Assembly: GCA_036557285.1 (NCBI GenBank) | Contig: DATBHW010000081.1 | Span: 1 to 64,000, forward strand | Direction of reading: 5' to 3' | Source: Ktedonobacterales bacterium | Lineage (GTDB): Bacteria > Chloroflexota > Ktedonobacteria > Ktedonobacterales > DATBGS01 | Length of the DNA stretch: 64,000 nucleotides | In this document: one piece after another, positions 1 to 64,000 of the stretch | Position numbering within the stretch: the stretch's first letter is position 1 | How the letters are laid out: each line of letters opens with the position of its first letter | Program-made: the position numbers and the translations under genes | The notes under the pieces: generated by a model | What the model saw: only the letters and a program-made list of their open reading frames with translations | Database searches by the model: none | Told to the model about the DNA's origin: nothing

Positions 1-131
1 CAACTTGATACAAGTGGTTCTTATGAGGGTTTCGCTCATAGGAATGAGTATACTACAGACGAGCCTATCTGTCAAGCGAGAGGAGGGGGCGCTTCCTCCC
101 ACGTCGAAAGCGCGTGGGTATCCGCGCCCAA
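1..131 (+). mobile_element. Probable IS200/IS605-family right end
   Basis: The stretch has the layout of an IS605-family right end. A GGAGGGGGCGCTTCCTCCC block (82-100) overlaps a subterminal hairpin made by CCCACG (98-103) and CGTGGG (113-118), and the sequence continues as TATCCGCGCCC. No transposase is visible because the element body would lie before the window. The open frame that runs in from base 1 to 141 shows no recognisable TnpB zinc-finger signature. The element sits next to a gene remnant, which fits an insertion or deletion event. The call rests on remembered end structure only and could be another palindromic intergenic repeat. Confidence 0.35.
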
Positions 132-211
132 AAACTCATGAAATAATGCCTGCAATGGGACTTGCAATTTATGCAAAAGGAGGGTATTTCTATGGGTGCG
201 AAACGCACTAA

Positions 212-460
212 CTGGACAAGGCTGCCGATACGCATGTGCTAATAGCAAGCAAGGGGCTAGGGCTGATTGGGGCCAAGGTGTCTGCGGACCAGGCGCACGT
301 AGTCTTTGAGCGCATCGTGCCCGCCGAGTGGGCGTACCCCTTACATGTGAATCTGATTCGGCATGGGCGGCGGGTCTGCCACGCGCAGCGCCCAGACTGC
401 GCGCATTGCCCGCTGCGGCTGGAGTGCGCCTATTATGCAGGCTTGCAAACAGAAATATAA
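212..460 (+). pseudogene. nth: Endonuclease III (Nth) C-terminal remnant
   Basis: The frame opens after a stop at 209-211 and reads straight into the Nth core motif ADTHV, then GLGLIGAKVSADQAH and YPLHVNLIRHGR. It ends with a complete [4Fe-4S] ligand set of spacing C-x6-C-x2-C-x5-C (RVCHAQRPDCAHCPLRLEC). The helix-hairpin-helix and catalytic lysine region that should come before ADTHV is absent in all three upstream frames. The catalytic aspartate of ADTHV itself remains. About 80 codons of a normal ~215 survive, so this is a 5'-truncated fragment. A GTG at 236 could start translation but would give an inactive peptide. The neighbouring IS-like end is the likely cause of the truncation. Confidence 0.75.
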
Positions 461-476
461 AATATAGAGGGATGCC

Positions 477-1535
477 ATGATTGATCTGCGAAGCGATACT
501 GTAACTCTGCCCACGCCCGCGATGCGCGAGGCGATGTACCGCGCGGAGGTGGGCGATGATGTCTTTGGCGACGACCCAACCGTCAAAAAGCTGGAGGAAC
601 TGGCCGCCGCGCGTATGGGGAAAGAGGCAGCTCTGTTTGTACCCAGCGGCACGATGGGCAATACGGCTGCGGTGATTACGCACTGCCAGCGCGGCGATGA
701 GGTGATTTTGGGGGATCGCGCGCATATCTTGCTCTATGAAGGCGGAGGCGCGGCGACGTTTGGCGGATTGCCCCTGCGGGTATTGCCGAATCTGGAGAAT
801 GGTTCGCTGGACCCGGAGCAGGTCGAGCGAACGCTCCAGCCAGCCGACTGGCCCTGGCCGGGTACGGGGCTGCTGTGCCTCGAAAATACGCACAACGATT
901 GCGGCGGGCGCGTGGTGACGATGGAGCAGATGCGCCGATTGAGCGAGATTGCGCATCAGCGCGGCACGCCGGTCCATCTCGATGGGGCGCGCATCTTCAA
1001 CGCCGCGCTGGCGCTGGACGTGCAGGCCAGCGAGATTGCCGCCTATGTTGATTCGGTGATGTTCTGTCTCTCCAAGGGACTGAGCGCGCCGGTTGGCTCG
1101 CTGCTGACCGGAACAGGTGAGTTTATTGCGCGCGCCCGCCGGACGCGCAGAATGCTGGGCGGCGGGATGCGCCAGTCGGGTGTGCTGGCCGCAGCCGGAA
1201 TTGTGGCGCTGGAGCAGATGGTGGACCGTATGGCCGAAGATCACGCCAACGCGCGCCGATTGGCCGATGGGCTGGCCGAGATTCGCGGGCTAAACGTTGA
1301 TCCGGCGGTAGAGACGAATATGGTCTTTTTCAACCTGCGCCGCGCCGATGGCACGCCGCTTGACCAGCAGCCCTTTATGCGGGCGGCACGCGAGGCGGGC
1401 GTGCTGGTGATTGATATGGGGCCGGGCCGCATTCGCACCGTGGCGCATTATGGTATCACGGCTGAGCATATTGATACGGCGCTGGTGGCTTTCAATAAGA
1501 TTTGCCGGGAACAACCGGCGCTGATTGGGCGCTAG
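477..1535 (+). CDS. ltaE: Low-specificity L-threonine aldolase
   Basis: This PLP enzyme cleaves L-threonine or L-allo-threonine to glycine and acetaldehyde in the cytoplasm. The 352-residue length is normal for the family. The N-terminus MIDLRSDTVTLPT is the family hallmark. The PLP-stacking histidine region lies near residue 83 (DRAHI), the HLDGAR motif (cofactor aspartate) at 167-172, and the Schiff-base lysine is K200 in CLSKGLSAPVGS. The start ATG lies 16 nt after the nth remnant. The gene converges with tag, and only 5 nt separate the two stop codons. Confidence 0.93.
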   Translation: MIDLRSDTVTLPTPAMREAMYRAEVGDDVFGDDPTVKKLEELAAARMGKEAALFVPSGTMGNTAAVITHCQRGDEVILGDRAHILLYEGGGAATFGGLPLRVLPNLENGSLDPEQVERTLQPADWPWPGTGLLCLENTHNDCGGRVVTMEQMRRLSEIAHQRGTPVHLDGARIFNAALALDVQASEIAAYVDSVMFCLSKGLSAPVGSLLTGTGEFIARARRTRRMLGGGMRQSGVLAAAGIVALEQMVDRMAEDHANARRLADGLAEIRGLNVDPAVETNMVFFNLRRADGTPLDQQPFMRAAREAGVLVIDMGPGRIRTVAHYGITAEHIDTALVAFNKICREQPALIGR

Positions 1536-1540
1536 AGCGT

Positions 1541-2167
1541 CTAAAGCTCTGGTTTGCCTTTGTCCTGGTCCACCAGCGAATAGCGAAAGCAATCGCTGGT
1601 GTGATCGTTGACCATCCCCGTTGCCTGCATGAAGGCGTAGCAAATGGTCGAGCCGACGAAGGCAAACCCACGTTTTTTCAAGGCTTTGCTCATGGCAGCG
1701 GATTCTGGTGTCTGCGCCGGAACGTCTGCTAATGTGCGCCAGGTGTTTGTTCGGGGCTGGCCGCCGACAAACTGCCAGATATAGCTGGCAAAACTGCCGT
1801 ACTCGGCGCAAATGGCAAGGAAGGCTCTGGCGTTCTGAATGGCTGCCGCAATCTTCAGGCGATTGCGGATGATGTTCTCATTGGCGAGCAGTTGCGCGAC
1901 TTTGCGCTGGTCATAGGCGGCGATGCGGGCAGCATCAAATTGATCGAAGGCCACGCGGTAGCTCGCGCGTTTTTTCAAAACGGTTTCCCAACTCAAGCCT
2001 GCCTGGACCCCTTCCAGGATAAGGAACTCGAAGAGCTTCCGGTCATCATGGACCGGCACGCCCCACTCTTCGTCGTGATACTGCATCATCAGCGGGCTTT
2101 TTGCCCAGGCGCAGCGGGTGAGCGCAGCAGAAGGATGCGTTGTTACTTGATCTGGCTGTGATTCCAT
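1541..2167 (-). CDS. tag: DNA-3-methyladenine glycosylase I
   Basis: Base-excision repair enzyme that removes 3-methyladenine from alkylated DNA. It shows the Tag signatures RCAW, YHDEEWGVPVHDD and EGVQAGLSW, and the zinc-snap ligands: Cys in RCAW, His in YHDEEW, and His and Cys in NDHTSDC. The ATG at 2167 is preferred because AGGAG sits 5-6 nt upstream on the minus strand. An in-frame ATG at 2200 would add 11 residues but has no ribosome site. The C-terminus after the zinc Cys is short (FRYSLVDQDKGKPEL). Convergent with ltaE. Confidence 0.93.
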   Translation of the reverse strand: MESQPDQVTTHPSAALTRCAWAKSPLMMQYHDEEWGVPVHDDRKLFEFLILEGVQAGLSWETVLKKRASYRVAFDQFDAARIAAYDQRKVAQLLANENIIRNRLKIAAAIQNARAFLAICAEYGSFASYIWQFVGGQPRTNTWRTLADVPAQTPESAAMSKALKKRGFAFVGSTICYAFMQATGMVNDHTSDCFRYSLVDQDKGKPEL

Positions 2168-2252
2168 ATCGCTCCTCTCGGTTTCAATGGACCTGCTCAT
2201 AGAACGAACGAGGGCAATCGGAACGTTGTATGTTCTTTCTTATCTATTGCTC

Positions 2253-2282
2253 TTGACCGTTTTATCTTTGCTATGCTACAAT
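2253..2282 (+). promoter_or_regulatory. Promoter of the DtxR-family gene
   Basis: -35 TTGACC (2253-2258), an 18-nt spacer and -10 TACAAT (2277-2282). The -10 is part of the extended box TATGCTACAAT (2272-2282). Transcription should start near 2289, directly before the two palindromes at 2293-2332. Confidence 0.75.
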
Positions 2283-2292
2283 CCTGGCAGAC

Positions 2293-2332
2293 ATTAGCAT
2301 GCCCTAATATCCTAGTAAGCAACTAGGATATT
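2293..2332 (+). promoter_or_regulatory. Two overlapping palindromes, likely DtxR/MntR-type operator
   Basis: A perfect 10-bp inverted repeat, AATATCCTAG (2306-2315) and CTAGGATATT (2323-2332), is separated by 7 nt. It overlaps a second palindrome, ATTAG (2293-2297) with CTAAT (2304-2308). Both lie just downstream of the predicted start site, where a bound repressor would block elongation or initiation. The CTAA/TTAG content recalls DtxR/IdeR boxes. Autoregulation by the protein encoded at 2384 is the simplest reading; this is inference. Confidence 0.65.
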
Positions 2333-2383
2333 GGCGCACCCCCGACTCTGTTATTCATCCAACGATGCTGAGGAAAAAGCTCT

Positions 2384-3079
2384 ATGGTGTCTCAACACAC
2401 GGGAGCCGCGACGGCCAAGGTCGAGGAATATCTGGAGACGATTTATAACATGGCGATGGAGGGTGAGGTGGTAATTGGCGCGCGGCTGGCTGAAAAGTTT
2501 CAGGTTGCGCCGCCGTCTGTGACGGAGATGCTCAAGCGGCTGGTGCGCGATGGCTATGTGGAGATGGACAGCCGCCGCCTGGTGACGCTTACCAGCCAGG
2601 GTCAGGAGCTTGCCGAGGGGGTGCTGCGCCGCCACCGGCTGACGGAGCGTTTTCTGGTTGATATGCTGGGTATGGGCTGGCATGAGGTGCATGAGGAAGC
2701 CTGCCGTCTGGAACACTTCATCTCCGGCGCGATGGAGCAGCGGGTGGTTGCCACGTTAGGCAATCCGACGACGTGTCCACATGGGAATCCTATCCCTGGG
2801 GCAGTGCCGGATGCCAAAGGCTATCTCGCTGCCCAAAACGCTTTCCGGCTCACCCAGGCCGATACCGGGGAACTGGTGCGTATTCTGTGCATCTCGGAGG
2901 TGGTGGAGGATGAGCAGGAGTTGATCTCCTATCTCAATGAGAAGGGACTGAAACCCGATCAAACTATTCGCCTGGACGGCTACAGCGAGGCCGAGGCATC
3001 GGTCTTGCTGAACGTGGCCGACCACGAGGTACACATTCCTGAACGAGTTGCCAATAAAATCTGGGTGGTGATGGCCTGA
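2384..3079 (+). CDS. DtxR/MntR-family metal-dependent transcriptional repressor
   Basis: Metal-responsive repressor of iron or manganese uptake genes. Residues 10-75 form the winged helix (YLETIYNMAMEGEVVIGARL, then VAPPSVTEMLKRLVRDGYV). Residues ~75-145 form the dimerisation and metal-binding domain (HRLTERFLVDMLG, HEVHEEACRLEH). CPHGNPIPG is typical of the family, and a FeoA/SH3-like domain fills the last ~75 residues (GELVRILCISE ... VADHEVHIPERVANKIWVV). The 231-residue length is usual for the three-domain form. Its own promoter and operator-like palindromes lie upstream. The ZIP transporter gene begins 81 nt downstream, suggesting a metal-homeostasis pair. Whether it senses Fe or Mn cannot be told from sequence. 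Confidence 0.92.
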   Translation: MVSQHTGAATAKVEEYLETIYNMAMEGEVVIGARLAEKFQVAPPSVTEMLKRLVRDGYVEMDSRRLVTLTSQGQELAEGVLRRHRLTERFLVDMLGMGWHEVHEEACRLEHFISGAMEQRVVATLGNPTTCPHGNPIPGAVPDAKGYLAAQNAFRLTQADTGELVRILCISEVVEDEQELISYLNEKGLKPDQTIRLDGYSEAEASVLLNVADHEVHIPERVANKIWVVMA

Positions 3080-3160
3080 GCCGTTGCGCCCATCCCCGAT
3101 GAAAGAAAAAAATTGTAGATCATCCGGGAAGCCTCATTACCGGAAAGGATAGTAATACGA

Positions 3161-3964
3161 ATGTCCAATGGGATGATTCTCCTCTTAGGCGCGTTTGCCG
3201 GTTTCACCATTTACTTAGGACTTCCCTTTGCGCGACTATCAAATCCCCCGCGCACGCTGCAAGCCTTCCTGAACGCGCTGGCAACGGGTATCCTGATCTT
3301 TTTGCTCTACGATGTGGTCGCAGAGGCTAGTGAGCCGATTGACGATGCGCTGAAGAGCGCGGGAGAGGCGGGAGGTTCGATGGGGCCGCTGCTGGGCGAT
3401 GTGGCTCTGCTGGCGGTGGGGCTGGGTGTGGGGCTGCTGGGGCTGGTGTATTTCAATAAGTTTGTGATCGCGCGCGCGAAGCCGCAGGTGACGGGCACAG
3501 AAATCACCGAAGTGAATCCGCGCACGCTGGCCCTGATGATTGCCGCCGGGATTGGCCTGCATAACTTTTCTGAGGGTCTGGCGATTGGGCAATCGGCGGC
3601 GATTGGCGCGTTGCAGCTTGCCTGGGTGCTGATTATCGGGTTCGGGCTGCATAATATGACTGAAGGCTTTGGCATCGCTGGCCCGGTGAGCGGTTCGCGC
3701 GTTTCCTGGGGCTTCATTGGCCTGGCGGGCCTGATTGGCGGCGGTCCGACGTTCCTGGGAACAGCCCTGGGTATTTCGGTGCATTCTCCCCAAATCTTTA
3801 TCCTCTTCCTGGCGCTGGCGGCAGGCGCTATCATCTATGTGGTGGCTGAACTGCTGGCCGTGGCGCGCCGCTTCAAGGCGCAGGAAGTGATTATGTGGGG
3901 CTTACTGGCCGGGTTCCTGCTGGCCTATTGCACTGATTTGATTGTGTCGTTCGCCGGTTCGTGA
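3161..3964 (+). CDS. ZIP-family divalent metal transporter
   Basis: Integral membrane permease of 267 residues with about eight hydrophobic segments. The two ZIP signature helices are present: GIGLHNFSEGLAIG (about residues 128-141) and GFGLHNMTEGFGIAG (about 164-178). Each holds the HNxxEG metal-binding motif of ZIP carriers, which import Zn2+, Mn2+ or Fe2+. A GGAAAGGA ribosome site precedes ATG 3161. It lies directly downstream of the DtxR-type repressor, so it is a likely regulon member. The family contains both zinc and broad-range carriers, and the substrate is not predictable. Confidence 0.88.
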   Translation: MSNGMILLLGAFAGFTIYLGLPFARLSNPPRTLQAFLNALATGILIFLLYDVVAEASEPIDDALKSAGEAGGSMGPLLGDVALLAVGLGVGLLGLVYFNKFVIARAKPQVTGTEITEVNPRTLALMIAAGIGLHNFSEGLAIGQSAAIGALQLAWVLIIGFGLHNMTEGFGIAGPVSGSRVSWGFIGLAGLIGGGPTFLGTALGISVHSPQIFILFLALAAGAIIYVVAELLAVARRFKAQEVIMWGLLAGFLLAYCTDLIVSFAGS

Positions 3965-3981
3965 GATGAGCGCGATTTCCC

Positions 3982-5316
3982 ATGCTGCCTGTTATCCAGG
4001 GTTTTGACGAGCGGGATCGCCCCGATCCCGCTATCTTTTCTGCCTGCGTGCGCTGTGGCCTCTGTCTGCCGCACTGCCCCACGTATCTGGAGACGCTGCG
4101 CGAGACTTCTTCGCCGCGTGGGCGCATTCATTTGATTCAGGCCGTCTCTGAGGGGCGCTTGAGTGTGACCAGCCCTGGCTTTGTGGGCCAGATGTATCAA
4201 TGCCTTGATTGCCGGGCGTGCGAAGATGTTTGCCCATCCGGCGTGCAGTATGGTCGGCTGGTGGAGGCGGCGCGCACGCAGATTGAGCGCGCCAGACCGC
4301 GCCCGCTCTCGCAGCGCGTGCTGCGGCGGTTTGTCTTCGGCGTCTTATTTGATGATATGCGCCTCTTTCGCGCGGCCAGCCGTCTGCTCTGGCTCTATCA
4401 GTGGAGCGGCGCGCAATGGCTGGCGCGTCGGCTGGGCATTTTGCGCGCGCTGGGGCTGCGAGAAGCTGAAACGCTTTTGCCGACGCTGCCAGCGCGCTTT
4501 TTGCGGCCAGGCGGCCAGGTCTTTGCGCCGACCTGGGGCGAACAGGGTCGGCCCTATAAGCGGGTCGCCCTGTTTGCGGGGTGTATCATGAGTACCGCCT
4601 TCGCGGAGACGGATCGCGCGACGGCGCGGGTGCTGGCGGCCAATGGCTGCGAGACGCATATTCCGGCGGGCCAGGGCTGCTGCGGCGCGCTGACTATCCA
4701 TGCGGGCGAGATTGATCGCGCCCGCGTGCTTGCCCGCCGCACGATAGAGGCGTTCGAGCGCCTGGAGGCGAAGGTACCCTTTGATGCAATTATCGTCAAT
4801 GCGGCAGGCTGTGGCGCGGCGCTCAAAGAGTATGGGCATCTGCTGCGTGAGGACCGGCAATTTGCTGGACGCGCCGCAGCCTTCAGCGCGAAGGTGAAAG
4901 ACATCACCGAGTTTCTGGGCGATCTGGAGCAGCGCGGCGCGCTGAACCCGAATATGCGCCCGCTGAAGCTGACCGTTACCTATCAGGAGGCGTGCCATCT
5001 GGCGCATGCTCAGCGCGTCAGCGAACAGCCCCGACGCCTGCTGCACGCTATTCCGGGTTTGTGTCTGGTGGAGATGGATGAAGCGGCGCTGTGTTGTGGC
5101 AGCGCGGGTATCTACAATATCACCGAGCCGGGGATGTCGCGCCGCCTGCTCGCGCGCAAGATGCAGCACGCGCTGGCGACTCAAGCAGAGATGATTGTCT
5201 CCACGAATCCCGGCTGTATGCTGCAACTTCAGGCGGGCGTGCGCGCCGCTGGCGCGCCTGTGCGCGTGGCGCATCTGGTTGATCTGTTGGATGCCGCCTA
5301 CAAGACAGAGCGATGA
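3982..5316 (+). CDS. Glycolate/lactate oxidase-type iron-sulfur subunit (GlcF-like)
   Basis: Electron-transfer subunit of 444 residues. Two ferredoxin-type clusters lie at the N-terminus, CVRCGLCLPHCP (about residues 14-25) and CLDCRACEDVCP (about 74-85), each C-x2-C-x2-C-x3-CP. Two cysteine-rich CCG domains follow, with GCCGALTIHAG and ALCCGSAGIYNI. This is the GlcF/LutA/HdrD-like arrangement that passes electrons from a flavin 2-hydroxyacid dehydrogenase to the quinone pool. No glcD/glcE flavin subunit is encoded nearby, so the partner is elsewhere. ATG 3982 lies 17 nt after the ZIP stop and has only a weak ribosome site, so co-transcription with the ZIP gene is possible. Confidence 0.88.
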   Translation: MLPVIQGFDERDRPDPAIFSACVRCGLCLPHCPTYLETLRETSSPRGRIHLIQAVSEGRLSVTSPGFVGQMYQCLDCRACEDVCPSGVQYGRLVEAARTQIERARPRPLSQRVLRRFVFGVLFDDMRLFRAASRLLWLYQWSGAQWLARRLGILRALGLREAETLLPTLPARFLRPGGQVFAPTWGEQGRPYKRVALFAGCIMSTAFAETDRATARVLAANGCETHIPAGQGCCGALTIHAGEIDRARVLARRTIEAFERLEAKVPFDAIIVNAAGCGAALKEYGHLLREDRQFAGRAAAFSAKVKDITEFLGDLEQRGALNPNMRPLKLTVTYQEACHLAHAQRVSEQPRRLLHAIPGLCLVEMDEAALCCGSAGIYNITEPGMSRRLLARKMQHALATQAEMIVSTNPGCMLQLQAGVRAAGAPVRVAHLVDLLDAAYKTER

Positions 5317-5335
5317 AGCAGGCTGCCCGATGGGT

Positions 5336-5554
5336 CTATGCTTTGGGGCGCTTGAAAACGAGTTGGGACCAGACAGGCGTGCTGCTGATGGTGCTGACCA
5401 GTTCCCATCCTTGATCCCCCAGGTGATTCGCGTAGGCATAGGCGAGCCATCGTTGGCCCCATACTTCCTGGCCGTTTACTGAAAATACTTGCTGGCCCTT
5501 ATCCGAGCGTATTTCGCCCGCCACGGTTACGAACAAATATTCCCACTTCTGCAT
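5336..5554 (-). CDS. DUF4177-like small protein
   Basis: 72-residue protein starting MQKWEYLFVTV and containing NHLGDQGWELVS. This matches the DUF4177 pattern of a WEY start and a GWELV strand. No function is known for the family. A GGAAAGAAG ribosome site precedes the ATG. It converges with the GlcF-like gene and sits just downstream of the pseudokinase gene in the same orientation, with 28 nt between them, so the two may share a transcript. Confidence 0.75.
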   Translation of the reverse strand: MQKWEYLFVTVAGEIRSDKGQQVFSVNGQEVWGQRWLAYAYANHLGDQGWELVSTISSTPVWSQLVFKRPKA

Positions 5555-5582
5555 GGCTCGCTTCTTTCCAGTACTCTTCTGG

Positions 5583-6944
5583 TTAATACTCGAAAATCAT
5601 CTGGAGCAGGCCAAGCTTGATGGTATCGTGACGGCGCAGCAACTGGCGCTCGTAGGGGGTGAGTTCCAGTTCGCCCAGCGCGGTTTTGTTGACGCTGCCT
5701 AAATCTTCGATGTAAAAGAGGCCACGCTCGTACCAGATACGGGCGTGCAGACGGCTAATGCTGCGTTTCGTATCGTAGGGGGCCAGGTCAATATCTGGCC
5801 TTTGCTGGCGGTTTGGGTCGGCGCGGCCCAGGATGGCGGGGAAGCGCGCGATGGGGACGACTTTTTTGCGCTCGCTCTTGCCCAACAGGAGCCGCGCCCG
5901 GCCAGGGATATGCAGGGTATCTCCTTCGTGCTGATCTACGTGGTCGAGGGTGATGTCTGCGTCAGGATCAACCGCTGGTGTGGCCTGCGCGGCGGCTGAT
6001 TGCGCGCTGGCTGTTCCACTTTTGAGCGATTCGAGCGGGGCAGTGCGGAAGGAGTACAACTGGGGAGCCAGCCTGCTAGAGCCGGGCGCGCGTTTTGGCA
6101 GGCGCTCTTGCAAGGCTTCGATGGTAGCCCCAAAGGTCGGCATGTCGGGAAAGCGCAGCGAGGGATGCTTGGAGAGCGCCTGCTCGATGAGGGTCTGAAG
6201 CTCAGGCGGCGTTTCGCCGCGCAGAGGCCGCAGATTGGGGACGGGCTGGCTCAATTGAAGGACGCGCGTGTCAGCCGCCGAGCGTCCTACAAAAGGCGCT
6301 CGCCCGGCGATCATCTCGAATAAGACCAGGCCCAGCGTATAGACATCGGTTGCCGGACTCATGTCGCCATTCTGAAGCTGCTCCGGGGCAGCGTAGCGCG
6401 GGTCGGTCTGAAGCAAGGGGGTTTCGGCGCGCTCTTGCTCATCATAGCCCAGCGCCTGGAGGAAACCGCGCAGGCCAATATCCGCCGCCAGCGCGGTGTC
6501 GTAGCGCCCGGCGGTTTCGATATGGATGCGTTCGGGGCGCAGGTCCAGCCCGACAACCTTTCGGCTGTGAAGGGCGTTGATGCCTTGCGTAAGCTGCTGG
6601 GTGATTTCCAGGGCGCGAGCCAGTGGCAGCGCCTCTTGATTGAGGAGTTCGCGGAGCGGGCGGCCTCGCAGGTCGGTGACGAGAAAATATTCCCCTTGAT
6701 CGAAGCCAGCCTCTTGCAGATGCAGCAGGTGTGGATGGAGCAAGGTGGTCAACGTCCTGGCCGAGCGCAGTGCCTGCTGCGCGTGGGTGTGATCGGCTCT
6801 GGCTGGAGGGCGGGCGAGCAGAAGCGCCACCGGATCGTTTGTTGCTGTGTAGGTGGCACTGAAGAGAGCGGCAGCCGCGCCGGGGATCAAAGCTGGTCCC
6901 AGGTGGTAGAGGCCATTTACGATGCGAGGGGGCTGCTGCGCCAA
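5583..6944 (-). CDS. Degenerate Ser/Thr kinase (pseudokinase) with C-terminal FHA domain
   Basis: 453 residues: a kinase-like fold (~10-285), a low-complexity linker (~290-350), then an FHA domain (~355-450) with LGRADPN, SISRLHARIW and LGSVNKT. The kinase half keeps D134, the APE motif (AAPEQ, 186-188) and the DVYTLGLVLFEMIAGRAPF helix. The ATP-lysine site VAIK reads VALL (L42), with no lysine nearby. HRDLKPEN reads GLDLRPER, so the catalytic-loop Lys and Asn are both Arg. DFG is DIG and the glycine loop is not recognisable. Catalysis is therefore unlikely. The FHA half looks intact and should bind phosphothreonine. The start is TTG, with GGGTGAAGAG upstream. Confidence 0.85.
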   Translation of the reverse strand: MAQQPPRIVNGLYHLGPALIPGAAAALFSATYTATNDPVALLLARPPARADHTHAQQALRSARTLTTLLHPHLLHLQEAGFDQGEYFLVTDLRGRPLRELLNQEALPLARALEITQQLTQGINALHSRKVVGLDLRPERIHIETAGRYDTALAADIGLRGFLQALGYDEQERAETPLLQTDPRYAAPEQLQNGDMSPATDVYTLGLVLFEMIAGRAPFVGRSAADTRVLQLSQPVPNLRPLRGETPPELQTLIEQALSKHPSLRFPDMPTFGATIEALQERLPKRAPGSSRLAPQLYSFRTAPLESLKSGTASAQSAAAQATPAVDPDADITLDHVDQHEGDTLHIPGRARLLLGKSERKKVVPIARFPAILGRADPNRQQRPDIDLAPYDTKRSISRLHARIWYERGLFYIEDLGSVNKTALGELELTPYERQLLRRHDTIKLGLLQMIFEY

Positions 6945-7088
6945 GACTCTTCACCCGCTTTCCTGGTGGAAAATCCTGTCCTCTTCAGGATTCCCTGCGC
7001 CCTGTATTCTAAATTGCCTTTCTCTGAATGTCCAGCGCGGCAGGAAATCTTATGTACCTGGCTTGATAAGAAAGAAGGTCAGGGTGAG

Positions 7089-7877
7089 CTAGCTCCTTTC
7101 GTGAAGCAGAGCCATGAGGCGCGACATCGTTTCGCCCGCGTTGGCGCGCAGCACGATGTCGGCGCGCTGGTCGAGCGGCGTGGGTTCGCGGTTGATGATC
7201 ACCAGCGGCGCTCCACGCTCCACTGCCAGCATTGGCAGGCGCGATGCCGGGCTGACACGCAGGGATGAGCCGATGACCAGAAAGAGATCACACGTTTTTG
7301 CCAGGGCGATGGCTCGATCCAGTTCGGCGCGCGGCACCGGCTGGCCGAAGAGGATGGTGGCGGCTTTCAGATAGCCGCCACAGCGTTCGCACTGCGGGTC
7401 TTCATCTCCGGCCTCGACGCGCTGCTGAAGTAGACTGATTGACGAGCGCGTGCCGCAGCGCGTGCAGGCTGCCATGCGCGACGTGCCATGTAATTCGATG
7501 ACGCGCTCTGGCGAGTTTCCGGCGTCCTGGTGCAGCCCGTCAAAGTTCTGGGTGATGATGCCGCTGAGCTTATTCAGACGCTCTAGTTCGGCCAGCGCGT
7601 AATGCGTCGGGTTCGGTTTGGCTCCAACAACCTGCCCACCCAGCACGCGGCGTAGTTCCCAATAGCGTTTGCGCGCCTCTGGTTTGCTGATGAAATCCTG
7701 ATACGTGCCAGGGGGATAGCGCCGCCAGATGCCATCCGGGCTGCGGAAGTCGGGGATGCCCGATTCGGTGCTGGCTCCCGCGCCGGTGAGTACGACAATC
7801 TGGCTGGATATTTCCAGAAACTCAAGAAGGTCTTCAATCGCTTCTTGTGGGCCAGAAGAGAGCGATTCAGATGCCAT
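7089..7877 (-). CDS. cobB: NAD-dependent protein deacylase, Sir2 family
   Basis: Sirtuin of 262 residues that removes acyl groups from lysines using NAD+. Present are the Rossmann motif TGAGASTESGIPDFRS (31-46), ITQNFDGLHQDAG (108-120), the catalytic base H130 in IELHGT, and the zinc ribbon C138/C141 and C163/C166. IGSSLRVSPASRLP is the usual late NAD-contact loop. An AGGGGCG ribosome site precedes ATG 7877. It lies in the same direction as the pseudokinase gene but is separated by 144 nt. Confidence 0.93.
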   Translation of the reverse strand: MASESLSSGPQEAIEDLLEFLEISSQIVVLTGAGASTESGIPDFRSPDGIWRRYPPGTYQDFISKPEARKRYWELRRVLGGQVVGAKPNPTHYALAELERLNKLSGIITQNFDGLHQDAGNSPERVIELHGTSRMAACTRCGTRSSISLLQQRVEAGDEDPQCERCGGYLKAATILFGQPVPRAELDRAIALAKTCDLFLVIGSSLRVSPASRLPMLAVERGAPLVIINREPTPLDQRADIVLRANAGETMSRLMALLHERS

Positions 7878-8018
7878 GAGGCGCCCCTATCTCTCACGCC
7901 TATTTCTCAAAAGAAGCCCTCCAGATGGCTGCCAGGTAGTTCAGATGGCTGGCGGCCTCCCTGAAGGGCTAGATCATACCATGCGTACTGTTGGTGGGCG
8001 TGCTGGCAGGCTAGCGCG

Positions 8019-8207
8019 CTAGGAAAGCTGGTAGTGGGTCTTGTGGTAATAGACCATGCCCTGGTTAGCTACCTTGACGGGCAGCAGTTCCTTGAGCATG
8101 ATGAATTCGCCGCATTTCGCGCACTGCCGCGCGGTGAGGTGGTTCATTTCCTCGCGGTTTGCCAGCGAGGCGCGCGCTGTCTTGGAAAGTTCGCCCCTTC
8201 TCGCCAT
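8019..8207 (-). CDS. Small CxxC...HxxH putative zinc-binding protein
   Basis: 62 residues with a basic N-terminus (MARRGELSKTARASLANR), then CAKCGEF and, after about 22 residues, YYHKTHYQ. The C-x2-C ... H-x2-H spacing suggests a single zinc site. AAGGAG is placed 9 nt before the ATG, and a good promoter lies at 8309-8337. No family is recognised. A role in RNA or protein binding would be a guess. The ribosome site and promoter make it a real gene. Confidence 0.7.
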   Translation of the reverse strand: MARRGELSKTARASLANREEMNHLTARQCAKCGEFIMLKELLPVKVANQGMVYYHKTHYQLS

Positions 8208-8308
8208 CTTGTTGTACTCCTTCGGGTTGGATGATGTTGTGAGACTCTATCGAATAGTACTGGAGAGGTTGTCGTTTTGCCGCACTGCGCCGGGCAGCGC
8301 GCTCCTCT

Positions 8309-8337
8309 ATTATATCATGCCTGCCCCGGCTTGTCTA
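8309..8337 (-). promoter_or_regulatory. Promoter inside the ligA 3' end
   Basis: On the minus strand: -35 TAGACA (8332-8337), a 17-nt spacer and a perfect -10 TATAAT (8309-8314). It overlaps the last codons of ligA and would start transcription near 8302, about 95 nt before the 62-residue gene. Confidence 0.6.
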
Positions 8338-10624
8338 ATAGCTCCTGGCTTCCGCTGGCGCTTTCGACGCCAGGGCCGCGCTGCTTGTGCTGGGCAAGCA
8401 GCGCAATCAACCAGGTTTCGTCGCGGATGGGTACGCCGAGCTTCTGCGCTTTGGGCAGTTTGGAGCCTGCGTCCTCGCCGACGATCAGATGGTTGAGTCC
8501 TTTGCTGACGCCGCTGGCAATAGCTCCGCCAAGCTGCTGAATAGCTTCTTCGGCCTGGGGGCGCGACATGCTTTGCAGCCGTCCGGTGAGCAGGAAAGTC
8601 TGCCCGGCCAGCGGCCCCGTTGCCAGCGCAGCGCCGCTGCGGTCATTTTCCATGCGCGCGCCTGCCACCTGGAGTTTTTCGATGACTTCGCGGTTGCGCG
8701 GCTGCTGAAGCCAGAGATAGAGGCTGTGGCCGATCTTGGGGCCAATGCCAGCCAGCGCGGTGATCTGCTCTTCGCTGGCGGCCAGAAGCTTCTCCATCGT
8801 CTCAAATGAAAGCGCAACGGTCTGAGCGGCTTTTTCGCCGACGTAACGGATGCCCAGCGCAAAGAGCAGGCGCGAAAGCGGGCGCTGTTTGCTGGCCTCA
8901 ATGGCATTGATGATGTTATTGGCTTTCTTTTCGGCGAAGCCTTCCAACTTAAGCAGGTCGTCTTTGGTCAGGCGATAGATGTCGGCAGGGTCTTTCACAT
9001 AGCCAGCCTTGATGAGATCGTCGCAGAGTTCATCGCCCATGCCTTCGATGTCCATTGCGCCGCGCGAAACAAAGTGGCGGATCAGTTCGGTCAACTGCGC
9101 CTGACAGTTTTCCGGCAGGTTGGAGCAATAGGCCATCGCCTCGTCTTCGTTGCGAATGACGGGCGCGTCGCAAGACGGGCATTTGTCGGGCAACTGGTAT
9201 TCGGGCGGTGGAGGATCGGGCCGCTTCTCGATGATCGGCTTGACGACCTGGGGAATGACATCCCCTGCGCGCTGCACCACGACCCAATCGCCGATGCGCA
9301 GGTCTTTGCGGCGAATGTCGTTTTCGTTGTGCAGGGCGGCGGCCCTGATGATGGTGCCGCCGATGTTGACGGCTTCCAGCACAGCATACGGATTGAGCGA
9401 GCCGGTGCGGCCCACGTTGACGCGAATGTCGAGCAGGCGTGTCGTCTGCTGGATGGGCGGAAACTTGAAGGCGATGGCCCAGCGCGGGTCGTGAGCGACG
9501 ACACCTAGCTCATCCTGCTGGTGGCGATCATTGATTTTGACGACCACGCCGTCAATCTCGTAGGGAAGCTGGAAACGATCCTGCTGCCATTTCAGACAAA
9601 AGGCGATGACATCTTCCAGGTTATCGAAGAGTCGGGCGTTCGGGTTGACCGGAAAGCCCCAGCCGCGCAGCAGTTCGAGCAACTGCCATTGAGTGTCAAC
9701 GCGCAAGTTGTCATCCTGGATGTACCCGATCTGGTAGCCGAAGTATTCCAGGTTGCGCCTGGCAGTAATTGACGGGTCTTTCTGGCGCAATGAGCCAGCG
9801 GCGGAGTTGCGCGGATTGGCAAAGAGCCGGGGGCCTTTCTGCTCACCCGTCACGGCTGCGGCGGCTTCGGGGAGGGTGGCTGCAATGGCCTCAACGTTTG
9901 CTGCTTCTGTGGCAGCGGCGGGCGAGGCGTTGGTAGTGGAGCTGGCCTGGCGCGCGCGCTCGGCGGCAAGGGCGATCTGTTCGTTAAGCTGCTCAAAGCT
10001 CCTGGTGGGCATGTAGACTTCGCCGCGCACCTCTACCTTCCGTGGGGTGGGTCCGCCGTTGTTTGCGCGCAGGCGCTGCGGGATGGGGCGAATGCTGCGG
10101 ATATTGGGAGTGATGTCTTCGCCCACAAAGCCATCGCCGCGTGTGGCTCCCAGGGTCAGGCGGCCATCTTCGTAGGTGATAGCTGTCGCCAGGCCATCAA
10201 TTTTGAGTTCGCAGACATAGGCGAAGGTGGCGTTGGGCAAGATCGCGCGGGCTCGACGCTCCCAGGCGCGCAGTTCCTCGACGTTGCGGGCGTTTGCCAG
10301 ACTGAGCATCGGGACCGGATGGATGTGCTTGGCAAAGTCGGTGGTGACGGCGGCAGCGCCTACGCGCTGTGTGGGCGAGTCGGGCGTCTGAAGTTCGGGA
10401 TGCTCCTGCTCGATGGCTTGAAGCTCGCGCACCAGCATATCGTAGTCGTAATCGCTGATGGTCGGGTTGTCCAGCACATGATAGTTATAGTTGGCATCGT
10501 CTATCTGGCTGCGCAGTTCGTCAACGCGCTTGATCAGCGCGTCGGCGCTTTCCAGGGTAGATTGGCCCTCGGCGGCTGGCGCGCGTGGCGCGACCTCTTC
10601 AGAAGCAGTTGGGTCGTAGGCCAT
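8315..10624 (-). CDS. ligA: NAD-dependent DNA ligase LigA
   Basis: Joins nicks during replication and repair using NAD+. 769 residues, about 100 more than usual. Order: an N-terminal extension (1-25), NMN-binding Ia domain (YNYHVLDNPTISDYDYD, 46-62), adenylation domain with active lysine K141 in CELKIDGLA, OB fold, Cys4 zinc finger (CPSCDAP ... CSNLPENC), helix-hairpin-helix repeats and a C-terminal BRCT domain. An Ala/Thr/Ser-rich stretch of ~47 residues (218-264) interrupts the adenylation domain just before LFANPRNSAAGSLRQ. It is in frame and probably a surface loop. GGGAGGG precedes ATG 10624. Confidence 0.95.
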   Translation of the reverse strand: MAYDPTASEEVAPRAPAAEGQSTLESADALIKRVDELRSQIDDANYNYHVLDNPTISDYDYDMLVRELQAIEQEHPELQTPDSPTQRVGAAAVTTDFAKHIHPVPMLSLANARNVEELRAWERRARAILPNATFAYVCELKIDGLATAITYEDGRLTLGATRGDGFVGEDITPNIRSIRPIPQRLRANNGGPTPRKVEVRGEVYMPTRSFEQLNEQIALAAERARQASSTTNASPAAATEAANVEAIAATLPEAAAAVTGEQKGPRLFANPRNSAAGSLRQKDPSITARRNLEYFGYQIGYIQDDNLRVDTQWQLLELLRGWGFPVNPNARLFDNLEDVIAFCLKWQQDRFQLPYEIDGVVVKINDRHQQDELGVVAHDPRWAIAFKFPPIQQTTRLLDIRVNVGRTGSLNPYAVLEAVNIGGTIIRAAALHNENDIRRKDLRIGDWVVVQRAGDVIPQVVKPIIEKRPDPPPPEYQLPDKCPSCDAPVIRNEDEAMAYCSNLPENCQAQLTELIRHFVSRGAMDIEGMGDELCDDLIKAGYVKDPADIYRLTKDDLLKLEGFAEKKANNIINAIEASKQRPLSRLLFALGIRYVGEKAAQTVALSFETMEKLLAASEEQITALAGIGPKIGHSLYLWLQQPRNREVIEKLQVAGARMENDRSGAALATGPLAGQTFLLTGRLQSMSRPQAEEAIQQLGGAIASGVSKGLNHLIVGEDAGSKLPKAQKLGVPIRDETWLIALLAQHKQRGPGVESASGSQELLDKPGQA

Positions 10625-10799
10625 AGAAAACCCTCCCTTGCTACAAGCTGATGGGTGATGAGCGTGTTACTGGTCTATTTCTTCCGGCTTTTCTTTCTCT
10701 AGCTTTTCTTTGTCTTTCCCTTCTTTTCGATTCTTTCGGATGCGGCAATGAGTGTTCCCGCCTATTGGGGAGAGCCAGGAACCAATGGCTTCTTAGAAT

Positions 10800-10890
10800 G
10801 CCTCACACAACCGACGGGTGGCCCCACCCCTGCCGCCTGGAAGGACGGCGCTCCAACCCCGCCCCTGCTCGTGCGGAGGTTGTGTGAGGC
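10800..10890. repeat. Small element with 13-bp perfect terminal inverted repeats
   Basis: GCCTCACACAACC (10800-10812) and its exact reverse complement (10878-10890) bound a 91-bp G+C-rich segment. Just outside are two imperfect direct copies of AGGAAC..ATGGCTTC.TAG (about 10777-10797 and 10897-10917). The second copy is the 3' end of the monooxygenase gene. The layout suggests a miniature mobile or palindromic repeat that duplicated the tail of the neighbouring gene. It could also act as a terminator hairpin for that gene's region. Confidence 0.5.
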
Positions 10891-10894
10891 GCTC

Positions 10895-11188
10895 TTAGGA
10901 ACTGATGGCTTCGTAGTGATGGACGACAGGGCTATCCTGAAAGAGACCGGCGATATGGCTGCGATATTCGGCAAAGAGCGGCGATTTGCGGAAGCCTTCG
11001 GTGTGCGCCTCCAGACTATCCCATTGTACTACGAGCATGAAGCGCCCGGTGTCTTCAATGCAGCGGTGAACGGCGACGGAGTGGCACCCGGCGTCACGGC
11101 GCACCACTTCGATTCCCTTCTGGATGCCCTGCGCGAAGGCTTCTGCTTTGCCGGGGACGGCCTGAAAGATGGCGATTTCGGTTATCAT
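10895..11188 (-). CDS. Antibiotic biosynthesis monooxygenase (ABM)-domain protein
   Basis: 97 residues forming one dimeric ferredoxin-like ABM domain: ITEIAIFQAVPGKAEAF, then VVRRDAGCHSVAVHRCIEDTGRFMLVVQWDSLEAH and a C-terminal HHYEAISS. Relatives include YgiN/ActVA-Orf6-type quinol monooxygenases and proteins of unknown role, so the substrate is not predictable. AGGAACG precedes the ATG. It lies 60 nt downstream of the methyltransferase gene in the same direction, so the two may be co-transcribed. Confidence 0.82.
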   Translation of the reverse strand: MITEIAIFQAVPGKAEAFAQGIQKGIEVVRRDAGCHSVAVHRCIEDTGRFMLVVQWDSLEAHTEGFRKSPLFAEYRSHIAGLFQDSPVVHHYEAISS

Positions 11189-11248
11189 GGTTTCGCGTTC
11201 CTTTCTCTTTTTCAGCTCTTTTTCAGCACTGCTCTTTTCAACGCTTTT

Positions 11249-11998
11249 TTACTGAGGTGCTCGCTCTTGGGTGGTTTTCTCAAGCACGATCTGCATGCGC
11301 GCTACATCAGACGACGGAGCGATGTTTTCATCGGCCCAGGTACAGACCAGGCGTGGTGTGAAGCCGCACGCGGCTGCCAGGGCGCTGAACTCGTCGGGCG
11401 TGAACATCTGGAAATCAAAATGGTCGCCGCCGCGCTCGCCCGCTTCATCCAGGTACCGCAAGACCGAATGCAGGCGACGGTCTTGCAGGTAGGTGTTCGA
11501 TTCGACGATGATGCCGTTGATCTCCCGACGTTGAGAACCCTGCTGGCGCTCGTAGAAGGCGCGATTGTACATGTCAATGATGAAGCGGCCACCAGGCGTT
11601 AGCTTGCGATGCATTTGCCGCAGCAGATCAATATTGGTCGCCTCATCGAAATAACAGAAGCTCTGCCACATGTTGATCACGGCGTCGAATGCGCCGGGTA
11701 CCTCCCCAACCTGGCGCATGTCGGCGATCAGATAGGTGATTGCCTGGCCTGCCCGCGCCGTGCGCTGCTGGGCTTCGGCGATGGCTGCTGCGTCTCGATC
11801 AAGGCCCGTCACCTGATAGCCGCGCCCGGCCAGTGGGAGGGCATGTCGGCCATAGCCGCAGCAGAGGTCGAGCAGGCGTTGATAGCGCGGCAGGGGGAGC
11901 TGTCGCGCCAGGAAGGCCACGTCTTTGCCCGTCCATTCCTCAGTCTGCAAGGGCATAAAAAGCTGAAACCATAACGATGAATAGGCGTTGGTGGTCAT
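11249..11998 (-). CDS. Class I SAM-dependent methyltransferase
   Basis: 249 residues. Motif I LLDLCCGYGRHALPL (about 43-57) binds S-adenosylmethionine. The acidic residue ending strand 2 is D68 or D70 (VTGLDRD), motif III is IADMRQV, and AFDAVINMWQSFCYF follows. The C-terminal half holds FDFQMFTPDEFSALAAACGF, typical of small-molecule methyltransferases of the Methyltransf_25 group. The methyl acceptor is unknown. GAGGAT precedes the ATG. Upstream, 11999-12207 holds no gene, and a long hairpin at 12208-12261 separates it from hppA. Confidence 0.87.
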   Translation of the reverse strand: MTTNAYSSLWFQLFMPLQTEEWTGKDVAFLARQLPLPRYQRLLDLCCGYGRHALPLAGRGYQVTGLDRDAAAIAEAQQRTARAGQAITYLIADMRQVGEVPGAFDAVINMWQSFCYFDEATNIDLLRQMHRKLTPGGRFIIDMYNRAFYERQQGSQRREINGIIVESNTYLQDRRLHSVLRYLDEAGERGGDHFDFQMFTPDEFSALAAACGFTPRLVCTWADENIAPSSDVARMQIVLEKTTQERAPQ

Positions 11999-12207
11999 AA
12001 ATCCTCGCTATCGCTACAGAGACGGGGCTGAAGCCAAATGGACGCGGCTCCAGCATCACGCGCACATCCAGTCCCTGATTGGCGGCGTTCTCCAGCGCGT
12101 TGATCGGGGAAGGGGAGCGATGCAGAGCAGCGCGGCCAGGCTGCGCCAGCCAGCGACACGGAAACGCAAAGCCACTCGTTCTATCGCTACCAAAACGCTA
12201 CAAGAAA

Positions 12208-12261
12208 CTATCGGCGGCTCGGTTATCCGGTTTTGCCCGGATAGCAGCAAGTCGCCGATAG
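12208..12261 (-). terminator. Two-tier hairpin downstream of hppA
   Basis: Outer arms CTATCGGCG (12208-12216) and CGCCGATAG (12253-12261) pair perfectly. Inner arms ATCCGG (12225-12230) and CCGGAT (12237-12242) form a second stem. Read on the minus strand, the structure lies about 55 nt after the hppA stop and is followed by TTTCTT, so it probably ends or protects the hppA transcript. The rest of the 316-nt gap (11999-12314) shows no gene. Confidence 0.5.
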
Positions 12262-12314
12262 CGTAAGCTCTGCCAGAGGGTGTTGTCAACTCCCTGCTGT
12301 AGTATCTTCCAGCC

Positions 12315-14537
12315 TTATGGGTGTGGGTGGAAGAAGATGAAGAGCGGGGCCAGCACAAGCGTGATGGTGCTGAGCAGTTTGATGACAATGTGCAGCGATG
12401 GTCCGGCGGTATCCTTGAAGGGATCGCCGACGGTATCACCGACGACGGCGGCCTGATGGGCCGGGGTCTTCTTGCCCAGGATGGCGCCCTGATCATCCTT
12501 CAGGAAGCCTGCTTCGATGTATTTTTTGGCGTTGTCCCACGCGCCGCCGCCGTTGTTCATCACCAGCGCCATCAGAATGCCGCCAACGGTGCCAACCATC
12601 AGGAATCCGGCGGCAGCCTCCGGGCCAAGCGCCAGACCGACGATAATGGGGCAGGCCACGACCAGCACGCCAGGAATGACCATCTGCCGCAGGGCGGCCC
12701 TGGTGCTGATGTCTACGCAGGTGGCGTAGTCGGGATCGGCCTCACCAGCCATGATCTTAGGGTTGGCCTTGAACTGGCGGCGCACTTCCTCGATCATGCT
12801 CTGGGCAGTTGCGCCAACGGCCCGAATTGCCAGCGAGCTAAACAGGAAGATCAGCGCAGCGCCCAGCAGCGCGGCGATGAAGATCGGCGGGTTCGCCAGG
12901 TTGACGCTGTAACTGGTGCCGCCCGTGGGGGTGTAGCTGCTGCGCTGGAGAACATCCAGATAGGCGCTGAAGAGCAGGAACGCGGCCAGCGCGGCGGAAC
13001 CGATGCCATAGCCTTTGGTGAGGGCTTTGGTGGTGTTGCCCACGCTGTCGAGCGCATCGGTGACGACGCGCACTTCGTCAGGCGCGCCGCTCATTTCGAC
13101 GATGCCGCCCGCGTTGTCGGTGATGGGGCCAAAGCTGTCCATTGCCAGGATATAGGACGCGCTCATCAACATTCCCATTGTTGCTACGGCGGTGGCGTAG
13201 ATGCCACCTGTGCTGATGATGCCGCCAGTCTGACTGGGGATGCCTGCGAGGGTGCCAAGCCAATAGGCCAGGCCCAGCGAGGCGCAGATGGCAAGCACCG
13301 GCAGCGCCGTGTTCTCAAAGGCAACGGATAGCCCCGCGATGATATTGGTGCCTGGGCCGGTCTTGCTGGCCTCAGCGATCTGTCGCACCGGACGCCACTT
13401 GCCGGACGTGTAGTACTGGGTGATGTAGACGAAGGCGATGCTGTTGAGGATGCCAACCACGCCAGCCGCCGCGAAGTAATACCAGCTATCTTTATCCAAC
13501 AGGAAATAGCTTAAGGCGACGATGCCAATGAGCGACAGTGCTGCGGTGACGTAGTAGCCGACGTTCAGGCGGCCCATAGCAATCACGCCTGCATCGCGCT
13601 CTGCGCCTTCGCTCGGCTCTTTCAAGCCGGTAGAACGAACGGCCAGAAGGCCGATCATCGAAGCGATGATGCCAAAGCCAACCACGACCAGCGGGAAGAT
13701 GATCCAGCCGACATTCTGCTTGCCCAGGCTGACGTAGACAGCGGCGCCCAGGATCATCGCGCCGATGTTTTCGGCGGCGGTGGACTCGAAGAGGTCAGCG
13801 CCACGTCCGGCGCAGTCGCCCACGTTGTCGCCTACGAGGTCGGCGATCACGGCGGGGTTGCGCGGGTCGTCTTCGGGGATGCCTGCCTCAACCTTGCCCA
13901 CCAGATCAGCGCCGACATCAGCCGCCTTGGTGTAGATGCCGCCGCCAAGCTGGGCGAAGAGGGCTACGAAGCTGGCCCCAAAGCCGAAGCCGACGATCAG
14001 CACCGGGGTATCTTCTACCGAAGAGCCAAGCGCGTTGTAGATCACATAGACAAGGGTGACGCCCAGCAGACTCAAGGCGATGACCAGGAAGCCGGTGACT
14101 GCGCCCCCACGCAAGCCCACCAGCAGCGCGTCGCCAAGGCCATTGCTTGCTGCGCTGGCAACCCGGCTGTTGGAGCGAACGGCGACGTTCATGCCCACCA
14201 GGCCGGAGAGAATGGAGCAGCCCGCGCCGATCAGAAAGGCGATGGCCGCGCGTATGGCAATGCCAAGCGGCATTACCCCTGCGATTGTGCTGCCGTTGCC
14301 ACTGAGCAAGGCGAGCAGCACGCCTACGACAACGGCGGCTCCAAGAGCGAGTAGAGCGATGGTAAGATACTGGCGTCTGATGAACGCCTGTGCGCCCTGG
14401 AAGATGGCACGCGCCACTTTCTGCATACCCTCATTGCCTTGATCGAGCCGCAGTACCCAGCGGGCCAGATAGATGGCGAGGAGAATTGCCACCACGCTGG
14501 CGGCGAGCGGTACAGCAATCCAAATGAAATTGTCCAC
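12315..14537 (-). CDS. hppA: Membrane-bound proton-translocating pyrophosphatase (K+-independent type)
   Basis: Couples PPi hydrolysis to ion pumping across the membrane. 740 residues with about 16 transmembrane helices. PPi/Mg sites are seen as DVGADLVGKVEAGIPEDDPRN, DLVGDNVGDCAGRGADLFE and GDTVGDPFKDTAGPS. The GNTTKALTKG motif has Lys where K+-dependent enzymes have Ala, which marks the K+-insensitive class; these are known H+ pumps. The start is GTG 14537 with AGGAGGG upstream. Its promoter lies at 14737-14766, giving a leader of about 190 nt with no feature I recognise. Confidence 0.96.
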   Translation of the reverse strand: MDNFIWIAVPLAASVVAILLAIYLARWVLRLDQGNEGMQKVARAIFQGAQAFIRRQYLTIALLALGAAVVVGVLLALLSGNGSTIAGVMPLGIAIRAAIAFLIGAGCSILSGLVGMNVAVRSNSRVASAASNGLGDALLVGLRGGAVTGFLVIALSLLGVTLVYVIYNALGSSVEDTPVLIVGFGFGASFVALFAQLGGGIYTKAADVGADLVGKVEAGIPEDDPRNPAVIADLVGDNVGDCAGRGADLFESTAAENIGAMILGAAVYVSLGKQNVGWIIFPLVVVGFGIIASMIGLLAVRSTGLKEPSEGAERDAGVIAMGRLNVGYYVTAALSLIGIVALSYFLLDKDSWYYFAAAGVVGILNSIAFVYITQYYTSGKWRPVRQIAEASKTGPGTNIIAGLSVAFENTALPVLAICASLGLAYWLGTLAGIPSQTGGIISTGGIYATAVATMGMLMSASYILAMDSFGPITDNAGGIVEMSGAPDEVRVVTDALDSVGNTTKALTKGYGIGSAALAAFLLFSAYLDVLQRSSYTPTGGTSYSVNLANPPIFIAALLGAALIFLFSSLAIRAVGATAQSMIEEVRRQFKANPKIMAGEADPDYATCVDISTRAALRQMVIPGVLVVACPIIVGLALGPEAAAGFLMVGTVGGILMALVMNNGGGAWDNAKKYIEAGFLKDDQGAILGKKTPAHQAAVVGDTVGDPFKDTAGPSLHIVIKLLSTITLVLAPLFIFFHPHP

Positions 14538-14736
14538 GTAAACTTTGCCCTCCTAGTGCTATCATCAACGCCGCGCTGCGTTGGAGCAGGGCCGCGCGAA
14601 CATGTGTCCATTCCATGCTGCCACCGCCGCCATATACCAGGAAGGGGATTGCTTGCGGTGTCGCCTGGGGGACGTGCGGCCATGCAGAAGCCACCCACAT
14701 GCCTTGCGGTTCTCTCAGACGTTGGATGTTGGCATT

Positions 14737-14766
14737 ACTATAGCATAGTGTTTGCGAAATTGACAA
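14737..14766 (-). promoter_or_regulatory. hppA promoter
   Basis: Minus strand: -35 TTGTCA (14761-14766), an 18-nt spacer and -10 TATAGT (14737-14742) inside the extended box TATGCTATAGT (14737-14747). The predicted start is near 14730. The rest of the 568-nt space between hppA and the dehydrogenase gene (14538-15105) holds the divergent adh promoter and a G+C-rich repeat. Confidence 0.7.
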
Positions 14767-14897
14767 GTTGCTTGTAAGAAACCCGTCTCGGTACTCAAAA
14801 AGCCTTCCGAGAAGGCGTCTCAGACTACTCAGGTAAGTGGCTGAGTTTGCAAGAAATGTGCCTACCAACAATCGAGGGGCGCGCTGCCTGAAGCACA

Positions 14898-14908
14898 TAT
14901 GCTATACT
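14898..14908 (+). promoter_or_regulatory. Extended -10 promoter of the zinc dehydrogenase gene
   Basis: TATGCTATACT contains TGC-TATACT, the same extended -10 form seen upstream of several genes here. No convincing -35 box. The predicted leader is about 190 nt and runs through the repeat at 14987-15054. Confidence 0.5.
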
Positions 14909-14986
14909 GTTGGGTGGCGCTCTCGCCCGCGCCTTCGGCGGCGGGTGCTTGCAGGCCGCTGACGCGGGGCAGCCCTTGTGGGAACC

Positions 14987-15054
14987 GGGTTCCCGCATTC
15001 TCGCTCGGCTGCGCCTCGCTCGCGGGCTGCCACTGGGTTCCCGCACTCTCGCTC
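14987..15054. repeat. G+C-rich direct repeat in the dehydrogenase leader
   Basis: GGGTTCCCGCATTCTCGCTC (14987-15006) is repeated at 15035-15054 with one change, separated by 28 nt rich in GCTCGC/CTCGCG words. Surrounding bases 14920-15080 are likewise composed of short GCTCG/GCGCC words. A reading frame passes through it but is low-complexity and lies ahead of the dehydrogenase's true start, so it is not coding. Confidence 0.6.
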
Positions 15055-15105
15055 CCGTTGGTCGCTCGCGCGCCCGCGCCAGAACTCTTGCAGAAGGCCA
15101 TATCT

Positions 15106-16131
15106 GTGAAAGCAGTTATCTATCACCGCTACGATGATGTGCGTGTTGAGGATATGCCCATTCCTGAGATTGGGCCGGATGAGTTGTTACTTCGGCCCGC
15201 CGGATGCGGCTTGTGTGGGTCGGATATTGCCAAGATCGTCGGGCAGATCGCGCCGCCGGTCATCCTGGGGCATGAGCTGGCGGGGCGCGTGGCGGCGGTG
15301 GGCGCGGAAGTCGCAGCGTTTCGCCCAGGTGATCGCGTGGTGGTAGCGCACCATGTACCCTGCGGCGCGTGTCACTATTGCCGTCATGGGCATCCTTCGA
15401 TGTGCGCTCGCTTCAAGACCAGCAATATCTTCCCCTCCGGCTTCGCCGATTACGTGCGTGTGCCTGCTGAGAACGTTCGCCAGACTACGCTGCCTCTTCC
15501 CGATCACCTCAGTGATGAACACGCCTCGTTTACCGAGCCGCTGGCCTGCTGTGTGCGCGCGGTGCGCCGCTCCGCGCTTCTGCCGGGCGATACGGCGCTG
15601 GTGATCGGGCTGGGGTCTATCGGCTTGCAGATGGCGCAGGCCGTGAAAGCAGTGGTGGACAGGGCGCGGGTGATGGGCATTGATATGCTGGAAGAGCGGC
15701 TGGAACTGGCGCGAGCGTTGGGTGTGGACCTGGCGCTGCACGCGGAAAGGGGCGATCTGGCAGAGCAGGTGCGTGCCTGGACCAATGGGCGCGGTGTGGA
15801 TGGTGCCATCCTGACGGCGGGCGGCGCTCGCGCCGTCCAACAGGCGCTGGGGCTGGTGCGCGCAGGAGGAACGCTCAACCTTTTTGCCTGCCCGCCGGGT
15901 CTGGTAGCTTCGATTGATCTCTCGATGGTCTATCATCATGAACTGACGCTCACAGCCAGTTATTCGTCCTCACCGGCTGATCTGCGCGCATCGCTGGAGT
16001 TGCTGTCTTCAGGGCAGGTGCGCGTCGCCGACCTCATCAGCCATCGGCTGCCGCTGGAACAGTTTCACGAAGGCGTTGAACTGGCGCGCGCGCAGCAGGC
16101 GCTAAAGGTGTTCTTGGTCAACCAGGCGTGA
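15106..16131 (+). CDS. Zinc-dependent alcohol/sorbitol/threonine dehydrogenase family protein
   Basis: Medium-chain NAD(P)-dependent dehydrogenase of 341 residues. Catalytic zinc residues are Cys in CGLCGSD and the HE pair in LGHELAG. Structural zinc comes from four Cys in CGACHYCRHGHPSMC. The cofactor fold is VIGLGSIGLQMAQAVKA. GTG 15106 is chosen as start because AGAAGG lies 8 nt upstream and the protein then begins VKAVIYHRYDDVRVED, the usual family start. The frame runs ~69 codons further upstream through repeat DNA, which is not credible protein. The substrate is not predictable. lpdA follows after 33 nt. Confidence 0.9.
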   Translation: MKAVIYHRYDDVRVEDMPIPEIGPDELLLRPAGCGLCGSDIAKIVGQIAPPVILGHELAGRVAAVGAEVAAFRPGDRVVVAHHVPCGACHYCRHGHPSMCARFKTSNIFPSGFADYVRVPAENVRQTTLPLPDHLSDEHASFTEPLACCVRAVRRSALLPGDTALVIGLGSIGLQMAQAVKAVVDRARVMGIDMLEERLELARALGVDLALHAERGDLAEQVRAWTNGRGVDGAILTAGGARAVQQALGLVRAGGTLNLFACPPGLVASIDLSMVYHHELTLTASYSSSPADLRASLELLSSGQVRVADLISHRLPLEQFHEGVELARAQQALKVFLVNQA

Positions 16132-16164
16132 GAAATACCCTATAAAAGATAAAGGAGCAGGTTT

Positions 16165-17586
16165 GTGGCAGAACAAAATCAGTTTGATGTGCTGGTGCTG
16201 GGGGCTGGCGTCGGCGGCTATCCTGCCGCGATTCGCGCCGCCCAGCTTGGAGCCAGGGTGGCGATTGTCGAGAAAGAATATCTGGGAGGCACCTGCCTGA
16301 ACGTGGGCTGTATCCCCTCCAAGGCGCTGATCCATATTGCCGATACGCTCAGAAACTTCGATCTGTATGAGGATTTTGGCATTCACACGGAGAAGCCGAA
16401 GTTCGATATGCGCCAGGCGGTTGCGTTCAAGGAGAAGGTGGTGAAGCAGTTGACCGGCGGCGTGGGACAACTCCTCAAGGCCAACGGCGTCAAAGTTTTT
16501 GAGGGGCTGGGTACGCCGCTTTCGGCAAATCGGGTGCGCATCGAGGGCAAGGATGGGACGCAAGAGGTGACGACGAGCAAGCTGATTCTGGCGAACGGCT
16601 CGGTAACGCTGAAGCCGCCGTTTCCGGGCATTGATGGCGAGCGCGTGATCTTCAGCGATGACGCACTGAGCCTGAAAGAAGCGCCAAAATCGCTGATCTG
16701 CATCGGCGGAGGCGTGATTGCCGTTGAACTGGCCTGCGCCTTTGCGGCGTTTGGAACTAAAGTGACGGTCATCGAGATGCTGCCGTCAATTGTCGCCACC
16801 GAAGACCCGGATGCGATCACCTTGCTGACGCGCGAGATGAAGAAGCAAGGTATCGAGATTTTTGTTGATTCGACGGTACAGTCCATTGGCGAGAGCGGCA
16901 AACAGAAGCAGGTCATTGCTAAGACGGCGAGCGGCGAGCAGGCGTTTACCGCTGACTATGTGCTGGTGGCGGTGGGGCGTGGCCCCAACAACGCTGGACT
17001 GGATGAACTCAAGAAGCAAGGGCTGGCGATGGACCGCGCTCGCGTGAAGACGAATGAGCGAATGGAGACGAACCTGCCGGGCGTCTACGCGGTTGGTGAT
17101 CTGGTTGGCAAGACGATGCTGGCGCATGTGGCCTCGACGGAGGGCGAAATAGCGGCGGAAAACGCGATGGGCCACGATGCGACGATGGATTATAATGCCT
17201 ATCCGCGCCCTATCTATACGCACCCGGAGATTGCTTCGGTGGGGCTGACCGAGGCGGCGGCCAAAGAGCGCGACGCATCAGCGCGCGCGGAAAAGTTTCC
17301 CTTCCGGGCGAACGGCAAGGCGCTCTCGATGGATGAGGCGGATGGCTTTGTCAAAGTCATTCTAGGGCAGTATGATGAGGTGCTGGGCGCGACGATCATC
17401 GGCCCCGACGCGACGAATCTGATTACCGAGTATACACTGGCGATGCGTGCCGAACTCACCAGCGACGAGATTATTGCGACGATCCACCCGCACCCGACGC
17501 TCAGCGAGGCGCTGCGCGAGGCGGTGCTGGCGGCGGAAGGCCGACCTATTCATATTGCCCTCCGCCAACCAGCCGCGCGGCGCTAA
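16165..17586 (+). CDS. lpdA: Dihydrolipoamide dehydrogenase
   Basis: E3 flavoprotein of 2-oxoacid dehydrogenase or glycine-cleavage complexes, reoxidising dihydrolipoamide with NAD+. 473 residues. FAD motif GAGVGGYPAAIRAAQLG; redox disulfide GGTCLNVGCIPSK; NAD motif CIGGGVIAVELACAFAAFG (the second motif reads GVIAVE instead of the more common GVIGVE); second FAD contact GVYAVGDL; catalytic HPHPT near the C-terminus. GTG start at 16165 with AAGGAGC upstream. No E1/E2 genes in the window, so it probably serves complexes encoded elsewhere. Mercury-reductase relatives share the fold, but no metal-binding N-terminal domain or C-terminal Cys pair is seen. Confidence 0.93.
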   Translation: MAEQNQFDVLVLGAGVGGYPAAIRAAQLGARVAIVEKEYLGGTCLNVGCIPSKALIHIADTLRNFDLYEDFGIHTEKPKFDMRQAVAFKEKVVKQLTGGVGQLLKANGVKVFEGLGTPLSANRVRIEGKDGTQEVTTSKLILANGSVTLKPPFPGIDGERVIFSDDALSLKEAPKSLICIGGGVIAVELACAFAAFGTKVTVIEMLPSIVATEDPDAITLLTREMKKQGIEIFVDSTVQSIGESGKQKQVIAKTASGEQAFTADYVLVAVGRGPNNAGLDELKKQGLAMDRARVKTNERMETNLPGVYAVGDLVGKTMLAHVASTEGEIAAENAMGHDATMDYNAYPRPIYTHPEIASVGLTEAAAKERDASARAEKFPFRANGKALSMDEADGFVKVILGQYDEVLGATIIGPDATNLITEYTLAMRAELTSDEIIATIHPHPTLSEALREAVLAAEGRPIHIALRQPAARR

Positions 17587-17601
17587 GCGTTTCTCAAACG
17601 C
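17587..17601. terminator. Short hairpin between convergent lpdA and deacetylase genes
   Basis: GCGTTT (17587-17592) pairs with AAACGC (17596-17601) over a 3-nt loop, between stop codons that are only 18 nt apart. Followed on the plus strand by ATCTTATTTG. A weak bidirectional terminator. Confidence 0.35.
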
Positions 17602-17604
17602 ATC

Positions 17605-18414
17605 TTATTTGAATTGCCAGAAACGCTCGATCTCGATGCCAGGATAGGTGCGGCGGAGCGAACCCATGTAGTCTTCGAGGGACCGCTGCATCTTATCGGC
17701 GCTGCCAAAAAGGACCGGAATCTGGCTCTTATAGCAGATGAGCGCGTCTTCTTTCAGGCGCAGCGAGCCGGAAACTTCGACAAGCTCGGCTTCCAGGCTG
17801 CTGCCCAGTTCTCGCCTGCGCGTGTCGAGCGCGCCAGGCGTGGCAACATAGGGGAAATCTTCGTAAAACTTGATGTTCGCGCCCTGCTGCGCCAGGCGAT
17901 CACCCGCCGAGCAGCAAAGCTGGTGATCGACGTGGTGGCCGACGCCCAGCGGCACATAGAAGGTTGCCAGGGGGGCGCGCCGATAGACTTCCAAGAGGAA
18001 CGTTCCAAGCTGCTCATCCAGGCTAAAGTCATTGGCATCAACCTGTCCAAAGAGTGCTTCGTTGTTTTGGTAGTAGGGCGGTACGCCGCGATAGATGGCG
18101 TCGAAGTGGTCCAGCCAGAAGGTATCTGCTCCCAAGGTGGAGATGGCTTCTTTATCTTCCCGCCGCCGCGCTTTGACGACTTCGTGGGGACTGGCGGACA
18201 GGCCCATGTCCTGATGGGTCTGGCGGGCGAAGCCGCCGGGCTGCTGGTCTTCAGGTGGCACGCCTGCAAAGGCGGTGATAACCAGCGCCTTCAGTCCACA
18301 GGAGGTCTGAAGGCCGATGGAGCCGCCACAGGAGAGCGCAGCGTCGTCGAAATGTGGCGAGAGATAGATATGGCGATAGCGGCGATCAATCTGTTCAAGG
18401 CTGGTGATTTCCAC
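17605..18414 (-). CDS. PIG-L/LmbE-family deacetylase
   Basis: Zinc-dependent N-deacetylase fold, 269 residues. The zinc motif SPHFDDAALSCGG (family PHPDDE, here PHFDDA) lies at ~18-30, and GVGHHVDHQL carries the downstream HxxDH. The family includes MshB/BshB thiol-cofactor enzymes and antibiotic GlcNAc deacetylases. The Ala in place of the motif's last acidic residue is seen in some members. Neither mycothiol nor bacillithiol genes are nearby, so the substrate is open. GTG start at 18414 with AAGGAT upstream. The gene lies 18 nt downstream of the RluA gene, a likely operon. Confidence 0.85.
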   Translation of the reverse strand: MEITSLEQIDRRYRHIYLSPHFDDAALSCGGSIGLQTSCGLKALVITAFAGVPPEDQQPGGFARQTHQDMGLSASPHEVVKARRREDKEAISTLGADTFWLDHFDAIYRGVPPYYQNNEALFGQVDANDFSLDEQLGTFLLEVYRRAPLATFYVPLGVGHHVDHQLCCSAGDRLAQQGANIKFYEDFPYVATPGALDTRRRELGSSLEAELVEVSGSLRLKEDALICYKSQIPVLFGSADKMQRSLEDYMGSLRRTYPGIEIERFWQFK

Positions 18415-18432
18415 GAGTTGTATCCTTTCTAT

Positions 18433-19158
18433 CTAAAAACAACGTTCTGGTGAAGTCAAGGTCGTCAGAATGGTTTGTATGTCCTGGGGCAAAGGCGATA
18501 CCACGCTCAGGCGGCTGCCGGTGGTGGGATGCTGGAAGGTGAGTATGTGCGCGTGGAGACATTGGCGCGGCGGCGCGAGCGGCCTCCAGGGGTCTGAACC
18601 GGCGTAGAGGGTGTCACCCACAATGGGCGCGCCCTGCGCCGCCAGATGGATGCGAAGCTGGTGCATGCGCCCGGTGATGGGCTGGAGTTCGATCAATGCA
18701 AAGCCCGGCCCCAGCGTTTTGAGGGTCTGGTAGCCGGTGCGGGCTGGCGCGCCTTGCGAGTCGATCTGCATGCGTCTGCGGTCAGCAGGATCACGGCGTA
18801 GGGGCGCGTCAATCTCGCCGCAAGCCGGATAAAGCGCGCCACAGACCAGGGCGAGATAGGTTTTGCGAATGGCGCGCTGCTCAAACTGGCGCACCAGATG
18901 TCGCCGGGCAGCCTCGGTTTTTGCCAGCAGAACCGCGCCAGAGGTGTCTTTGTCCAGGCGATGGAGCAGACAGGGTTTGGCTTCGCCGCGCATCTGCATA
19001 TAAAGGCTGACGGCATCAAAGAGGGTTCCATCGGGATGCTTGTAGGCGGGATGAACCACCAGGCCCGCCGGTTTGTCGGCGACGAGCAGGTCTCTGTCTT
19101 CATAGAGGATAGGGAGGATAGGAACGCGGGGCGCTGCTATCTGGATTTCGCTGGACAC
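18433..19158 (-). CDS. RluA-family pseudouridine synthase
   Basis: Converts specific uridines in rRNA or tRNA to pseudouridine. Core motif HRLDKDTSGAVLLAK with the catalytic Asp, preceded by ILYEDRDLLVADKPAGLVVHP and followed by ITGRMHQLRIHLAAQGAPIVGD. No S4 domain at the N-terminus. GTG 19158 is chosen because AGAGGGAAG lies about 8 nt upstream and the upstream ATG at 19224 has no ribosome site; that longer form would add 22 low-complexity residues. The modified position cannot be told from sequence. Confidence 0.9.
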   Translation of the reverse strand: MSSEIQIAAPRVPILPILYEDRDLLVADKPAGLVVHPAYKHPDGTLFDAVSLYMQMRGEAKPCLLHRLDKDTSGAVLLAKTEAARRHLVRQFEQRAIRKTYLALVCGALYPACGEIDAPLRRDPADRRRMQIDSQGAPARTGYQTLKTLGPGFALIELQPITGRMHQLRIHLAAQGAPIVGDTLYAGSDPWRPLAPPRQCLHAHILTFQHPTTGSRLSVVSPLPQDIQTILTTLTSPERCF

Positions 19159-19284
19159 GGATGATCTTCCCTCTGGGTGGCGCTGGATGGGCGCGCAGAT
19201 ATGTGGCGAAGGATGCGCCTGCATTGTGTAGTCTAGTACAAACCAGAGGCTAATTCAAGGTTTCTTACGCTTGATTGCTATCGC

Positions 19285-19314
19285 TTGCAAAAAGGGGTGG
19301 CAATCTTCTACACT
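19285..19314 (+). promoter_or_regulatory. Promoter of pgsA
   Basis: -35 TTGCAA (19285-19290), an 18-nt spacer and -10 TACACT (19309-19314); start near 19321, about 125 nt before the pgsA start codon. Confidence 0.5.
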
Positions 19315-19446
19315 TAGAGGGATAGAAGAGGCGCGCCTGCCCGGTGTCTCCCGGCTCTTGTGTGGTGTCTGACCGCTCGGGCTGACGAGGCGCTGCGCCG
19401 GATGGCAAAGCGCCTGTTTATTCTACTTCACTTGAGGAGCAGCCTT

Positions 19447-20067
19447 GTGCGCGAAGTACCCAATCTCCTCAGTATAGGGCGTTTACTCAGCACTGTGCCG
19501 CTGGTGGTTCTGGTGCTGCTTGATACTCCCTGGGCTTATCTGGCGGCTCTGGCGTTGTTTGTGCTGGGCGCGATCTCTGATTTGCTGGATGGCCGTCTTG
19601 CCCGCAGATATAAGCTGGTGTCGCACCTGGGCGTTTTTCTGGATCTGACGGCTGATAAGGTCTACGTCAGCGCGCTGCTGGTGGCGCTGGTCCAGGTGGG
19701 GGTGCTTCCTGCCTGGCTGGTGGTGATCATCATCAGCCGCGAGTTCATTGTTGCTGGCCTGCGTTCGCTGTCGGCTTCCGAGGGGGTTGTGATTCCCGCC
19801 GGACGCTGGGGCAAGCAGAAGACGGCCATTACGATGCTCGGACTGGCCGGTTTATTGCTGGCGAAGGCGTTGGAAGCGCAAGCGTCTTTCCCCTGGGGCG
19901 CGGCTTCATCGGCTGGCGTGGTGTTTTCGGTTGGCAATGTGGCTGGCGCTGTGTTGATTGCCTCAGATGTCATTATGCTGCTTGCGCTGATCTGGACCAT
20001 CTTTTCTGCGGTGGAATATGTGGTCGGTGGGTGGTCCCTGTTGAAACGTCGTGTCCCCCAGGGCTAA
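19447..20067 (+). CDS. pgsA: CDP-diacylglycerol--glycerol-3-phosphate 3-phosphatidyltransferase-like protein
   Basis: CDP-alcohol phosphatidyltransferase, the committed step to phosphatidylglycerol. The motif DG-x2-AR-x8-G-x3-D-x3-D is visible from LLDGRLARRYKLVSHLG to DLTADK. About five or six hydrophobic helices. GTG 19447 is chosen because GAGGAG lies 7 nt upstream and the protein then starts VREVPNLLSIGRLL, the typical PgsA beginning (206 residues). In-frame GTG 19360 and ATG 19402 upstream have weaker sites. Related enzymes make cardiolipin or phosphatidylinositol-type lipids, so the alcohol substrate is inferred. Confidence 0.85.
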   Translation: MREVPNLLSIGRLLSTVPLVVLVLLDTPWAYLAALALFVLGAISDLLDGRLARRYKLVSHLGVFLDLTADKVYVSALLVALVQVGVLPAWLVVIIISREFIVAGLRSLSASEGVVIPAGRWGKQKTAITMLGLAGLLLAKALEAQASFPWGAASSAGVVFSVGNVAGAVLIASDVIMLLALIWTIFSAVEYVVGGWSLLKRRVPQG

Positions 20068-20093
20068 GGTCCAGGTGTTTTTGTGTGAGACCA

Positions 20094-20116
20094 CCAATAT
20101 TCTTAGAAAATATTGG
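20094..20116. terminator. Hairpin between pgsA and the liv promoter
   Basis: CCAATATT (20094-20101) pairs with AATATTGG (20109-20116) over a 7-nt loop. It may end pgsA transcription, although no T-run follows. It may instead be an operator, since it ends 11 nt before the liv -35 box. Confidence 0.4.
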
Positions 20117-20127
20117 GAGTTGGGGGC

Positions 20128-20156
20128 TTGACAGCCGTATAGCTTGCCCGTATAAT
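20128..20156 (+). promoter_or_regulatory. Perfect-consensus sigma-70-type promoter of the liv operon
   Basis: TTGACA (20128-20133), a 17-nt spacer and TATAAT (20151-20156): twelve of twelve consensus bases at optimal spacing. Start near 20163, so the livK mRNA has a leader of about 340 nt. A palindrome just upstream (20094-20116) could be an operator. Confidence 0.8.
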
Positions 20157-20162
20157 CCTCGC

Positions 20163-20505
20163 CAACAAGGATGAAGTTGGCTGTTTCTCCTGATCAGCTT
20201 GCCCATGATGCCGCAAAGAATCTGCCTTGCCTTCAATTGACCTCATCATTGGGGTATGGTGTTCCAGATATGGCCTGGTTGGGTGAAGCAGCGCCGCGAG
20301 AATCTCGCGTGAGTTTATGAATGCCTGAGACGTAATATAGATATGCGGGTTCTCTGGCAATTTTTCCTGCCAGGAATCGGCGTTGGTTCGGGCTGGCACA
20401 ACCATCCAGGTATGGACTGCGCTTGCCTGGATTGATGCCTGCCTGTATTGGTCTTGAGCAGGGTGGAGTCTTTAGTACATTTTCTTTGAGGAGGGCAACA
20501 GGTTC
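20163..20505 (+). other. Long structured 5' leader of livK
   Basis: About 343 nt with no credible gene. It contains GCCAAC/GTTGGC near its 5' end (about 20160-20181), a palindrome CGCGAGA-a-TCTCGCG (about 20296-20310), CTGGCA/TGCCAG around 20353-20372, and then the livK ribosome site GAGGAGGG. Very short ATG frames (for example MDCACLD) are present but not convincing as a leader peptide. A cis-acting RNA element controlling the transporter is plausible; no known riboswitch consensus is recognised. Confidence 0.45.
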
Positions 20506-21783
20506 ATGCGAAAATGGTATCGGACCATTACCTACGCGCTTGGTATTGCAGCGCTTTCTGCTGCTTTGGCAGCGTGCGGAGGTGGTACTACTGGTACGGG
20601 AACCAAGCTGTGCAATGGACAGATCAGCATTGCCAGCGATCTGCCGACGACTGGCACCGATGGCTCTGAGGGGAAGCCAGCCGAGAACGCAGTCAAGCTC
20701 GCTGTGCAGCAGAATACCGACGTAGGCGGCGGCTACACCTTGAGCCACATCGCGTATAACGACGTTTCAGCGGCGCTGGGTAAGCACGATCCTGACACGG
20801 GCGCGAAGAACGTTACCGACATGGTGGCGAATAAGTGCATCCTTGGCTTCGTCGGACCGTTTAACAGCAACGTGGCAGGAGCTGAGATCCCCGTTTCTGA
20901 GAACGCTGGCCTGGTGATGATTAGCCCGGCCAACACGAATCCTGGCCTGACGATTGAAGACGCTGCAAAGCCCAACGGCTTTGACTGGGCTACCCTCCAT
21001 CCGGCAGGCAAGCCAGAGAGCTATTTCCGCATCCCTGGCAATGACATCGCGCAAGGAACCCTGGATGCTGATATCGCGGTTACTGATCTGGGCGCCAAGA
21101 CGGTTTACATTGTGGACGACCAGGAAGTCTATGGCGTTGGTATCGCCAACTACTTCTCCGATGAGTTCAAGAAGAAAAATGGCGACGCCTCGATCCTGGG
21201 GCGTGATGGCATCCCGGCCAATGGGGCGGCGCAGATTCCGGGGCTGGCAGCGAAGATCGTGGCTAAGAATCCTGATGTGGTCTACTACGGTGGCGTGACT
21301 TCTGGTGGCGGCGGCACGCTCAAGGCGCAGTTGGTCGCAGCCGGGTACAATAAGCCGCTGGTTGGCGGAGATGGCATTGGCGCTGATGATGGCTTCCTTG
21401 ATCAGGCGGGTGCGCAGGCGGCCAATAACACCTACGGTACGGTAGGTGCGCCAGATACGGGCAGCCTCACGAATGCTGATGCAGCCAAGTTTAGGACTGA
21501 CTACAAAGCGGCGTTCCCGAACGAGAACCTGGGGGCCTACAGCGCCAACTCCTACGATGCGGCGAAGATTCTCATCAAGGCTATCGAGGGCATCATCTCC
21601 GGTGGGAAAGATCTTAACCGCGCGGCGATGATAGATGCTGTGCAGGCTACCCAGTATGATGGGGTGACTGGTCACATCAGCTTTGACGCGCATGGTGACA
21701 ACTCCAGCGGCGGCGTCTGGTCCCTCTATAAGGTGGATGGTGGGAAGTGGGCGTTCGTGAAGAACGTGGTTTTGGGCAGCTAG
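20506..21783 (+). CDS. livK: Branched-chain amino-acid ABC transporter, substrate-binding lipoprotein
   Basis: Captures the ligand outside the membrane and delivers it to LivHM. 425 residues. Lipoprotein signal peptide with lipobox LAAC (Cys at ~25), then a Gly/Thr linker. The type-I periplasmic fold appears as ISIASDLPTTGTDGSEGKP, VGPFNSNVAGAEIPVSENAGLVMISPANTNPGL and YGGVTSGGGGTLKAQL. Membrane anchoring by a lipid fits a monoderm cell. GAGGAGGG precedes the ATG. First gene of livKHMGF, with a strong hairpin between it and livH. The family also binds amides, urea and aromatic acids, so the ligand is inferred from operon type. Confidence 0.92.
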   Translation: MRKWYRTITYALGIAALSAALAACGGGTTGTGTKLCNGQISIASDLPTTGTDGSEGKPAENAVKLAVQQNTDVGGGYTLSHIAYNDVSAALGKHDPDTGAKNVTDMVANKCILGFVGPFNSNVAGAEIPVSENAGLVMISPANTNPGLTIEDAAKPNGFDWATLHPAGKPESYFRIPGNDIAQGTLDADIAVTDLGAKTVYIVDDQEVYGVGIANYFSDEFKKKNGDASILGRDGIPANGAAQIPGLAAKIVAKNPDVVYYGGVTSGGGGTLKAQLVAAGYNKPLVGGDGIGADDGFLDQAGAQAANNTYGTVGAPDTGSLTNADAAKFRTDYKAAFPNENLGAYSANSYDAAKILIKAIEGIISGGKDLNRAAMIDAVQATQYDGVTGHISFDAHGDNSSGGVWSLYKVDGGKWAFVKNVVLGS

Positions 21784-21815
21784 TCATACGCTGACCTGAT
21801 CGACACCTGATCCTT

Positions 21816-21859
21816 GGTGGGAGAGCTGGCAACACTCAAGGAGAGCCAGCTCTCTCACC
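21816..21859 (+). terminator. Strong hairpin between livK and livH
   Basis: A 15-bp stem with one G-U pair (21816-21830 with 21845-21859) and a 14-nt loop. The T-poor tail argues against full termination. It probably attenuates or stabilises the upstream livK message, giving more binding protein than membrane subunits. Confidence 0.55.
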
Positions 21860-21977
21860 TTGTATCACATGAGCTGCAACTGTTCCCTGGCGCAGAGGGA
21901 TGCCCTTAGCAGGAAAACAGGTGAAGGCATCTGCTCCGCCCTATCCTTGCCCCCTGGGGGATGTGTAGAAAGGAGCA

Positions 21978-22967
21978 GTGGCGTATCCCTTGCCAAAAGC
22001 GAGGGCTTGCGCGCTGTCATCGCTGATGATTCTTGCTGAAGGTACGCTTCCAATCTTGCAGGTGATCGAGCAAGGTGTCACCACAGGAGCCATTTATGCC
22101 TTGATTGCCATTGGCTATACGCTGGTCTATGGCATTATCCAGTTGATCAATTTTGCGCATGGCGATGTCTTCATGTGGGGTACCCTGGTCACGTACTTTA
22201 TGCTCACAAGGGTATTGAAGCTGAACCAACCGATCACCAATCCTTTCGAGTTGATCGGAATTGTCTTGTTATTGATGGCGCTCTCCATGGCCGCTTGCGC
22301 AGTGATTGCCTTCACGGTGGAACGCATCGCCTACCGCCCCCTGCGAAAAGCAGCGAGCGTTGCGCCGCTGATTTCAGCTATTGGCGCTTCCTTCATTCTC
22401 GAAAACCTTGGCCTGTTCGCCGTTGGCCCATCGGCGGTCAATGTTCCCAATCTTTTCCCCAATGTCACCTGGACCATTTTTGGGGTGAACTTCAAGAACC
22501 TCGATGTTTTTATCATGGCGCTGGCGGTGATCCTGATGTACGCGCTGGCAACCTTTATCAGCCGGACCAAGATGGGCCGCGCGATGCGTTCGGTGTCTCA
22601 GGATAAGGAGGCCGCATCGCTCATGGGGGTCAACATCAATCAGGTCATCATTATCACCTTCCTTATTGGGGGTGCGCTGGCCGGAGCGGCCAGTGTGGTC
22701 TATGCGATGCGGTTACAGGTAGCCTTTTTCTTCACCGGCTTCGAGGCTGGCTTGAAAGCCTTCACCGCGGCGGTGCTGGGTGGCATTGGCAATATCTATG
22801 GCGCCATGCTGGGTGGTCTCTTTATCGGATTGGTCGAGGCATTTGTCACCGCATATATAGAGAATGGTTTGAGGTGGGCAGATGCCACCGTCTTTGCGGT
22901 GCTGGTGCTGGTGTTGGTCTTCCGCCCTTCGGGGTTGCTAGGCAAGCCGGAAATTCAGAAGGTGTAG
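21978..22967 (+). CDS. livH: Branched-chain amino-acid ABC transporter permease LivH
   Basis: Inner-membrane channel subunit, about eight transmembrane helices. Family start motif GVTTGAIYALIAIGYTLVYGIIQLINFAHG; the cytoplasmic coupling loop carries SRTKMGRAMRSVSQDKEAASLMG. GTG 21978 has AAGGAG only 2 nt upstream, which is close. ATG 22026 gives the usual protein length but has no ribosome site, so the start is uncertain by 16 residues. livM follows after 31 nt. Confidence 0.92.
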   Translation: MAYPLPKARACALSSLMILAEGTLPILQVIEQGVTTGAIYALIAIGYTLVYGIIQLINFAHGDVFMWGTLVTYFMLTRVLKLNQPITNPFELIGIVLLLMALSMAACAVIAFTVERIAYRPLRKAASVAPLISAIGASFILENLGLFAVGPSAVNVPNLFPNVTWTIFGVNFKNLDVFIMALAVILMYALATFISRTKMGRAMRSVSQDKEAASLMGVNINQVIIITFLIGGALAGAASVVYAMRLQVAFFFTGFEAGLKAFTAAVLGGIGNIYGAMLGGLFIGLVEAFVTAYIENGLRWADATVFAVLVLVLVFRPSGLLGKPEIQKV

Positions 22968-22998
22968 CGGCTGAAGCCGGAAGGAAAGGGAACACACA

Positions 22999-24366
22999 AT
23001 GCAGATACCGTTGAAGAGACGCAGTATTCGGCCCTTTGAGTGGCGTCGGGGCATTTTTGGTGGCTGGGGTCTGGGGCTGATCGCTTTTCTGCTCTTCTTA
23101 TTTATGCCGCAGTTCTTTTCCGATGTGCTTGCCCAGGCATCCAGCGCAATTTTTCCGACGGTTGATGGCGATCAGTGGCTGGGCGTTCTCACCTCCGCTG
23201 GCATCTATATCTTGATGGCGTTAGGCTTGAATGTCGTGGTGGGGTTCGCCGGATTGCTGGACCTGGGCTATGCCGCGTTCTTTGCCATTGGAGCCTATGC
23301 CTACGGGGCGGCAAACTTTAGCGATTTTCATGTTCCCGTCTGGCCCTTGCTCCTGGCCTCTCCGGTGATTGCCGCGATGTTCGGCGTGTTGCTTGGCGCG
23401 CCGACTTTGCGCCTGCGCGGTGACTATCTGGCAATCGTGACCCTGGGGTTTGGCGAGATCGTTCCTATTGTGTTTAGGAACTCATCCACAGTGACCTTTC
23501 CGCTCTTAGGGGTTGTCAATTTGCACGGCGTTAATGGCCTGAACGTGCGCAGCCCAACTCCCCTGGCCTTCCCCTTTGGAACCTACACTTTTGAACTGAG
23601 CAGCGTCCTCCACGCGGATGTCACCAATTTCTATTATCTGGTGTTTGGGCTGGTGGTTCTGGCAACCATTGGCGTGGTGCTGCTGCGCAGCTCGCGGATT
23701 GGGCGTGCCTGGGTGGCGATCCGCGAAGACGAAACGGCGGCTGCCTGCTCAGGCGTCAATCTCGTCAGAACAAAGCTGACGGCTTTTGCCATTGGCGCTT
23801 CGGTTTCGGGGTTTGCCGGTGTCCTCTATGGGGCGCAAAATCATATCGTGTCCCCTGAGCAGTTTGGCTTCTCTGTCTCGATTACCGTGTTGGTGATGAT
23901 CGTGCTGGGTGGAATGGGCAGCATCCCTGGGGTGATTACGGGCGCGCTGCTGCTGAGCATCGTCAGTCGCCTCCTCGTCATCGTTCCCGTCGCCATTCAG
24001 GTACCCACCAGCGCGCTCCACTTCCTCGAGGCCAAAGTGCCTAATCTGGCCGAGCAGATTAATAACTCGGAATTCTTGATCTTTGGTGTCATTTTGCTGC
24101 TGATGGTCATCTTACGCCCGCAGGGGTTGATCCCCAGCACGCTGCGCAAACGAGAACTGAAGGGTGAAACGGTTGCCCTGGTAGATAGCGAGACGGGCAG
24201 AGAAATTGTCGTGCCTGCTGGCGCGCCAGAGAGCGAGGCGACGATTGAATCCTTCCAGGAACTGGAAGAGATAGAAGCCGAGGCGCTGGTTGAAGCGATG
24301 GACTCCCCCGCAGGCCCAGAGGGAACCGCTCCTCCAGGCCAGGGGAAGGCAGGAGGCGTCTCATGA
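22999..24366 (+). CDS. livM: Branched-chain amino-acid ABC transporter permease LivM
   Basis: Second channel subunit, 455 residues with about ten helices. Hallmarks are GLNVVVGFAGLLDLGYAAFFAIGAY, the coupling loop SSRIGRAWVAIREDETAAACSGVN and LGGMGSIPGVITGALLL. The last ~75 residues are a hydrophilic Glu/Ala-rich tail (EATIESFQELEEIEAEALVEAM) that normal LivM lacks. GGAAGGAAAGGG precedes the ATG. The stop overlaps the livG start (ATGA), which shows translational coupling. Confidence 0.92.
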   Translation: MQIPLKRRSIRPFEWRRGIFGGWGLGLIAFLLFLFMPQFFSDVLAQASSAIFPTVDGDQWLGVLTSAGIYILMALGLNVVVGFAGLLDLGYAAFFAIGAYAYGAANFSDFHVPVWPLLLASPVIAAMFGVLLGAPTLRLRGDYLAIVTLGFGEIVPIVFRNSSTVTFPLLGVVNLHGVNGLNVRSPTPLAFPFGTYTFELSSVLHADVTNFYYLVFGLVVLATIGVVLLRSSRIGRAWVAIREDETAAACSGVNLVRTKLTAFAIGASVSGFAGVLYGAQNHIVSPEQFGFSVSITVLVMIVLGGMGSIPGVITGALLLSIVSRLLVIVPVAIQVPTSALHFLEAKVPNLAEQINNSEFLIFGVILLLMVILRPQGLIPSTLRKRELKGETVALVDSETGREIVVPAGAPESEATIESFQELEEIEAEALVEAMDSPAGPEGTAPPGQGKAGGVS

Positions 24367-25685
24367 GTATTCAGGTGGAACAATCTCCGATGCCCTCGCC
24401 TGGGGCGCCTGAGCCTGGCACGCGAACGGATGAAGTGCTGCTCGATGTGCAAGGTATGAATAAAAGCTTTGGCGGTCTGGCAGCAGTTGGCGACCTTGAT
24501 CTCAAGATCTATCGCGGGCAGATTTACAGCATCATTGGCCCCAATGGCGCGGGAAAGACCACCGTTTTTAATGTGATTACGGGCATCTATCGCCCAGATC
24601 GTATCTCGGTTGGCTTTCTGCGAGAAGCCTGGGGCTATCTGGCGATGCTGCTGATCCAAACCTTCCTGGGGATTACGGTTCGTCATCTCGTCGGCGTGGC
24701 GTTGGGGACGCTGTTGGGCTATCTGCTGAGCGATCTGGTGTTTACGCTGGTCAATGCGGCTATGCCAGACTATGCCGTGCTGCTGGCAGTTATTGTGGGT
24801 GTGCTGCTGGCCCTTGGCATTGCCGCCTATATGCTCCTCGCCCGCAGACGGCTGGGTGGCAATCTCCAGGGGTTGATCGTGGGCATCGTGGAAGCGGTTG
24901 GTTTAGGACTGCTCTTTTTTCTGATTATCTCTGCCCAACTGACGCTGGTGGCTGCCGTCGCGGTCTTCCTGGTAGTAGCAGCCGCCGTTTATGGGCTATG
25001 GGCGCGCTACGCCAGCCCTTTCGTTGAACCGCTGTTGATTCGCGCGGAGAACTACTTCCGCCCATACCAGGGGAAGATTTTGCTGCGCGGGCGCGAGTTG
25101 ATCGGGTTGTCACCCGATCAGATCTTGCACCAGGGGGTGGCGCGCACCTTCCAGAATATCCGCCTCTTCAACAATATGTCCATTCTGGAGAACGTTCTGG
25201 TCGGCCAGCATGCCCGCCTGCGCTCCGGTATTTTCTCTTCGGTTACGCGCTTGCCAACGATGACCTCGGAGGAAGAGCGGGCGCGCGAGAAGGCCATCGA
25301 ACTGCTGCGGTTCTTTGGCGAGCATCTGGTGCAGCGCAAAGATGATCCGGTTTCCAGCCTGTCCTACGCGGATAAGCGCCGGGTGGAGATTGCCCGCGCC
25401 CTGGCTTCTGACCCGGTGTTGCTGCTGCTGGATGAACCAACCGCTGGCATGAACGAGCGCGAAACGGAGGATGCTGTCCGTTATGTTCGCCGTCTACGCG
25501 ATGAACGCGGCATTACCGTTCTCTTGATCGAACATAAGCTCACCGTCACGATGGGTATCTCTGATTGGATTTCGGTGCTGGATTACGGGCGCAAAATTGC
25601 GGAAGGGTTGCCAGGCGATGTCCGCCGCAATGAGCGCGTGATTGAAGCCTATCTTGGAAGGAAGGCGGCGGCCCATGATGCTTGA
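24363..25685 (+). CDS. livG: LivG-type ABC ATPase with an in-domain membrane insertion
   Basis: Energises LivHM. 440 residues against ~255 usual. Walker A GPNGAGKTT (59-67) and FNVITGIYRPD are normal. Residues ~80-236 are then a hydrophobic insertion with four or five candidate helices (about 91-106, 109-131, 138-160, 169-190, 192-213) and arginine-rich loops. The LivG sequence resumes exactly where expected (GKILLRGRELIGLSPDQI, VARTFQNIRLFNNMSILENVLVGQH). The signature is LSYADKRRVEIARAL, Walker B LLLLDEPTAGMN, switch IEH. No frameshift and no change in base usage. An even number of spans would keep both halves cytoplasmic. Confidence 0.9.
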   Translation: MSIQVEQSPMPSPGAPEPGTRTDEVLLDVQGMNKSFGGLAAVGDLDLKIYRGQIYSIIGPNGAGKTTVFNVITGIYRPDRISVGFLREAWGYLAMLLIQTFLGITVRHLVGVALGTLLGYLLSDLVFTLVNAAMPDYAVLLAVIVGVLLALGIAAYMLLARRRLGGNLQGLIVGIVEAVGLGLLFFLIISAQLTLVAAVAVFLVVAAAVYGLWARYASPFVEPLLIRAENYFRPYQGKILLRGRELIGLSPDQILHQGVARTFQNIRLFNNMSILENVLVGQHARLRSGIFSSVTRLPTMTSEEERAREKAIELLRFFGEHLVQRKDDPVSSLSYADKRRVEIARALASDPVLLLLDEPTAGMNERETEDAVRYVRRLRDERGITVLLIEHKLTVTMGISDWISVLDYGRKIAEGLPGDVRRNERVIEAYLGRKAAAHDA

Positions 25686-26385
25686 ACTTCGGGGGGTTGA
25701 CACCTTCTATGGCCCCAGCCATATCCTTCAGAATGTGTCTATTCAGGTGGATCAAAACGAGATCGTCTGTCTGCTGGGAGCCAATGCGGCGGGTAAGACG
25801 ACGACGATGAAAACGATTTTTGGAATTGTGCGCCCGGTGAGGGGATCGGTCATTTTTGAGGGCCAGAAGATAGAGCGCGCTCCTACCTCAAAGATTGTGG
25901 CCTCCGGGCTGGCAATGGTGCCTGAAGGGCGCCATATCTTCGCGCGTATGACCGTCGCTGAGAACCTGGAGATGGGTGCTTATCTCCATTCGGATCGCCA
26001 GCAAATCGCGGAGGATATGGAGCGGGTCTATACGCTCTTCCCACGCCTGAAGGAGCGTCTGAAGCAGGCGGGGGGCACGCTTTCTGGTGGCGAGCAACAG
26101 ATGCTGGCGATGGGGCGAGCGTTGATGGCGCGGCCCCGGCTGCTGTGCATGGACGAGCCTTCTATGGGCCTTTCGCCTATTCTGGTAGAGCGAGTCTTCG
26201 ATACGATTACGGAGATCCGCAAGCAGGGCGTGACCATTTTCGTGGTGGAACAGAACGCGAATATGGCGCTGAATGTGGCGGATCGCGGCTATGTCTTGCA
26301 GAACGGCAAGATCGTGTTGGGCGACACCGCGCAGAATCTGCTGACGAATGATCTGGTGCGCCAGGCGTATCTGGGTGGCGGGTGA
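25675..26385 (+). CDS. livF: Branched-chain amino-acid ABC transporter ATPase LivF
   Basis: Second ATPase of the transporter, 236 residues and of normal architecture: Walker A GANAAGKTT, Q-loop MVPEGRHIFARMTVAENLEMG, signature TLSGGEQQMLAMGRAL, Walker B LLCMDEPSMGLS, switch VVEQN. ATG 25675 (or the adjacent ATG 25678, MLELRGVDTFYG) is chosen over an earlier in-frame start because GGAAGGAAGG lies just upstream. The start overlaps the end of livG. Unlike LivG it has no membrane insertion. Confidence 0.93.
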   Translation: MMLELRGVDTFYGPSHILQNVSIQVDQNEIVCLLGANAAGKTTTMKTIFGIVRPVRGSVIFEGQKIERAPTSKIVASGLAMVPEGRHIFARMTVAENLEMGAYLHSDRQQIAEDMERVYTLFPRLKERLKQAGGTLSGGEQQMLAMGRALMARPRLLCMDEPSMGLSPILVERVFDTITEIRKQGVTIFVVEQNANMALNVADRGYVLQNGKIVLGDTAQNLLTNDLVRQAYLGGG

Positions 26386-26516
26386 TCTCTGCTGCGCTCT
26401 TCTCTGCTGATCCCTAAGAATTGACGCGGGATGTGTACCAGCCTGCCCAGGCGCTGTGCTGCCTTTCTGGTAGTCACAGCGCCTTGTTCTGTAATATTGT
26501 ATTTCATTATGGTATT

Positions 26517-26723
26517 TCAGCCTTCCTCGGTGTCCAGTGCTTGATGGAGGGCTGCGATACGCGCCTCGATTTCCGCGCGGCTGGAGACTTCTAGTTCCTC
26601 CATCTCCTCCAGCAAGCTCTCCAGGCGCTCTAGCAGGAGCAGCGTGTCGTAATCGGGCGCGTCGGGCGCTTCTTCTCGCCTGGCGCGTTGTGGTCTGGCT
26701 TTTTTGCGATGGATGTCTGCCAT
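26517..26723 (-). CDS. Small coiled-coil hypothetical protein
   Basis: 68 residues: a basic N-terminus (MADIHRKKARPQRARREE) and then a leucine/glutamate heptad stretch (LLLLERLESLLEEMEELE ... IEARIAALHQAL), predicted to be a coiled coil. AAGGACG precedes the ATG. It sits 34 nt downstream of the beta-propeller lipoprotein gene in the same direction, so it may be its operon partner. No family recognised. Confidence 0.6.
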   Translation of the reverse strand: MADIHRKKARPQRARREEAPDAPDYDTLLLLERLESLLEEMEELEVSSRAEIEARIAALHQALDTEEG

Positions 26724-26757
26724 TGGCGCACGTCCTTCTTTCTGAACGCTGGTGGTC

Positions 26758-28098
26758 CTAGATCATGAGAAAGGAGCAGTTGGGGTCGAGCGTGGTCCAG
26801 GCCACGCTTTGATGTTCGCCCCAATTGATGAGCGTTGGAACCTGTGGGGCGCTGCTTTGCCCGGCCAGCGTGACCAGATAGAGGCCATCGCCGCTGCCGC
26901 TGCCGGTGGGGAGTGTTTTCCCTGGCGGCGATTCCCAGGTTCCATGTCCGTCGCTGGTGAGCAGGAAGGCGCTGCTCTCCCTGTTCCAGGGGCTGCTGGC
27001 GGCTGGCCGCAAAAACGGGGCCTGGGTAGTATCGCCGGGGGCTGGGGGCAGGGCGAAGGCTCCGTTCAGCAACGTCTGGCGCTGTTGGGTAGCGATATTG
27101 ACCAGCGAGGCGCTGCCAGGGTCCAGGACGAGCAGCCAGTGGCTATCTGGCGACCAGAAGGGCAGCGATGCGGGGCTGGTGTCGTTCCACATGAAACGCA
27201 GCGCGCCTGTGGCGCTGTAGAGGCGGTACTCACTGGCGGTGCGCACCAGTAATGCTTGTCCATCGGGCGACCAGGCGTACTGCTGGAGGTTGGCGAGGGT
27301 CAGGAGCGGGTGCACCGCGCCGCTGCTGTCTCTGAGGACGAGGGTGGCGACATTGGGAGTGGGACCAGCCGAGGCGACGGCATAGAGCAATGCCCCGCTG
27401 CCGGGCTGCCAGAGCGGGCGCGCGGGGTAGCCAGGGGAGAGGGGCAGCGCGATAAGCGCCCCGGTTGCTACGACGCTGGCCGGGCTGCCGGGAGCGCCAA
27501 CCAATAAGCGCCCGCTGGCATCAATGCTGGCAACGCGGGCGCCATCGCTGTTGATGGCTGGCAGGACGACGCTGGCGGGCAGGTCTTTGCGCGCGACGCC
27601 TGCGGGTTGATCGGCCTGGGAAAGCTTCCATTGAGGCGCGGCGGGCTGCCCATCCGATCCAGATGGTTCTTCGCGGTACAGCAGGCGATTGCCGCTGGCA
27701 TTCCACCAGGCATCGCTTCGCCACAGGCCGCTATCCGGCGGGGTGATCTGGAGAATGGCGCCGCCATCAACGCTGGTGACGCCTAGCTCGCTCTTGAGAT
27801 CGCCGAAGCCGAAAGTATGCGGATCGGCGGGGGGCGTGCCGTTGGACATGCGCAGGACGATCTGGTGGTGATCGGGCGACCAGGAAAAGCCGATCAGGTG
27901 ATCTGAGGCGATCTGGTGCAGGTTGCTGCCGTCCTGGTCAACTTCCCAGAGGCTATCTCCGCGCAGGAAGGCGATCTGGTTGCCGCCACTATGCCCAGGG
28001 CTGCACGCGCCGAGGGCTGCCACCAGGATGGCGACCAGCGCCAGGATCGCTATCCAGCGCGCGGCGGTTGCCTTAAATATTGCGCTACGTCCATTCAT
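26758..28098 (-). CDS. TolB/WD40-like beta-propeller lipoprotein
   Basis: About 446 residues from ATG 28098. An N-terminal hydrophobic helix ends in the lipobox LGAC, then GHSGGNQIAFLRGDSLWEVDQDGSNLHQIA. Repeated W-S-P-D blades (FSWSPDHHQIV, YAWSPDGQALLV, PFWSPDSHWLLV) mark a TolB-type propeller displayed outside the membrane. Function unknown; such proteins often bind other proteins or peptidoglycan. No ribosome site precedes the ATG, and the promoter predicts a start only about 4 nt upstream, implying a leaderless mRNA. The upstream in-frame ATG at 28137 falls in the -35 box and is rejected. Confidence 0.8.
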   Translation of the reverse strand: MNGRSAIFKATAARWIAILALVAILVAALGACSPGHSGGNQIAFLRGDSLWEVDQDGSNLHQIASDHLIGFSWSPDHHQIVLRMSNGTPPADPHTFGFGDLKSELGVTSVDGGAILQITPPDSGLWRSDAWWNASGNRLLYREEPSGSDGQPAAPQWKLSQADQPAGVARKDLPASVVLPAINSDGARVASIDASGRLLVGAPGSPASVVATGALIALPLSPGYPARPLWQPGSGALLYAVASAGPTPNVATLVLRDSSGAVHPLLTLANLQQYAWSPDGQALLVRTASEYRLYSATGALRFMWNDTSPASLPFWSPDSHWLLVLDPGSASLVNIATQQRQTLLNGAFALPPAPGDTTQAPFLRPAASSPWNRESSAFLLTSDGHGTWESPPGKTLPTGSGSGDGLYLVTLAGQSSAPQVPTLINWGEHQSVAWTTLDPNCSFLMI

Positions 28099-28101
28099 GA
28101 T

Positions 28102-28137
28102 GGCTCTTATTGTAAGAGCCGCTTGGGCGCAGATCAA
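28102..28137 (-). promoter_or_regulatory. Promoter with palindromic operator over its -10 box
   Basis: Minus strand: -35 TTGATC (28132-28137), a 17-nt spacer and -10 TACAAT (28109-28114). A perfect 8-bp palindrome, GGCTCTTA (28102-28109) and TAAGAGCC (28113-28120), is centred on the -10. A bound repressor would block polymerase directly. The start codon at 28098 lies about 11 nt below the -10, so the transcript should be leaderless. Confidence 0.65.
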
Positions 28138-28175
28138 GGGTCACATCCTCAGATAACGCTATCCTGACGGGCGAG

Positions 28176-28206
28176 TTGGCGCTTTTTCTGTGAACTATGC
28201 TAAGAT
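28176..28206 (+). promoter_or_regulatory. Probable hemQ promoter
   Basis: -35-like TTGGCG (28176-28181), a 19-nt spacer and extended -10 TATGCTAAGAT (28196-28206). Start near 28213, about 50 nt before hemQ. Confidence 0.5.
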
Positions 28207-28261
28207 ATAGGTGATTCTCTCCTGAGTACTGGATTCTTCAAGGATAAGGTCAAGATCGGTT

Positions 28262-29092
28262 ATGGAACAGCAAACACCTCATGAGCATGTAGAACATACC
28301 GGGCAGCACACCAATGGCGCGGCCCAGCCCCACGCGGCTGAGCAGGAATCTTCTGCCCCGGCGGCTGCCCCCAGGAAGCGGCAGTTTACGCGCTTCGTGT
28401 TTTTTAAGGTTGCGCCGGAGTGGCGGCGTCTGCCCGCTGAGGAGCGCGAGCAGCAAAAACGCGAGTTTGCCCAGGTGGTCGAGCATCTCCGCGAGCAGAT
28501 GATGGTCGAGAGCTACAGCACAATGGGCACGCGAGGGGATTGTGACTTTCTGCTCTGGATGGCAAGTCCTGAGATAGATATGCTTCAAGAGGCCGCGACA
28601 CGCCTCTTTTCCACCGTCTTTGGACAGCATCTGAGCGTCACTTATTCGTACCTGGCGATGACCAAGCGCTCGATCTATATTGAGAGCCATGTTCATCCGG
28701 GCCAGGAAGGCATGCGGCTGCAACTGCGGCCAACGAAAGCAAAATATCTGTTTGTCTATCCCTTTGTGAAGCAGCGCCGCTGGTATGAGTTGTCCAAGGC
28801 GGTACGCCAGGCGATGATGGATGAGCATATCGAGATCGGCCACCGTTTCCCTACGGTGCGGCTCAATACCACCTACTCTTTTGGGCTGGACGATCAGGAG
28901 TTTGTAGTGGCTTTCGAGACGAATGTGCCGGAGGATTTCCTGCAACTGGTCATGGACCTGCGCGAATCGCAGGCGAGCGCCTATACCGAGCGCGATACCC
29001 CGATCTTTACCTGCCAGCGGATGGGTATTACCGCCGCGCTGGAGGCGCTGGGGGGTGTTCCAGCGCGCGTGGCGCTTGGCTCATTCTCGTAG
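28262..29092 (+). CDS. hemQ: Coproheme decarboxylase, chlorite dismutase-like family
   Basis: Last step of the coproporphyrin-dependent heme pathway, turning Fe-coproporphyrin III into heme b with peroxide. 276 residues: a hydrophilic ~38-residue N-terminal tail, then the double ferredoxin-like domain. Key residues are Y166 and K170 in YPFVKQRRWYEL (the Tyr/Lys pair that separates HemQ from true chlorite dismutases) and the probable axial ligand H189 in MMDEHIEIG. SFGLDDQEFVVAFET is a family block. No other heme genes in the window. A strong terminator follows. Confidence 0.88.
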   Translation: MEQQTPHEHVEHTGQHTNGAAQPHAAEQESSAPAAAPRKRQFTRFVFFKVAPEWRRLPAEEREQQKREFAQVVEHLREQMMVESYSTMGTRGDCDFLLWMASPEIDMLQEAATRLFSTVFGQHLSVTYSYLAMTKRSIYIESHVHPGQEGMRLQLRPTKAKYLFVYPFVKQRRWYELSKAVRQAMMDEHIEIGHRFPTVRLNTTYSFGLDDQEFVVAFETNVPEDFLQLVMDLRESQASAYTERDTPIFTCQRMGITAALEALGGVPARVALGSFS

Positions 29093-29169
29093 GCTTTCCG
29101 TTCTGGCGATCTGACAGCGCGCTCTTGCTTGGCGCTGAATCGCTGCCGTCTTTCTGAAACTGATATGCT

Positions 29170-29206
29170 CCAGGCCCTCTCTTACGGGGAGAGGGCCTGG
29201 TCTTTT
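29170..29206 (+). terminator. Intrinsic terminator after hemQ
   Basis: A perfect 12-bp stem (29170-29181 with 29189-29200), a 7-nt loop and a TCTTTT tail (29201-29206). Confidence 0.85.
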
Positions 29207-29312
29207 ACGATATAATAAGGGCCATCTTGTGTGATACAAATGTGAAGATATGTTGGTTGGAAGCCAGCATATTGCTATGAAGTGGAATCAGGCGGATTTT
29301 GCTGGAGGTTTT

Positions 29313-31313
29313 ATGAAAGAGCCGTTTTTGGAGCGTTTGCAGCAAGGGCCGCTGCTGGCAGATGGGGCGATGGGGACGCTGCTCTATTCGCGTTTGCCCG
29401 GCGCTGCGGCGCGGGCGCGCTGCTTTGATGAAGTGACGCTTTCGCGGCCAGAACTGGTGCGGGCGATTCACCAGGAGTATATTCGCGCAGGCGCGCAAAT
29501 CATCGAGACAAACACCTTTGGGGCGAACCGCTCGAAGCTGGCAAATTATGATCTGGCCGACAAAGTGCGCCAGATCAATATCGGCGCAGCCAGGCTGGCG
29601 CGGGAAGTGCGCGAGATTACCGGCGAGAGCGTTTTCCTGGCCGGGGCTGTTGGGCCATCAGGCCGCCCGCTGCAAGCGCCCCTGACGGTCGAACGGGATG
29701 AACAGCGGGTGCTGGAACTGCGGGCGATCTTTCGTGAGCAGGTGGAGGGGCTGCTGGAAGGTGGCGTTGATCTCATTATTCTGGAGACCTTCTCTGATCT
29801 GGCTGAACTGCGCCAGGCGGTGCTGGCAGTGAAAGAAAGCTGCGATCTGCCGGTGGTGGCGCAGATGAGTTTTGGAGAAGATGGGCGCACGCTGGGCGGG
29901 CAATCGCCTGCCAGAGTCGCGCTGGCGTTGGCGGAGCTTGGCGCAGATGTCATTGGCGCGAATTGCAGCGTTGGCCCTTCCGGCACGCTGGATGTGATCG
30001 AAGAGATGGCGGTGGCGGTGCGCCGGTTGCCCCAGGTGACGCTTTCGGCGCAGCCGAACGCCGGACTGCCCAGCCGCATTGAGCAGCGTTTTTTGTATGT
30101 TTCCACACCGGAATATTTTGCCGATTACGCCCAGCGTTTTGCAGCGGCGGGAGTGCGCCTGATCGGAGGCTGCTGCGGCACGACGCCGCGCCATACGCTG
30201 GCGATGCGCCAGGCGCTGGACGACAAAGCAAAGGCGCAGACAGCAGTGAGCATGGCGTCTGCGGCGCTTGCTGTGGCGGCGCGCGCGCCTGCGAACGGGG
30301 CGCTGCTGGAAGAAGAAGGGGTCGCGGTCAAAGCTGGGATGCCCACGCGCCTGCAACAAAAGCTGGAGGTGGGTGAGTTTGTGGTGATGGTGGAACTCGA
30401 CCCTCCCAAGGGCTTGAACCCGGCGAAGATTCTGGAGGGGGCGCGACAGGTCAAAGAGGTGGGCGTTGAGCTTATCAACATTGCCGATAGCCCGATGGCG
30501 CGTGTGCGGATGAGTTGCCTGGCGATGGCGCGGTTGATCCGCGATCACCTGGACCTGGAGGTGATTATTCACTTCACCACTCGTGACCGCAATTTGATGG
30601 GGCTGCAATCAGACTTGCTGGGGGCGCACGCGCTGGGGATTCGCAATATCCTGGCGCTGACGGGCGATCCCATACACGCGGGGGATTATCCCAATCTGAC
30701 GGGCATCTGGAACGTGGATTCGGTAGGGCTGATTCGCATTCTCAAGGGGATGAACAAGGGCCAAGACGCGGCAGGGGCCTCGATTGGCGGCGAAGCGTCA
30801 TTTTACGTGGGCGCCGGGCTGAACCTGAATATGAACGAGGAGATCATTGACCTGGACCGCGAACGCTCGCGGCGCAAGCTGAAAGGGGATGGTGAAGCAG
30901 AAGAGGAGCCGCAGATCAGCGAGATTGAGTTGGAACTGGAACGCTATGATCGTAAGCTGGCGGCGGGGGCCGATTATATTATGACCCAACCCATCTATGA
31001 CATCACGGTGCTGGAGCGTTTTTTTGAGCGCAAGGGGAAACCGCCAGTCCCCATGATTCTGGGGATGATTCCGCTGCATAGCTTCCGGCACGCGGAACGT
31101 CTGCATAACGAGGTGGCGGGTATCACGATCTCCGATGCTGTACGCGAGCAGATGCGCGAAGCGGGGGAGCGTGGGCGCGAGGTGGGCATGGAACTGGCGC
31201 GCCAGCTCTTGCTGGAAGCGAAGGCGCGCGGCTATATCCAGGGCTGCTATCTGACGCCTTCGTTCGGGCGCTATGATGTGGTCAGTTCTGTGGCGCGTTC
31301 GCTGCTGGAATAG
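29313..31313 (+). CDS. Bifunctional homocysteine S-methyltransferase / methylenetetrahydrofolate reductase
   Basis: YitJ-like fusion of 666 residues. The N-terminal half (~1-300) is a zinc-dependent homocysteine methyltransferase barrel with ADGAMGTLLYSR, GANCSVGP and GGCCGTTPRHT (the Cys and CC zinc ligands). The C-terminal half (~330-666) is a MetF-type barrel with VVMVELDPPKGLNP, ILALTGDPIHAGDYP and AGADYIMTQPIYD. An acidic ~35-residue insertion (NEEIIDLDRERSRRKLKGDG) interrupts the MetF half. ATG 29313 is chosen for TGGAGG 5 nt upstream; an in-frame ATG at 29250 has no site. Links methionine synthesis to folate one-carbon flow. Confidence 0.92.
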   Translation: MKEPFLERLQQGPLLADGAMGTLLYSRLPGAAARARCFDEVTLSRPELVRAIHQEYIRAGAQIIETNTFGANRSKLANYDLADKVRQINIGAARLAREVREITGESVFLAGAVGPSGRPLQAPLTVERDEQRVLELRAIFREQVEGLLEGGVDLIILETFSDLAELRQAVLAVKESCDLPVVAQMSFGEDGRTLGGQSPARVALALAELGADVIGANCSVGPSGTLDVIEEMAVAVRRLPQVTLSAQPNAGLPSRIEQRFLYVSTPEYFADYAQRFAAAGVRLIGGCCGTTPRHTLAMRQALDDKAKAQTAVSMASAALAVAARAPANGALLEEEGVAVKAGMPTRLQQKLEVGEFVVMVELDPPKGLNPAKILEGARQVKEVGVELINIADSPMARVRMSCLAMARLIRDHLDLEVIIHFTTRDRNLMGLQSDLLGAHALGIRNILALTGDPIHAGDYPNLTGIWNVDSVGLIRILKGMNKGQDAAGASIGGEASFYVGAGLNLNMNEEIIDLDRERSRRKLKGDGEAEEEPQISEIELELERYDRKLAAGADYIMTQPIYDITVLERFFERKGKPPVPMILGMIPLHSFRHAERLHNEVAGITISDAVREQMREAGERGREVGMELARQLLLEAKARGYIQGCYLTPSFGRYDVVSSVARSLLE

Positions 31314-31420
31314 CTGGGAGCATCGCCCTTATTAACCCTGCCACTGCTCAGATAGCCGCCCGTACCGCCAACCTCTATGCAGGCGGTACAGGCGGTGTTC
31401 AATCGGATTTGGTTTGATGC

Positions 31421-31449
31421 GGCGCTGACCACCAGCGGTGGTCAGCGCC
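31421..31449. terminator. Bidirectional hairpin between convergent genes
   Basis: GGCGCTGACCACC (31421-31433) and GGTGGTCAGCGCC (31437-31449) form a perfect 13-bp stem with a 3-nt loop, between the methyltransferase/reductase gene and the oppositely oriented hydrolase gene. No T-run on either side. Confidence 0.6.
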
Positions 31450-31457
31450 ACGCCTTG

Positions 31458-32876
31458 CTAGTGGTGAAAGCCGTGATGGTGCGGATTATCAAAAGGGCGC
31501 AGGAAAAGAGTTGGATGGAAGCGGATGAACGCTGGAGGCGCGATGTTGAAGGGCTGACCCAGCGCCGCTGCTTCCTGGTTGAGCAGGTTCGGATCGGTGG
31601 AGTCATCCCACCTGCCGGTATTCAGGCGGTTGATGAGTGTCTGGAACGCGGCGAGGGTTTCCGCCGGGGTGAAAGTGCAGTGGCCTGCGCGATGCACGAA
31701 CACCTGGCGCAGCAGGTTAGCATCGCCCGCTTTGTCCACGACGCGCTTGTATGCCTGCTCATCCTGGTTGACGACCAGGCCGTCACCAGTGGTGTGCAGG
31801 GTCAGCACAGGCATATCCAGGTCGCCGTTGAAGGTAATGAAGTGGTTCAGGTAGTTGACGGCCTGGGGGTCAGCCGCAATGCGTGGGGCATGATTGAGGG
31901 CATCGAGGTCGTGGTTCAGGCTGAGTCCAGCCTGATTGTACAGCGCCTCAACTTCGTGCTTGTTGGCTGACTTGGCAAACTGCACGCGGTAGTTGACCCC
32001 GGTGTTCCACGATGGGTTGCCACCAGCGCGGGCCTCCAACTCGGCGCGAGCAAAGAAGACGAAAGCGAAATCAACCTGGCTTGCCCAGAGGAATTGGTTC
32101 GCTTCCTGCGTAGCGAAGTCATTGGCCGCTGGCTCAGGCGAGGCAGAGTTAAACCAGCCGGGAGTATCGCCGAAAGCCGAGAGCAAGGCGATGCGCGCCC
32201 GACCTTGAGGCGTCTGCTGCGCCGTCGCCAGAATCCCTTCAGCCTGAGAGAAGTTTGCGCTGATCTGCGCCGGATTAAAGTGGACGATGGGCAGCGCGTT
32301 TCCCGCCAGCAGGACATTGAAGGCAAAGGCGCCATCGAGCGCCTGATTCCAGGTGCCAATGCCTCCGGCAAGGACACCGCACATAGGCAGCGCGGCGTCG
32401 AAGCGATCAGGGAAGAGTTGGACCAATCCGGCAGTGATGATGCCGCCCAGCGAGTGCCCCCAGGCAATGGTTCGGGTGGGATGGCCGCAGGTCTGATCGA
32501 AGAAATCGAGCAAGGCGATCTGGTCAGTGAATGCCTGCTCAAGCGCCCAGCCCTGCTTGCTATAGGAGGAGCCAGCCAGCGCGTAGCCCTGGCTGAGCAG
32601 TGCGCCGCCGGTCAGGGCATCGCCGACATCAGATGCCGCCGGATTCGTTGGGCCAGGGAAGACATACCCATGACTATAGAGGACAAGGGTTCCATTCCAG
32701 TTTGCCGGAACCTCAATCTTATAGTTGGCTCCGCCTATTGTTCCAATGAGGGCAGCAGGGCCAACGTCACCAGCGCAGCTTGATGTGGCAGGGGCAGCGT
32801 AGGCGACCCTGCTGGTCGTCATCACACCACCAACAAGCACAAGCAGCGCCAGCACCAGGAGATAGCGCAACTTCAT
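31458..32876 (-). CDS. Secreted alpha/beta-hydrolase
   Basis: 472 residues. Signal peptide MKLRYLLVLALLVLVGGVMT with a cleavage-like site at AYAAPA. The hydrolase fold has an oxyanion region LVLYSHGYVFPGP, the nucleophile elbow WGHSLGG (Ser142) and a late RAGHCTFTP that should hold the catalytic His. TGDGLVVNQDEQA probably carries the acid. Two N-terminal/central Cys (about 34, 130) may form a disulfide. The C-terminus is His-rich (PHHHGFHH), which is unusual and could bind metal. Substrate unknown; resembles extracellular esterases or lipases of soil bacteria. Confidence 0.83.
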   Translation of the reverse strand: MKLRYLLVLALLVLVGGVMTTSRVAYAAPATSSCAGDVGPAALIGTIGGANYKIEVPANWNGTLVLYSHGYVFPGPTNPAASDVGDALTGGALLSQGYALAGSSYSKQGWALEQAFTDQIALLDFFDQTCGHPTRTIAWGHSLGGIITAGLVQLFPDRFDAALPMCGVLAGGIGTWNQALDGAFAFNVLLAGNALPIVHFNPAQISANFSQAEGILATAQQTPQGRARIALLSAFGDTPGWFNSASPEPAANDFATQEANQFLWASQVDFAFVFFARAELEARAGGNPSWNTGVNYRVQFAKSANKHEVEALYNQAGLSLNHDLDALNHAPRIAADPQAVNYLNHFITFNGDLDMPVLTLHTTGDGLVVNQDEQAYKRVVDKAGDANLLRQVFVHRAGHCTFTPAETLAAFQTLINRLNTGRWDDSTDPNLLNQEAAALGQPFNIAPPAFIRFHPTLFLRPFDNPHHHGFHH

Positions 32877-33065
32877 TGAGCAAGCCTCATTTCTTTAGAC
32901 AATAGAGTAAGCAGTGCTACGAATGGCTGCGCCTGGCATCGGACGCAGTTACTTTCTTCCTCTAGCGTTGGAGGCCGCTCCCGGTCTGGTTGCGGAATGA
33001 AGAATGAAGCGAGAGGGATAAAGTCAGGGTGGGGCGCTCCAACGGCTGCGACCACCTGCCTTTCT

Positions 33066-33174
33066 CAAGATGGTGGGCTGATGGGGGCGTTCACACTGCT
33101 CGCTCGCAGCGTGTGAACCAGCGAAGCCCACATCTTGCATCAAGAGTCTACCAGGCACACGTCCTTTGATGCAA
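33066..33174. repeat. Nested and overlapping inverted repeats between pyrD and the hydrolase gene
   Basis: Outer arms CAAGATGGTGGGCT (33066-33079) and AGCCCACATCTTG (33125-33137) differ by one base deletion. They enclose GTTCACAC (33089-33096) and GTGTGAAC (33111-33118). A further pair, TTGCATCAA (33135-33143) and TTGATGCAA (33166-33174), overlaps the right outer arm, so two folds exclude each other. Probably a pyrD terminator region. The rest of the 358-nt gap (32877-33234) shows no gene. Confidence 0.55.
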
Positions 33175-33234
33175 AGGAGCATGACTTTTGGGTATGGCTG
33201 CGCATGCCTTCATGGATGGGATTACGTGAGGGTG

Positions 33235-34215
33235 TTACACCGGCTGCTCTGTGGCGCTCGCGGTGGGCAGAGCCGCGCCAATGAGGGGTTGAAGGCTGCT
33301 CATGCCCTGGCGGCGCAGGAAGCCTTGAAGGCTGTCGGTGATCTCCAGACCGGCGCGGGGGTTGATAAAGTTGATGGAGCCAAGTTGGATGGCGCTGGCC
33401 CCGGCCATGAGAAACTCTAGGGCGTCTTCGAGATTGGAGATGCCGCCAATGCCGATGATCGGAACGGGACGCCCGTTCACGCCCGCGCGCAACTCTTGCG
33501 CGACCTCGTAGACCATGCGCAGGGCAATCGGCTTGATGGCCGGGCCGGACAACCCGCCGGTGACATTTGCCAGCAGAGGTTGGCGAGTGTGAATATCTAT
33601 TTTCATGCCGGTGATGGTGTTGATAAGAGAGATGGCGTTGGCCCCCGCCTCGGCGGCGGCTCTGGCGATGGGACGCAGATCGGAAACGTTGGGGGAAAGC
33701 TTGACGATGAGCGGCAGGCTGCTGGCCTGGCGCACCGCTGCCGTGGTTTCAGCGACAATTTCCGCGTCGCTGCCATAAACGCTGGCGCCAGCGCGCAAGT
33801 TGGGGCAAGAGATATTGAGTTCGATGCCTGCGACTCCAGGGACGCCCTCCAGTTTGGAGGCGAGCGTGACAAATTCCTGAAGCGTCTCCCCGGCAATGTT
33901 GACGATGACCGGAACGGTCCACCCTGCCCAGATGGGCGCGCGCTGGCGAATCAGTTCGTCAATGCCAGGATTTTGCAGGCCAATGGCGTTGAGCATGCCG
34001 GCGGCGGTTTCCACGACGCGCAGCGCCGGATTGCCCGCGCGCGGCTGGAGGGTGGTTCCTTTGCTGATGATGGCCCCCAGGCGCTGTATGTCGGTAACGC
34101 TGGCGTATTCTGTGCCGTAGCCGAAGGTTCCAGAGGCGGTCATGACGGGATTCCGCAGGCGCAGGCCCAGCGGATGTCCTGGCGCTAATTCGGTTGTCAG
34201 GTCTGGCTCACTCAT
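33235..34215 (-). CDS. pyrD: Dihydroorotate dehydrogenase, class 1
   Basis: Pyrimidine biosynthesis: oxidises dihydroorotate to orotate with FMN. 326 residues. N-terminus LGLRLRNPVMTASGTFGYG; catalytic Cys in IELNISCPNLRAG, which marks class 1 (class 2 enzymes have Ser); FMN phosphate site GIGGISNLEDALEFLMAGASAIQLGS. Most similar in layout to the 1B catalytic subunit, which needs PyrK for NAD+; no pyrK is present here. AGGGAG precedes the ATG. Confidence 0.93.
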   Translation of the reverse strand: MSEPDLTTELAPGHPLGLRLRNPVMTASGTFGYGTEYASVTDIQRLGAIISKGTTLQPRAGNPALRVVETAAGMLNAIGLQNPGIDELIRQRAPIWAGWTVPVIVNIAGETLQEFVTLASKLEGVPGVAGIELNISCPNLRAGASVYGSDAEIVAETTAAVRQASSLPLIVKLSPNVSDLRPIARAAAEAGANAISLINTITGMKIDIHTRQPLLANVTGGLSGPAIKPIALRMVYEVAQELRAGVNGRPVPIIGIGGISNLEDALEFLMAGASAIQLGSINFINPRAGLEITDSLQGFLRRQGMSSLQPLIGAALPTASATEQPV

Positions 34216-34320
34216 GCTGCTGCTCCCTGGCGAAAGACGAAGAGGGGCGGTAATCCTGGCGCTGTCCTCATTCTACCGCATGAGGGTGGTCTTTGCTCTG
34301 CACGCTGCTCTCTGCATGAT

Positions 34321-35781
34321 TTAGAGGGTGAGCCTGCCGCTGGCTCGTCGCACGTCCTGGGCGACGAAGCGACTGCCCCAGATGCCGATGATTCCGGCGA
34401 TCAGCAGGGCGGCAGGGCCAGTGATGAGCATAGCCTCGGCCAATTTGGATTGGCTATGAGGGTCGAGCCAGTACGAGATGCCACCCACGATGGAGGGGGC
34501 AGCAAGATCACCAAGCAGATGAGCCAGCATAAACGCCAGGGCAACTGCTGAGGAGCGTATCGCTGGCGGCACAGCGTCTTGTAAGGCGGCATTGAGCGGG
34601 CCGACATAAGCATTGAGCAAGGCGCCGCTGAGGACGAAGAAGGGCAGGAAAACCCAGATGCTGGGGCTGATCAGAGCGAGCGTGAAAATGGGCGCTGCTA
34701 ACAGGAAGCTAATCCCGCCAGCCATCAGGCGGCCCCCAACATAGCGTTTGGTGAGCCAGTCGGCCAGGTAGCCGCCGCCCAGCGCGCCACCGATGCTTGC
34801 CAGGGCCAGCAGCAGAGCTGCGCCACCGATGCCCATCAGCGGGAGGTGATAATCACGCCTGAGGAGTGGCGAGAAGAAGATGGCCGCAGGTGTGATGACA
34901 AAGAGTCCCAGCGCCTGAATGATGACGCATATCACCAGCGTGCGGATGCGCAGAAGGCTTCTGATCTGCGCCAGGATGGAGCGTAAACCGCCGCCAGGGT
35001 GGTAGCCGTGTGGCCCGCTCTCGCCAAGTCCCTCGTCTTCTGCCTGCCGGGGTGGTTCGCGCGTTTTCCACATCAGGAAGGCCAGGAAGAGTCCAGGTGG
35101 GCCGATGAAGAAAAAGGCCAGCCGCCAGCTATGTGTTATTTGGGCGACGAGGCCGCCGACGAGAATGCCCACCGCGAAGCCAACCAGCGCCCCGGCTGCC
35201 CAGCGGCTGAGGATTTGGGCGCGGCGTTTGCCAGGGAAGTATGAACTGAGCAGCGAGGTGCCTGCCGGGGTGTAACTGGCTTCGCCGATGCCCAGCCAGG
35301 CTCGCGTGGCGAGCAAACCAAAAAAACTGTGGACGAAAGCAGTGAGGAGCGTGGCGGCACTCCAGAGAGCGACACCAGCGGCAATGACATCTTTACGCTT
35401 GATGCGATCTGCGAGGAGTCCCAGGGGCAGCGCGCCCACCGCGTAAATGAGCAGGAATGAACTGCTGAGCAGCCCCGTCTGGAAGTCATTGATGCAGAAG
35501 GTGGCGTGAACGCCGCGACGGCAGAAGGACTGGTCTGTCTGGATCAAGGGGAGCAAGAGGCTGAAGACCCAGCGGTCCACGTAATTCATCAGGTTGATGC
35601 AGAACATCAGCCAGAAGATATAGCGGCCATAGCTCCGCGCGTAGGCCCAGGCGCTTGCAGCACTGGTCTCGCTTTCGGCCTGCGCTGTTCCTTCTGCCCG
35701 GGCGCCGTATGCTGGATCGTCGCTAATGGTAGGTTCAAGCATCTCCATCACCTCCCTATCCTCATCCCTAGAGCGTGCCAT
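34321..35781 (-). CDS. MFS transporter, spinster-like
   Basis: 486 residues, 12 predicted helices. Family motifs: YVDRWVFSLLLPLIQ in helix 1, LGLLADRIKRKDVIAAGV between helices 2 and 3 (MFS motif A), and GIGEASYTPAGTSLLSSYFPGKRRAQILS (helix 4-5), shared almost word for word with the next MFS gene, so the two are paralogues. The first 55 residues are hydrophilic and acidic. ATG 35781 has AAGGGG upstream; ATG 35742 (MLEPTISDD) also has GGGAGG and is an alternative. Spinster-like MFS carry lipids, sugars or organic anions; the substrate is unknown. Confidence 0.87.
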   Translation of the reverse strand: MARSRDEDREVMEMLEPTISDDPAYGARAEGTAQAESETSAASAWAYARSYGRYIFWLMFCINLMNYVDRWVFSLLLPLIQTDQSFCRRGVHATFCINDFQTGLLSSSFLLIYAVGALPLGLLADRIKRKDVIAAGVALWSAATLLTAFVHSFFGLLATRAWLGIGEASYTPAGTSLLSSYFPGKRRAQILSRWAAGALVGFAVGILVGGLVAQITHSWRLAFFFIGPPGLFLAFLMWKTREPPRQAEDEGLGESGPHGYHPGGGLRSILAQIRSLLRIRTLVICVIIQALGLFVITPAAIFFSPLLRRDYHLPLMGIGGAALLLALASIGGALGGGYLADWLTKRYVGGRLMAGGISFLLAAPIFTLALISPSIWVFLPFFVLSGALLNAYVGPLNAALQDAVPPAIRSSAVALAFMLAHLLGDLAAPSIVGGISYWLDPHSQSKLAEAMLITGPAALLIAGIIGIWGSRFVAQDVRRASGRLTL

Positions 35782-36098
35782 TTCCAGTTCCCCTTGCCAG
35801 TCGTACTATCCTTGCGAAGCGTGTGTGAGGTCTTCGCTGTCTTAGAAGGCAGAACCTTCAAGAGAATGATAACGAACAAGTGTCACAGAATGGTGACGCA
35901 AACGTTACGAACTGGTAATGTCTGTATGTCTTTTCTATGGCGAGAAGCTGTTCTTCTTTTGTGCTTAAAGGATCGCTTGCGCAAGATTACTGCCAACTGC
36001 TCTGTTTGCGGCTTCTTCTCTCAGGATACATGCCCTTTCCAGGCTTGTCTATGTTGTACTCCACTGGATTTTTTCGGATTGGCGGCTGGTCTGCATAA
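35782..36098. other. Gene-free spacer between the two MFS genes
   Basis: No credible gene on either strand. It should hold the promoter of the MFS gene at 34321-35781. Candidate elements are weak: GTCAC/GTGAC repeats around 35880-35895 and A+T-rich stretches, but no clear -35/-10 pair. The 3' hairpin of the upstream MFS gene follows at 36099-36152. Confidence 0.5.
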
Positions 36099-36152
36099 CG
36101 AAAGCGCCCACCCAGGCCGCTATAGTATAGAACGCTCAGGGCGGCGCTTTCG
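36099..36152 (-). terminator. Hairpin downstream of the second MFS gene
   Basis: CGAAAGCGCC (36099-36108) and GGCGCTTTCG (36143-36152) pair perfectly over a 34-nt loop, 25 nt after the MFS stop on the minus strand. No T-run follows; a terminator or 3' stabiliser. Confidence 0.45.
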
Positions 36153-36176
36153 CTACGAGGCTGATGGAGCATCTTG

Positions 36177-37625
36177 CTATGCAGTCACCTGAACACGCTC
36201 CTGGCGTTTGCTCTCGACGATTTTCAAGTCTTTGCGCACGAAGTTGATGCCCAGCAGGCCAATCAATCCCGCCAGGGCCAGCAGAACGGGCATGGTTATC
36301 AGCATGGCGGTAGCGGTATAGATACCGCCCGGGTCTTGTGTACTCAAGTTGCCACCACTCTGATTCAAGAGATCGAGGACAGGGTGGCCGCTCAATTTGT
36401 TGATCAGCAAACCAATCTGGAAGGATGATGTTGCATCACCAAGCAGGTGCGCGATAAGCAGGGAGATGGCAACCGACATCGCCCGCAGCTCTGGCCGCAC
36501 CACGTCCTGAGAGAGGGCGCTGAGCGGGCCATTATAGACGTTGAGAAGCATGCCGGTCAGGAAAAAGAAGGGCAGAAAGACACCCAGACTTGGGCTGATG
36601 AGCGCCAGAGCTATGAGCGGCGCGCTGACAAAAAATCCCAGTGCGCCGACGATGAGGCGTCCGCTGATCCAGCGGCGGTTGCAGAGATCAGCCAGCCATC
36701 CACCCAGCAGTGCGCCAAGAATGCCAGCGATGACCAGCACCGCGCCAGAGAGCAGGCCAGCATTGCCTTCTGAGATACCAAAGCGAAGCTGTAAGTAAAT
36801 GGGGAGCCAGTTGGCGGCTGAGCCAAGCACCCAGAAGGCCAGAATCTGGACAGTGATGGTGATAACAATCGTGCGGATGCTGAGCAGTTCCTTGAAGGCG
36901 CGGCCCAGGGGGACCGCGTGGCTGCTCGCTGTCTGCGCCTGCTGTTCGTGCGGTTCGCCCGCTACCCAGCCATCGGCCTGGCCGCGCCGAGGCTCGCGCA
37001 GCCGGTACGCCAGGTAGGTGAAGAACAGGCCAGGGATGCCGGCCACGAAGAAGGCAAAGCGCCAGGCGCTGATGCCCCCGATAGTGCCGATGTCGGCGAT
37101 CTCACCGCCGATAGCGAATCCCAGGGCCAGGCCAATCAGAGAGCCAGCCGTCCAGCGGCTCAAGATTTGTGCGCGTCTCTTACTGGGAAAATAGTCACTG
37201 AGCAGGGAAGTTCCCGCCGGATAATAGCCCGCTTCGCCTACGCCTACGGCGGCGCGTCCTATGAAGAGGGTAGGGATATTGACGGCAAAGCCAGAGATGA
37301 ATGTGGCGATGCTCCAGAGGCCAACCCCAAGCGAGATGACATTCTTGCGAATGCCCCGGTCAGCCCAATAGCCCAGGGGCAGCGCGCAGATGGCATAGAC
37401 GGTGAGGAATGCTGAGGTCAATAGCCCGGCCCCACCAAAGCTGAGGTGAAGGTCAGCAGAGATGGAACTCAAGGCCCCCGGAAGGATGTAGCGATCCAGA
37501 TAATTGAAGAAGTTGATGGCGAACATGACCCAGAAGACATAGGATGCGTACCGCGCGCTTTTTTGCGCCCGGGAGTCCTGCTGTTTGCCGTCCTCGCTTT
37601 CGGCTGGCAGCGGCATATCGCTCAT
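36177..37625 (-). CDS. MFS transporter, spinster-like (paralogue)
   Basis: 482 residues from ATG 37625, chosen because AAGGAG lies 7 nt upstream; an earlier in-frame start has no site. 12 helices; NYLDRYILPGALSSI, LGYWADRGIRKNVISLGV and GVGEAGYYPAGTSLLSDYFPSKRRAQILSRW match the neighbouring MFS gene closely, a local duplication. The substrate is unknown. An extended -10 lies at 37701-37711. It is divergent from the lipoprotein/DHA2 pair. Confidence 0.87.
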   Translation of the reverse strand: MSDMPLPAESEDGKQQDSRAQKSARYASYVFWVMFAINFFNYLDRYILPGALSSISADLHLSFGGAGLLTSAFLTVYAICALPLGYWADRGIRKNVISLGVGLWSIATFISGFAVNIPTLFIGRAAVGVGEAGYYPAGTSLLSDYFPSKRRAQILSRWTAGSLIGLALGFAIGGEIADIGTIGGISAWRFAFFVAGIPGLFFTYLAYRLREPRRGQADGWVAGEPHEQQAQTASSHAVPLGRAFKELLSIRTIVITITVQILAFWVLGSAANWLPIYLQLRFGISEGNAGLLSGAVLVIAGILGALLGGWLADLCNRRWISGRLIVGALGFFVSAPLIALALISPSLGVFLPFFFLTGMLLNVYNGPLSALSQDVVRPELRAMSVAISLLIAHLLGDATSSFQIGLLINKLSGHPVLDLLNQSGGNLSTQDPGGIYTATAMLITMPVLLALAGLIGLLGINFVRKDLKIVESKRQERVQVTA

Positions 37626-37700
37626 ACTCGCTCCTTTTACGTCGGCCTGCTCCCCTGCTCGCATGGCGGGATCGCCTGGCCCGGCGCTGATGATACGCCC

Positions 37701-37711
37701 ATGATAGCATA
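37701..37711 (-). promoter_or_regulatory. Extended -10 promoter of the second MFS gene
   Basis: Minus-strand TATGCTATCAT, TGC directly before TATCAT. No clear -35. The leader would be about 70 nt. Confidence 0.45.
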
Positions 37712-37754
37712 GGTTCTGTTGAGCGGCAATTGCGCCTACACGCCTGGCTGGCTA

Positions 37755-37783
37755 TTGACGGCACAGTTCTTTTTGCTCATAAT
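37755..37783 (+). promoter_or_regulatory. Promoter of the lipoprotein-DHA2 operon
   Basis: -35 TTGACG (37755-37760), a 17-nt spacer and -10 CATAAT (37778-37783). Start near 37790, about 120 nt before the lipoprotein ATG. Confidence 0.65.
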
Positions 37784-37910
37784 GGACCCAATCAAACCCT
37801 GCAATGCTTCATGGGGTGAGCAGAGCCTTCAGCGTGTGTGGTTGGGCAAGAGGGGGCGGGCGCGCGAACGTCGCTCACATCAGCTAGCTTTTTGGGAAGG
37901 TCAGGTAAGC

Positions 37911-38675
37911 ATGGTTCGTTTTTCGTCCCTATTTGCTCGGAGGGCTGCGCACTGGCGAAGAGTACTGTTGGCGCTGTCGCTTGCCCTGGTGGGCGCGCTG
38001 GTCCTCGCGGCGTGCGGCGGTGAAGACGTAAGCCCTCCCAGCCCAGGCGCGTTGATTCAGGCTGCCCAGAAGGCGATCAATAGCGATACCGCCTTTCATT
38101 TTAAGATGCGGGTCGATCATCCGGGAACCCCCAGCGTGGGGGCGTTGAGCATTGACGCGGCTGATGGCGATGTCAAGAAGCCCGATCAGATTAAAGGGAC
38201 GGCGACGGTATCCATGGGCGGGCCGGACATTGCTGTGCAGTTTATCGGTATTGGCGATCAGGAGTGGGTGCTGACACCTCTCAGTCCAGATTGGGTCTCG
38301 GCAGATGAATATGGCATAGACCTGGGCAAAGTGCTGGACCCTGATGTCGGGATCAGCGCGGTGCTGGGCGCGATGCAGAACCCAAAGAATATCGGCGATG
38401 ATACCGTATCTGGAGGAGGGGATTGCTGGTTGGTGCAGGGAACGGTACCCTCTGGCGCGCTGGCCGCGGTTGTTGGCGGCGATCCCGACGGGACGACCCC
38501 CATTGATACGACGGTGTGCATTGCGAAAAATCTGGACGGCAAGGGCCTGCGTCAGCCTTACGAGATTATCATCAAGGGCGTGGCCGCTGAGGGCGATACG
38601 GCTCAGACGACGCGCACATTTACCCTCTCGAAGTTTAACGAGAGCATCACTATTGAGCCGCCTCCGCAACAGTAA
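37911..38675 (+). CDS. LppX/LprAFG-family lipoprotein (LprG-like)
   Basis: 254 residues from ATG 37911 with GGGAAGG upstream. The signal peptide ends in the lipobox LAAC. The mature part fits the LppX_LprAFG fold: AAQKAINSDTAFHFKMRV, GALSIDAADGDVKKPDQIKG, TATVSMGGPDIAVQFIGIGD, then a late FTLSKFNESITIEPP. In mycobacteria this fold has a hydrophobic pocket that carries acylated lipids. The MFS pump gene starts 9 nt later, as in the lprG-P55 operon. Transport of a lipid or glycolipid to the cell surface is inferred. Confidence 0.8.
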   Translation: MVRFSSLFARRAAHWRRVLLALSLALVGALVLAACGGEDVSPPSPGALIQAAQKAINSDTAFHFKMRVDHPGTPSVGALSIDAADGDVKKPDQIKGTATVSMGGPDIAVQFIGIGDQEWVLTPLSPDWVSADEYGIDLGKVLDPDVGISAVLGAMQNPKNIGDDTVSGGGDCWLVQGTVPSGALAAVVGGDPDGTTPIDTTVCIAKNLDGKGLRQPYEIIIKGVAAEGDTAQTTRTFTLSKFNESITIEPPPQQ

Positions 38676-38684
38676 GGGGCAATC

Positions 38685-40460
38685 ATGGGTGAGAGAACAG
38701 AGCCAGGCCAGAAGGACGGCGAGCCAGCGCAACCCGCAGGCACTCCGGGCGGGAGAGTAGGGCGTTCGGCGGCCACGCTGGCGCTGGTTATTGCCTGCAT
38801 GGCGGTCTTTGTGACGGCCCTCGATCAGACGGTGGTTGTCACCGCGCTCCAGCCGATCATGAAAGACCTGCAAATCCCTTCAGAACATCTTGACCAGGCG
38901 GCCTGGATTATTAGCGGCTATCTGCTGGGCTATGTGATTGTGATGCCGCTGATGGGGCGAGTGTCGGATATGTACGGGCGGCGGCGCATCTTTATGTTGT
39001 GTCTTGCCATCTTTGGTCTGGCCTCGCTGGCCTGCGCTCTGGCAAATCCAGCGATCCTCGAAAGTTTTGGGGTGTCGCTCTCGTTTCAGCACAAGTTTGC
39101 CAATGCGCAAGATCAGTTTGCGCTCTGGCTCAAGCCGCTGGGGCTGAACTCCTGCGCCGCCGATAATGCCAGCTCGCAGTGTGTGCAATCGGGGCTGGTC
39201 TGGCTGGTCCCCGCGCGCTTCATTCAGGCGATTGGTGGCGGCGCGGTGGTGCCAGTGGCGATGGCCCTGGCCGGTGATTATTTTGGTATCCGGCGGCGCG
39301 GCCTGATGCTGGGCATCATCGGCGCGGTCACAGAGGCGGGCGGCGCGTTGGGGCCGCTGTATGGCGCTGGCATCATTCAACTCTTCAATGGGTGGGCCTG
39401 GATTTTTCTGCTGAACGTGCCGCTGGTTTTCATCTTGATGGTGGCTGGCTGGTTTCTGGTACCCAGAGGCGGGCATGCTCGTGCGCGTGTGGATTGGCTG
39501 GGGGCGCTTTTGCTGGGGGCGTCGCTGGCCTGTTTGAGCCTGGGGCTTTCGCAGAACGCGGGGCAAACGGGTTTTTCGCTGACAGCCACCGCCGAAAATA
39601 ATCCCCTGCTGGTTGGGTCGGCGCTGCTCCTGCTGGTGTTGTTTGTGGCGCGCGAGATTTTTTCGCGCTCGGCAATGATCGAGGTGCGGCTTTTCAGGCA
39701 GCGCGCCTTCAGCGCATCCATTATAAGCAGCCTGCTGGTTGGCGCGGTCTTGATTGTGGCGCTGGTTGATATTCCCATCTTTTATCTGACGGTGGTGAAT
39801 GGCACGATCCTCCAGACGGGACTCTCGCTGCTCTGCATGACGGTTTGGATTCCGCTGAGCGCGGTGGTTGGCGGCTGGCTCTGCCACCGTATCGGGTGTC
39901 ATCTGACAGGGGCGCTGGCGCTCCTCCTGATCGCGGTCGGATTCTTCTTGATGCGCTTCTGGCCGGTCAACCTGGGCTGGCCGCAGTTAATAGGCGATAC
40001 CTTGGTGATGGGGGTGGGCTTTGGGCTGGTGGTTGCCCCATTGGGTACCTCCACGCTGAACGCGGCGGGCGCAGCGCGCGGCGGCATGGCCTCGGCGGTT
40101 GTGACCTCGGCGCGGATGATTGGCATGATTCTGGGCCTGGCGGCGCTCACCTCCTATGGCCTGGCGCGGTTTCGGCAGTTGAGCGCGGGCTATACCCTCC
40201 AGCAGTTGAATCAGCCCGGGGCGTTCAGCGATTTGCTCCGTGAGCTCTATTCAGAAATATTTACGGCTGCCGCGATCCTCTGCCTGGTGGCGCTGCTCCC
40301 GGCTGCGCTGCTCTGGCGGGAGGCGGATCAGGAGCGTCTGGCTGCCGCTGCGCCTCGCGGGGAGCTTGCCGCGACGGAGCGTGATGCTGAGCAGCGTGGT
40401 GAGGCTGCGCTGCTTTTGGATGCGCGCCCGCGCGAGGACATACCTGGAAACCATGACTGA
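38685..40460 (+). CDS. DHA2-family MFS efflux pump (14 TMS, P55/EmrB-like)
   Basis: 591 residues. Helix 1 [18 protein letters not shown] and motif [14 protein letters not shown] are DHA2 hallmarks; motif C appears as [15 protein letters not shown]. An extracellular insertion of about 49 residues (121-169, with C157 and C166) separates helices 3 and 4, where DHA2 proteins normally have a short loop. A hydrophilic tail follows the last helix. Translationally linked to the LprG-like lipoprotein (9-nt gap, AAGGGG ribosome site). Drug:H+ antiport is the default family role. The lipoprotein partner suggests lipid export as for mycobacterial Rv1410c. Confidence 0.88.
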
Positions 40461-40513
40461 CGGTTCCTGGCGCTTTTGGAGTTGTTGTAGCTGTTTTTGT
40501 AGGGAGGCGTCGT

Positions 40514-41230
40514 ATGCTGCTTACCAAGTCGGAGAGGGTTGAATACCATGCAACCGTTCGTGAAATGGCGGTGGATGATCGCCCACGCGAACGCCTGCAA
40601 TATTACGGCCCGGAGGCCCTTCAGACGGCTGAATTATTGGCGATTATTTTGCGTACCGGAACGACCAAAGATAATGTAATTGAACTCGCCACCAAGCTGC
40701 TCCAGAAGTATGGCGGCCTGGCAGGGCTGATGCGCGTTGATTTTGGGGAACTCTGTCGTGAGTATGGGTTGGGGGCGGCCAAAGCGTCGCAGATCAAGGC
40801 GGCCCTGGAACTTGGTCGTCGGCTGGCGGCCCTCCAACCAGAGGAACGCGCGCAAGTGCGCTCTCCAGGCGATGCCGCCAAACTGGTGATGCTGGATATG
40901 GCTTTTTTGCAGCAAGAGCATCTGCGTGTCATCTTACTCGATACGAAGAATCATGTTATCCATATCGAGCGGGTCTATCAAGGCAGCGTGAATATGTCGG
41001 TGGTGCGCACAGCGGAGGTCTTTCGGGCGGCGGTGTCGCGTAACTCACCCTCGGTCATTATCGTGCATAACCATCCCAGCGGCGATCCGACCCCATCCGC
41101 TGAAGATGTGCGCACCACTGAGCAGCTAGTTCAGGCAGGCAAGCATCTTGATATTGAGGTGCTCGATCATCTGGTGATCGGCCATCAACGCTTTGTCAGT
41201 ATGAAAGAGCGCAAGCTTGGATTTTCCTGA
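40514..41230 (+). CDS. radC: RadC-family JAB domain protein
   Basis: 238 residues. The N-terminal helix-hairpin-helix region ([33 protein letters not shown]) is followed by an MPN/JAB metal-binding domain with [15 protein letters not shown] (the HxH and distal Asp) and an upstream Glu. Historically tied to DNA repair, but the enzymatic role of the family is not settled. GGGAGGCG precedes the ATG. It starts 53 nt after the MFS gene. Confidence 0.92.
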
Positions 41231-41231
41231 C

Positions 41232-41260
41232 TTGACAGCGTATTTGCGCTATGATACGCT
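41232..41260 (+). promoter_or_regulatory. Promoter of the histidine kinase gene
   Basis: TTGACA (41232-41237), a 17-nt spacer and TACGCT (41255-41260); start near 41267, directly after radC. Confidence 0.55.
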
Positions 41261-41266
41261 AGGCCG

Positions 41267-41633
41267 CAATGGTGTGTGGATAGGTACACCAGAGCTGTCC
41301 TATGCCCCTCTCATCCATTCATGGGGTGTTCTTCGTAGCGTTTGTTTGTTCCCACACACCTGTCTAACATTCTGAAAAAGAACGTGCGCCCTGGCGTTGG
41401 CAATATGACAGCACCGACGGACATCCTGGTATCGCGGCTCCGTTTTGGAAAAGCTATTTTCGCGTGCTTTTACCGGGCCGCGCGGCAAAGGAGATATGGT
41501 TCGATTGCGAGGCAGGTGTGCGGCGGGCGAAGCAGAAAAGCCCCATTAGCTGGCAAGCAGCAGCTTTCTCTTAGGATGGGCAGCCCCCGAAGCGCGGGGA
41601 GGGCCGAGTGGATAGGGAGAGGAGGCTGCGTTT
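41267..41633 (+). other. Long 5' leader of the histidine kinase gene
   Basis: About 370 nt without a credible gene. A short palindromic stretch, GGTGT and ACACC, lies at its start (about 41270-41291). Near its end GCAGCC (41580-41585) can pair with GGCTGC (41624-41629), whose 5' part overlaps the kinase ribosome site GGAGG (41621-41625); CCCC/GGGG pairs lie inside. Folding would hide the ribosome site. No known riboswitch consensus seen. Confidence 0.4.
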
Positions 41634-44600
41634 TTGGCTAAACAACGTGGCGCCGGGCGAGATCAGATTGGCAGGCTGATGAGACAACCAGAACCAGAAC
41701 TTTCACATGCGCTCAATAAGCAAAGCCAGCGCTGGCAGCCCACGTTGCCAGAACAGCGGCTGGCCGAGGTTCTCAGGCGCATCCACGCGACACCTGTTTC
41801 TTTAGCGCCTGGACAAAGTAGCCCGCTTGCCTCTACTCTGCAAACCATATGCCAGGCGGTGAAGAGCGCCTGTGCAGTCGATCAGGTGCAACTCTGGCTG
41901 GTTGATGACTACAGCGGGCAAGGGCCGCGTGCGCGCCGATTGAAGCGTTGGGCCTGGTCGGGGAGGCGCTCTGACCCCGCTGCGCCAGCCCTGGTCGATC
42001 CGGGGAATGACTCGGTAATCTCTCATCTGCTGTGGGCAGGACATGGGAGTTCCCAGCATATTCTGAACAAAGAGGCTCCAGGCACACTGGTTTCTGCGCT
42101 CTTTACGGGGGCCGCAGGAGTGCTGCTGGTTCCGCTGGCGATAGATGAGCGCCCGCTGGGGATGTTGGCGCTGCTCAATGAGCGTGCAGCGGAGGACTTT
42201 CCTGCTGATACCGCCGCGTTGGCAGAACTTCTGGCCGGGCATGTGGCGCTGGCGGTGCAGAACGCGCAGCTTTTCGCAGCGGCGCGGGAGCGTGCCGTTA
42301 CCTATGAGCGCGGACTCGGCGTGGTAGCGCATACCGCAGAAACCATCACCTCGACATTACATTTGAGCGAGGTCTCAGAACAGATTGTTTCCGTCATTTG
42401 TTCGTTCCTTGGAGCGCAAGCGTCCTGGTTAATGGTCTATGATGAAGAGGCCGATCTGCTGCGCATAGAGGCGATTTGTGGGTGGGATGCGGTGCGCGAT
42501 GTCGAGATCGTTCCTGGGAAGAGCGTTGCTGGTGAGGTGCTGTTCACCGGACGCCCGACGTTTGTGCCGGATGTCCAGGCTGATCCACGTTTCGCCGTGA
42601 AGCGCGAGGCTGCTGAGGCGGGGATTATTGCGATGCTTGGATTGCCATTGATGGCGAATGGGCGGGTTGTGGGGGTGCTTGGTGTCAACCCGGCTCCTGG
42701 GCCAGATGGCATCGCGCGCAATCCGCTGGAAGGGCCAGACGGCGATTGGTTGCGCCTCTTTGCGGGGCAGGCTGGCGCGGCTGTTCAGAACGCCCGACTT
42801 TATGAGAGCCTGCAAGCTGAGCATGCGCTTGCCGAGCGTATGGCCCATGCCTCGCAGCGGCACGCTGGTGAGATGGAGACGATCTTTGAGAGCATGGCGG
42901 AAGGGGTTGCTGTCTTCGATACCAATGGGCAACTGGTCCGCCTCAATCGAGCAGGGGCGTCGCTGGCGGGGGTTTCAACCTCAAAGCTGCTCACGCTCTC
43001 AGCAACCGCGCTGGGGACAGGTATTTCGGAAAAGGTGGCAAGCAAGGAGTTTGGGCTGGTACGCCATCCCTTGATCTTGCGGGCGCTTGCGGGCGAGGTG
43101 ATAAACGGCGAGGAGCTGACAATGACGCGAGCCGATGGCGTTCAGGTGGCGCTTCAGGTCAGCGTGGCGCCACTTTACGATAGGCAGGAGCAGGTAGCTG
43201 GTGCTGTGGCGATCATGGAGGATGTGACCGAGCGGCAGGAGTATCAACGCAGGCAGCTTGCTGTTGGCTGGGTGGCGGCGGCGCTCAACCATCCGCTGGA
43301 CTTGAAAGAAACCCTCGATACGGCTGTAGAGGCGCTTACCGCAGCCCTTGGCGCTGATGATTCGGCGATTATGCTGGCTGATGAGGGCCAGGGCGTACTT
43401 CGTATAGCCTCGCAGCGTGGCTATGGGGGATTTAGTAAAATCTTTCCGGTGCTGCCAATTGACGCGCCGTTAAATCCCTCGCTCGCCTTCAGAACGCGCA
43501 AGGTGCAGGTGTTTGATACCAGTGTGGGCGATGCCCTTGGTGGATCGCATCCGCTGTATGAGGCGCTGAAACAAGACGGGCTTCAGGCAAGCCTGTCAGC
43601 GCCGCTTCTGGCGCAAGATCAGGCGCTGGGTGTGCTGGTCTATTCCTATACCAAGCCGCACCATTTTTCAGCAAACGAGCAGCAGGTGGCGCGCGCGATT
43701 GCCGATCAAATCGCGCTGGCGGTGGTGAACGCGCGGCTGTATGAAGAGGTAGCCGATTATGCCGCCTGGGAAGAGAACGAGCGCCGAACTCTCCAGACCA
43801 TCATTGACGCGCTGCCTGCCGGAATCATTTTGCGTGATGAGCATGGAAAGCTGTTTATGTACAATGAGGCGGCGCTGAAGTTGGCCTTCAACTATGCCGA
43901 GATGCAATCCGCCCGCCAGGCAGGGCAAATGTCCGTTGAGCCAGTGTGGAAAGTCACCAGGCCAGATGGCACGCCAGTAGAGGCGGGCGCTTTCCCGTCT
44001 CAATTAGCGGTTCAGACAGGCAAGCCAGTCAGAGAAATGCAGTTTCTGCTGCGCCAGACTGATGGGCGCATGGTACCCGTTCTGACGAATGCAGTGTCGG
44101 TGCAGGATACCGATAGCAATTTCACGCTGGGCCTGGCGGTCTTTCAGGACATTACGGCGCTCAAAGAACTGGAGCGGCATAAAGACGAGTTTATCTCGGT
44201 TGCCAGCCACGAGTTACGTGGCCCGCTGACGGTGATTCGGGGGCAGGCGCAGTTACTCCAGCGCCAGTTACGACGCCAGGAAAAGCAGGGGGAGCTTCCC
44301 CAGGCGCTGCTGCATGTGATGGAATCTATCGAGAGTATCGAGTCCCAGACAGCACGCTTAAATGATCTGGTCAATGATCTGCTGGATGTTTCGCGCATTC
44401 AGGCGGGCAAGCTGACACTTCAGCGCGGGACGGCGCTTCTCGCGCCGTTGGTTACGAAGGCGGTGCAGCACTGGAAACCGGCGTCTGATCGCCACACGCT
44501 CAGCCTGGAGATGAATATTCCCACCGAGGAGGTGGTGGGACATTGGGATGCCCGGCGGGTGGAACAGATTCTGAATAACCTGATCGCTAACGCGCTGAAA

Positions 44601-44885
44601 TATAGCCCGGAGGGGGGCGAGGTGAACGTTTGCGTGGAGGTTGAGGACGAGAGGAAGCAAGTGCTGATTAGCGTGCGTGACGAGGGGGTGGGCATCCCGC
44701 CAGAGGCGCTGCCCCATCTGTTCGAGCGTTTTTATCGGGCAGGGAATGTAAGCAGCATCGGCGGAACAGGTCTGGGTTTGTATATCAGCCAGCGGCTTGC
44801 TGTGGCGCATGGCGGTGATCTCTGGGCGGAGTCGCCTGGTCTGGCGAAGGGCAGCGTCTTCTACCTCCGGCTGCCCCTCGAATAG
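41634..44885 (+). CDS. Multi-GAF/PAS sensor histidine kinase
   Basis: 1083 residues, soluble. Domain order: GAF (~60-200), GAF (~225-385), PAS (~410-530), GAF (~535-690), PAS (~720-845), HisKA with H859 in SHELRGPLTVIRG, HATPase (~960-1080) with LIANALKYSPEGG, DEGVGIPPEALPHLFERF and GGTGLGLYIS. It should sense small ligands or redox state through three GAF and two PAS domains. No receiver domain and no adjacent response regulator, so an orphan kinase. TTG 41634 is chosen for AGGAGG ~8 nt upstream; ATG 41679 is an alternative. EamA starts 4 nt after its stop. Confidence 0.9.
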   Translation: MAKQRGAGRDQIGRLMRQPEPELSHALNKQSQRWQPTLPEQRLAEVLRRIHATPVSLAPGQSSPLASTLQTICQAVKSACAVDQVQLWLVDDYSGQGPRARRLKRWAWSGRRSDPAAPALVDPGNDSVISHLLWAGHGSSQHILNKEAPGTLVSALFTGAAGVLLVPLAIDERPLGMLALLNERAAEDFPADTAALAELLAGHVALAVQNAQLFAAARERAVTYERGLGVVAHTAETITSTLHLSEVSEQIVSVICSFLGAQASWLMVYDEEADLLRIEAICGWDAVRDVEIVPGKSVAGEVLFTGRPTFVPDVQADPRFAVKREAAEAGIIAMLGLPLMANGRVVGVLGVNPAPGPDGIARNPLEGPDGDWLRLFAGQAGAAVQNARLYESLQAEHALAERMAHASQRHAGEMETIFESMAEGVAVFDTNGQLVRLNRAGASLAGVSTSKLLTLSATALGTGISEKVASKEFGLVRHPLILRALAGEVINGEELTMTRADGVQVALQVSVAPLYDRQEQVAGAVAIMEDVTERQEYQRRQLAVGWVAAALNHPLDLKETLDTAVEALTAALGADDSAIMLADEGQGVLRIASQRGYGGFSKIFPVLPIDAPLNPSLAFRTRKVQVFDTSVGDALGGSHPLYEALKQDGLQASLSAPLLAQDQALGVLVYSYTKPHHFSANEQQVARAIADQIALAVVNARLYEEVADYAAWEENERRTLQTIIDALPAGIILRDEHGKLFMYNEAALKLAFNYAEMQSARQAGQMSVEPVWKVTRPDGTPVEAGAFPSQLAVQTGKPVREMQFLLRQTDGRMVPVLTNAVSVQDTDSNFTLGLAVFQDITALKELERHKDEFISVASHELRGPLTVIRGQAQLLQRQLRRQEKQGELPQALLHVMESIESIESQTARLNDLVNDLLDVSRIQAGKLTLQRGTALLAPLVTKAVQHWKPASDRHTLSLEMNIPTEEVVGHWDARRVEQILNNLIANALKYSPEGGEVNVCVEVEDERKQVLISVRDEGVGIPPEALPHLFERFYRAGNVSSIGGTGLGLYISQRLAVAHGGDLWAESPGLAKGSVFYLRLPLE

Positions 44886-44889
44886 CGCC

Positions 44890-45897
44890 ATGAAACAGGA
44901 GGAGCGCGAGGGGAGTGCCAGCGTTGCCTCGGATGCGCCCGCTTGGGGGCGCGCGCGAGACGGTAGCCAGCGGCAAAACGCTCTCATTGGCCTGGCGCTG
45001 GTCCTCACGTCGGCGGCAGGCTATGGCTCGCAGGCGATCTTTGCCCGGCTGGCCTACGCGGCAGGCGCGAATGTTTCTACGGTGCTGCTGCTGCGCTTTA
45101 TCCTGGCGATTGCGGTGTTGTGGCCGGTGCTGCTGCTGGGTGGGCGTGGCAAACACGCCTGGGCCGCCATCAGGCGGCCAAAGCGCCTGCTTTCGCTGCT
45201 GGCGCTGGGCATCCTCTTTTCGGGCAATTCCATTGCCTTCTTTACGGCGCTAACCTATCTGCATACAGCGGTGGTGGAACTGCTGCTGTACCTCTATCCA
45301 GGGGTGGTGCTGGCGCTGTCGGCGATCTTTTTGCGCGAGCGCCTGGGGCTGTTGAAGGTAGCCGCCTTATTGTTTGCTGTAGGCGGCTCGGCCCTGACGG
45401 TTGGGCCATTGGGCGCAGTGGCGCTGCCAGGCGTCACTGGAGGGAAGGTCGCGCTGGGGTTGGCGTTGGGGATGAGTGCCGCCCTGGTGTATGCGGTCTA
45501 TATTTTGATCGGCAATCGGCTGACGGCAGGGACTCCGGCAGATGTGACCGCCGCCGTGAGTATGACTGGAACAACGCTGGTTTTCGCGCTTGGGGCACTG
45601 GTGGGAGATGGCGCGACGCTGCATCTCTCTCTCAACGCCTGGGCGGCCATCGGCGGGGTGGCTTTATTTTCTACGGTCATTGCCAGCACCTTCTTTCTTG
45701 CCGGATTGGAACGGCTGGGGCCAAGCCGCGCGGCCATTCTGGCAACGGTTGAGCCGGTCGTGACGCTGATCCTGGCAACACTGATACTCAATGACCCGCC
45801 GCTCTGGTTTCAGGTGGTTGGCGCCGCGCTGATTGTGGTAGCCGTCGTGCTGGCTCAATTTGCCCCACGCGCACAGACGCGCCTGGCAGAAAAATAG
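44890..45897 (+). CDS. EamA/DMT-family transporter
   Basis: 335 residues, ten predicted helices in two EamA repeats: LVLTSAAGYGSQAIFARLAYAAG with YLYPGVVLALSAIFLRERL, and LALGMSAALVYAVYILIGNRL with ILATVEPVVTLILATLILND. DMT exporters move amino acids, metabolites or drugs; the substrate is unknown. ATG 44890 lies 4 nt after the histidine kinase stop, suggesting translational coupling and possible control by that kinase. Earlier in-frame starts lie inside the kinase gene. Confidence 0.88.
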   Translation: MKQEEREGSASVASDAPAWGRARDGSQRQNALIGLALVLTSAAGYGSQAIFARLAYAAGANVSTVLLLRFILAIAVLWPVLLLGGRGKHAWAAIRRPKRLLSLLALGILFSGNSIAFFTALTYLHTAVVELLLYLYPGVVLALSAIFLRERLGLLKVAALLFAVGGSALTVGPLGAVALPGVTGGKVALGLALGMSAALVYAVYILIGNRLTAGTPADVTAAVSMTGTTLVFALGALVGDGATLHLSLNAWAAIGGVALFSTVIASTFFLAGLERLGPSRAAILATVEPVVTLILATLILNDPPLWFQVVGAALIVVAVVLAQFAPRAQTRLAEK

Positions 45898-45963
45898 GTA
45901 ACGCTTTGCCCAAAACGCCGCCAGAGACGGCGAAATTACAGACAGGCGTCCGTTTCGCCTTGG

Positions 45964-46257
45964 CTATTTGTTGGGATACATGACGCTCTGCCAGAGGCCA
46001 AAAGCGGTGCGGAACATGGCCCAGATGATAAAGAAGGCCAGCCCCATCTCGATCACGGTCATGGTGATCCAGAGCCAGAGCAGAGCATGTTCGGTAGTAT
46101 TGCCTGGGTTTGCCCCGCGTATGAGCAAGGGGATGAGCAAGACCAGCGGCACCACGACAATAGAGATGCCCAGCGCCAACACAACGATCATCGTAAACGC
46201 GCGCCAGGTCTTATCAATCAGCGGCTTCAGCCGCCCCTTGTTATGCAGTGTGCTCAT
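45964..46257 (-). CDS. Small two-helix membrane protein
   Basis: 97 residues with a basic N-terminus (MSTLHNKGRLKPLIDKTWR) and two hydrophobic helices (about 22-47 and 58-83), ending WQSVMYPNK. No family recognised. It follows glnA in the same direction with a 104-nt gap. A start ATG and a full in-frame composition support a real gene, but no strong ribosome site is seen. Confidence 0.55.
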   Translation of the reverse strand: MSTLHNKGRLKPLIDKTWRAFTMIVVLALGISIVVVPLVLLIPLLIRGANPGNTTEHALLWLWITMTVIEMGLAFFIIWAMFRTAFGLWQSVMYPNK

Positions 46258-46361
46258 GTGAGATGGGCCTTTCCTGAGCGTGCTGGCGCTGCTGTCGAGA
46301 CAGGCGCCGCTGCTCTAAAGTATAGCGAAGAGAGACGTGTGCTGGCAAGGCTCAGGGCGCT

Positions 46362-47738
46362 TTAGAAAAGTTCGAGATACCGATCCAGCTCCCAGGCGTG
46401 GACTTGCTTGCGGTATTCCATCCATTCGATGGTCTTGGCTTCCAGAAAGCGATCGGCGATATGTTCGCCCAGCGCCTCGCGGACAATCGGATCGCGTTTG
46501 AGGTCTTCGAGGGCTTCGCCGAGCGTTTCCGGCAGCAAGGCGACGTGGCGGCGCAGGCGGGCCGTTTCATCGAGCATATACAGGCTTTCCTCGACAGGCG
46601 CGGGCAAGGGCAACTGGTTCGCAACGCCATCCAGCCCGGCTTCGAGCATCACCGCCAGCGCCAGGTAGGGATTGCAGCTTGGGTCCGGGGATCGCAGTTC
46701 GATGCGGGTATTCCTGGTCTGGTTCGGGTTCACTCGCGGCACGCGCAGCAGCGCCTCGCGGTTGACCCGGCCCCAGCTAATCATGACGGGCGCTTCATAG
46801 CCCGGCGCCAGGCGCTTATAGGAGTTGACCAGCGGGTCCAGAATGGCGCTCATGCCGCGCGCGTGGGCTAGCTGACCCGCCAGGAAATGGCGCGCCAGGG
46901 GCGACAGGCCGTATTCGTGATCGGCTGGGTCGGCAAAGGCGTTGGAGCCATCTTCCAGGCGTAAAAGCTGCTGATGGATGTGCATACCAGAGCCGTTGAT
47001 GCCGTAGAACGGCTTGGGCAGGAAGGTGGCATAGAGGTCGTGCTGCTGGGCAATAGCCTTGAGCGTATAGCGAGCGGTCATAATGGCGTCAGCGCCGGTC
47101 ATGGCGTCGGCTGGCTCGAAATCCAGTTCGTGCTGTCCGGCGGCGACTTCGTGGTGGCTGCTCTCGATGCGCGGCCCCATAGCCTGGAGCGCCTGGACCA
47201 TCTCCCGACGGACCGCCGCCGCGAGATCAGTCGAAAGGTCAAAGTAGCTGCCCTGATCGTGAGGGAGCGGGGCAGGCTTGCCTTCGGCCCGCTGAAGCAG
47301 AAAGAACTCCAGTTCAGGCGAGACGATATAGTGAAACCCCTGCTGCTCGGCTTTGTGGAGCGCGCGCCGCAGGACGGCGCGAGGGTCGCCCTGATAGCGT
47401 TCGCCCGCCGGGGTCAGCACGTCGCAAATGATGCGCGCGGTGACATCGTTGGGCGCGCTCCAGGGAATGATGGCAAAGGTCGAAAGGTCGGGCCGCAGGT
47501 ACATATCGCTTTCGGCGATGCGCGCAAAGGCTTCAATCGCCGAGCCATCGAACCACTTGCCATGTGCCAGGCAATCAGGAAATTGATCAACCGGAATGGT
47601 GACGCTCTTGACGATGCCCACAACATCGGTGAACTCCAGGTTTACAAAGCGCACACTGCGCCGTTCGGCCTCGCTTACCAGGCGCTGTACGTCTTCTTGC
47701 GGGGGTTGATTATATGATTGTTCAGGAGATCGGCTCAT
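46362..47738 (-). CDS. glnA: Glutamine synthetase type I
   Basis: Makes glutamine from glutamate, ammonia and ATP. 458 residues. Signatures KWFDGSAIEAFARIAESDMYL, SPELEFFLL, GQHELDFEPADAMTGADAIM, GSGMHIHQQL, the flap/ATP loops NSYKRLAPGYEAP and NTRIELRSPDPSCNPYLALA. No adenylylation Tyr motif is visible in the C-terminal loop (EESLYMLDETARLRR), and there is no beta-type 25-residue insertion, so it fits the GSI-alpha class. It starts 9 nt after the oxidoreductase gene, an operon. Confidence 0.95.
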   Translation of the reverse strand: MSRSPEQSYNQPPQEDVQRLVSEAERRSVRFVNLEFTDVVGIVKSVTIPVDQFPDCLAHGKWFDGSAIEAFARIAESDMYLRPDLSTFAIIPWSAPNDVTARIICDVLTPAGERYQGDPRAVLRRALHKAEQQGFHYIVSPELEFFLLQRAEGKPAPLPHDQGSYFDLSTDLAAAVRREMVQALQAMGPRIESSHHEVAAGQHELDFEPADAMTGADAIMTARYTLKAIAQQHDLYATFLPKPFYGINGSGMHIHQQLLRLEDGSNAFADPADHEYGLSPLARHFLAGQLAHARGMSAILDPLVNSYKRLAPGYEAPVMISWGRVNREALLRVPRVNPNQTRNTRIELRSPDPSCNPYLALAVMLEAGLDGVANQLPLPAPVEESLYMLDETARLRRHVALLPETLGEALEDLKRDPIVREALGEHIADRFLEAKTIEWMEYRKQVHAWELDRYLELF

Positions 47739-47747
47739 CTTTTTTCT

Positions 47748-49430
47748 CTAGCTTGCATCTACGTAGATGCGGTGATAGCCAGTAGCGCCATTGGGATAGG
47801 GGGCGGCAAGCACTGGCTGTTGATAATATCCTTGCAGGTCAATCATGCGCGCGACGATGGCATACGTCTCCTTGCTGGTAGGCTGCCAGGGCAATTCCCA
47901 GAGTGTCCAGGTAACGGCTCCCAGCGGCTTTTTCAAGGCGGCGCGCCGCCAGGTGCGCCCGTTATCGGTGCTGACATCAACAGCACTCACGCCTTTAGCG
48001 CCTGCAAACGCGACGCCAGCGATGGTGGTCTGCTGGTTCACCGGCAGCGAAGCGTTATTGAACGGTACGTCAATGCGCGCGCCCAGGTTGATGACGGCAT
48101 CGTCGTTCCAGCCTTCCTGCTGCCAGTAGCCTAGAAAATTATAATTGACGACTTCAATCTGGGTAATCCATTTGCAATGCTTCATTCCATAGATGCCAGG
48201 GACGATCATCCGCGCAGGAAAGCCATGCGCCTGTGTCAGAGGTTGATCGTTCATCAGATAGACCAGCAGGGTCATGGGGTCCAGTGCTTTGCTGAGATGG
48301 ATGCTATCGGTGTAGCTGTCGGCGGCGTGAAAGACCACTTTGGTAGCGCCTGCTTTGACGCCCGCGCGCTCCAACAAATCTTGCAGCGGCACACCTTTCC
48401 ATCGGGCGCTGCTCAGCAGATTGCCGCCCACGACGTTGCTGATACACTCCAGAGTGGTGATCTGCTCAACCGCCGGAAGGTTCATCACATCCTGGTACGA
48501 GAGCGTAAAGGGATGCTCGACGCCTTCGCCGTTGACAGTCAGACGCCAGGAACCGGCATCCAGGCTGGGGTCAGTATAGACATTTTTGGAGACATAGTAA
48601 AAGTCATTAACGCTGGTCAATTCGGGAGTCTCGCCGTTGACGGTCTGCCACGCGCCATAGGCTGGCGTGGGCGCGGGGGTGATACGCTCTGGCGGAGGGG
48701 GGCCGTCCAGGGAGTTTGCGCCTGCCGCGCTGCCGTTGCCGATGCCCTCTGTGATGAACTTCCAGGCCAGCGAACCCACGCCCAGGATGACCAGGCCAAT
48801 AGAAACCCGCTTGAGGAAGAGGCGGCGGCTGGGCGAAAACGCGCGCTGGAGCTTTGGCGAGCCGATCAGTTTTGGGGCCAGCCAGCGCAGGCCGCGCTGA
48901 CTCAGAGGGAGACCGACGCCAAAGGCTGCCGCTGGGACCAGCAAAGCAACCATAACCACCAATGTCCCTACCGGCAGGTTTGCGCCAAAGAGGCCCGCGC
49001 CCATGAAGGGCAGCGCCAGCGCGCCGCTGAGCAGCCAGGCGCAGGCGGCCAGCGGCGCGCTGAACCACCAGCCAACTGGCGCCTGTATGGCGGGCGCTGC
49101 GTCGGTCAAGGCGCGCCGCCGGATGACCAGGCCCCGCATAGCGAACCCAAGAGCAGTGAGCAGCGCCAGGCCAGCTATCTGAGCAAGTGAAATGCCGGTA
49201 AAGTAGAGATATTTGGCGGCGTGCCCAAAAACGCCTAGTAGAAACTCGAAGAGGGGGCCAGGGATGAAGCGTGTACCCTGGTCTCCCAGCAACTCAACGG
49301 GTGAAGGCAGGCCGGTGATGGTTCGCGCCAGTATCTCGATACCCACAGCCAGCGCACCTGCCACAGCGCCAGCCAGCGCGCCCTCGGAAGCGCGCCCCCA
49401 GGTACGGCGAGCGGTTTTTTCCACGCTCAT
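47748..49430 (-). CDS. Membrane-anchored molybdopterin-dependent oxidoreductase (sulfite oxidase family)
   Basis: 560 residues. The N-terminal ~235 residues contain five or six hydrophobic helices. A sulfite-oxidase-type Moco domain follows (~270-455), with the Mo-ligand Cys in TTLECISNVVGGNLL and AHGFPARMIVPGIYGMKHCKWI, and then an Ig-like dimerisation domain (AFAGAKGVSAVDVSTDNGRTWRRA). No heme domain, so it resembles YedY-like enzymes tied to the membrane. The electron acceptor and substrate are unknown. AAGGGAA precedes the ATG; glnA follows by 9 nt. Confidence 0.9.
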   Translation of the reverse strand: MSVEKTARRTWGRASEGALAGAVAGALAVGIEILARTITGLPSPVELLGDQGTRFIPGPLFEFLLGVFGHAAKYLYFTGISLAQIAGLALLTALGFAMRGLVIRRRALTDAAPAIQAPVGWWFSAPLAACAWLLSGALALPFMGAGLFGANLPVGTLVVMVALLVPAAAFGVGLPLSQRGLRWLAPKLIGSPKLQRAFSPSRRLFLKRVSIGLVILGVGSLAWKFITEGIGNGSAAGANSLDGPPPPERITPAPTPAYGAWQTVNGETPELTSVNDFYYVSKNVYTDPSLDAGSWRLTVNGEGVEHPFTLSYQDVMNLPAVEQITTLECISNVVGGNLLSSARWKGVPLQDLLERAGVKAGATKVVFHAADSYTDSIHLSKALDPMTLLVYLMNDQPLTQAHGFPARMIVPGIYGMKHCKWITQIEVVNYNFLGYWQQEGWNDDAVINLGARIDVPFNNASLPVNQQTTIAGVAFAGAKGVSAVDVSTDNGRTWRRAALKKPLGAVTWTLWELPWQPTSKETYAIVARMIDLQGYYQQPVLAAPYPNGATGYHRIYVDAS

Positions 49431-49490
49431 ATGCGATTCCCTTTTTGTCGGTTCAATCCGTGTGCCTGGCTTCCCTTTGGGGGCGCGGCG

Positions 49491-50801
49491 CTAGCCTTTG
49501 ATACCCAGGTTTTCCGTCAGTTGTTCGCGCGAACAAGGGCCAATGGCGGTGACAACAAGCGGATCAGTGAGGGGAAACCGCTTGAGCAGCCCCACGATTT
49601 GCTCGCGGGTCACAGCATCAATCGCTTCGCGCACCTCCTGAATGGTCTTTAAGCGATGCTCGAACCACCAGGAATGGGCGATAGCCCCCATGCGGGCGCT
49701 GGAGGTTTCAGCGTGCATGACCAGTTCGCTTTTAAGCTGCACCTTGGCCCGGCGCAGTTCATCATCGGTGACGCCTTCCGCTTCCAGCTTGCGCATTTCT
49801 TCAATCATTACCCGCATCGTCTCGTGCGCTTTTTCGGGGGTGGTCCCCGCGTACAGATGAAAACGCCCGGTGACGCTGCTGGCTCCGAAACGCGAGGAAA
49901 CAGCATAGACCAGGCCACGCTTCTCGCGTACTTCGGCAAAGAGGCGCGAAGTCATGCCCCCACCAAATATTTCGCTGGTAAGTTGCGCGGCGTAGTAGTC
50001 GGGGTCGCCAAAGGTGACGTTGGGGGCAGCCAGGCCAATATGCTCTTGCTGCCCATCATAGTGCTGGATGACGACGCGGGAGCCGAGTTTGGGGCGTTCG
50101 GAGGCAACCGGCTCGCCCTTGCCCAACCACCCGCCAAAAAGGGTATCCAGACGCTGAATCAGATGGTCCCAGTCGAAATTTCCCGCGATGGCAAAGAGCG
50201 CGTTGCCCGGACGATAGAGGCGACTCCAGAACGCGCGCAAGTCTTCTGGCGTCAGCGCCTCCATGCTTTCGCGTGTGCCGATCATGCGGTGGCCCAGGTT
50301 GGAGCCAAGATAAAATTGCTCCAACAAGAGATCGGAGAGGCGCGACATTGGCTCATCTTCGCGGCGGCGGATGGTTTGCAGCGCGACCTGGCGCATCTGC
50401 TCAAATTCATCCGTTGGAAAGGTTGGCTCCAGCAGCAGATCGGCGATGAGATCGAGCGCCGGGTCTAATTGACGGGCTACAAGCTGGCACCAGAAGGTGC
50501 TGGTTTCAGTGCTGGCGCTGCCGCCTTTCCGCGCGCCCAGAGTCTCGAAGGCTTCGGTAAGCTGGCGCACCGTGCGCGATTTCGTGCCTTGAAACATCAT
50601 GGATTCCATCAGGTGCGCCAGGCCGTACCGCTCCGTCGGCTCATCCTTTGTTCCTGCGCCGAACTGGACGCCAAAGGTGATGGAGCTGAGGCTGGGCATG
50701 CGCTGGCCGACAACCTGCAATCCACTGGGGAAGGCATGATAAAAATAATTATGCGGGGCGCTGGCTCCCGACATTCCGACTGCTGGCGCCTCAGTGCTCA
50801 T
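49491..50801 (-). CDS. M16-family peptidase-like protein with degenerate zinc site
   Basis: 436 residues from ATG 50801. Two M16 half-domains. The HxxEH motif reads HLMES (63-67): first His and catalytic Glu kept, second zinc His replaced by Ser. The distal zinc Glu (family VxLxEx) is replaced, since VALQTI has Thr near 143. The C-terminal half keeps SRLFAEVREKRGLVYAVSS with the Arg/Tyr pair. This combination is typical of the non-catalytic partner of M16 heterodimers, but no catalytic M16 gene lies nearby. Its promoter is at 50870-50880. The oxidoreductase gene follows 60 nt downstream. Confidence 0.87.
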   Translation of the reverse strand: MSTEAPAVGMSGASAPHNYFYHAFPSGLQVVGQRMPSLSSITFGVQFGAGTKDEPTERYGLAHLMESMMFQGTKSRTVRQLTEAFETLGARKGGSASTETSTFWCQLVARQLDPALDLIADLLLEPTFPTDEFEQMRQVALQTIRRREDEPMSRLSDLLLEQFYLGSNLGHRMIGTRESMEALTPEDLRAFWSRLYRPGNALFAIAGNFDWDHLIQRLDTLFGGWLGKGEPVASERPKLGSRVVIQHYDGQQEHIGLAAPNVTFGDPDYYAAQLTSEIFGGGMTSRLFAEVREKRGLVYAVSSRFGASSVTGRFHLYAGTTPEKAHETMRVMIEEMRKLEAEGVTDDELRRAKVQLKSELVMHAETSSARMGAIAHSWWFEHRLKTIQEVREAIDAVTREQIVGLLKRFPLTDPLVVTAIGPCSREQLTENLGIKG

Positions 50802-50869
50802 GAAGGATTGGTCCTTTCTCGAAGGGATACGCGGCAAAGAACGCCTGACAATTGCGGCGTATGCCACTT

Positions 50870-50880
50870 ATTATAGCATA
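50870..50880 (-). promoter_or_regulatory. Extended -10 promoter of the M16 gene
   Basis: Minus-strand TATGCTATAAT, perfect TGC-TATAAT, with TTGCCG 15 nt upstream as a poor -35. It starts about 70 nt before the gene. Confidence 0.6.
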
Positions 50881-50886
50881 GGCAGA

Positions 50887-50924
50887 GACCCGGCAAGCTG
50901 TCGCTGCTGGAAGCCTGCCGGGTC
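50887..50924 (-). terminator. Hairpin downstream of ftsH
   Basis: GACCCGGCA (50887-50895) and TGCCGGGTC (50916-50924) form a 9-bp stem, 26 nt after the ftsH stop on the minus strand and just before the M16 promoter. No T-run. Confidence 0.5.
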
Positions 50925-50949
50925 GAGGAGTGTGTTGTTGGGCGCTGGT

Positions 50950-52923
50950 CTAGTTGCGAGCTTCGCCGGTTGGCAGATTGTCGCTCAGGCCATCAGCCTC
51001 AACGACATTCGAGCCATTGGAGTGCGGAGCAGCGATGGAAGGCGCGCCATACTGCCCGGCAGGGATCTCGGCGGTGAAGAGAACCTCGAAAGCCACGCCT
51101 TCCAGGGTCTCCTCACGAATCAGCTTTTCGCTAATCATCACCAACCGATCTTTATGCTCGGTCAGGACTTTGTGCGCTTTGGCAAAGGCGCCCATGATGA
51201 TGTCGCGGATCTCTTCGTCGATCTCGCGGGCGGTTTGCTCGCTGTAGTTCTTCTGCTCGCCGATCTCGCGGCCCAGGAAGACCATCTCTTCCTTGTGGCC
51301 CAGCGCAATAGGGCCAATTTTGCTGCTCATGCCGTACTCAGTGACCATCTTGCGGGCGATGCCGGTGGCGCGCTCGATGTCGTTGGAGGCGCCTGTAGTC
51401 ACTTCGCCGAAGATGACCAGTTCGGCGACATGGCCGCCGAGGGCGAAGGCCAGGAAATCCTCGAACTGTGGCTTGCTGTTCAGGTAGCGGTCCTCCATCG
51501 GCAGCAGGCGGGTGTAGCCGCCCATCGAGCCGCGCGCCACAATCGAAACCTTATGCACAGGGTCGCAATTGGGCAACGCCCGCGCTACCAGCGCGTGGCC
51601 GACTTCGTGATAGGCGGTGATGGCTTTTTCGCGCTCGCTGATGATGCGGCTCTTGCGCTCCGGCCCGGCGATGACGCGATCAATGGCCTCTTCCAGCTCA
51701 CTCATACCGATAGTGCGTTTGCTGCGCCGGGCGGAAAGAATTGCCGCCTCGTTCAGCAGATTCTGGAGGTCCGCGCCGGAAAATCCTGGTGTTTGTTTGG
51801 CAAGCGTCTCAAGCTGCACACTGCGATCCAACGGCTTGCCCTTGGCATGGACGTGCAGGATTGCCAGGCGCCCCTTGATGTCGGGCCGGTCCAATACGAC
51901 CTGCCGATCAAAGCGGCCAGGGCGCAGCAGCGCCGGGTCCAGCACGTCCGGGCGGTTGGTGGCGGCAATGACAATGACGTTGGTGTTGGTATCAAAGCCA
52001 TCCATCTCCACCAGAATCTGGTTGAGGGTTTGCTCGCGCTCATCGTGCGAGCCACCCAGGCCCGCGCCGCGCTGGCGGCCTACCGCGTCGATCTCATCAA
52101 CGAAGACAATGCAGGGCGAGTTGCGCTTGGCCTGATCGAAGAGGTCGCGCACGCGGGAAGCGCCCACGCCGACAAACATCTCGACAAACTCGGAGCCGCT
52201 GATGCTGAAGAAGGGGACACCTGCCTCGCCCGCCACTGCCCGGCTAATCAAGGTTTTGCCGGTGCCTGGCGGGCCAACCAGCAGCACGCCGCGCGGGATA
52301 CGCGCGCCAACGGCGGCGAACTTATCGGGGTATTTCAAGAACTCGACGACTTCTTGCAGTTCCTGCTTGGCCTCGTCTACACCGGCCACGTCGGCAAACG
52401 TCACGGTAGGCTTGTTGCCCATGAACATGCGGGCGCGGCTCTTGCCAAAGGAGAGTGCCTGGTTATTGCTGCCCTGCGCCTGGCGCATCATGAAGATCAG
52501 CACGCCGCCAATGATGAGAAATGGCAGGAACGCGGTCAGGATGTTCAACAGGTAGCTGAAGGTGCTGGGTGGTTCGTATTTGAGGGTGACATCAGGCTTG
52601 TCATGGCTGATCCCCTGCCCATCCACATAAGGGGCGTAATGGATGTTGTTATCCTTGAGCACCTGCGTGATGATGAAATTATCGTCAACAGTTGCGTCCT
52701 CCTGGACACCGTTGTGTAGCTTTGCAGTGATCTTGTCATTGGCAACGGTGATGACATCATCATAATAGCCCCTGCCAATATCGCTCCGCACGTCAGTGAT
52801 GATCTTGGAGATGTCGACATCCTGAACGGTTGTATCGGGTTTAAGGATAAGGAACAGTAACAGCAGGACGGCGATGATAACAACGAGCCAGACACTGCTC
52901 CTGATCCATTTTCCACTCATCAT
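50950..52923 (-). CDS. ftsH: ATP-dependent zinc metalloprotease FtsH
   Basis: Membrane quality-control protease. 657 residues. Helix 1 (~10-28), an extracytoplasmic domain (~30-120), helix 2 (~123-146), AAA+ domain with Walker A GPPGTGKT (217-224), Walker [11 protein letters not shown] (271-280) and [23 protein letters not shown]. The M41 protease follows with zinc motif HEVGH (439-443). ATG 52923 is used because GGAGG lies 8 nt upstream. The hydrophilic tail ([18 protein letters not shown]) is typical. A palindrome surrounds its -10 box. Confidence 0.96.
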
Positions 52924-52981
52924 GCGCTGGGCCTCCAACTCTGAACAGACAGCCGACCTGGCAAGGAGTCCAGATGCGTCT

Positions 52982-53002
52982 GTGTTGATTATAGCACAAC
53001 AC
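52982..53002 (-). promoter_or_regulatory. ftsH promoter with palindrome around -10
   Basis: Minus-strand TGTGCTATAAT (52988-52998) lies inside the inverted repeat GTGTTG (52982-52987) / CAACAC (52997-53002). The palindrome frames the -10 box, as expected for a repressor site. No clear -35. Confidence 0.55.
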
Positions 53003-53027
53003 CAGCAAATGCTCACCCTTTCCAGGG

Positions 53028-54377
53028 TTACTCTTCGATTATCTGCTCGTCTGGTTCTGGGTGGGAAGTGCGGCTCTCGCGCCGGAACAAAGGGAGCAGA
53101 AAGCGCAGCCCAAATCCCTGCCCAAGTAATGTGACCAGGACGACCCCATAGACAATGACGACGAGTGTCTCGCGGTGCGGGGTTGACAGGGGCAGCGCCA
53201 GGGCCAGGGCCAGCGAGAGCGCGCCACGCAAGCCCGCGCTGAGCAGCAGCAGCATCCAGTGGCGTGGAATGAGGCCGGGGGCGATATACAGCGCAACCCT
53301 TTTTCCTTCGAGTCGCTGCGCCAACAGATTGTAGAGTGGCAGAAACAGATAGATGATCAGGGCGCGACCAACTACCACGCTCAGCACAGCCCAGGCGATG
53401 GGAATAATTCTTCCGGTGATGGGATACTGGCCGATCTGCAAGCCCATCAACAAGAAGAGCAGCGAGTTGGCGATATAGGCAGCAAACTCCCAGAAGCCGT
53501 CAACAGCTTCCTGAGTTGCCTGGGTCATGCCTGTCTGGCGGCCATAGCTGCCCAGGACCAGCCCGGCGGTAATAACAGCCAGAATACCGGAGACCTGTGC
53601 CGCTTCGCCCAGCAGGTAAACGCCATAGGCAACAACGACGGTAACAGTGGTTTCGATCAGATGATCGTTGACGTGGCGCACCAGCCGACTGACGACGTAG
53701 CCAACCACCAATCCCAGGCCGATGCCTCCACCAACCAGGCGCAGCAGATTAAGCATAAGCTCTTCGGTGATGGCTGCGCCGCCAGATCCAGTCTGGCTCG
53801 CCGCGATTCCGCTTGCTGAGCCGCCGAAGCTGACCAGGCCGACGCCTGCGCCGATGCTGCTTAAGACCACCACCAGCAGGGCTTGTGTGGTTGCCGCTGC
53901 CACGCCGTCGTTGAAGAGGCTTTCCCCTTCGACTAAAACGCGCAGGCGTGTGGATAATCCCAACCGGCGCATGAGCGCCAGCACAGCGATGGGATCGGTG
54001 GGTGAGATGATGGCGCCCAGCAAGAATGCGGTGGGCCAATCGAGGCCAACGGCGAAATGCAGAATGAGGCCAACAATGGCAATGGAAATGCCTAAACCCG
54101 GCCCGGCGAGCAGGAAAATGGGCAGCCAGTTGCGCAAGAGTTCGCGCTGCTCCAGGTTCCAGGCGCCCTCAAAGAGCAGCGGAGGCAGAAAGATCAGCAG
54201 CACGAGATCAGGGGTAAGGATGATATCTGGCAAGAGGTGAAAGAACCCGATGCCCAGCCCGACAACGACCAATCCCAGGGTATAGGGGAGCCTGGCCCAT
54301 CGCGCGGCCAGGGCAACCCCCAGCGAGATGAGCAGCAGCAGGACGATCAGGCGTATCTCTTCTGAGGTGGTCGTCAT
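53028..54377 (-). CDS. CPA1-family Na+/H+ antiporter
   Basis: 449 residues from ATG 54377, about 12 helices. NhaP/NHE-type motifs: [37 protein letters not shown] and [17 protein letters not shown] (the ND pair for ion binding). Exchanges Na+ or K+ for H+. An upstream in-frame start (54443) would add a Cys-rich leader and is less likely. It ends 105 nt before ftsH. A 9-residue acidic tail (EPDEQIIEE) closes the protein. Confidence 0.9.
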
Positions 54378-54502
54378 GAATGAAACATTTCCGCAGGCTA
54401 ACCTCACTATCGAGTTTGCCTGATCTGTGCAAGAAATATACACGGGGCGGCGGCTTGCTTTGCCGCCTGCAATTCACCAAGCGACCGCTGCGCCGCTGCG
54501 CC

Positions 54503-54943
54503 CTAGTAGCGCGGGCTGGCTCCTGGACTAAGCGCGCCCAGGAGGAAGAGGAGACATATACATCCCAGGCCAGCGATAGAGATGTAGCCCAGCACCAGCC
54601 CGGTAATTGCCATACCTCGGCCACCCTGCATGCCACCGCTGGCATTGATCTCCCCCAGGGCCATATGGCCCAGGATGACGGCGGGAATGCCAGTAAGGAA
54701 CCAGGCGACAAATACCAGGAGTCCCAGGATCATGGCAGCGGTTGCCTTGCCGTTCGTTTGCTGCCCGACGATGACCGGCTGAATGTATACTGGCTGCGCT
54801 GGCGGCGCGTAGAGCGGCGGCGGGCTATATTGCCCGTAGGAGTTCTCCGGCCGGTTGTATTGAGGGTAGGAGTTCTCCGGCTGACGATAGGGATCATAGC
54901 TTGATGAGGAGCCGTAAGGATCGGGAGGATACGGATTGCTCAT
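54503..54943 (-). CDS. DUF4190-domain membrane protein (copy 1)
   Basis: 146 residues. A Pro/Tyr/Gln/Ser-rich cytoplasmic N-terminus (NPYPPDPYGSSSSYDPYRQP), then two hydrophobic helices enclosing IPAVILGHMALGEINASGG, the DUF4190 pattern. ATG 54943 is favoured with AGGAG 9 nt upstream. Tandem paralogue of 55205-55642. Function unknown; the tyrosine-rich tail may self-associate. Confidence 0.8.
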   Translation of the reverse strand: MSNPYPPDPYGSSSSYDPYRQPENSYPQYNRPENSYGQYSPPPLYAPPAQPVYIQPVIVGQQTNGKATAAMILGLLVFVAWFLTGIPAVILGHMALGEINASGGMQGGRGMAITGLVLGYISIAGLGCICLLFLLGALSPGASPRY

Positions 54944-55204
54944 GAACATCTCTCCTGAATAAAAGACGGCTAATACTCATATAATAACGTTTTCCAACGG
55001 TTTGCGCTTCATGCTCATTGTACGAGACGCGCGGCAGATGCAAGGAATGGGCGCTAATTCTCCGGGATGGCTCTGCTGGCGCGGGAAAGCGCGGGGCAGG
55101 CGATAAGGGTTATGCGCGCCAGGAAGAGCCACACCCAGGAGGCAGCGCACCCCTGGCGCTGTTCCCTTCTGGGTGATAATGTTCATGAATGTCCGGGCTG
55201 AAGG

Positions 55205-55642
55205 TTAGCTGGGAGTGCTGCCTACTGCCAGGATAACGGCGAAGAGAAAGAAGAGGCAGAAAGCCAGGGTGCCTGCGGTGGCGACATACCCAAGCACCAG
55301 GCCAACCGTTGCCAGAGGACGGCCTTCCTGAAGACCGCCGCTGGCGTTGATCTCCCTCAGCGCCATGTGGCCGCAGATAATGGCGGGAATGCCAGTCAGC
55401 AGGTTTCCAGCGACAGCAAACGAGCATATTCCCAGGATAAGTGAGATGATGGCTTTGTTGTTGGTTTGCTTCTGCGCAACCATCACCGGCTGCACGTAGG
55501 CGGGCTGCCCATAGGCAGGCTGCCCATAGCCTGGCGCTTGATTATACTGGGACTGCGAATATTGCGAGTAGTCGCCCTGCGGCTGCGAGTAGCCCTGCTG
55601 ATAGGGGTCCGAGCCATAAGGTGGCGGATACGGATTGCTCAT
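55205..55642 (-). CDS. DUF4190-domain membrane protein (copy 2)
   Basis: 145 residues with an MSNPYPPPYGSDPYQQGY start, tandem QPAYGQPAY repeats, then IPAIICGHMALREINASGG between two helices. Closely related to the next gene downstream (54503-54943), so a tandem duplication with a 261-nt gene-free gap. GGAGGAG precedes the ATG. Function unknown. Confidence 0.82.
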   Translation of the reverse strand: MSNPYPPPYGSDPYQQGYSQPQGDYSQYSQSQYNQAPGYGQPAYGQPAYVQPVMVAQKQTNNKAIISLILGICSFAVAGNLLTGIPAIICGHMALREINASGGLQEGRPLATVGLVLGYVATAGTLAFCLFFLFAVILAVGSTPS

Positions 55643-55784
55643 GATTGCTCCTCCACAGTGGCGGGCGATCCCTCTTCACAGGAAGGATGCCAGTTTGCCC
55701 GCGTTGCCCCTCCATTGTAACAGACCGCTTCAAGGATACGCAAGTGGCTTTTTATCGGTGAGGCAGCCAGGAAAGCCCGGCGGC

Positions 55785-55795
55785 TATGCTATAAT
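55785..55795 (+). promoter_or_regulatory. Extended -10 promoter of sbcC
   Basis: TATGCTATAAT with a full TGC-TATAAT extended -10 and no -35. Start near 55802, about 130 nt before the gene. The rest of 55643-55932 holds nothing else recognised. Confidence 0.6.
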
Positions 55796-55932
55796 GCTTG
55801 ATGGGCAATGCGCTGATCGTCGCGCAATGCTGGCGGCTGTGTGGCATGTAGATTACCGCTTTTGCAAACCTCTTTGAGAAATTTTCATAAAACCAGAGTT
55901 TTTCGTGCGTTGGTGCCAGGGGATATGCTGCC

Positions 55933-58900
55933 ATGTTGATTACCAGAGTTGAGCTAGAAAATATCAAGAGCTATCGCCGCGCCGTCATTGAACTGCGGCG
56001 GGGTACAACGGCTGTTCGCGGCCAGAATGGCGCGGGGAAGACAACGCTGGTCGAGGCAATTGGTTTTGCGTTGTTTGATTATCTGCCCTATAACCAGACG
56101 CAGTTTGTGCGCGAAGGTGAACGCAGCGGCCAGGTAAGCGTGACGTTCGAGTCGGGAGTGGATCATGAGGAGTATGAGGTGGTGCGGCGTTGTGGAACGC
56201 CATCCGTCTGGTATGTCTATGACCCCCAGATTGATAAGCGCCTGGTGGAGCAGAAAGCTGATGTGCTTGACTGGCTGCGCGAGCATCTGCCTGTGCCGGG
56301 CGACATCGAACTGGGCGCTTTTTTCTCCGATGCGCTGGGTGTGCAGCAGGGGACTTTTACCAGCGATTTTCTGGCTGCGCCTGCGCTGCGCAAGCGCAAA
56401 TTCGATGCGCTCTTGCAGATCGAGGACTATCGTAAGGCGTTCGATAAACTGCTGGACACCCGCAACCACCTGCAACAATTGGAGCGTGATGCGGACGCGC
56501 AGGTGAAGGCACTGGAGAACGAAACGGCCCATGTGGCCGTCTGGCGCGAGGAATTGGAGGCGCAGCGAGCCGAACGTGATGTCGGGACACAGCGGGTTCT
56601 GGCAATCGAGGACGAACGCGGCCAGGCTGAAAAACAGCGCGATAAGTTACGGCGGCTGGGCGAGGAGGTGGCGGGTCTAAAGAGAGATTGGGAGGGGGCC
56701 GAGCATGAGTGGCGCTTGAACCAGCAGACGCTCGACCAGACTAAGTGCGATCTGGACGAGGCGAAAGCGGCGCAGCGCAAACTTGAAGAGAGCGCCGAGG
56801 ATTATACGCTCTATCTGCAAGCCGAAGTTGATCTGCGCCTGGCCCACGAGCAGCAGCAGGCGCGGCAGAAGCTGCTGGAGCAGCAGGCGATACAGAAGCA
56901 AGAGCGCACCAAGGCGCGTGTGATGGTGGGGCATGCTGAGACGCAACTGGAGCGGGCGGAAGCGGCGCTCCAGCAGATGGAGAAACTGGCTCCGTTGGTG
57001 GAGCAGCAAGCCCGACTGGAGCAGCAAATACGCGCGGCGCAGCAAGACATCAAACGGCTGCGCGACGTGCAGCAAGAGGTGAAAGGGCTGGAGGCAGAAC
57101 GCGCTCGTCTTGTGGAGGACTTAGACCGGCAGACGCGCCAGATTGCGACAATTGAAGCGCAGCGGGCCGAGGCTGCGCTGCTGGACGAGCGCCAGGCTGA
57201 GGTCGAGCGGCTGCGCCTGGAGGATCAGCGCCGCAATGATTGGGAGCGTGAGTTGCAGGAGGCGCGCGACAGCCTGACCGAACAGAAGGCGCTGCGCCAG
57301 AAAGCTGACGCCATCGTCGAAAAAAGCCAGGCTGATGTTGCTAAACTCCTGGCGAACCAGTCTGTAGTGGCGACGCTGCCTGGGCTGGAGGCCGCCTGGA
57401 ACGAGCTGCGCCAGCAGGTGATCTTGCTGTCAGGCAATATCAAGCGCCACAACGAATCGAAACTTCAGTCTGCCGGGGGGCATTGCCCGTTCTTGAAAGA
57501 GCCATGCCTGAATATCCGCCAAAAAGGGCTGTTGAGCCTGGAGATATATTTCGATGGGCTGATCGCGCGGGATCAAGCCGCTCTTGGGCCGCTGGAGGCG
57601 AAGCAAGCCGAACTCGACCAGCAGGTGCAGGAACTGCGCACAAAGAAGAGTTTCGTTGATCGGCTGGATGAATATCGTCAGCATTTGCTCAATGCCCAGG
57701 ACCAGCAAGCGCGCACACACAAGGAGGTTCAGCGCCTGGTGGCTCGTGAACGTGAACTGGCGGCGCTGCTCAAGGCGGCCAGCAAGAGCGCAGAGCGGTT
57801 GATCGAGCTACAGGCGCTCTGGAAGCGGAGCGATGAGGCTGATAAGCAGGTGCGCATGCTGGCGGGGCTGATCAGTCAGCAAGAAAGTCTGCAACGCCAT
57901 CTGGACGAACAGACACGGAAGCTGGAGGCTCTGCGCACCGAGCAGGCTGCCCTGGCGGACGCTCCCACGAGCGAGATGGAAGCTGCCGGGAAGTTGAGCA
58001 AGTTGGGCGATCCACGCCGCGATTATGCTCAGCAGGAAGGGATTGCCGCGCAGGAGCAAGACACCAGGGACGCCTTGAACAAGGCGAGCCAGATGGTCAC
58101 GCTGGCGGATGAGGCGCTGGCCGCGCTTGAGGCGCAGCTAGCGCCCTATGCCGGGCTGGACGAACGCATTGCGGGGCTGAACAGACAGGCTGAGCAGAGC
58201 CGCGCTGGCTATCACACCTATCTGGCGTATGAGCAGATGGCCGACAAAACTCCAGAGCGCCAGCGCGCCTATGACGCCGCGCTGGGGAGTGAGCGCCAGG
58301 CATACGAACAATATGCGCTGGCGGATCAGCGTTATGCCGAAAAGGCGGCGAACTATGATCCGCAGGCGCTGGCGGAGGTCCAGCAGCATTTAGATGACCT
58401 TCTTGAGGCGCAGGCCGGGTTGCGCGAGAAGCTGCGCGCTCTGCGCGAGGAAATTGGCAAGAAAGAGCAGCAGATCGCTCAGGCACAGGATAAGCTGGCC
58501 GAACTAGAAGCGGCGAAGGCTGAACATGCGGAGGTAGGCGAGACACGCGAAATGCTTCAGCAGTTCCGCGAGACGATCAGAGACGCTGGGCCGCACGTGA
58601 TGAAGGAACTGCTCAAGCAGATTTCCAAAGGGGCCAACCGCATCTTTGGCGATATTCTGGGGGACCGCTCGGTGGAGCTTTCCTGGCAAGAAGACTACGA
58701 GATCGTGCTGCGCACACGCGGCCAGGAACGCAGTTTTGCCCAATTGAGCGGCGGCGAACAAATGAGCGCCGCGCTGGCGGTGCGGCTGGCGCTGCTGAAG
58801 ACGCTGGCAAAATTGGATGTGGCTTTCTTTGACGAGCCAACGCAGAATATGGATGAGCTGCGGCGCGGCAATCTGGCCGAGCAGATTCGGCGGGTGCGCG

Positions 58901-59064
58901 GCTTTAACCAGTTGATCGTGATCAGCCATGATGATACCTTCGAGCAGGGGTTGGATAGCGTCATCTATCTGCAAAAGCGCGACGGCGAAACGGTGGTGAG
59001 CGATGGTGATCTGGCGCTGGCAGGCGCTTTCGCGGAGATTGGCTTCGATGGCGCGGGCGACTAA
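55933..59064 (+). CDS. sbcC: SbcC/Rad50-type SMC ATPase
   Basis: 1043 residues. N-terminal Walker A GQNGAGKTTLVEAIGFALF, long coiled coils (~180-500 and ~530-880), C-terminal ABC signature LSGGEQMSAALAVRL and Walker B VAFFDEPTQNMDELRR. With Mre11/SbcD it processes double-strand breaks and hairpins. The mid-coil hook is unusual: Cys518 and Cys525 (CPFLKEPC) are spaced C-x6-C instead of CxxC. nurA follows by 21 nt and sbcD lies nearby on the other strand. Confidence 0.93.
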   Translation: MLITRVELENIKSYRRAVIELRRGTTAVRGQNGAGKTTLVEAIGFALFDYLPYNQTQFVREGERSGQVSVTFESGVDHEEYEVVRRCGTPSVWYVYDPQIDKRLVEQKADVLDWLREHLPVPGDIELGAFFSDALGVQQGTFTSDFLAAPALRKRKFDALLQIEDYRKAFDKLLDTRNHLQQLERDADAQVKALENETAHVAVWREELEAQRAERDVGTQRVLAIEDERGQAEKQRDKLRRLGEEVAGLKRDWEGAEHEWRLNQQTLDQTKCDLDEAKAAQRKLEESAEDYTLYLQAEVDLRLAHEQQQARQKLLEQQAIQKQERTKARVMVGHAETQLERAEAALQQMEKLAPLVEQQARLEQQIRAAQQDIKRLRDVQQEVKGLEAERARLVEDLDRQTRQIATIEAQRAEAALLDERQAEVERLRLEDQRRNDWERELQEARDSLTEQKALRQKADAIVEKSQADVAKLLANQSVVATLPGLEAAWNELRQQVILLSGNIKRHNESKLQSAGGHCPFLKEPCLNIRQKGLLSLEIYFDGLIARDQAALGPLEAKQAELDQQVQELRTKKSFVDRLDEYRQHLLNAQDQQARTHKEVQRLVARERELAALLKAASKSAERLIELQALWKRSDEADKQVRMLAGLISQQESLQRHLDEQTRKLEALRTEQAALADAPTSEMEAAGKLSKLGDPRRDYAQQEGIAAQEQDTRDALNKASQMVTLADEALAALEAQLAPYAGLDERIAGLNRQAEQSRAGYHTYLAYEQMADKTPERQRAYDAALGSERQAYEQYALADQRYAEKAANYDPQALAEVQQHLDDLLEAQAGLREKLRALREEIGKKEQQIAQAQDKLAELEAAKAEHAEVGETREMLQQFRETIRDAGPHVMKELLKQISKGANRIFGDILGDRSVELSWQEDYEIVLRTRGQERSFAQLSGGEQMSAALAVRLALLKTLAKLDVAFFDEPTQNMDELRRGNLAEQIRRVRGFNQLIVISHDDTFEQGLDSVIYLQKRDGETVVSDGDLALAGAFAEIGFDGAGD

Positions 59065-59085
59065 AGAACCGCAGGGGAGAATCTG

Positions 59086-60423
59086 ATGCTCTACGCTTCC
59101 AAGGTGCTGGCGGCCCTGGCCGAGAAGCGCGAACATTTTCAGGGATTCGGCGCTGATTTTGGCAAGCAGATCAGCGGCTACCGTGAGGCGCTGCGTCAGC
59201 TTGGGCCGCGCTACCCCACCGCTGCGAGCATCAGCGCAAAGCTGGCTGGGCGGACGGATGCCGCGCCAGCGGGCGCTCTGCCGACGCAGGAGTATGATCG
59301 CTGGCGGGCGCTGGTGGGCGACCCTGCCGGGAGTCTGATACCCGCCATGAACTTTCGGGAGCAGTTCGAGCATCATCAGCAATCGCGCGCCTGGGCCGAA
59401 GGCATTCGCGGCATTACGACGCTGGCCGTTGATGGCAGCCAGCTTCCGCCCTGGCGCGATGCTTCCTTGCCGGTGGGACTGATCCAGGTGGGCCTTTTTG
59501 AGAACCCCCATGACCCGGCCCGCCCGTATGTGAAGGATGTGCTGGTTGAAGTCCTCTCGCCCGCCGATCTGGCCGAGGGCGAAAACCAGAGCCAGCGCGC
59601 CCCTGCGCAGGGGCAATCCTCCTCCGACCAGAATGGCGCAGGTACAGAAAGCGGGCAGAGCAGGCAGGCGCCAGGGCGCGCACATCATGAAAGCTTTGCG
59701 TACTCTGAGCAGATGGTGAACCTGCGCCGCTTTGAGTTGGAGACGCAGGCGCTGGTCAACTGGATGCGTCGCTATCAGGAGCGGCCAGCCGAGGCGCGCG
59801 GGGCGTTTCCGCTGGTCTTCTACGATGGCTCGCTGGTAGTTTCGTTTGCTTTGACGATGCCACCCTTCTATCGAGAGCGTTATGTTTCGGCGGCGCTGTC
59901 ACTGCTGGATGCCTCGCAAAACTGCCACGTGCCGCTGATCGGCTATATTGATACGAGCTACGCGCGCGATGTGACGACGCTGCTGGGGCGGCTCTTCGAT
60001 CAGTTACCTGAAACCAAGCATCTGCACGACGCCTTGCTCTGGCAAGGGGCGCTGGAATGGGGTGATCGCACTCCGGCCTTTATCTCGGCGCGCGGCGACG
60101 TGCTGGGCGGCTATGGGCGCTTTCACGAGCAGGTTGCGTTTGTGTATATGCAGACGGTGAGCCATCGCCCCCCGGCGCGGCTGGAGTTTCCGCGCTGGAT
60201 GCTGGAAGAAGGTATACTCGACGCCGCGCTGGATGTCGTGCGCGCTGAAGTGATTATCGGCAATGGCTATCCCTACGCCATCGAGGCGGCTGACGCGGTG
60301 GCTGTGATCTCTCTGCGTGACCGCGAGGAGTTTTATCGCCTCTTCCAGGAGTTCGCGGCCCGCAACGATCTGGGACTCTCTTTCTCCTCGAAAGCCCTGA
60401 GCAAAAGCCGCCGACGGGTATAA
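59086..60423 (+). CDS. nurA: NurA-domain nuclease
   Basis: 445 residues. NurA is a Mn2+-dependent 5'-3' nuclease with an RNase H-like fold. Motifs VDGSQLPPW (D116), FPLVFYDGSLVVSF and IGYIDTSYARDV carry the acidic residues, and a late AFVYMQ and IEAADAVAVISL match the fold. A hydrophilic Gln/Ser-rich insertion (about 163-205) follows the first strand cluster. It lies 21 nt after sbcC, so it is co-transcribed. Archaeal nurA normally sits with herA, mre11 and rad50; herA is absent here. Confidence 0.87.
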   Translation: MLYASKVLAALAEKREHFQGFGADFGKQISGYREALRQLGPRYPTAASISAKLAGRTDAAPAGALPTQEYDRWRALVGDPAGSLIPAMNFREQFEHHQQSRAWAEGIRGITTLAVDGSQLPPWRDASLPVGLIQVGLFENPHDPARPYVKDVLVEVLSPADLAEGENQSQRAPAQGQSSSDQNGAGTESGQSRQAPGRAHHESFAYSEQMVNLRRFELETQALVNWMRRYQERPAEARGAFPLVFYDGSLVVSFALTMPPFYRERYVSAALSLLDASQNCHVPLIGYIDTSYARDVTTLLGRLFDQLPETKHLHDALLWQGALEWGDRTPAFISARGDVLGGYGRFHEQVAFVYMQTVSHRPPARLEFPRWMLEEGILDAALDVVRAEVIIGNGYPYAIEAADAVAVISLRDREEFYRLFQEFAARNDLGLSFSSKALSKSRRRV

Positions 60424-60447
60424 CCGCAGAGTCATAGGGATGCCGCG

Positions 60448-60458
60448 CGTGCTATAAT
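60448..60458 (+). promoter_or_regulatory. Extended -10 promoter of the TPR gene
   Basis: CGTGCTATAAT (TGC-TATAAT at 60450-60458), 25 nt after the nurA stop. Start near 60465, about 110 nt before the ATG at 60577. Confidence 0.5.
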
Positions 60459-60576
60459 AGGGCAGATTTTCCTGGGTCAGCATACGCTGACTCGTTTATC
60501 ATACGTGGTCTATGTATCAACAGCACATGCCATTGAAACCTGAAGCCCTCGATGGCATGGCGCAGGGGTGAGGAAT

Positions 60577-61809
60577 ATGGCGCGAATTGCTGGACAATTC
60601 GGGGGCGGCGGAGCGATGCAGGGAGGCGGGGGCAACCCGGTGATGCGGGCGCGGCAGGCCCTTGGTGAAGGCCGATTTGATGAAGCCGAGCGGCTCTCTC
60701 GTCGTCGGCTGGAGCGTAAGCCCGATGATTTTATGGCGCGGCTGGTGCTGGCGCAGGCGTTATTACAATTGCAGCAGGCAGATGAGGCGGCTGAGCACGC
60801 GCAGCGGGCGGCGGATGCCCAGCCAAACAACGCTGACGCGCAGTTGACGCTCGCTGCGGCGCTTTCTCAGACCCAAAACCGGGCGGCGCTGGTACGCGCG
60901 GAAGCGGCGGCGCGTAAGGCGTGCGCCTTAAGGCCGCGCGATGCGAAACCACGAGTGCAGCTTGCCGAGGTGGCGATGGCGCAGCGTCACATGAAAGAGG
61001 CGAAGGCGGCTGCCGATGAAGCGATCAAGCTGGACCCGCGTCTGGCGGAAGCCCATCTGGTTCGCGGGCTAATCCTTTTGCAAGATGGCGACACCGAGGG
61101 CGCTGCGGAGGCTTCGCGCGCTGCTACCCGCGCGAAGCGAGACCTGGCCCCAGCCTATTTTACACTGGCGCTCTCGCTGAATAAGTTGAAACAGGCAGAC
61201 GAGGCAGAGCAGGCGCTGGACAAAGCGCAAGAATTGAACGCGCCTATCCCTCCGGCTCAGTTGTATGGGCTGCGCGGCCAGATTTATCTGAAGCAGAACA
61301 GGTTTCGGCAATCGGCGGGCGCTTATGCGCTGGCACAGCGATCATCCGGGCGTCCAGGGTTTATCGCGTGGCCGCTGGGTGTAGTGATTACCTTTTTTAG
61401 TTTCTTCAGCAGGTTTGGCTCCTGGGGGCCGCCAGTGGCAATTGCGGTGGTGGCGCTGGCGATTCTCTTTGGCCTGAACGCTATCCCGGTAGCCGGACAC
61501 TGGCTGGTGGCGGCAGTTCTGCTGGCGCTGGTCGGCTCGTTGATCTTTGGCTATGTGCGCGGCGTGCAATCGGGCGCGCTGGGCCTGGGGCGGTTCTTCA
61601 GCATCACCGGCGTGACGCTGATCAGCCTGATTATCGCGCTCGTTATGGGGGGCGCTGCGTTCCTGGCGGTCTTTATCCCGGCAGGCTCGTTGCAGGCGAC
61701 AGGGTACCCTGACTGGGCAGTACCAGTCGGCCTGGCAGTGGGCGCGGCCTTTGGCTTGATTGCGGCGGGCCTTTCCGCGTGGCAGTTGCTCAAGATAGTT
61801 CGCTCCTAG
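60577..61809 (+). CDS. TPR-repeat membrane protein
   Basis: About 410 residues. Five or six TPR units (~20-250; ARQALGEGRFDEAERLSRRR, LAQALLQLQQADEAAEHAQR, GLILLQDGDTEGAAEA), then four or five hydrophobic helices (~265-410). The TPR part should bind a partner in the cytoplasm. ATG 60577 is chosen for AGGGG 8 nt upstream; GTG 60568 is an alternative. It is downstream of sbcC-nurA but has its own extended -10, so a role in repair is not established. Confidence 0.85.
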   Translation: MARIAGQFGGGGAMQGGGGNPVMRARQALGEGRFDEAERLSRRRLERKPDDFMARLVLAQALLQLQQADEAAEHAQRAADAQPNNADAQLTLAAALSQTQNRAALVRAEAAARKACALRPRDAKPRVQLAEVAMAQRHMKEAKAAADEAIKLDPRLAEAHLVRGLILLQDGDTEGAAEASRAATRAKRDLAPAYFTLALSLNKLKQADEAEQALDKAQELNAPIPPAQLYGLRGQIYLKQNRFRQSAGAYALAQRSSGRPGFIAWPLGVVITFFSFFSRFGSWGPPVAIAVVALAILFGLNAIPVAGHWLVAAVLLALVGSLIFGYVRGVQSGALGLGRFFSITGVTLISLIIALVMGGAAFLAVFIPAGSLQATGYPDWAVPVGLAVGAAFGLIAAGLSAWQLLKIVRS

Positions 61810-61822
61810 CGAGGCGGCAGAA

Positions 61823-61879
61823 GGAGAAACGCAGGGGCGCTGGCTGAACACATCTCAGCCAGCGCCCCTGCGTTTCTCC
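61823..61879. terminator. 25-bp perfect inverted repeat between convergent genes
   Basis: 61823-61847 and 61855-61879 are exact reverse complements, with a 7-nt loop (61848-61854). It sits between the TPR gene and sbcD, 13 nt after one stop and 51 nt before the other. Such a long perfect stem should stop transcription from both sides, although neither side shows a T-run. Confidence 0.7.
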
Positions 61880-61930
61880 GCTCTATCCCGCTGAACGCTG
61901 CACGCAACAACGATTCAACAGGATGTGGCA

Positions 61931-63262
61931 TCAGCCGCGCCGCAAGAGCCGGGCGCGCGCTTCGCGCAGCCGCGTGGCGATGGCGGCGGGGTCTTCGCCT
62001 TGCAGGGCCAGTTGCTTGAGTTCAGAGAGGGTATTGGCCCAATCGTTGGCGGCAGGAAGATAGCGGGCATCGCGTGAGAGGATGTCCTGAAAGATTTTGT
62101 GTTCAAGTTGATGCCAGGTATCCCGGTTGCGCCCATCCAGGCCCTCATCATCGGGGTCAAAATCCACATCACGAGTCAGATTATGGACGCGCCTGACGAG
62201 CGGATGAAAATGAGTTTCGATGATCTCTTCGAGGCGCGCCAACTCTAATGAGCCAGCATCAAAATCAAGGATGCCGAGCAGCATGACATGGACAACGGGT
62301 TCCAGGCCATTGTCTGCTATCTTCTCGGCCTCCTGGCGACAAAACTCCTCGAAACGTTCTGCCAGCAGGTCAGGCTCACTGATACCATCAACACGGAAAG
62401 TGAAGCGCCAGAAGGGCCGCCGCTGATTAATCAGATGATGCGCCGTATGCTTCTGCCCTTCGGCTTCCTGGTCGCTCGCTGCTGCTCCCCCGGTGTCGAT
62501 CTCGACATAGTAATAGCCGCGATCTTCCCAGGCGGCTTCTTCGGCGCTACAGGTCTCGATTGAGCCGGGGTTGTATATCCAGCCCGCGCGCTCGAAGGGC
62601 TTATGCACATGGCCCAGCGCCAGATAATCAACCAGACCATGCAGCGGCTCAAGCTGCGCCTGGGTGGGCAGGCCATGCAGTTGAGGCACAATGCCTTCGA
62701 TGCCAGTATGCATCAGCACGGCGCGGTACTCGACACCTTGCTGGTCTTCATCGGCGCGGGCCTGTCTGAGACCAGCAGCGAGACCTTCAATGACGCGCGC
62801 TGTGCTGGCGCCAAACCAGGGCAGGCCATAGATGCGCAGGCGGCCATCGAGCAGATCGATATACGCGCCGCGCAGGGTGCTGGCGTCCCAGGGCGCAAGC
62901 TGAGGCGCGCCATCGCGCATGACAGGGTTGAGCAGGGAGAGGAGGTTCTGCCAGGCCAGAAACTGGAGCCAGGACCGGCCATCCCGATAATAGGAGCGGT
63001 CATGGTTGCCCTCGATGGCAATGACGGGGATGCGCTGCTTTTTCAGCTTCTGAAGGCAATCGTATGCCTGTATCAAGGTCTGCGCGTCAATGGCGCGCTT
63101 GTTGAAAAGATCGCCCGCAATCAGAACCGCATCAACGTTGCGCCGTATGGCGTCATCCAAAATATCCTGGAACGCCCTGGCAAAATCGTTGTAGCGAACT
63201 TTAGAGCCGTACTGGTCATAGCCGAGATGGACATCGGCCAGGTGAATAAAGCGTGCGCGCAT
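61931..63262 (-). CDS. sbcD: SbcD/Mre11-type nuclease
   Basis: 443 residues. Metallophosphoesterase motifs: FIHLADVHLGYD (D10, H12), LIAGDLFNKRAID, IAIEGNHDRSYY, LMHTGIEG and LALGHVHKPFERAG. Partner of SbcC. It is in the opposite direction and convergent with sbcC-nurA-TPR, so the two subunits are not co-transcribed. GGAGG precedes the ATG. The C-terminal ~150 residues form the cap and SbcC-binding region. Confidence 0.92.
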   Translation of the reverse strand: MRARFIHLADVHLGYDQYGSKVRYNDFARAFQDILDDAIRRNVDAVLIAGDLFNKRAIDAQTLIQAYDCLQKLKKQRIPVIAIEGNHDRSYYRDGRSWLQFLAWQNLLSLLNPVMRDGAPQLAPWDASTLRGAYIDLLDGRLRIYGLPWFGASTARVIEGLAAGLRQARADEDQQGVEYRAVLMHTGIEGIVPQLHGLPTQAQLEPLHGLVDYLALGHVHKPFERAGWIYNPGSIETCSAEEAAWEDRGYYYVEIDTGGAAASDQEAEGQKHTAHHLINQRRPFWRFTFRVDGISEPDLLAERFEEFCRQEAEKIADNGLEPVVHVMLLGILDFDAGSLELARLEEIIETHFHPLVRRVHNLTRDVDFDPDDEGLDGRNRDTWHQLEHKIFQDILSRDARYLPAANDWANTLSELKQLALQGEDPAAIATRLREARARLLRRG

Positions 63263-63359
63263 CGTTGCCTCCGCTGGCGACAGACCACCAATACCCGATA
63301 CTACGTACTTCTGGCGCGGCTTTCAGAAAATGGAAATGGACCTGCGCGGCTTCAAGCGG

Positions 63360-63851
63360 CTAGAACTGGAAGCCGCCGGTCAGAGCAGCCCGCACAGCCG
63401 CTGCCGCCACGACAAGCGCGGCGAAAGCCAGCATAAGCAAATCGCGCCGGATGTGTTCTGGTTTGCCGCTGAGGTAGATCAGGGCCGCTGGAATAGCGAA
63501 CAGCACGACCAGGCCATAGACATAATGCAACTGATCTGGTGGGCGATTGCCGATGAGAAAGAGCGCGGCCCCGATGATAGCCTGAAGGAGCGCCAGCCCC
63601 GCTGTGACTCGCAGCGCGCTGCTAAAGATCGGGTTAATCAGGGGCTGGCGTGGCTGCGCAGGTGTCTCGGTAGCTGCTGGCGTGTTGCCAGCAGCGTCCT
63701 GCTGCTCGCTGGCGCTTGCGCCCTCTGGAGCCGCTTTCTTCATGGCCTGATTGCGAGCGATGAACAGTGCCAGACCCCAGATGGTACAGATGGTTCCGGC
63801 AACAACCAGGGCGAAGAACATGGTGATGTGAAGATTTATTAAAAATTGCAT
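63360..63851 (-). CDS. Hypothetical membrane protein
   Basis: 163 residues with about four helices (1-31, ~76-98, ~109-126, ~137-158) and a Pro/Ala/Gln-rich loop (37-68). No family recognised. GAGAGG precedes ATG 63851. It is upstream of sbcD in the same direction, 97 nt away. Bases 63852-64000 show no gene. Confidence 0.6.
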   Translation of the reverse strand: MQFLINLHITMFFALVVAGTICTIWGLALFIARNQAMKKAAPEGASASEQQDAAGNTPAATETPAQPRQPLINPIFSSALRVTAGLALLQAIIGAALFLIGNRPPDQLHYVYGLVVLFAIPAALIYLSGKPEHIRRDLLMLAFAALVVAAAAVRAALTGGFQF

Positions 63852-64000
63852 AGAGCCTCTCTTTGGAGCGCGTTATTCAAGCCTGATCTCCTTGTATTGG
63901 CAGTACTTTTGCTGGCGTGGGGAGATCGCGTTGCCTATTGGTTCTGTAACTATAGCGCGAGAATGCGCCCAGGCGCAAGGGCTGCAAAGAGGTGGCTCCG

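Follow-up and report, generated by a model that had tools for sequence, protein, structure and literature searches.

Can the lipid-export pair LprG-Rv1410c, a virulence-relevant system known almost entirely from work on mycobacteria and interpreted in terms of their mycomembrane, be recognized in a bacterium outside the Actinobacteria, and what would it carry there? The question is raised by a lipoprotein gene and a transporter gene that lie side by side in a Ktedonobacterales genome (Chloroflexota), within a 64,000-nt stretch of contig DATBHW010000081.1 that was analyzed as a whole and is referred to below as the window. The genome is a draft of 82 contigs and 97% completeness. The gene pair is a member of the known LprG-P55 kind, which thus occurs outside Actinobacteria and is phylum-wide. 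Family membership, gene layout, conservation, ion pairs, and fold match place the two genes with the mycobacterial exporter, and by analogy with it they would act as a lipid-export pair, a reading to which we assign a probability of about 0.7.

The gene pair and its products

The pair and its associated elements, all on the forward strand, are arranged as follows:

37755-37783 (+): candidate sigma-70-like promoter of the operon, TTGACG-17-CATAAT (10/12, consensus match only)
37911-38675 (+): gene of the LprG-type lipoprotein, 254 aa (ATG at 37911, stop to 38675; signal peptide 1-34, lipobox Cys35, LppX_LprAFG domain 45-248)
38676-38684 (+): intergenic gap of 9 nt between the lipoprotein and pump genes, with a Shine-Dalgarno-like AAGGGG just before the pump ATG
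38685-40460 (+): gene of the Rv1410/P55-type DHA2 MFS pump, 591 aa, 14 TM (ATG at 38685, stop to 40460)
39042-39188 (+): insert typical of the order, located in the pump's periplasmic loop between TM3 and TM4 (approximately residues 120-168), the longest in the set compared

The original prediction described a lipoprotein and a DHA2 pump 9 nt apart under one promoter. Both genes and their spacing stand as described, whereas the single promoter is a plausible reading: the site at 37755-37783 was the top sigma-70-like site in a promoter scan of the stretch but is a consensus match, and no convincing promoter or terminator was found between the two genes in the same scan.

The N-terminus of the lipoprotein (MVRF...LVLAAC) contains a standard lipobox, L-A-A-C, whose Cys35 is invariant among 26 aligned Chloroflexota lipoproteins. 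The protein matches the Pfam family LppX_LprAFG (PF07161) over the full profile length with 86.2 bits (E = 3.4e-24), well above the curated cut-off of 24 bits. Its sole significant relatives of solved structure, by sequence comparison with the PDB, are mycobacterial LprG (E = 2.6e-6) and LprF. The AF2 model (pLDDT 85) shows the LolA-like half-barrel fold of LprG, and Foldseek ranked LprG first among PDB entries (1.7e-14, probability 1.00, target TM 0.81), a fold match that partly depends on the sequence evidence, since the AF2 alignment contained actinobacterial LprG rows. The top seven chains were all LprG (3mh8/3mha/4zra), with the PIM-bound and TAG-bound forms at ranks 2 and 3; LprF (4qa8) and LppX (2byo) followed at ranks 8 and 9, and LolA and LolB were lower and weak. 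LppX of the LppX-MmpL7 system, LprF, and LprA have the Pfam family and the fold in common with the window lipoprotein, for which LprG ranks first; these other lipoproteins are not known to have a P55-type MFS pump as their partner. In the alignment with the PDB sequence, Ser80 and Ala98 of the lipoprotein correspond to residues that we take to be Ser72 and Val91 of LprG. Ser72 of LprG is a head-group contact and Val91 belongs to the pocket wall (PMC4709180). A search of a plasmid collection with the lipoprotein gave no match.

In profile searches the pump matches the MFS_1 and DHA2/EmrB models, including QacA/EmrB, and its AF2 model (pLDDT 86) contains 14 membrane helices with a long TM11 (463-500) and TM12 at 513-541, in agreement with the 14-helix DHA2 pump claimed earlier. 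The nearest solved structure by both sequence and fold is 8PNL, which is MHAS2168, the Rv1410 homolog of M. hassiacum: the sequence match reaches E = 1.2e-62, with QacA following at 5e-26, and in Foldseek 8PNL is first with 1e-21 against 4e-14 for the next. QacA, EfpA, and EmrB, although 14-helix DHA2 proteins as well, are far weaker matches (5e-26 and worse by sequence) and stand well behind in Foldseek.

Gene order, spacing, and the family and fold of the lipoprotein are common to the window pair, to LprG-Rv1410c (P27-P55; Rv1411c-Rv1410c) of M. tuberculosis, and to MHAS2167/68 of M. hassiacum, at identities of approximately 34% for the pump and 23% for the lipoprotein between the window pair and the mycobacterial one. 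Two parts of the pump differ from the mycobacterial version. The distance between S114 and L171, which spans the TM3-TM4 insert, is 57 in the window pump, compared with a median of 30 in the order and 9 in Actinomycetota, and the AF2 model places a helix at 132-152 within the insert at moderate pLDDT. In contrast, the TM11-TM12 stretch comprises 49 residues against a median of 62 in Actinomycetota, i.e., it is shorter by approximately 13; the periplasmic TM11-TM12 extension is required in the mycobacterial pump (PMC10576003). Since the insert lies on the lipoprotein-docking side and the TM11-TM12 stretch is shorter, the window pump may guide lipid somewhat differently from its mycobacterial counterpart.

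Conservation, key residues, and history of the pair

The distribution of the pair was studied in 41 genomes of the order and in 301 genomes of Chloroflexota in the GTDB sense, of which 30 and 118, respectively, contain a PF07161 match. A P55-type pump gene comes immediately after the lipoprotein gene, on the same strand, in all same-order loci (20/20), and one adjoins it downstream in most of the phylum loci read with flanks (68/80), the remaining 12 having a lipoprotein without an adjoining pump. When named genomes were searched with the pump alignment alone, they yielded 80 loci in Chloroflexota/Dormibacterota and Actinomycetota, together with one MAG labelled Acidobacteria; the lipoprotein gene is immediately upstream in 79 of 80, and the exception lies at a contig end. 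The pair is therefore kept together in related genomes, and it is widespread and probably old in Chloroflexota. A literature search outside subscription journals found no publication that mentions LprG or Rv1410 in connection with Chloroflexi/Chloroflexota groups, and no report of transport or lipid-binding experiments on a Chloroflexota member was found.

Eleven same-order genomes gave no PF07161 match: seven of them also have no P55-type pump, in two the pump lies at the edge of a contig, and G036 and G040 have a pump without the lipoprotein. In G019, which belongs to the same genus as the latter two, the pump also stands alone, with a weak lipoprotein match on another contig only. Because these three genomes of one genus keep the pump alone and 12 of the 80 phylum loci the lipoprotein alone, the partnership is not absolute.

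Residues D47, R178, E217, and R477 of the window pump fall in the alignment columns of D35, R118, E157, and R426 of MHAS2168 and are equivalents of D22/R108 and E147/R417 in the 14-helix DHA2 protein Rv1410 of M. tuberculosis. According to Remm et al. (2023, PMC10576003), 17 mycobacterial homologs conserve the E157-R426 ion pair of MHAS2168 whereas 46 other MFS transporters do not have it, D35 and R118 form a second pair, and the substitutions E147Q and R417A abolish the function of Rv1410 (PMC10576003). This ion-lock, a Glu in TM5 and an Arg in TM11 that line the cavity, is present in the window pump as E217/R477. The D47 (TM1)/R178 (TM4) pair is kept as well; being common to other DHA2 pumps, it is a weak marker alone.

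The residue survey covered 147 pumps with an adjacent lipoprotein, some of their genomes occurring in both collections, and gave 146 readable rows. The ion-lock Glu was found in 133/146 of the lipoprotein-paired pumps and in none of the seven other DHA2 pumps of the window genome, and the aligned residue of QacA is likewise not Glu. The ion-lock Arg, present in all paired pumps (146/146), was rejected as a family marker; because it also occurs in six of the seven paralogs, only the Glu separates the families in this set.

The 13 paired pumps without the ion-lock Glu constitute one Chloroflexota group (L072-L081, L084, L093, and L113), which reads D-T-A-G-W, with an Asp one residue earlier. This group represents a natural variant at a residue that is essential in Rv1410.

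In a pump tree rooted on the DHA2 paralogs of the window genome, all lipoprotein-partnered pumps form one clade with 8PNL, apart from the other DHA2 pumps (support 100/99), and the window proteins fall inside their own order (pump, 100/100; lipoprotein, 100/97). The actinobacterial pumps are an uneven sample, made up of those nearest to the Dormibacteria-type query. They constitute a single clade (100/100), which joins the Dormibacteria-type pumps (100/99) inside the Chloroflexota spread; a single Chloroflexota pump clade was rejected (AU p = 0.0002). Dormibacteria are a separate phylum according to NCBI and belong to Chloroflexota in the GTDB sense. The lipoprotein tree contains the same main groups as the pump tree, and the distances correlate (Mantel r = 0.85, 0/2000 permutations), which we read from these sequences as long joint inheritance of the two genes.

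The lprG-P55-type operon outside Actinobacteria that had been proposed is thus supported alike by gene order, by the profile and fold matches, by the orthology of the pump, and by its ion-lock residues; neither of the two outcomes named beforehand as refuting it, a failed LppX_LprAFG profile or a pair separated in related genomes, was observed. Since the pair is intact, with its mechanistic residues, across Chloroflexota, its core mechanism, the hand-over from an MFS pump to a lipoprotein, appears separable from the mycomembrane and from triacylglycerol. It is conceivable, and we suggest it tentatively, that LprG-P55 is an ancient system by which wall-bearing bacteria lacking a mycomembrane export lipid, with a cargo other than WS/DGAT-made triacylglycerol and a diversity in Chloroflexota no lower than that in Actinomycetota; the mycobacterial version would then be derived, a branch received from the Dormibacteria side or common to both, whose adoption of mycomembrane lipids came later. 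Chloroflexota offer both non-pathogenic hosts and natural variants (ion-lock Glu missing, lipoprotein missing, fused tail domain) in which the essential parts can be tested.

Proposed mechanism, cargo, and alternative explanations

By analogy with the mycobacterial system, the pump would draw a multi-acylated, hydrophobic lipid out of the cytoplasmic membrane core and into its hydrophobic cavity, switch outward in a proton-coupled manner via D47/R178 and E217/R477, with protons resetting it, and deliver the lipid into the pocket of the lipoprotein, which is anchored to the membrane and would carry it into the wall space. Proton-coupled lipid extraction would be the mechanism common to this pair and LprG-Rv1410c. 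The LolCDE-LolA/LolB system likewise passes a lipid-bearing cargo from a membrane extractor to a carrier of LolA-like fold; however, its extractor is an ABC transporter rather than an MFS protein and its cargo is a lipoprotein, and the window pair is not a member of it.

The best-documented cargo of mycobacterial LprG is triacylglycerol (PMC4709180), which is made by WS/DGAT enzymes. No WS/DGAT match (PF03007) was found in the 97%-complete window genome or in any of the 30 lipoprotein-bearing genomes of the same order (0/30), and only 19/118 lipoprotein-bearing genomes of the phylum have one; the test works, since PF03007 matches in 29 phylum genomes overall. Searches of the window genome for WS_DGAT_C and the eukaryote-type DAGAT gave no match, with no control matching either. 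Omp85 was not found in the window genome, and seven diderm controls were positive; Chloroflexi are described as lacking LPS and probably monoderm, although this is debated (PMC8871954). The window pair thus differs from the mycobacterial one in a Chloroflexota host that has neither WS/DGAT nor Omp85, in addition to the long TM3-TM4 insert and the shorter TM11-TM12 stretch. As to the mycobacterial-type function suggested for the locus, the operon type stands, whereas transfer of the mycobacterial cargo is doubtful, since the window genome and all 30 lipoprotein-bearing relatives in the order are without WS/DGAT. The cargo is probably not WS/DGAT-made triacylglycerol, and it is unlikely that the pair moves triacylglycerol to a mycomembrane in the classical manner.

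A cargo based on phosphatidylinositol (PI) is a reasonable guess, because Dictyobacter, cultured relatives from the order, contain phosphatidylinositol, unidentified glycolipids, and mannose among the whole-cell sugars (PMC12453558), because an inositol-1-phosphate synthase is present in the window genome, and because LprG binds acylated PI-mannosides as well as triacylglycerol (structures 3mha and 4zra). We tentatively favor such a PI-based or other glycolipid; triacylglycerol from an unrecognized enzyme is rather doubtful. Inositol-1-phosphate synthase (271/301 genomes) and GT87 (250/301) were rejected as tests of a PI-glycolipid cargo, being too widespread to discriminate.

That the pair does exactly the mycobacterial job, triacylglycerol export, is suggested by the same two families, the same key residues, and the alignment of lipoprotein Ser80 and Ala98 with LprG Ser72 and Val91, but it is unlikely given that PF03007 is absent from the genome and from 30/30 same-order carriers and present in only 19/118 phylum carriers, and that there is no Omp85, so that nothing points to an outer membrane of this type. 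Even less probable is a DHA2-type multidrug efflux pump with the lipoprotein as a minor helper. P55 was first described via drug phenotypes (PMC3146831), and the window pump also matches QacA/EmrB models; yet the genome has at least seven other DHA2 pumps, none with the ion-lock Glu, the window pump stands apart from them in the tree, a lipoprotein of a lipid-binding family has stayed adjacent across two phyla, and the mycobacterial drug phenotypes have been explained by a leaky envelope (PMC10576003). Chance neighborhood, or erroneous binning of an actinobacterial contig with this genome, is very improbable: both proteins lie inside the order of the window with full support and the pair is kept in 20/20 same-order loci. 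No support was found for either case; the genome is a draft in 82 contigs.

Tailed pumps, flanking genes, and other observations

In family f2, the P55-type pumps have a tail at the N-terminus and, at the C-terminus, an extra membrane helix that leads to a conserved extracytoplasmic domain of approximately 175 aa. The tailed f2 pumps are located as follows:

L061, 9214-12042: tailed f2 pump
L064, 9258-11930: tailed f2 pump
L067, 4317-6980 (-): tailed f2 pump
L228, 2018-4459: tailed f2 pump
L229, 565-3054 (-): tailed f2 pump

The tail domain occurs in 12 of the 41 order-sample genomes (a short remnant is present in G001), and wherever the flanking sequence is sufficient to tell, it lies on the pump frame. 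The domain gave no match in Pfam or the PDB and no profile similarity to LprG. The genus without an adjoining lipoprotein carries the tail, three other tailed loci retain the lipoprotein, and the window pump is tailless. The domain might replace or assist the lipoprotein, and a TULIP/LmeA-like fold is our hunch for it. In that genus (g2), three genomes have a tailed P55-type pump and no adjoining LprG-type lipoprotein, i.e., L228 (G036), L229 (G019), and L230 (G040), the pump of G040 being broken, split over several frames. Conversely, family f24 (L104, L119, L120, and L122) has the lipoprotein without an adjoining P55-type pump, in several nearly complete genomes.

Upstream of the pair, the window contains two tandem genes:

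34321-35781 (-): spinster-like MFS gene
36177-37664 (-): spinster-like MFS gene

Their nearest solved relatives are the 6e8j family and the lipid transporters SPNS1 and SPNS2. The original prediction took the two further MFS neighbors as a sign that the locus may serve surface lipid or metabolite traffic; the genes exist, but they are found beside the pair in 0/20 same-order loci and were rejected as part of the unit.

A search with a defence-system library gave no match. Elsewhere in the window, an NAD-dependent DNA ligase of 769 aa is encoded at 8315-10624 (-), and its adenylation domain matches in two stretches, which suggests an insert of approximately 90 aa. The interval 55933-60423 (+) contains the gene of an SMC/RecN-like ATPase (1043 aa) with a NurA nuclease gene immediately behind it. 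A homocysteine S-methyltransferase fused to a methylenetetrahydrofolate reductase is encoded at 29250-31313 (+), the reductase part matching in two stretches.
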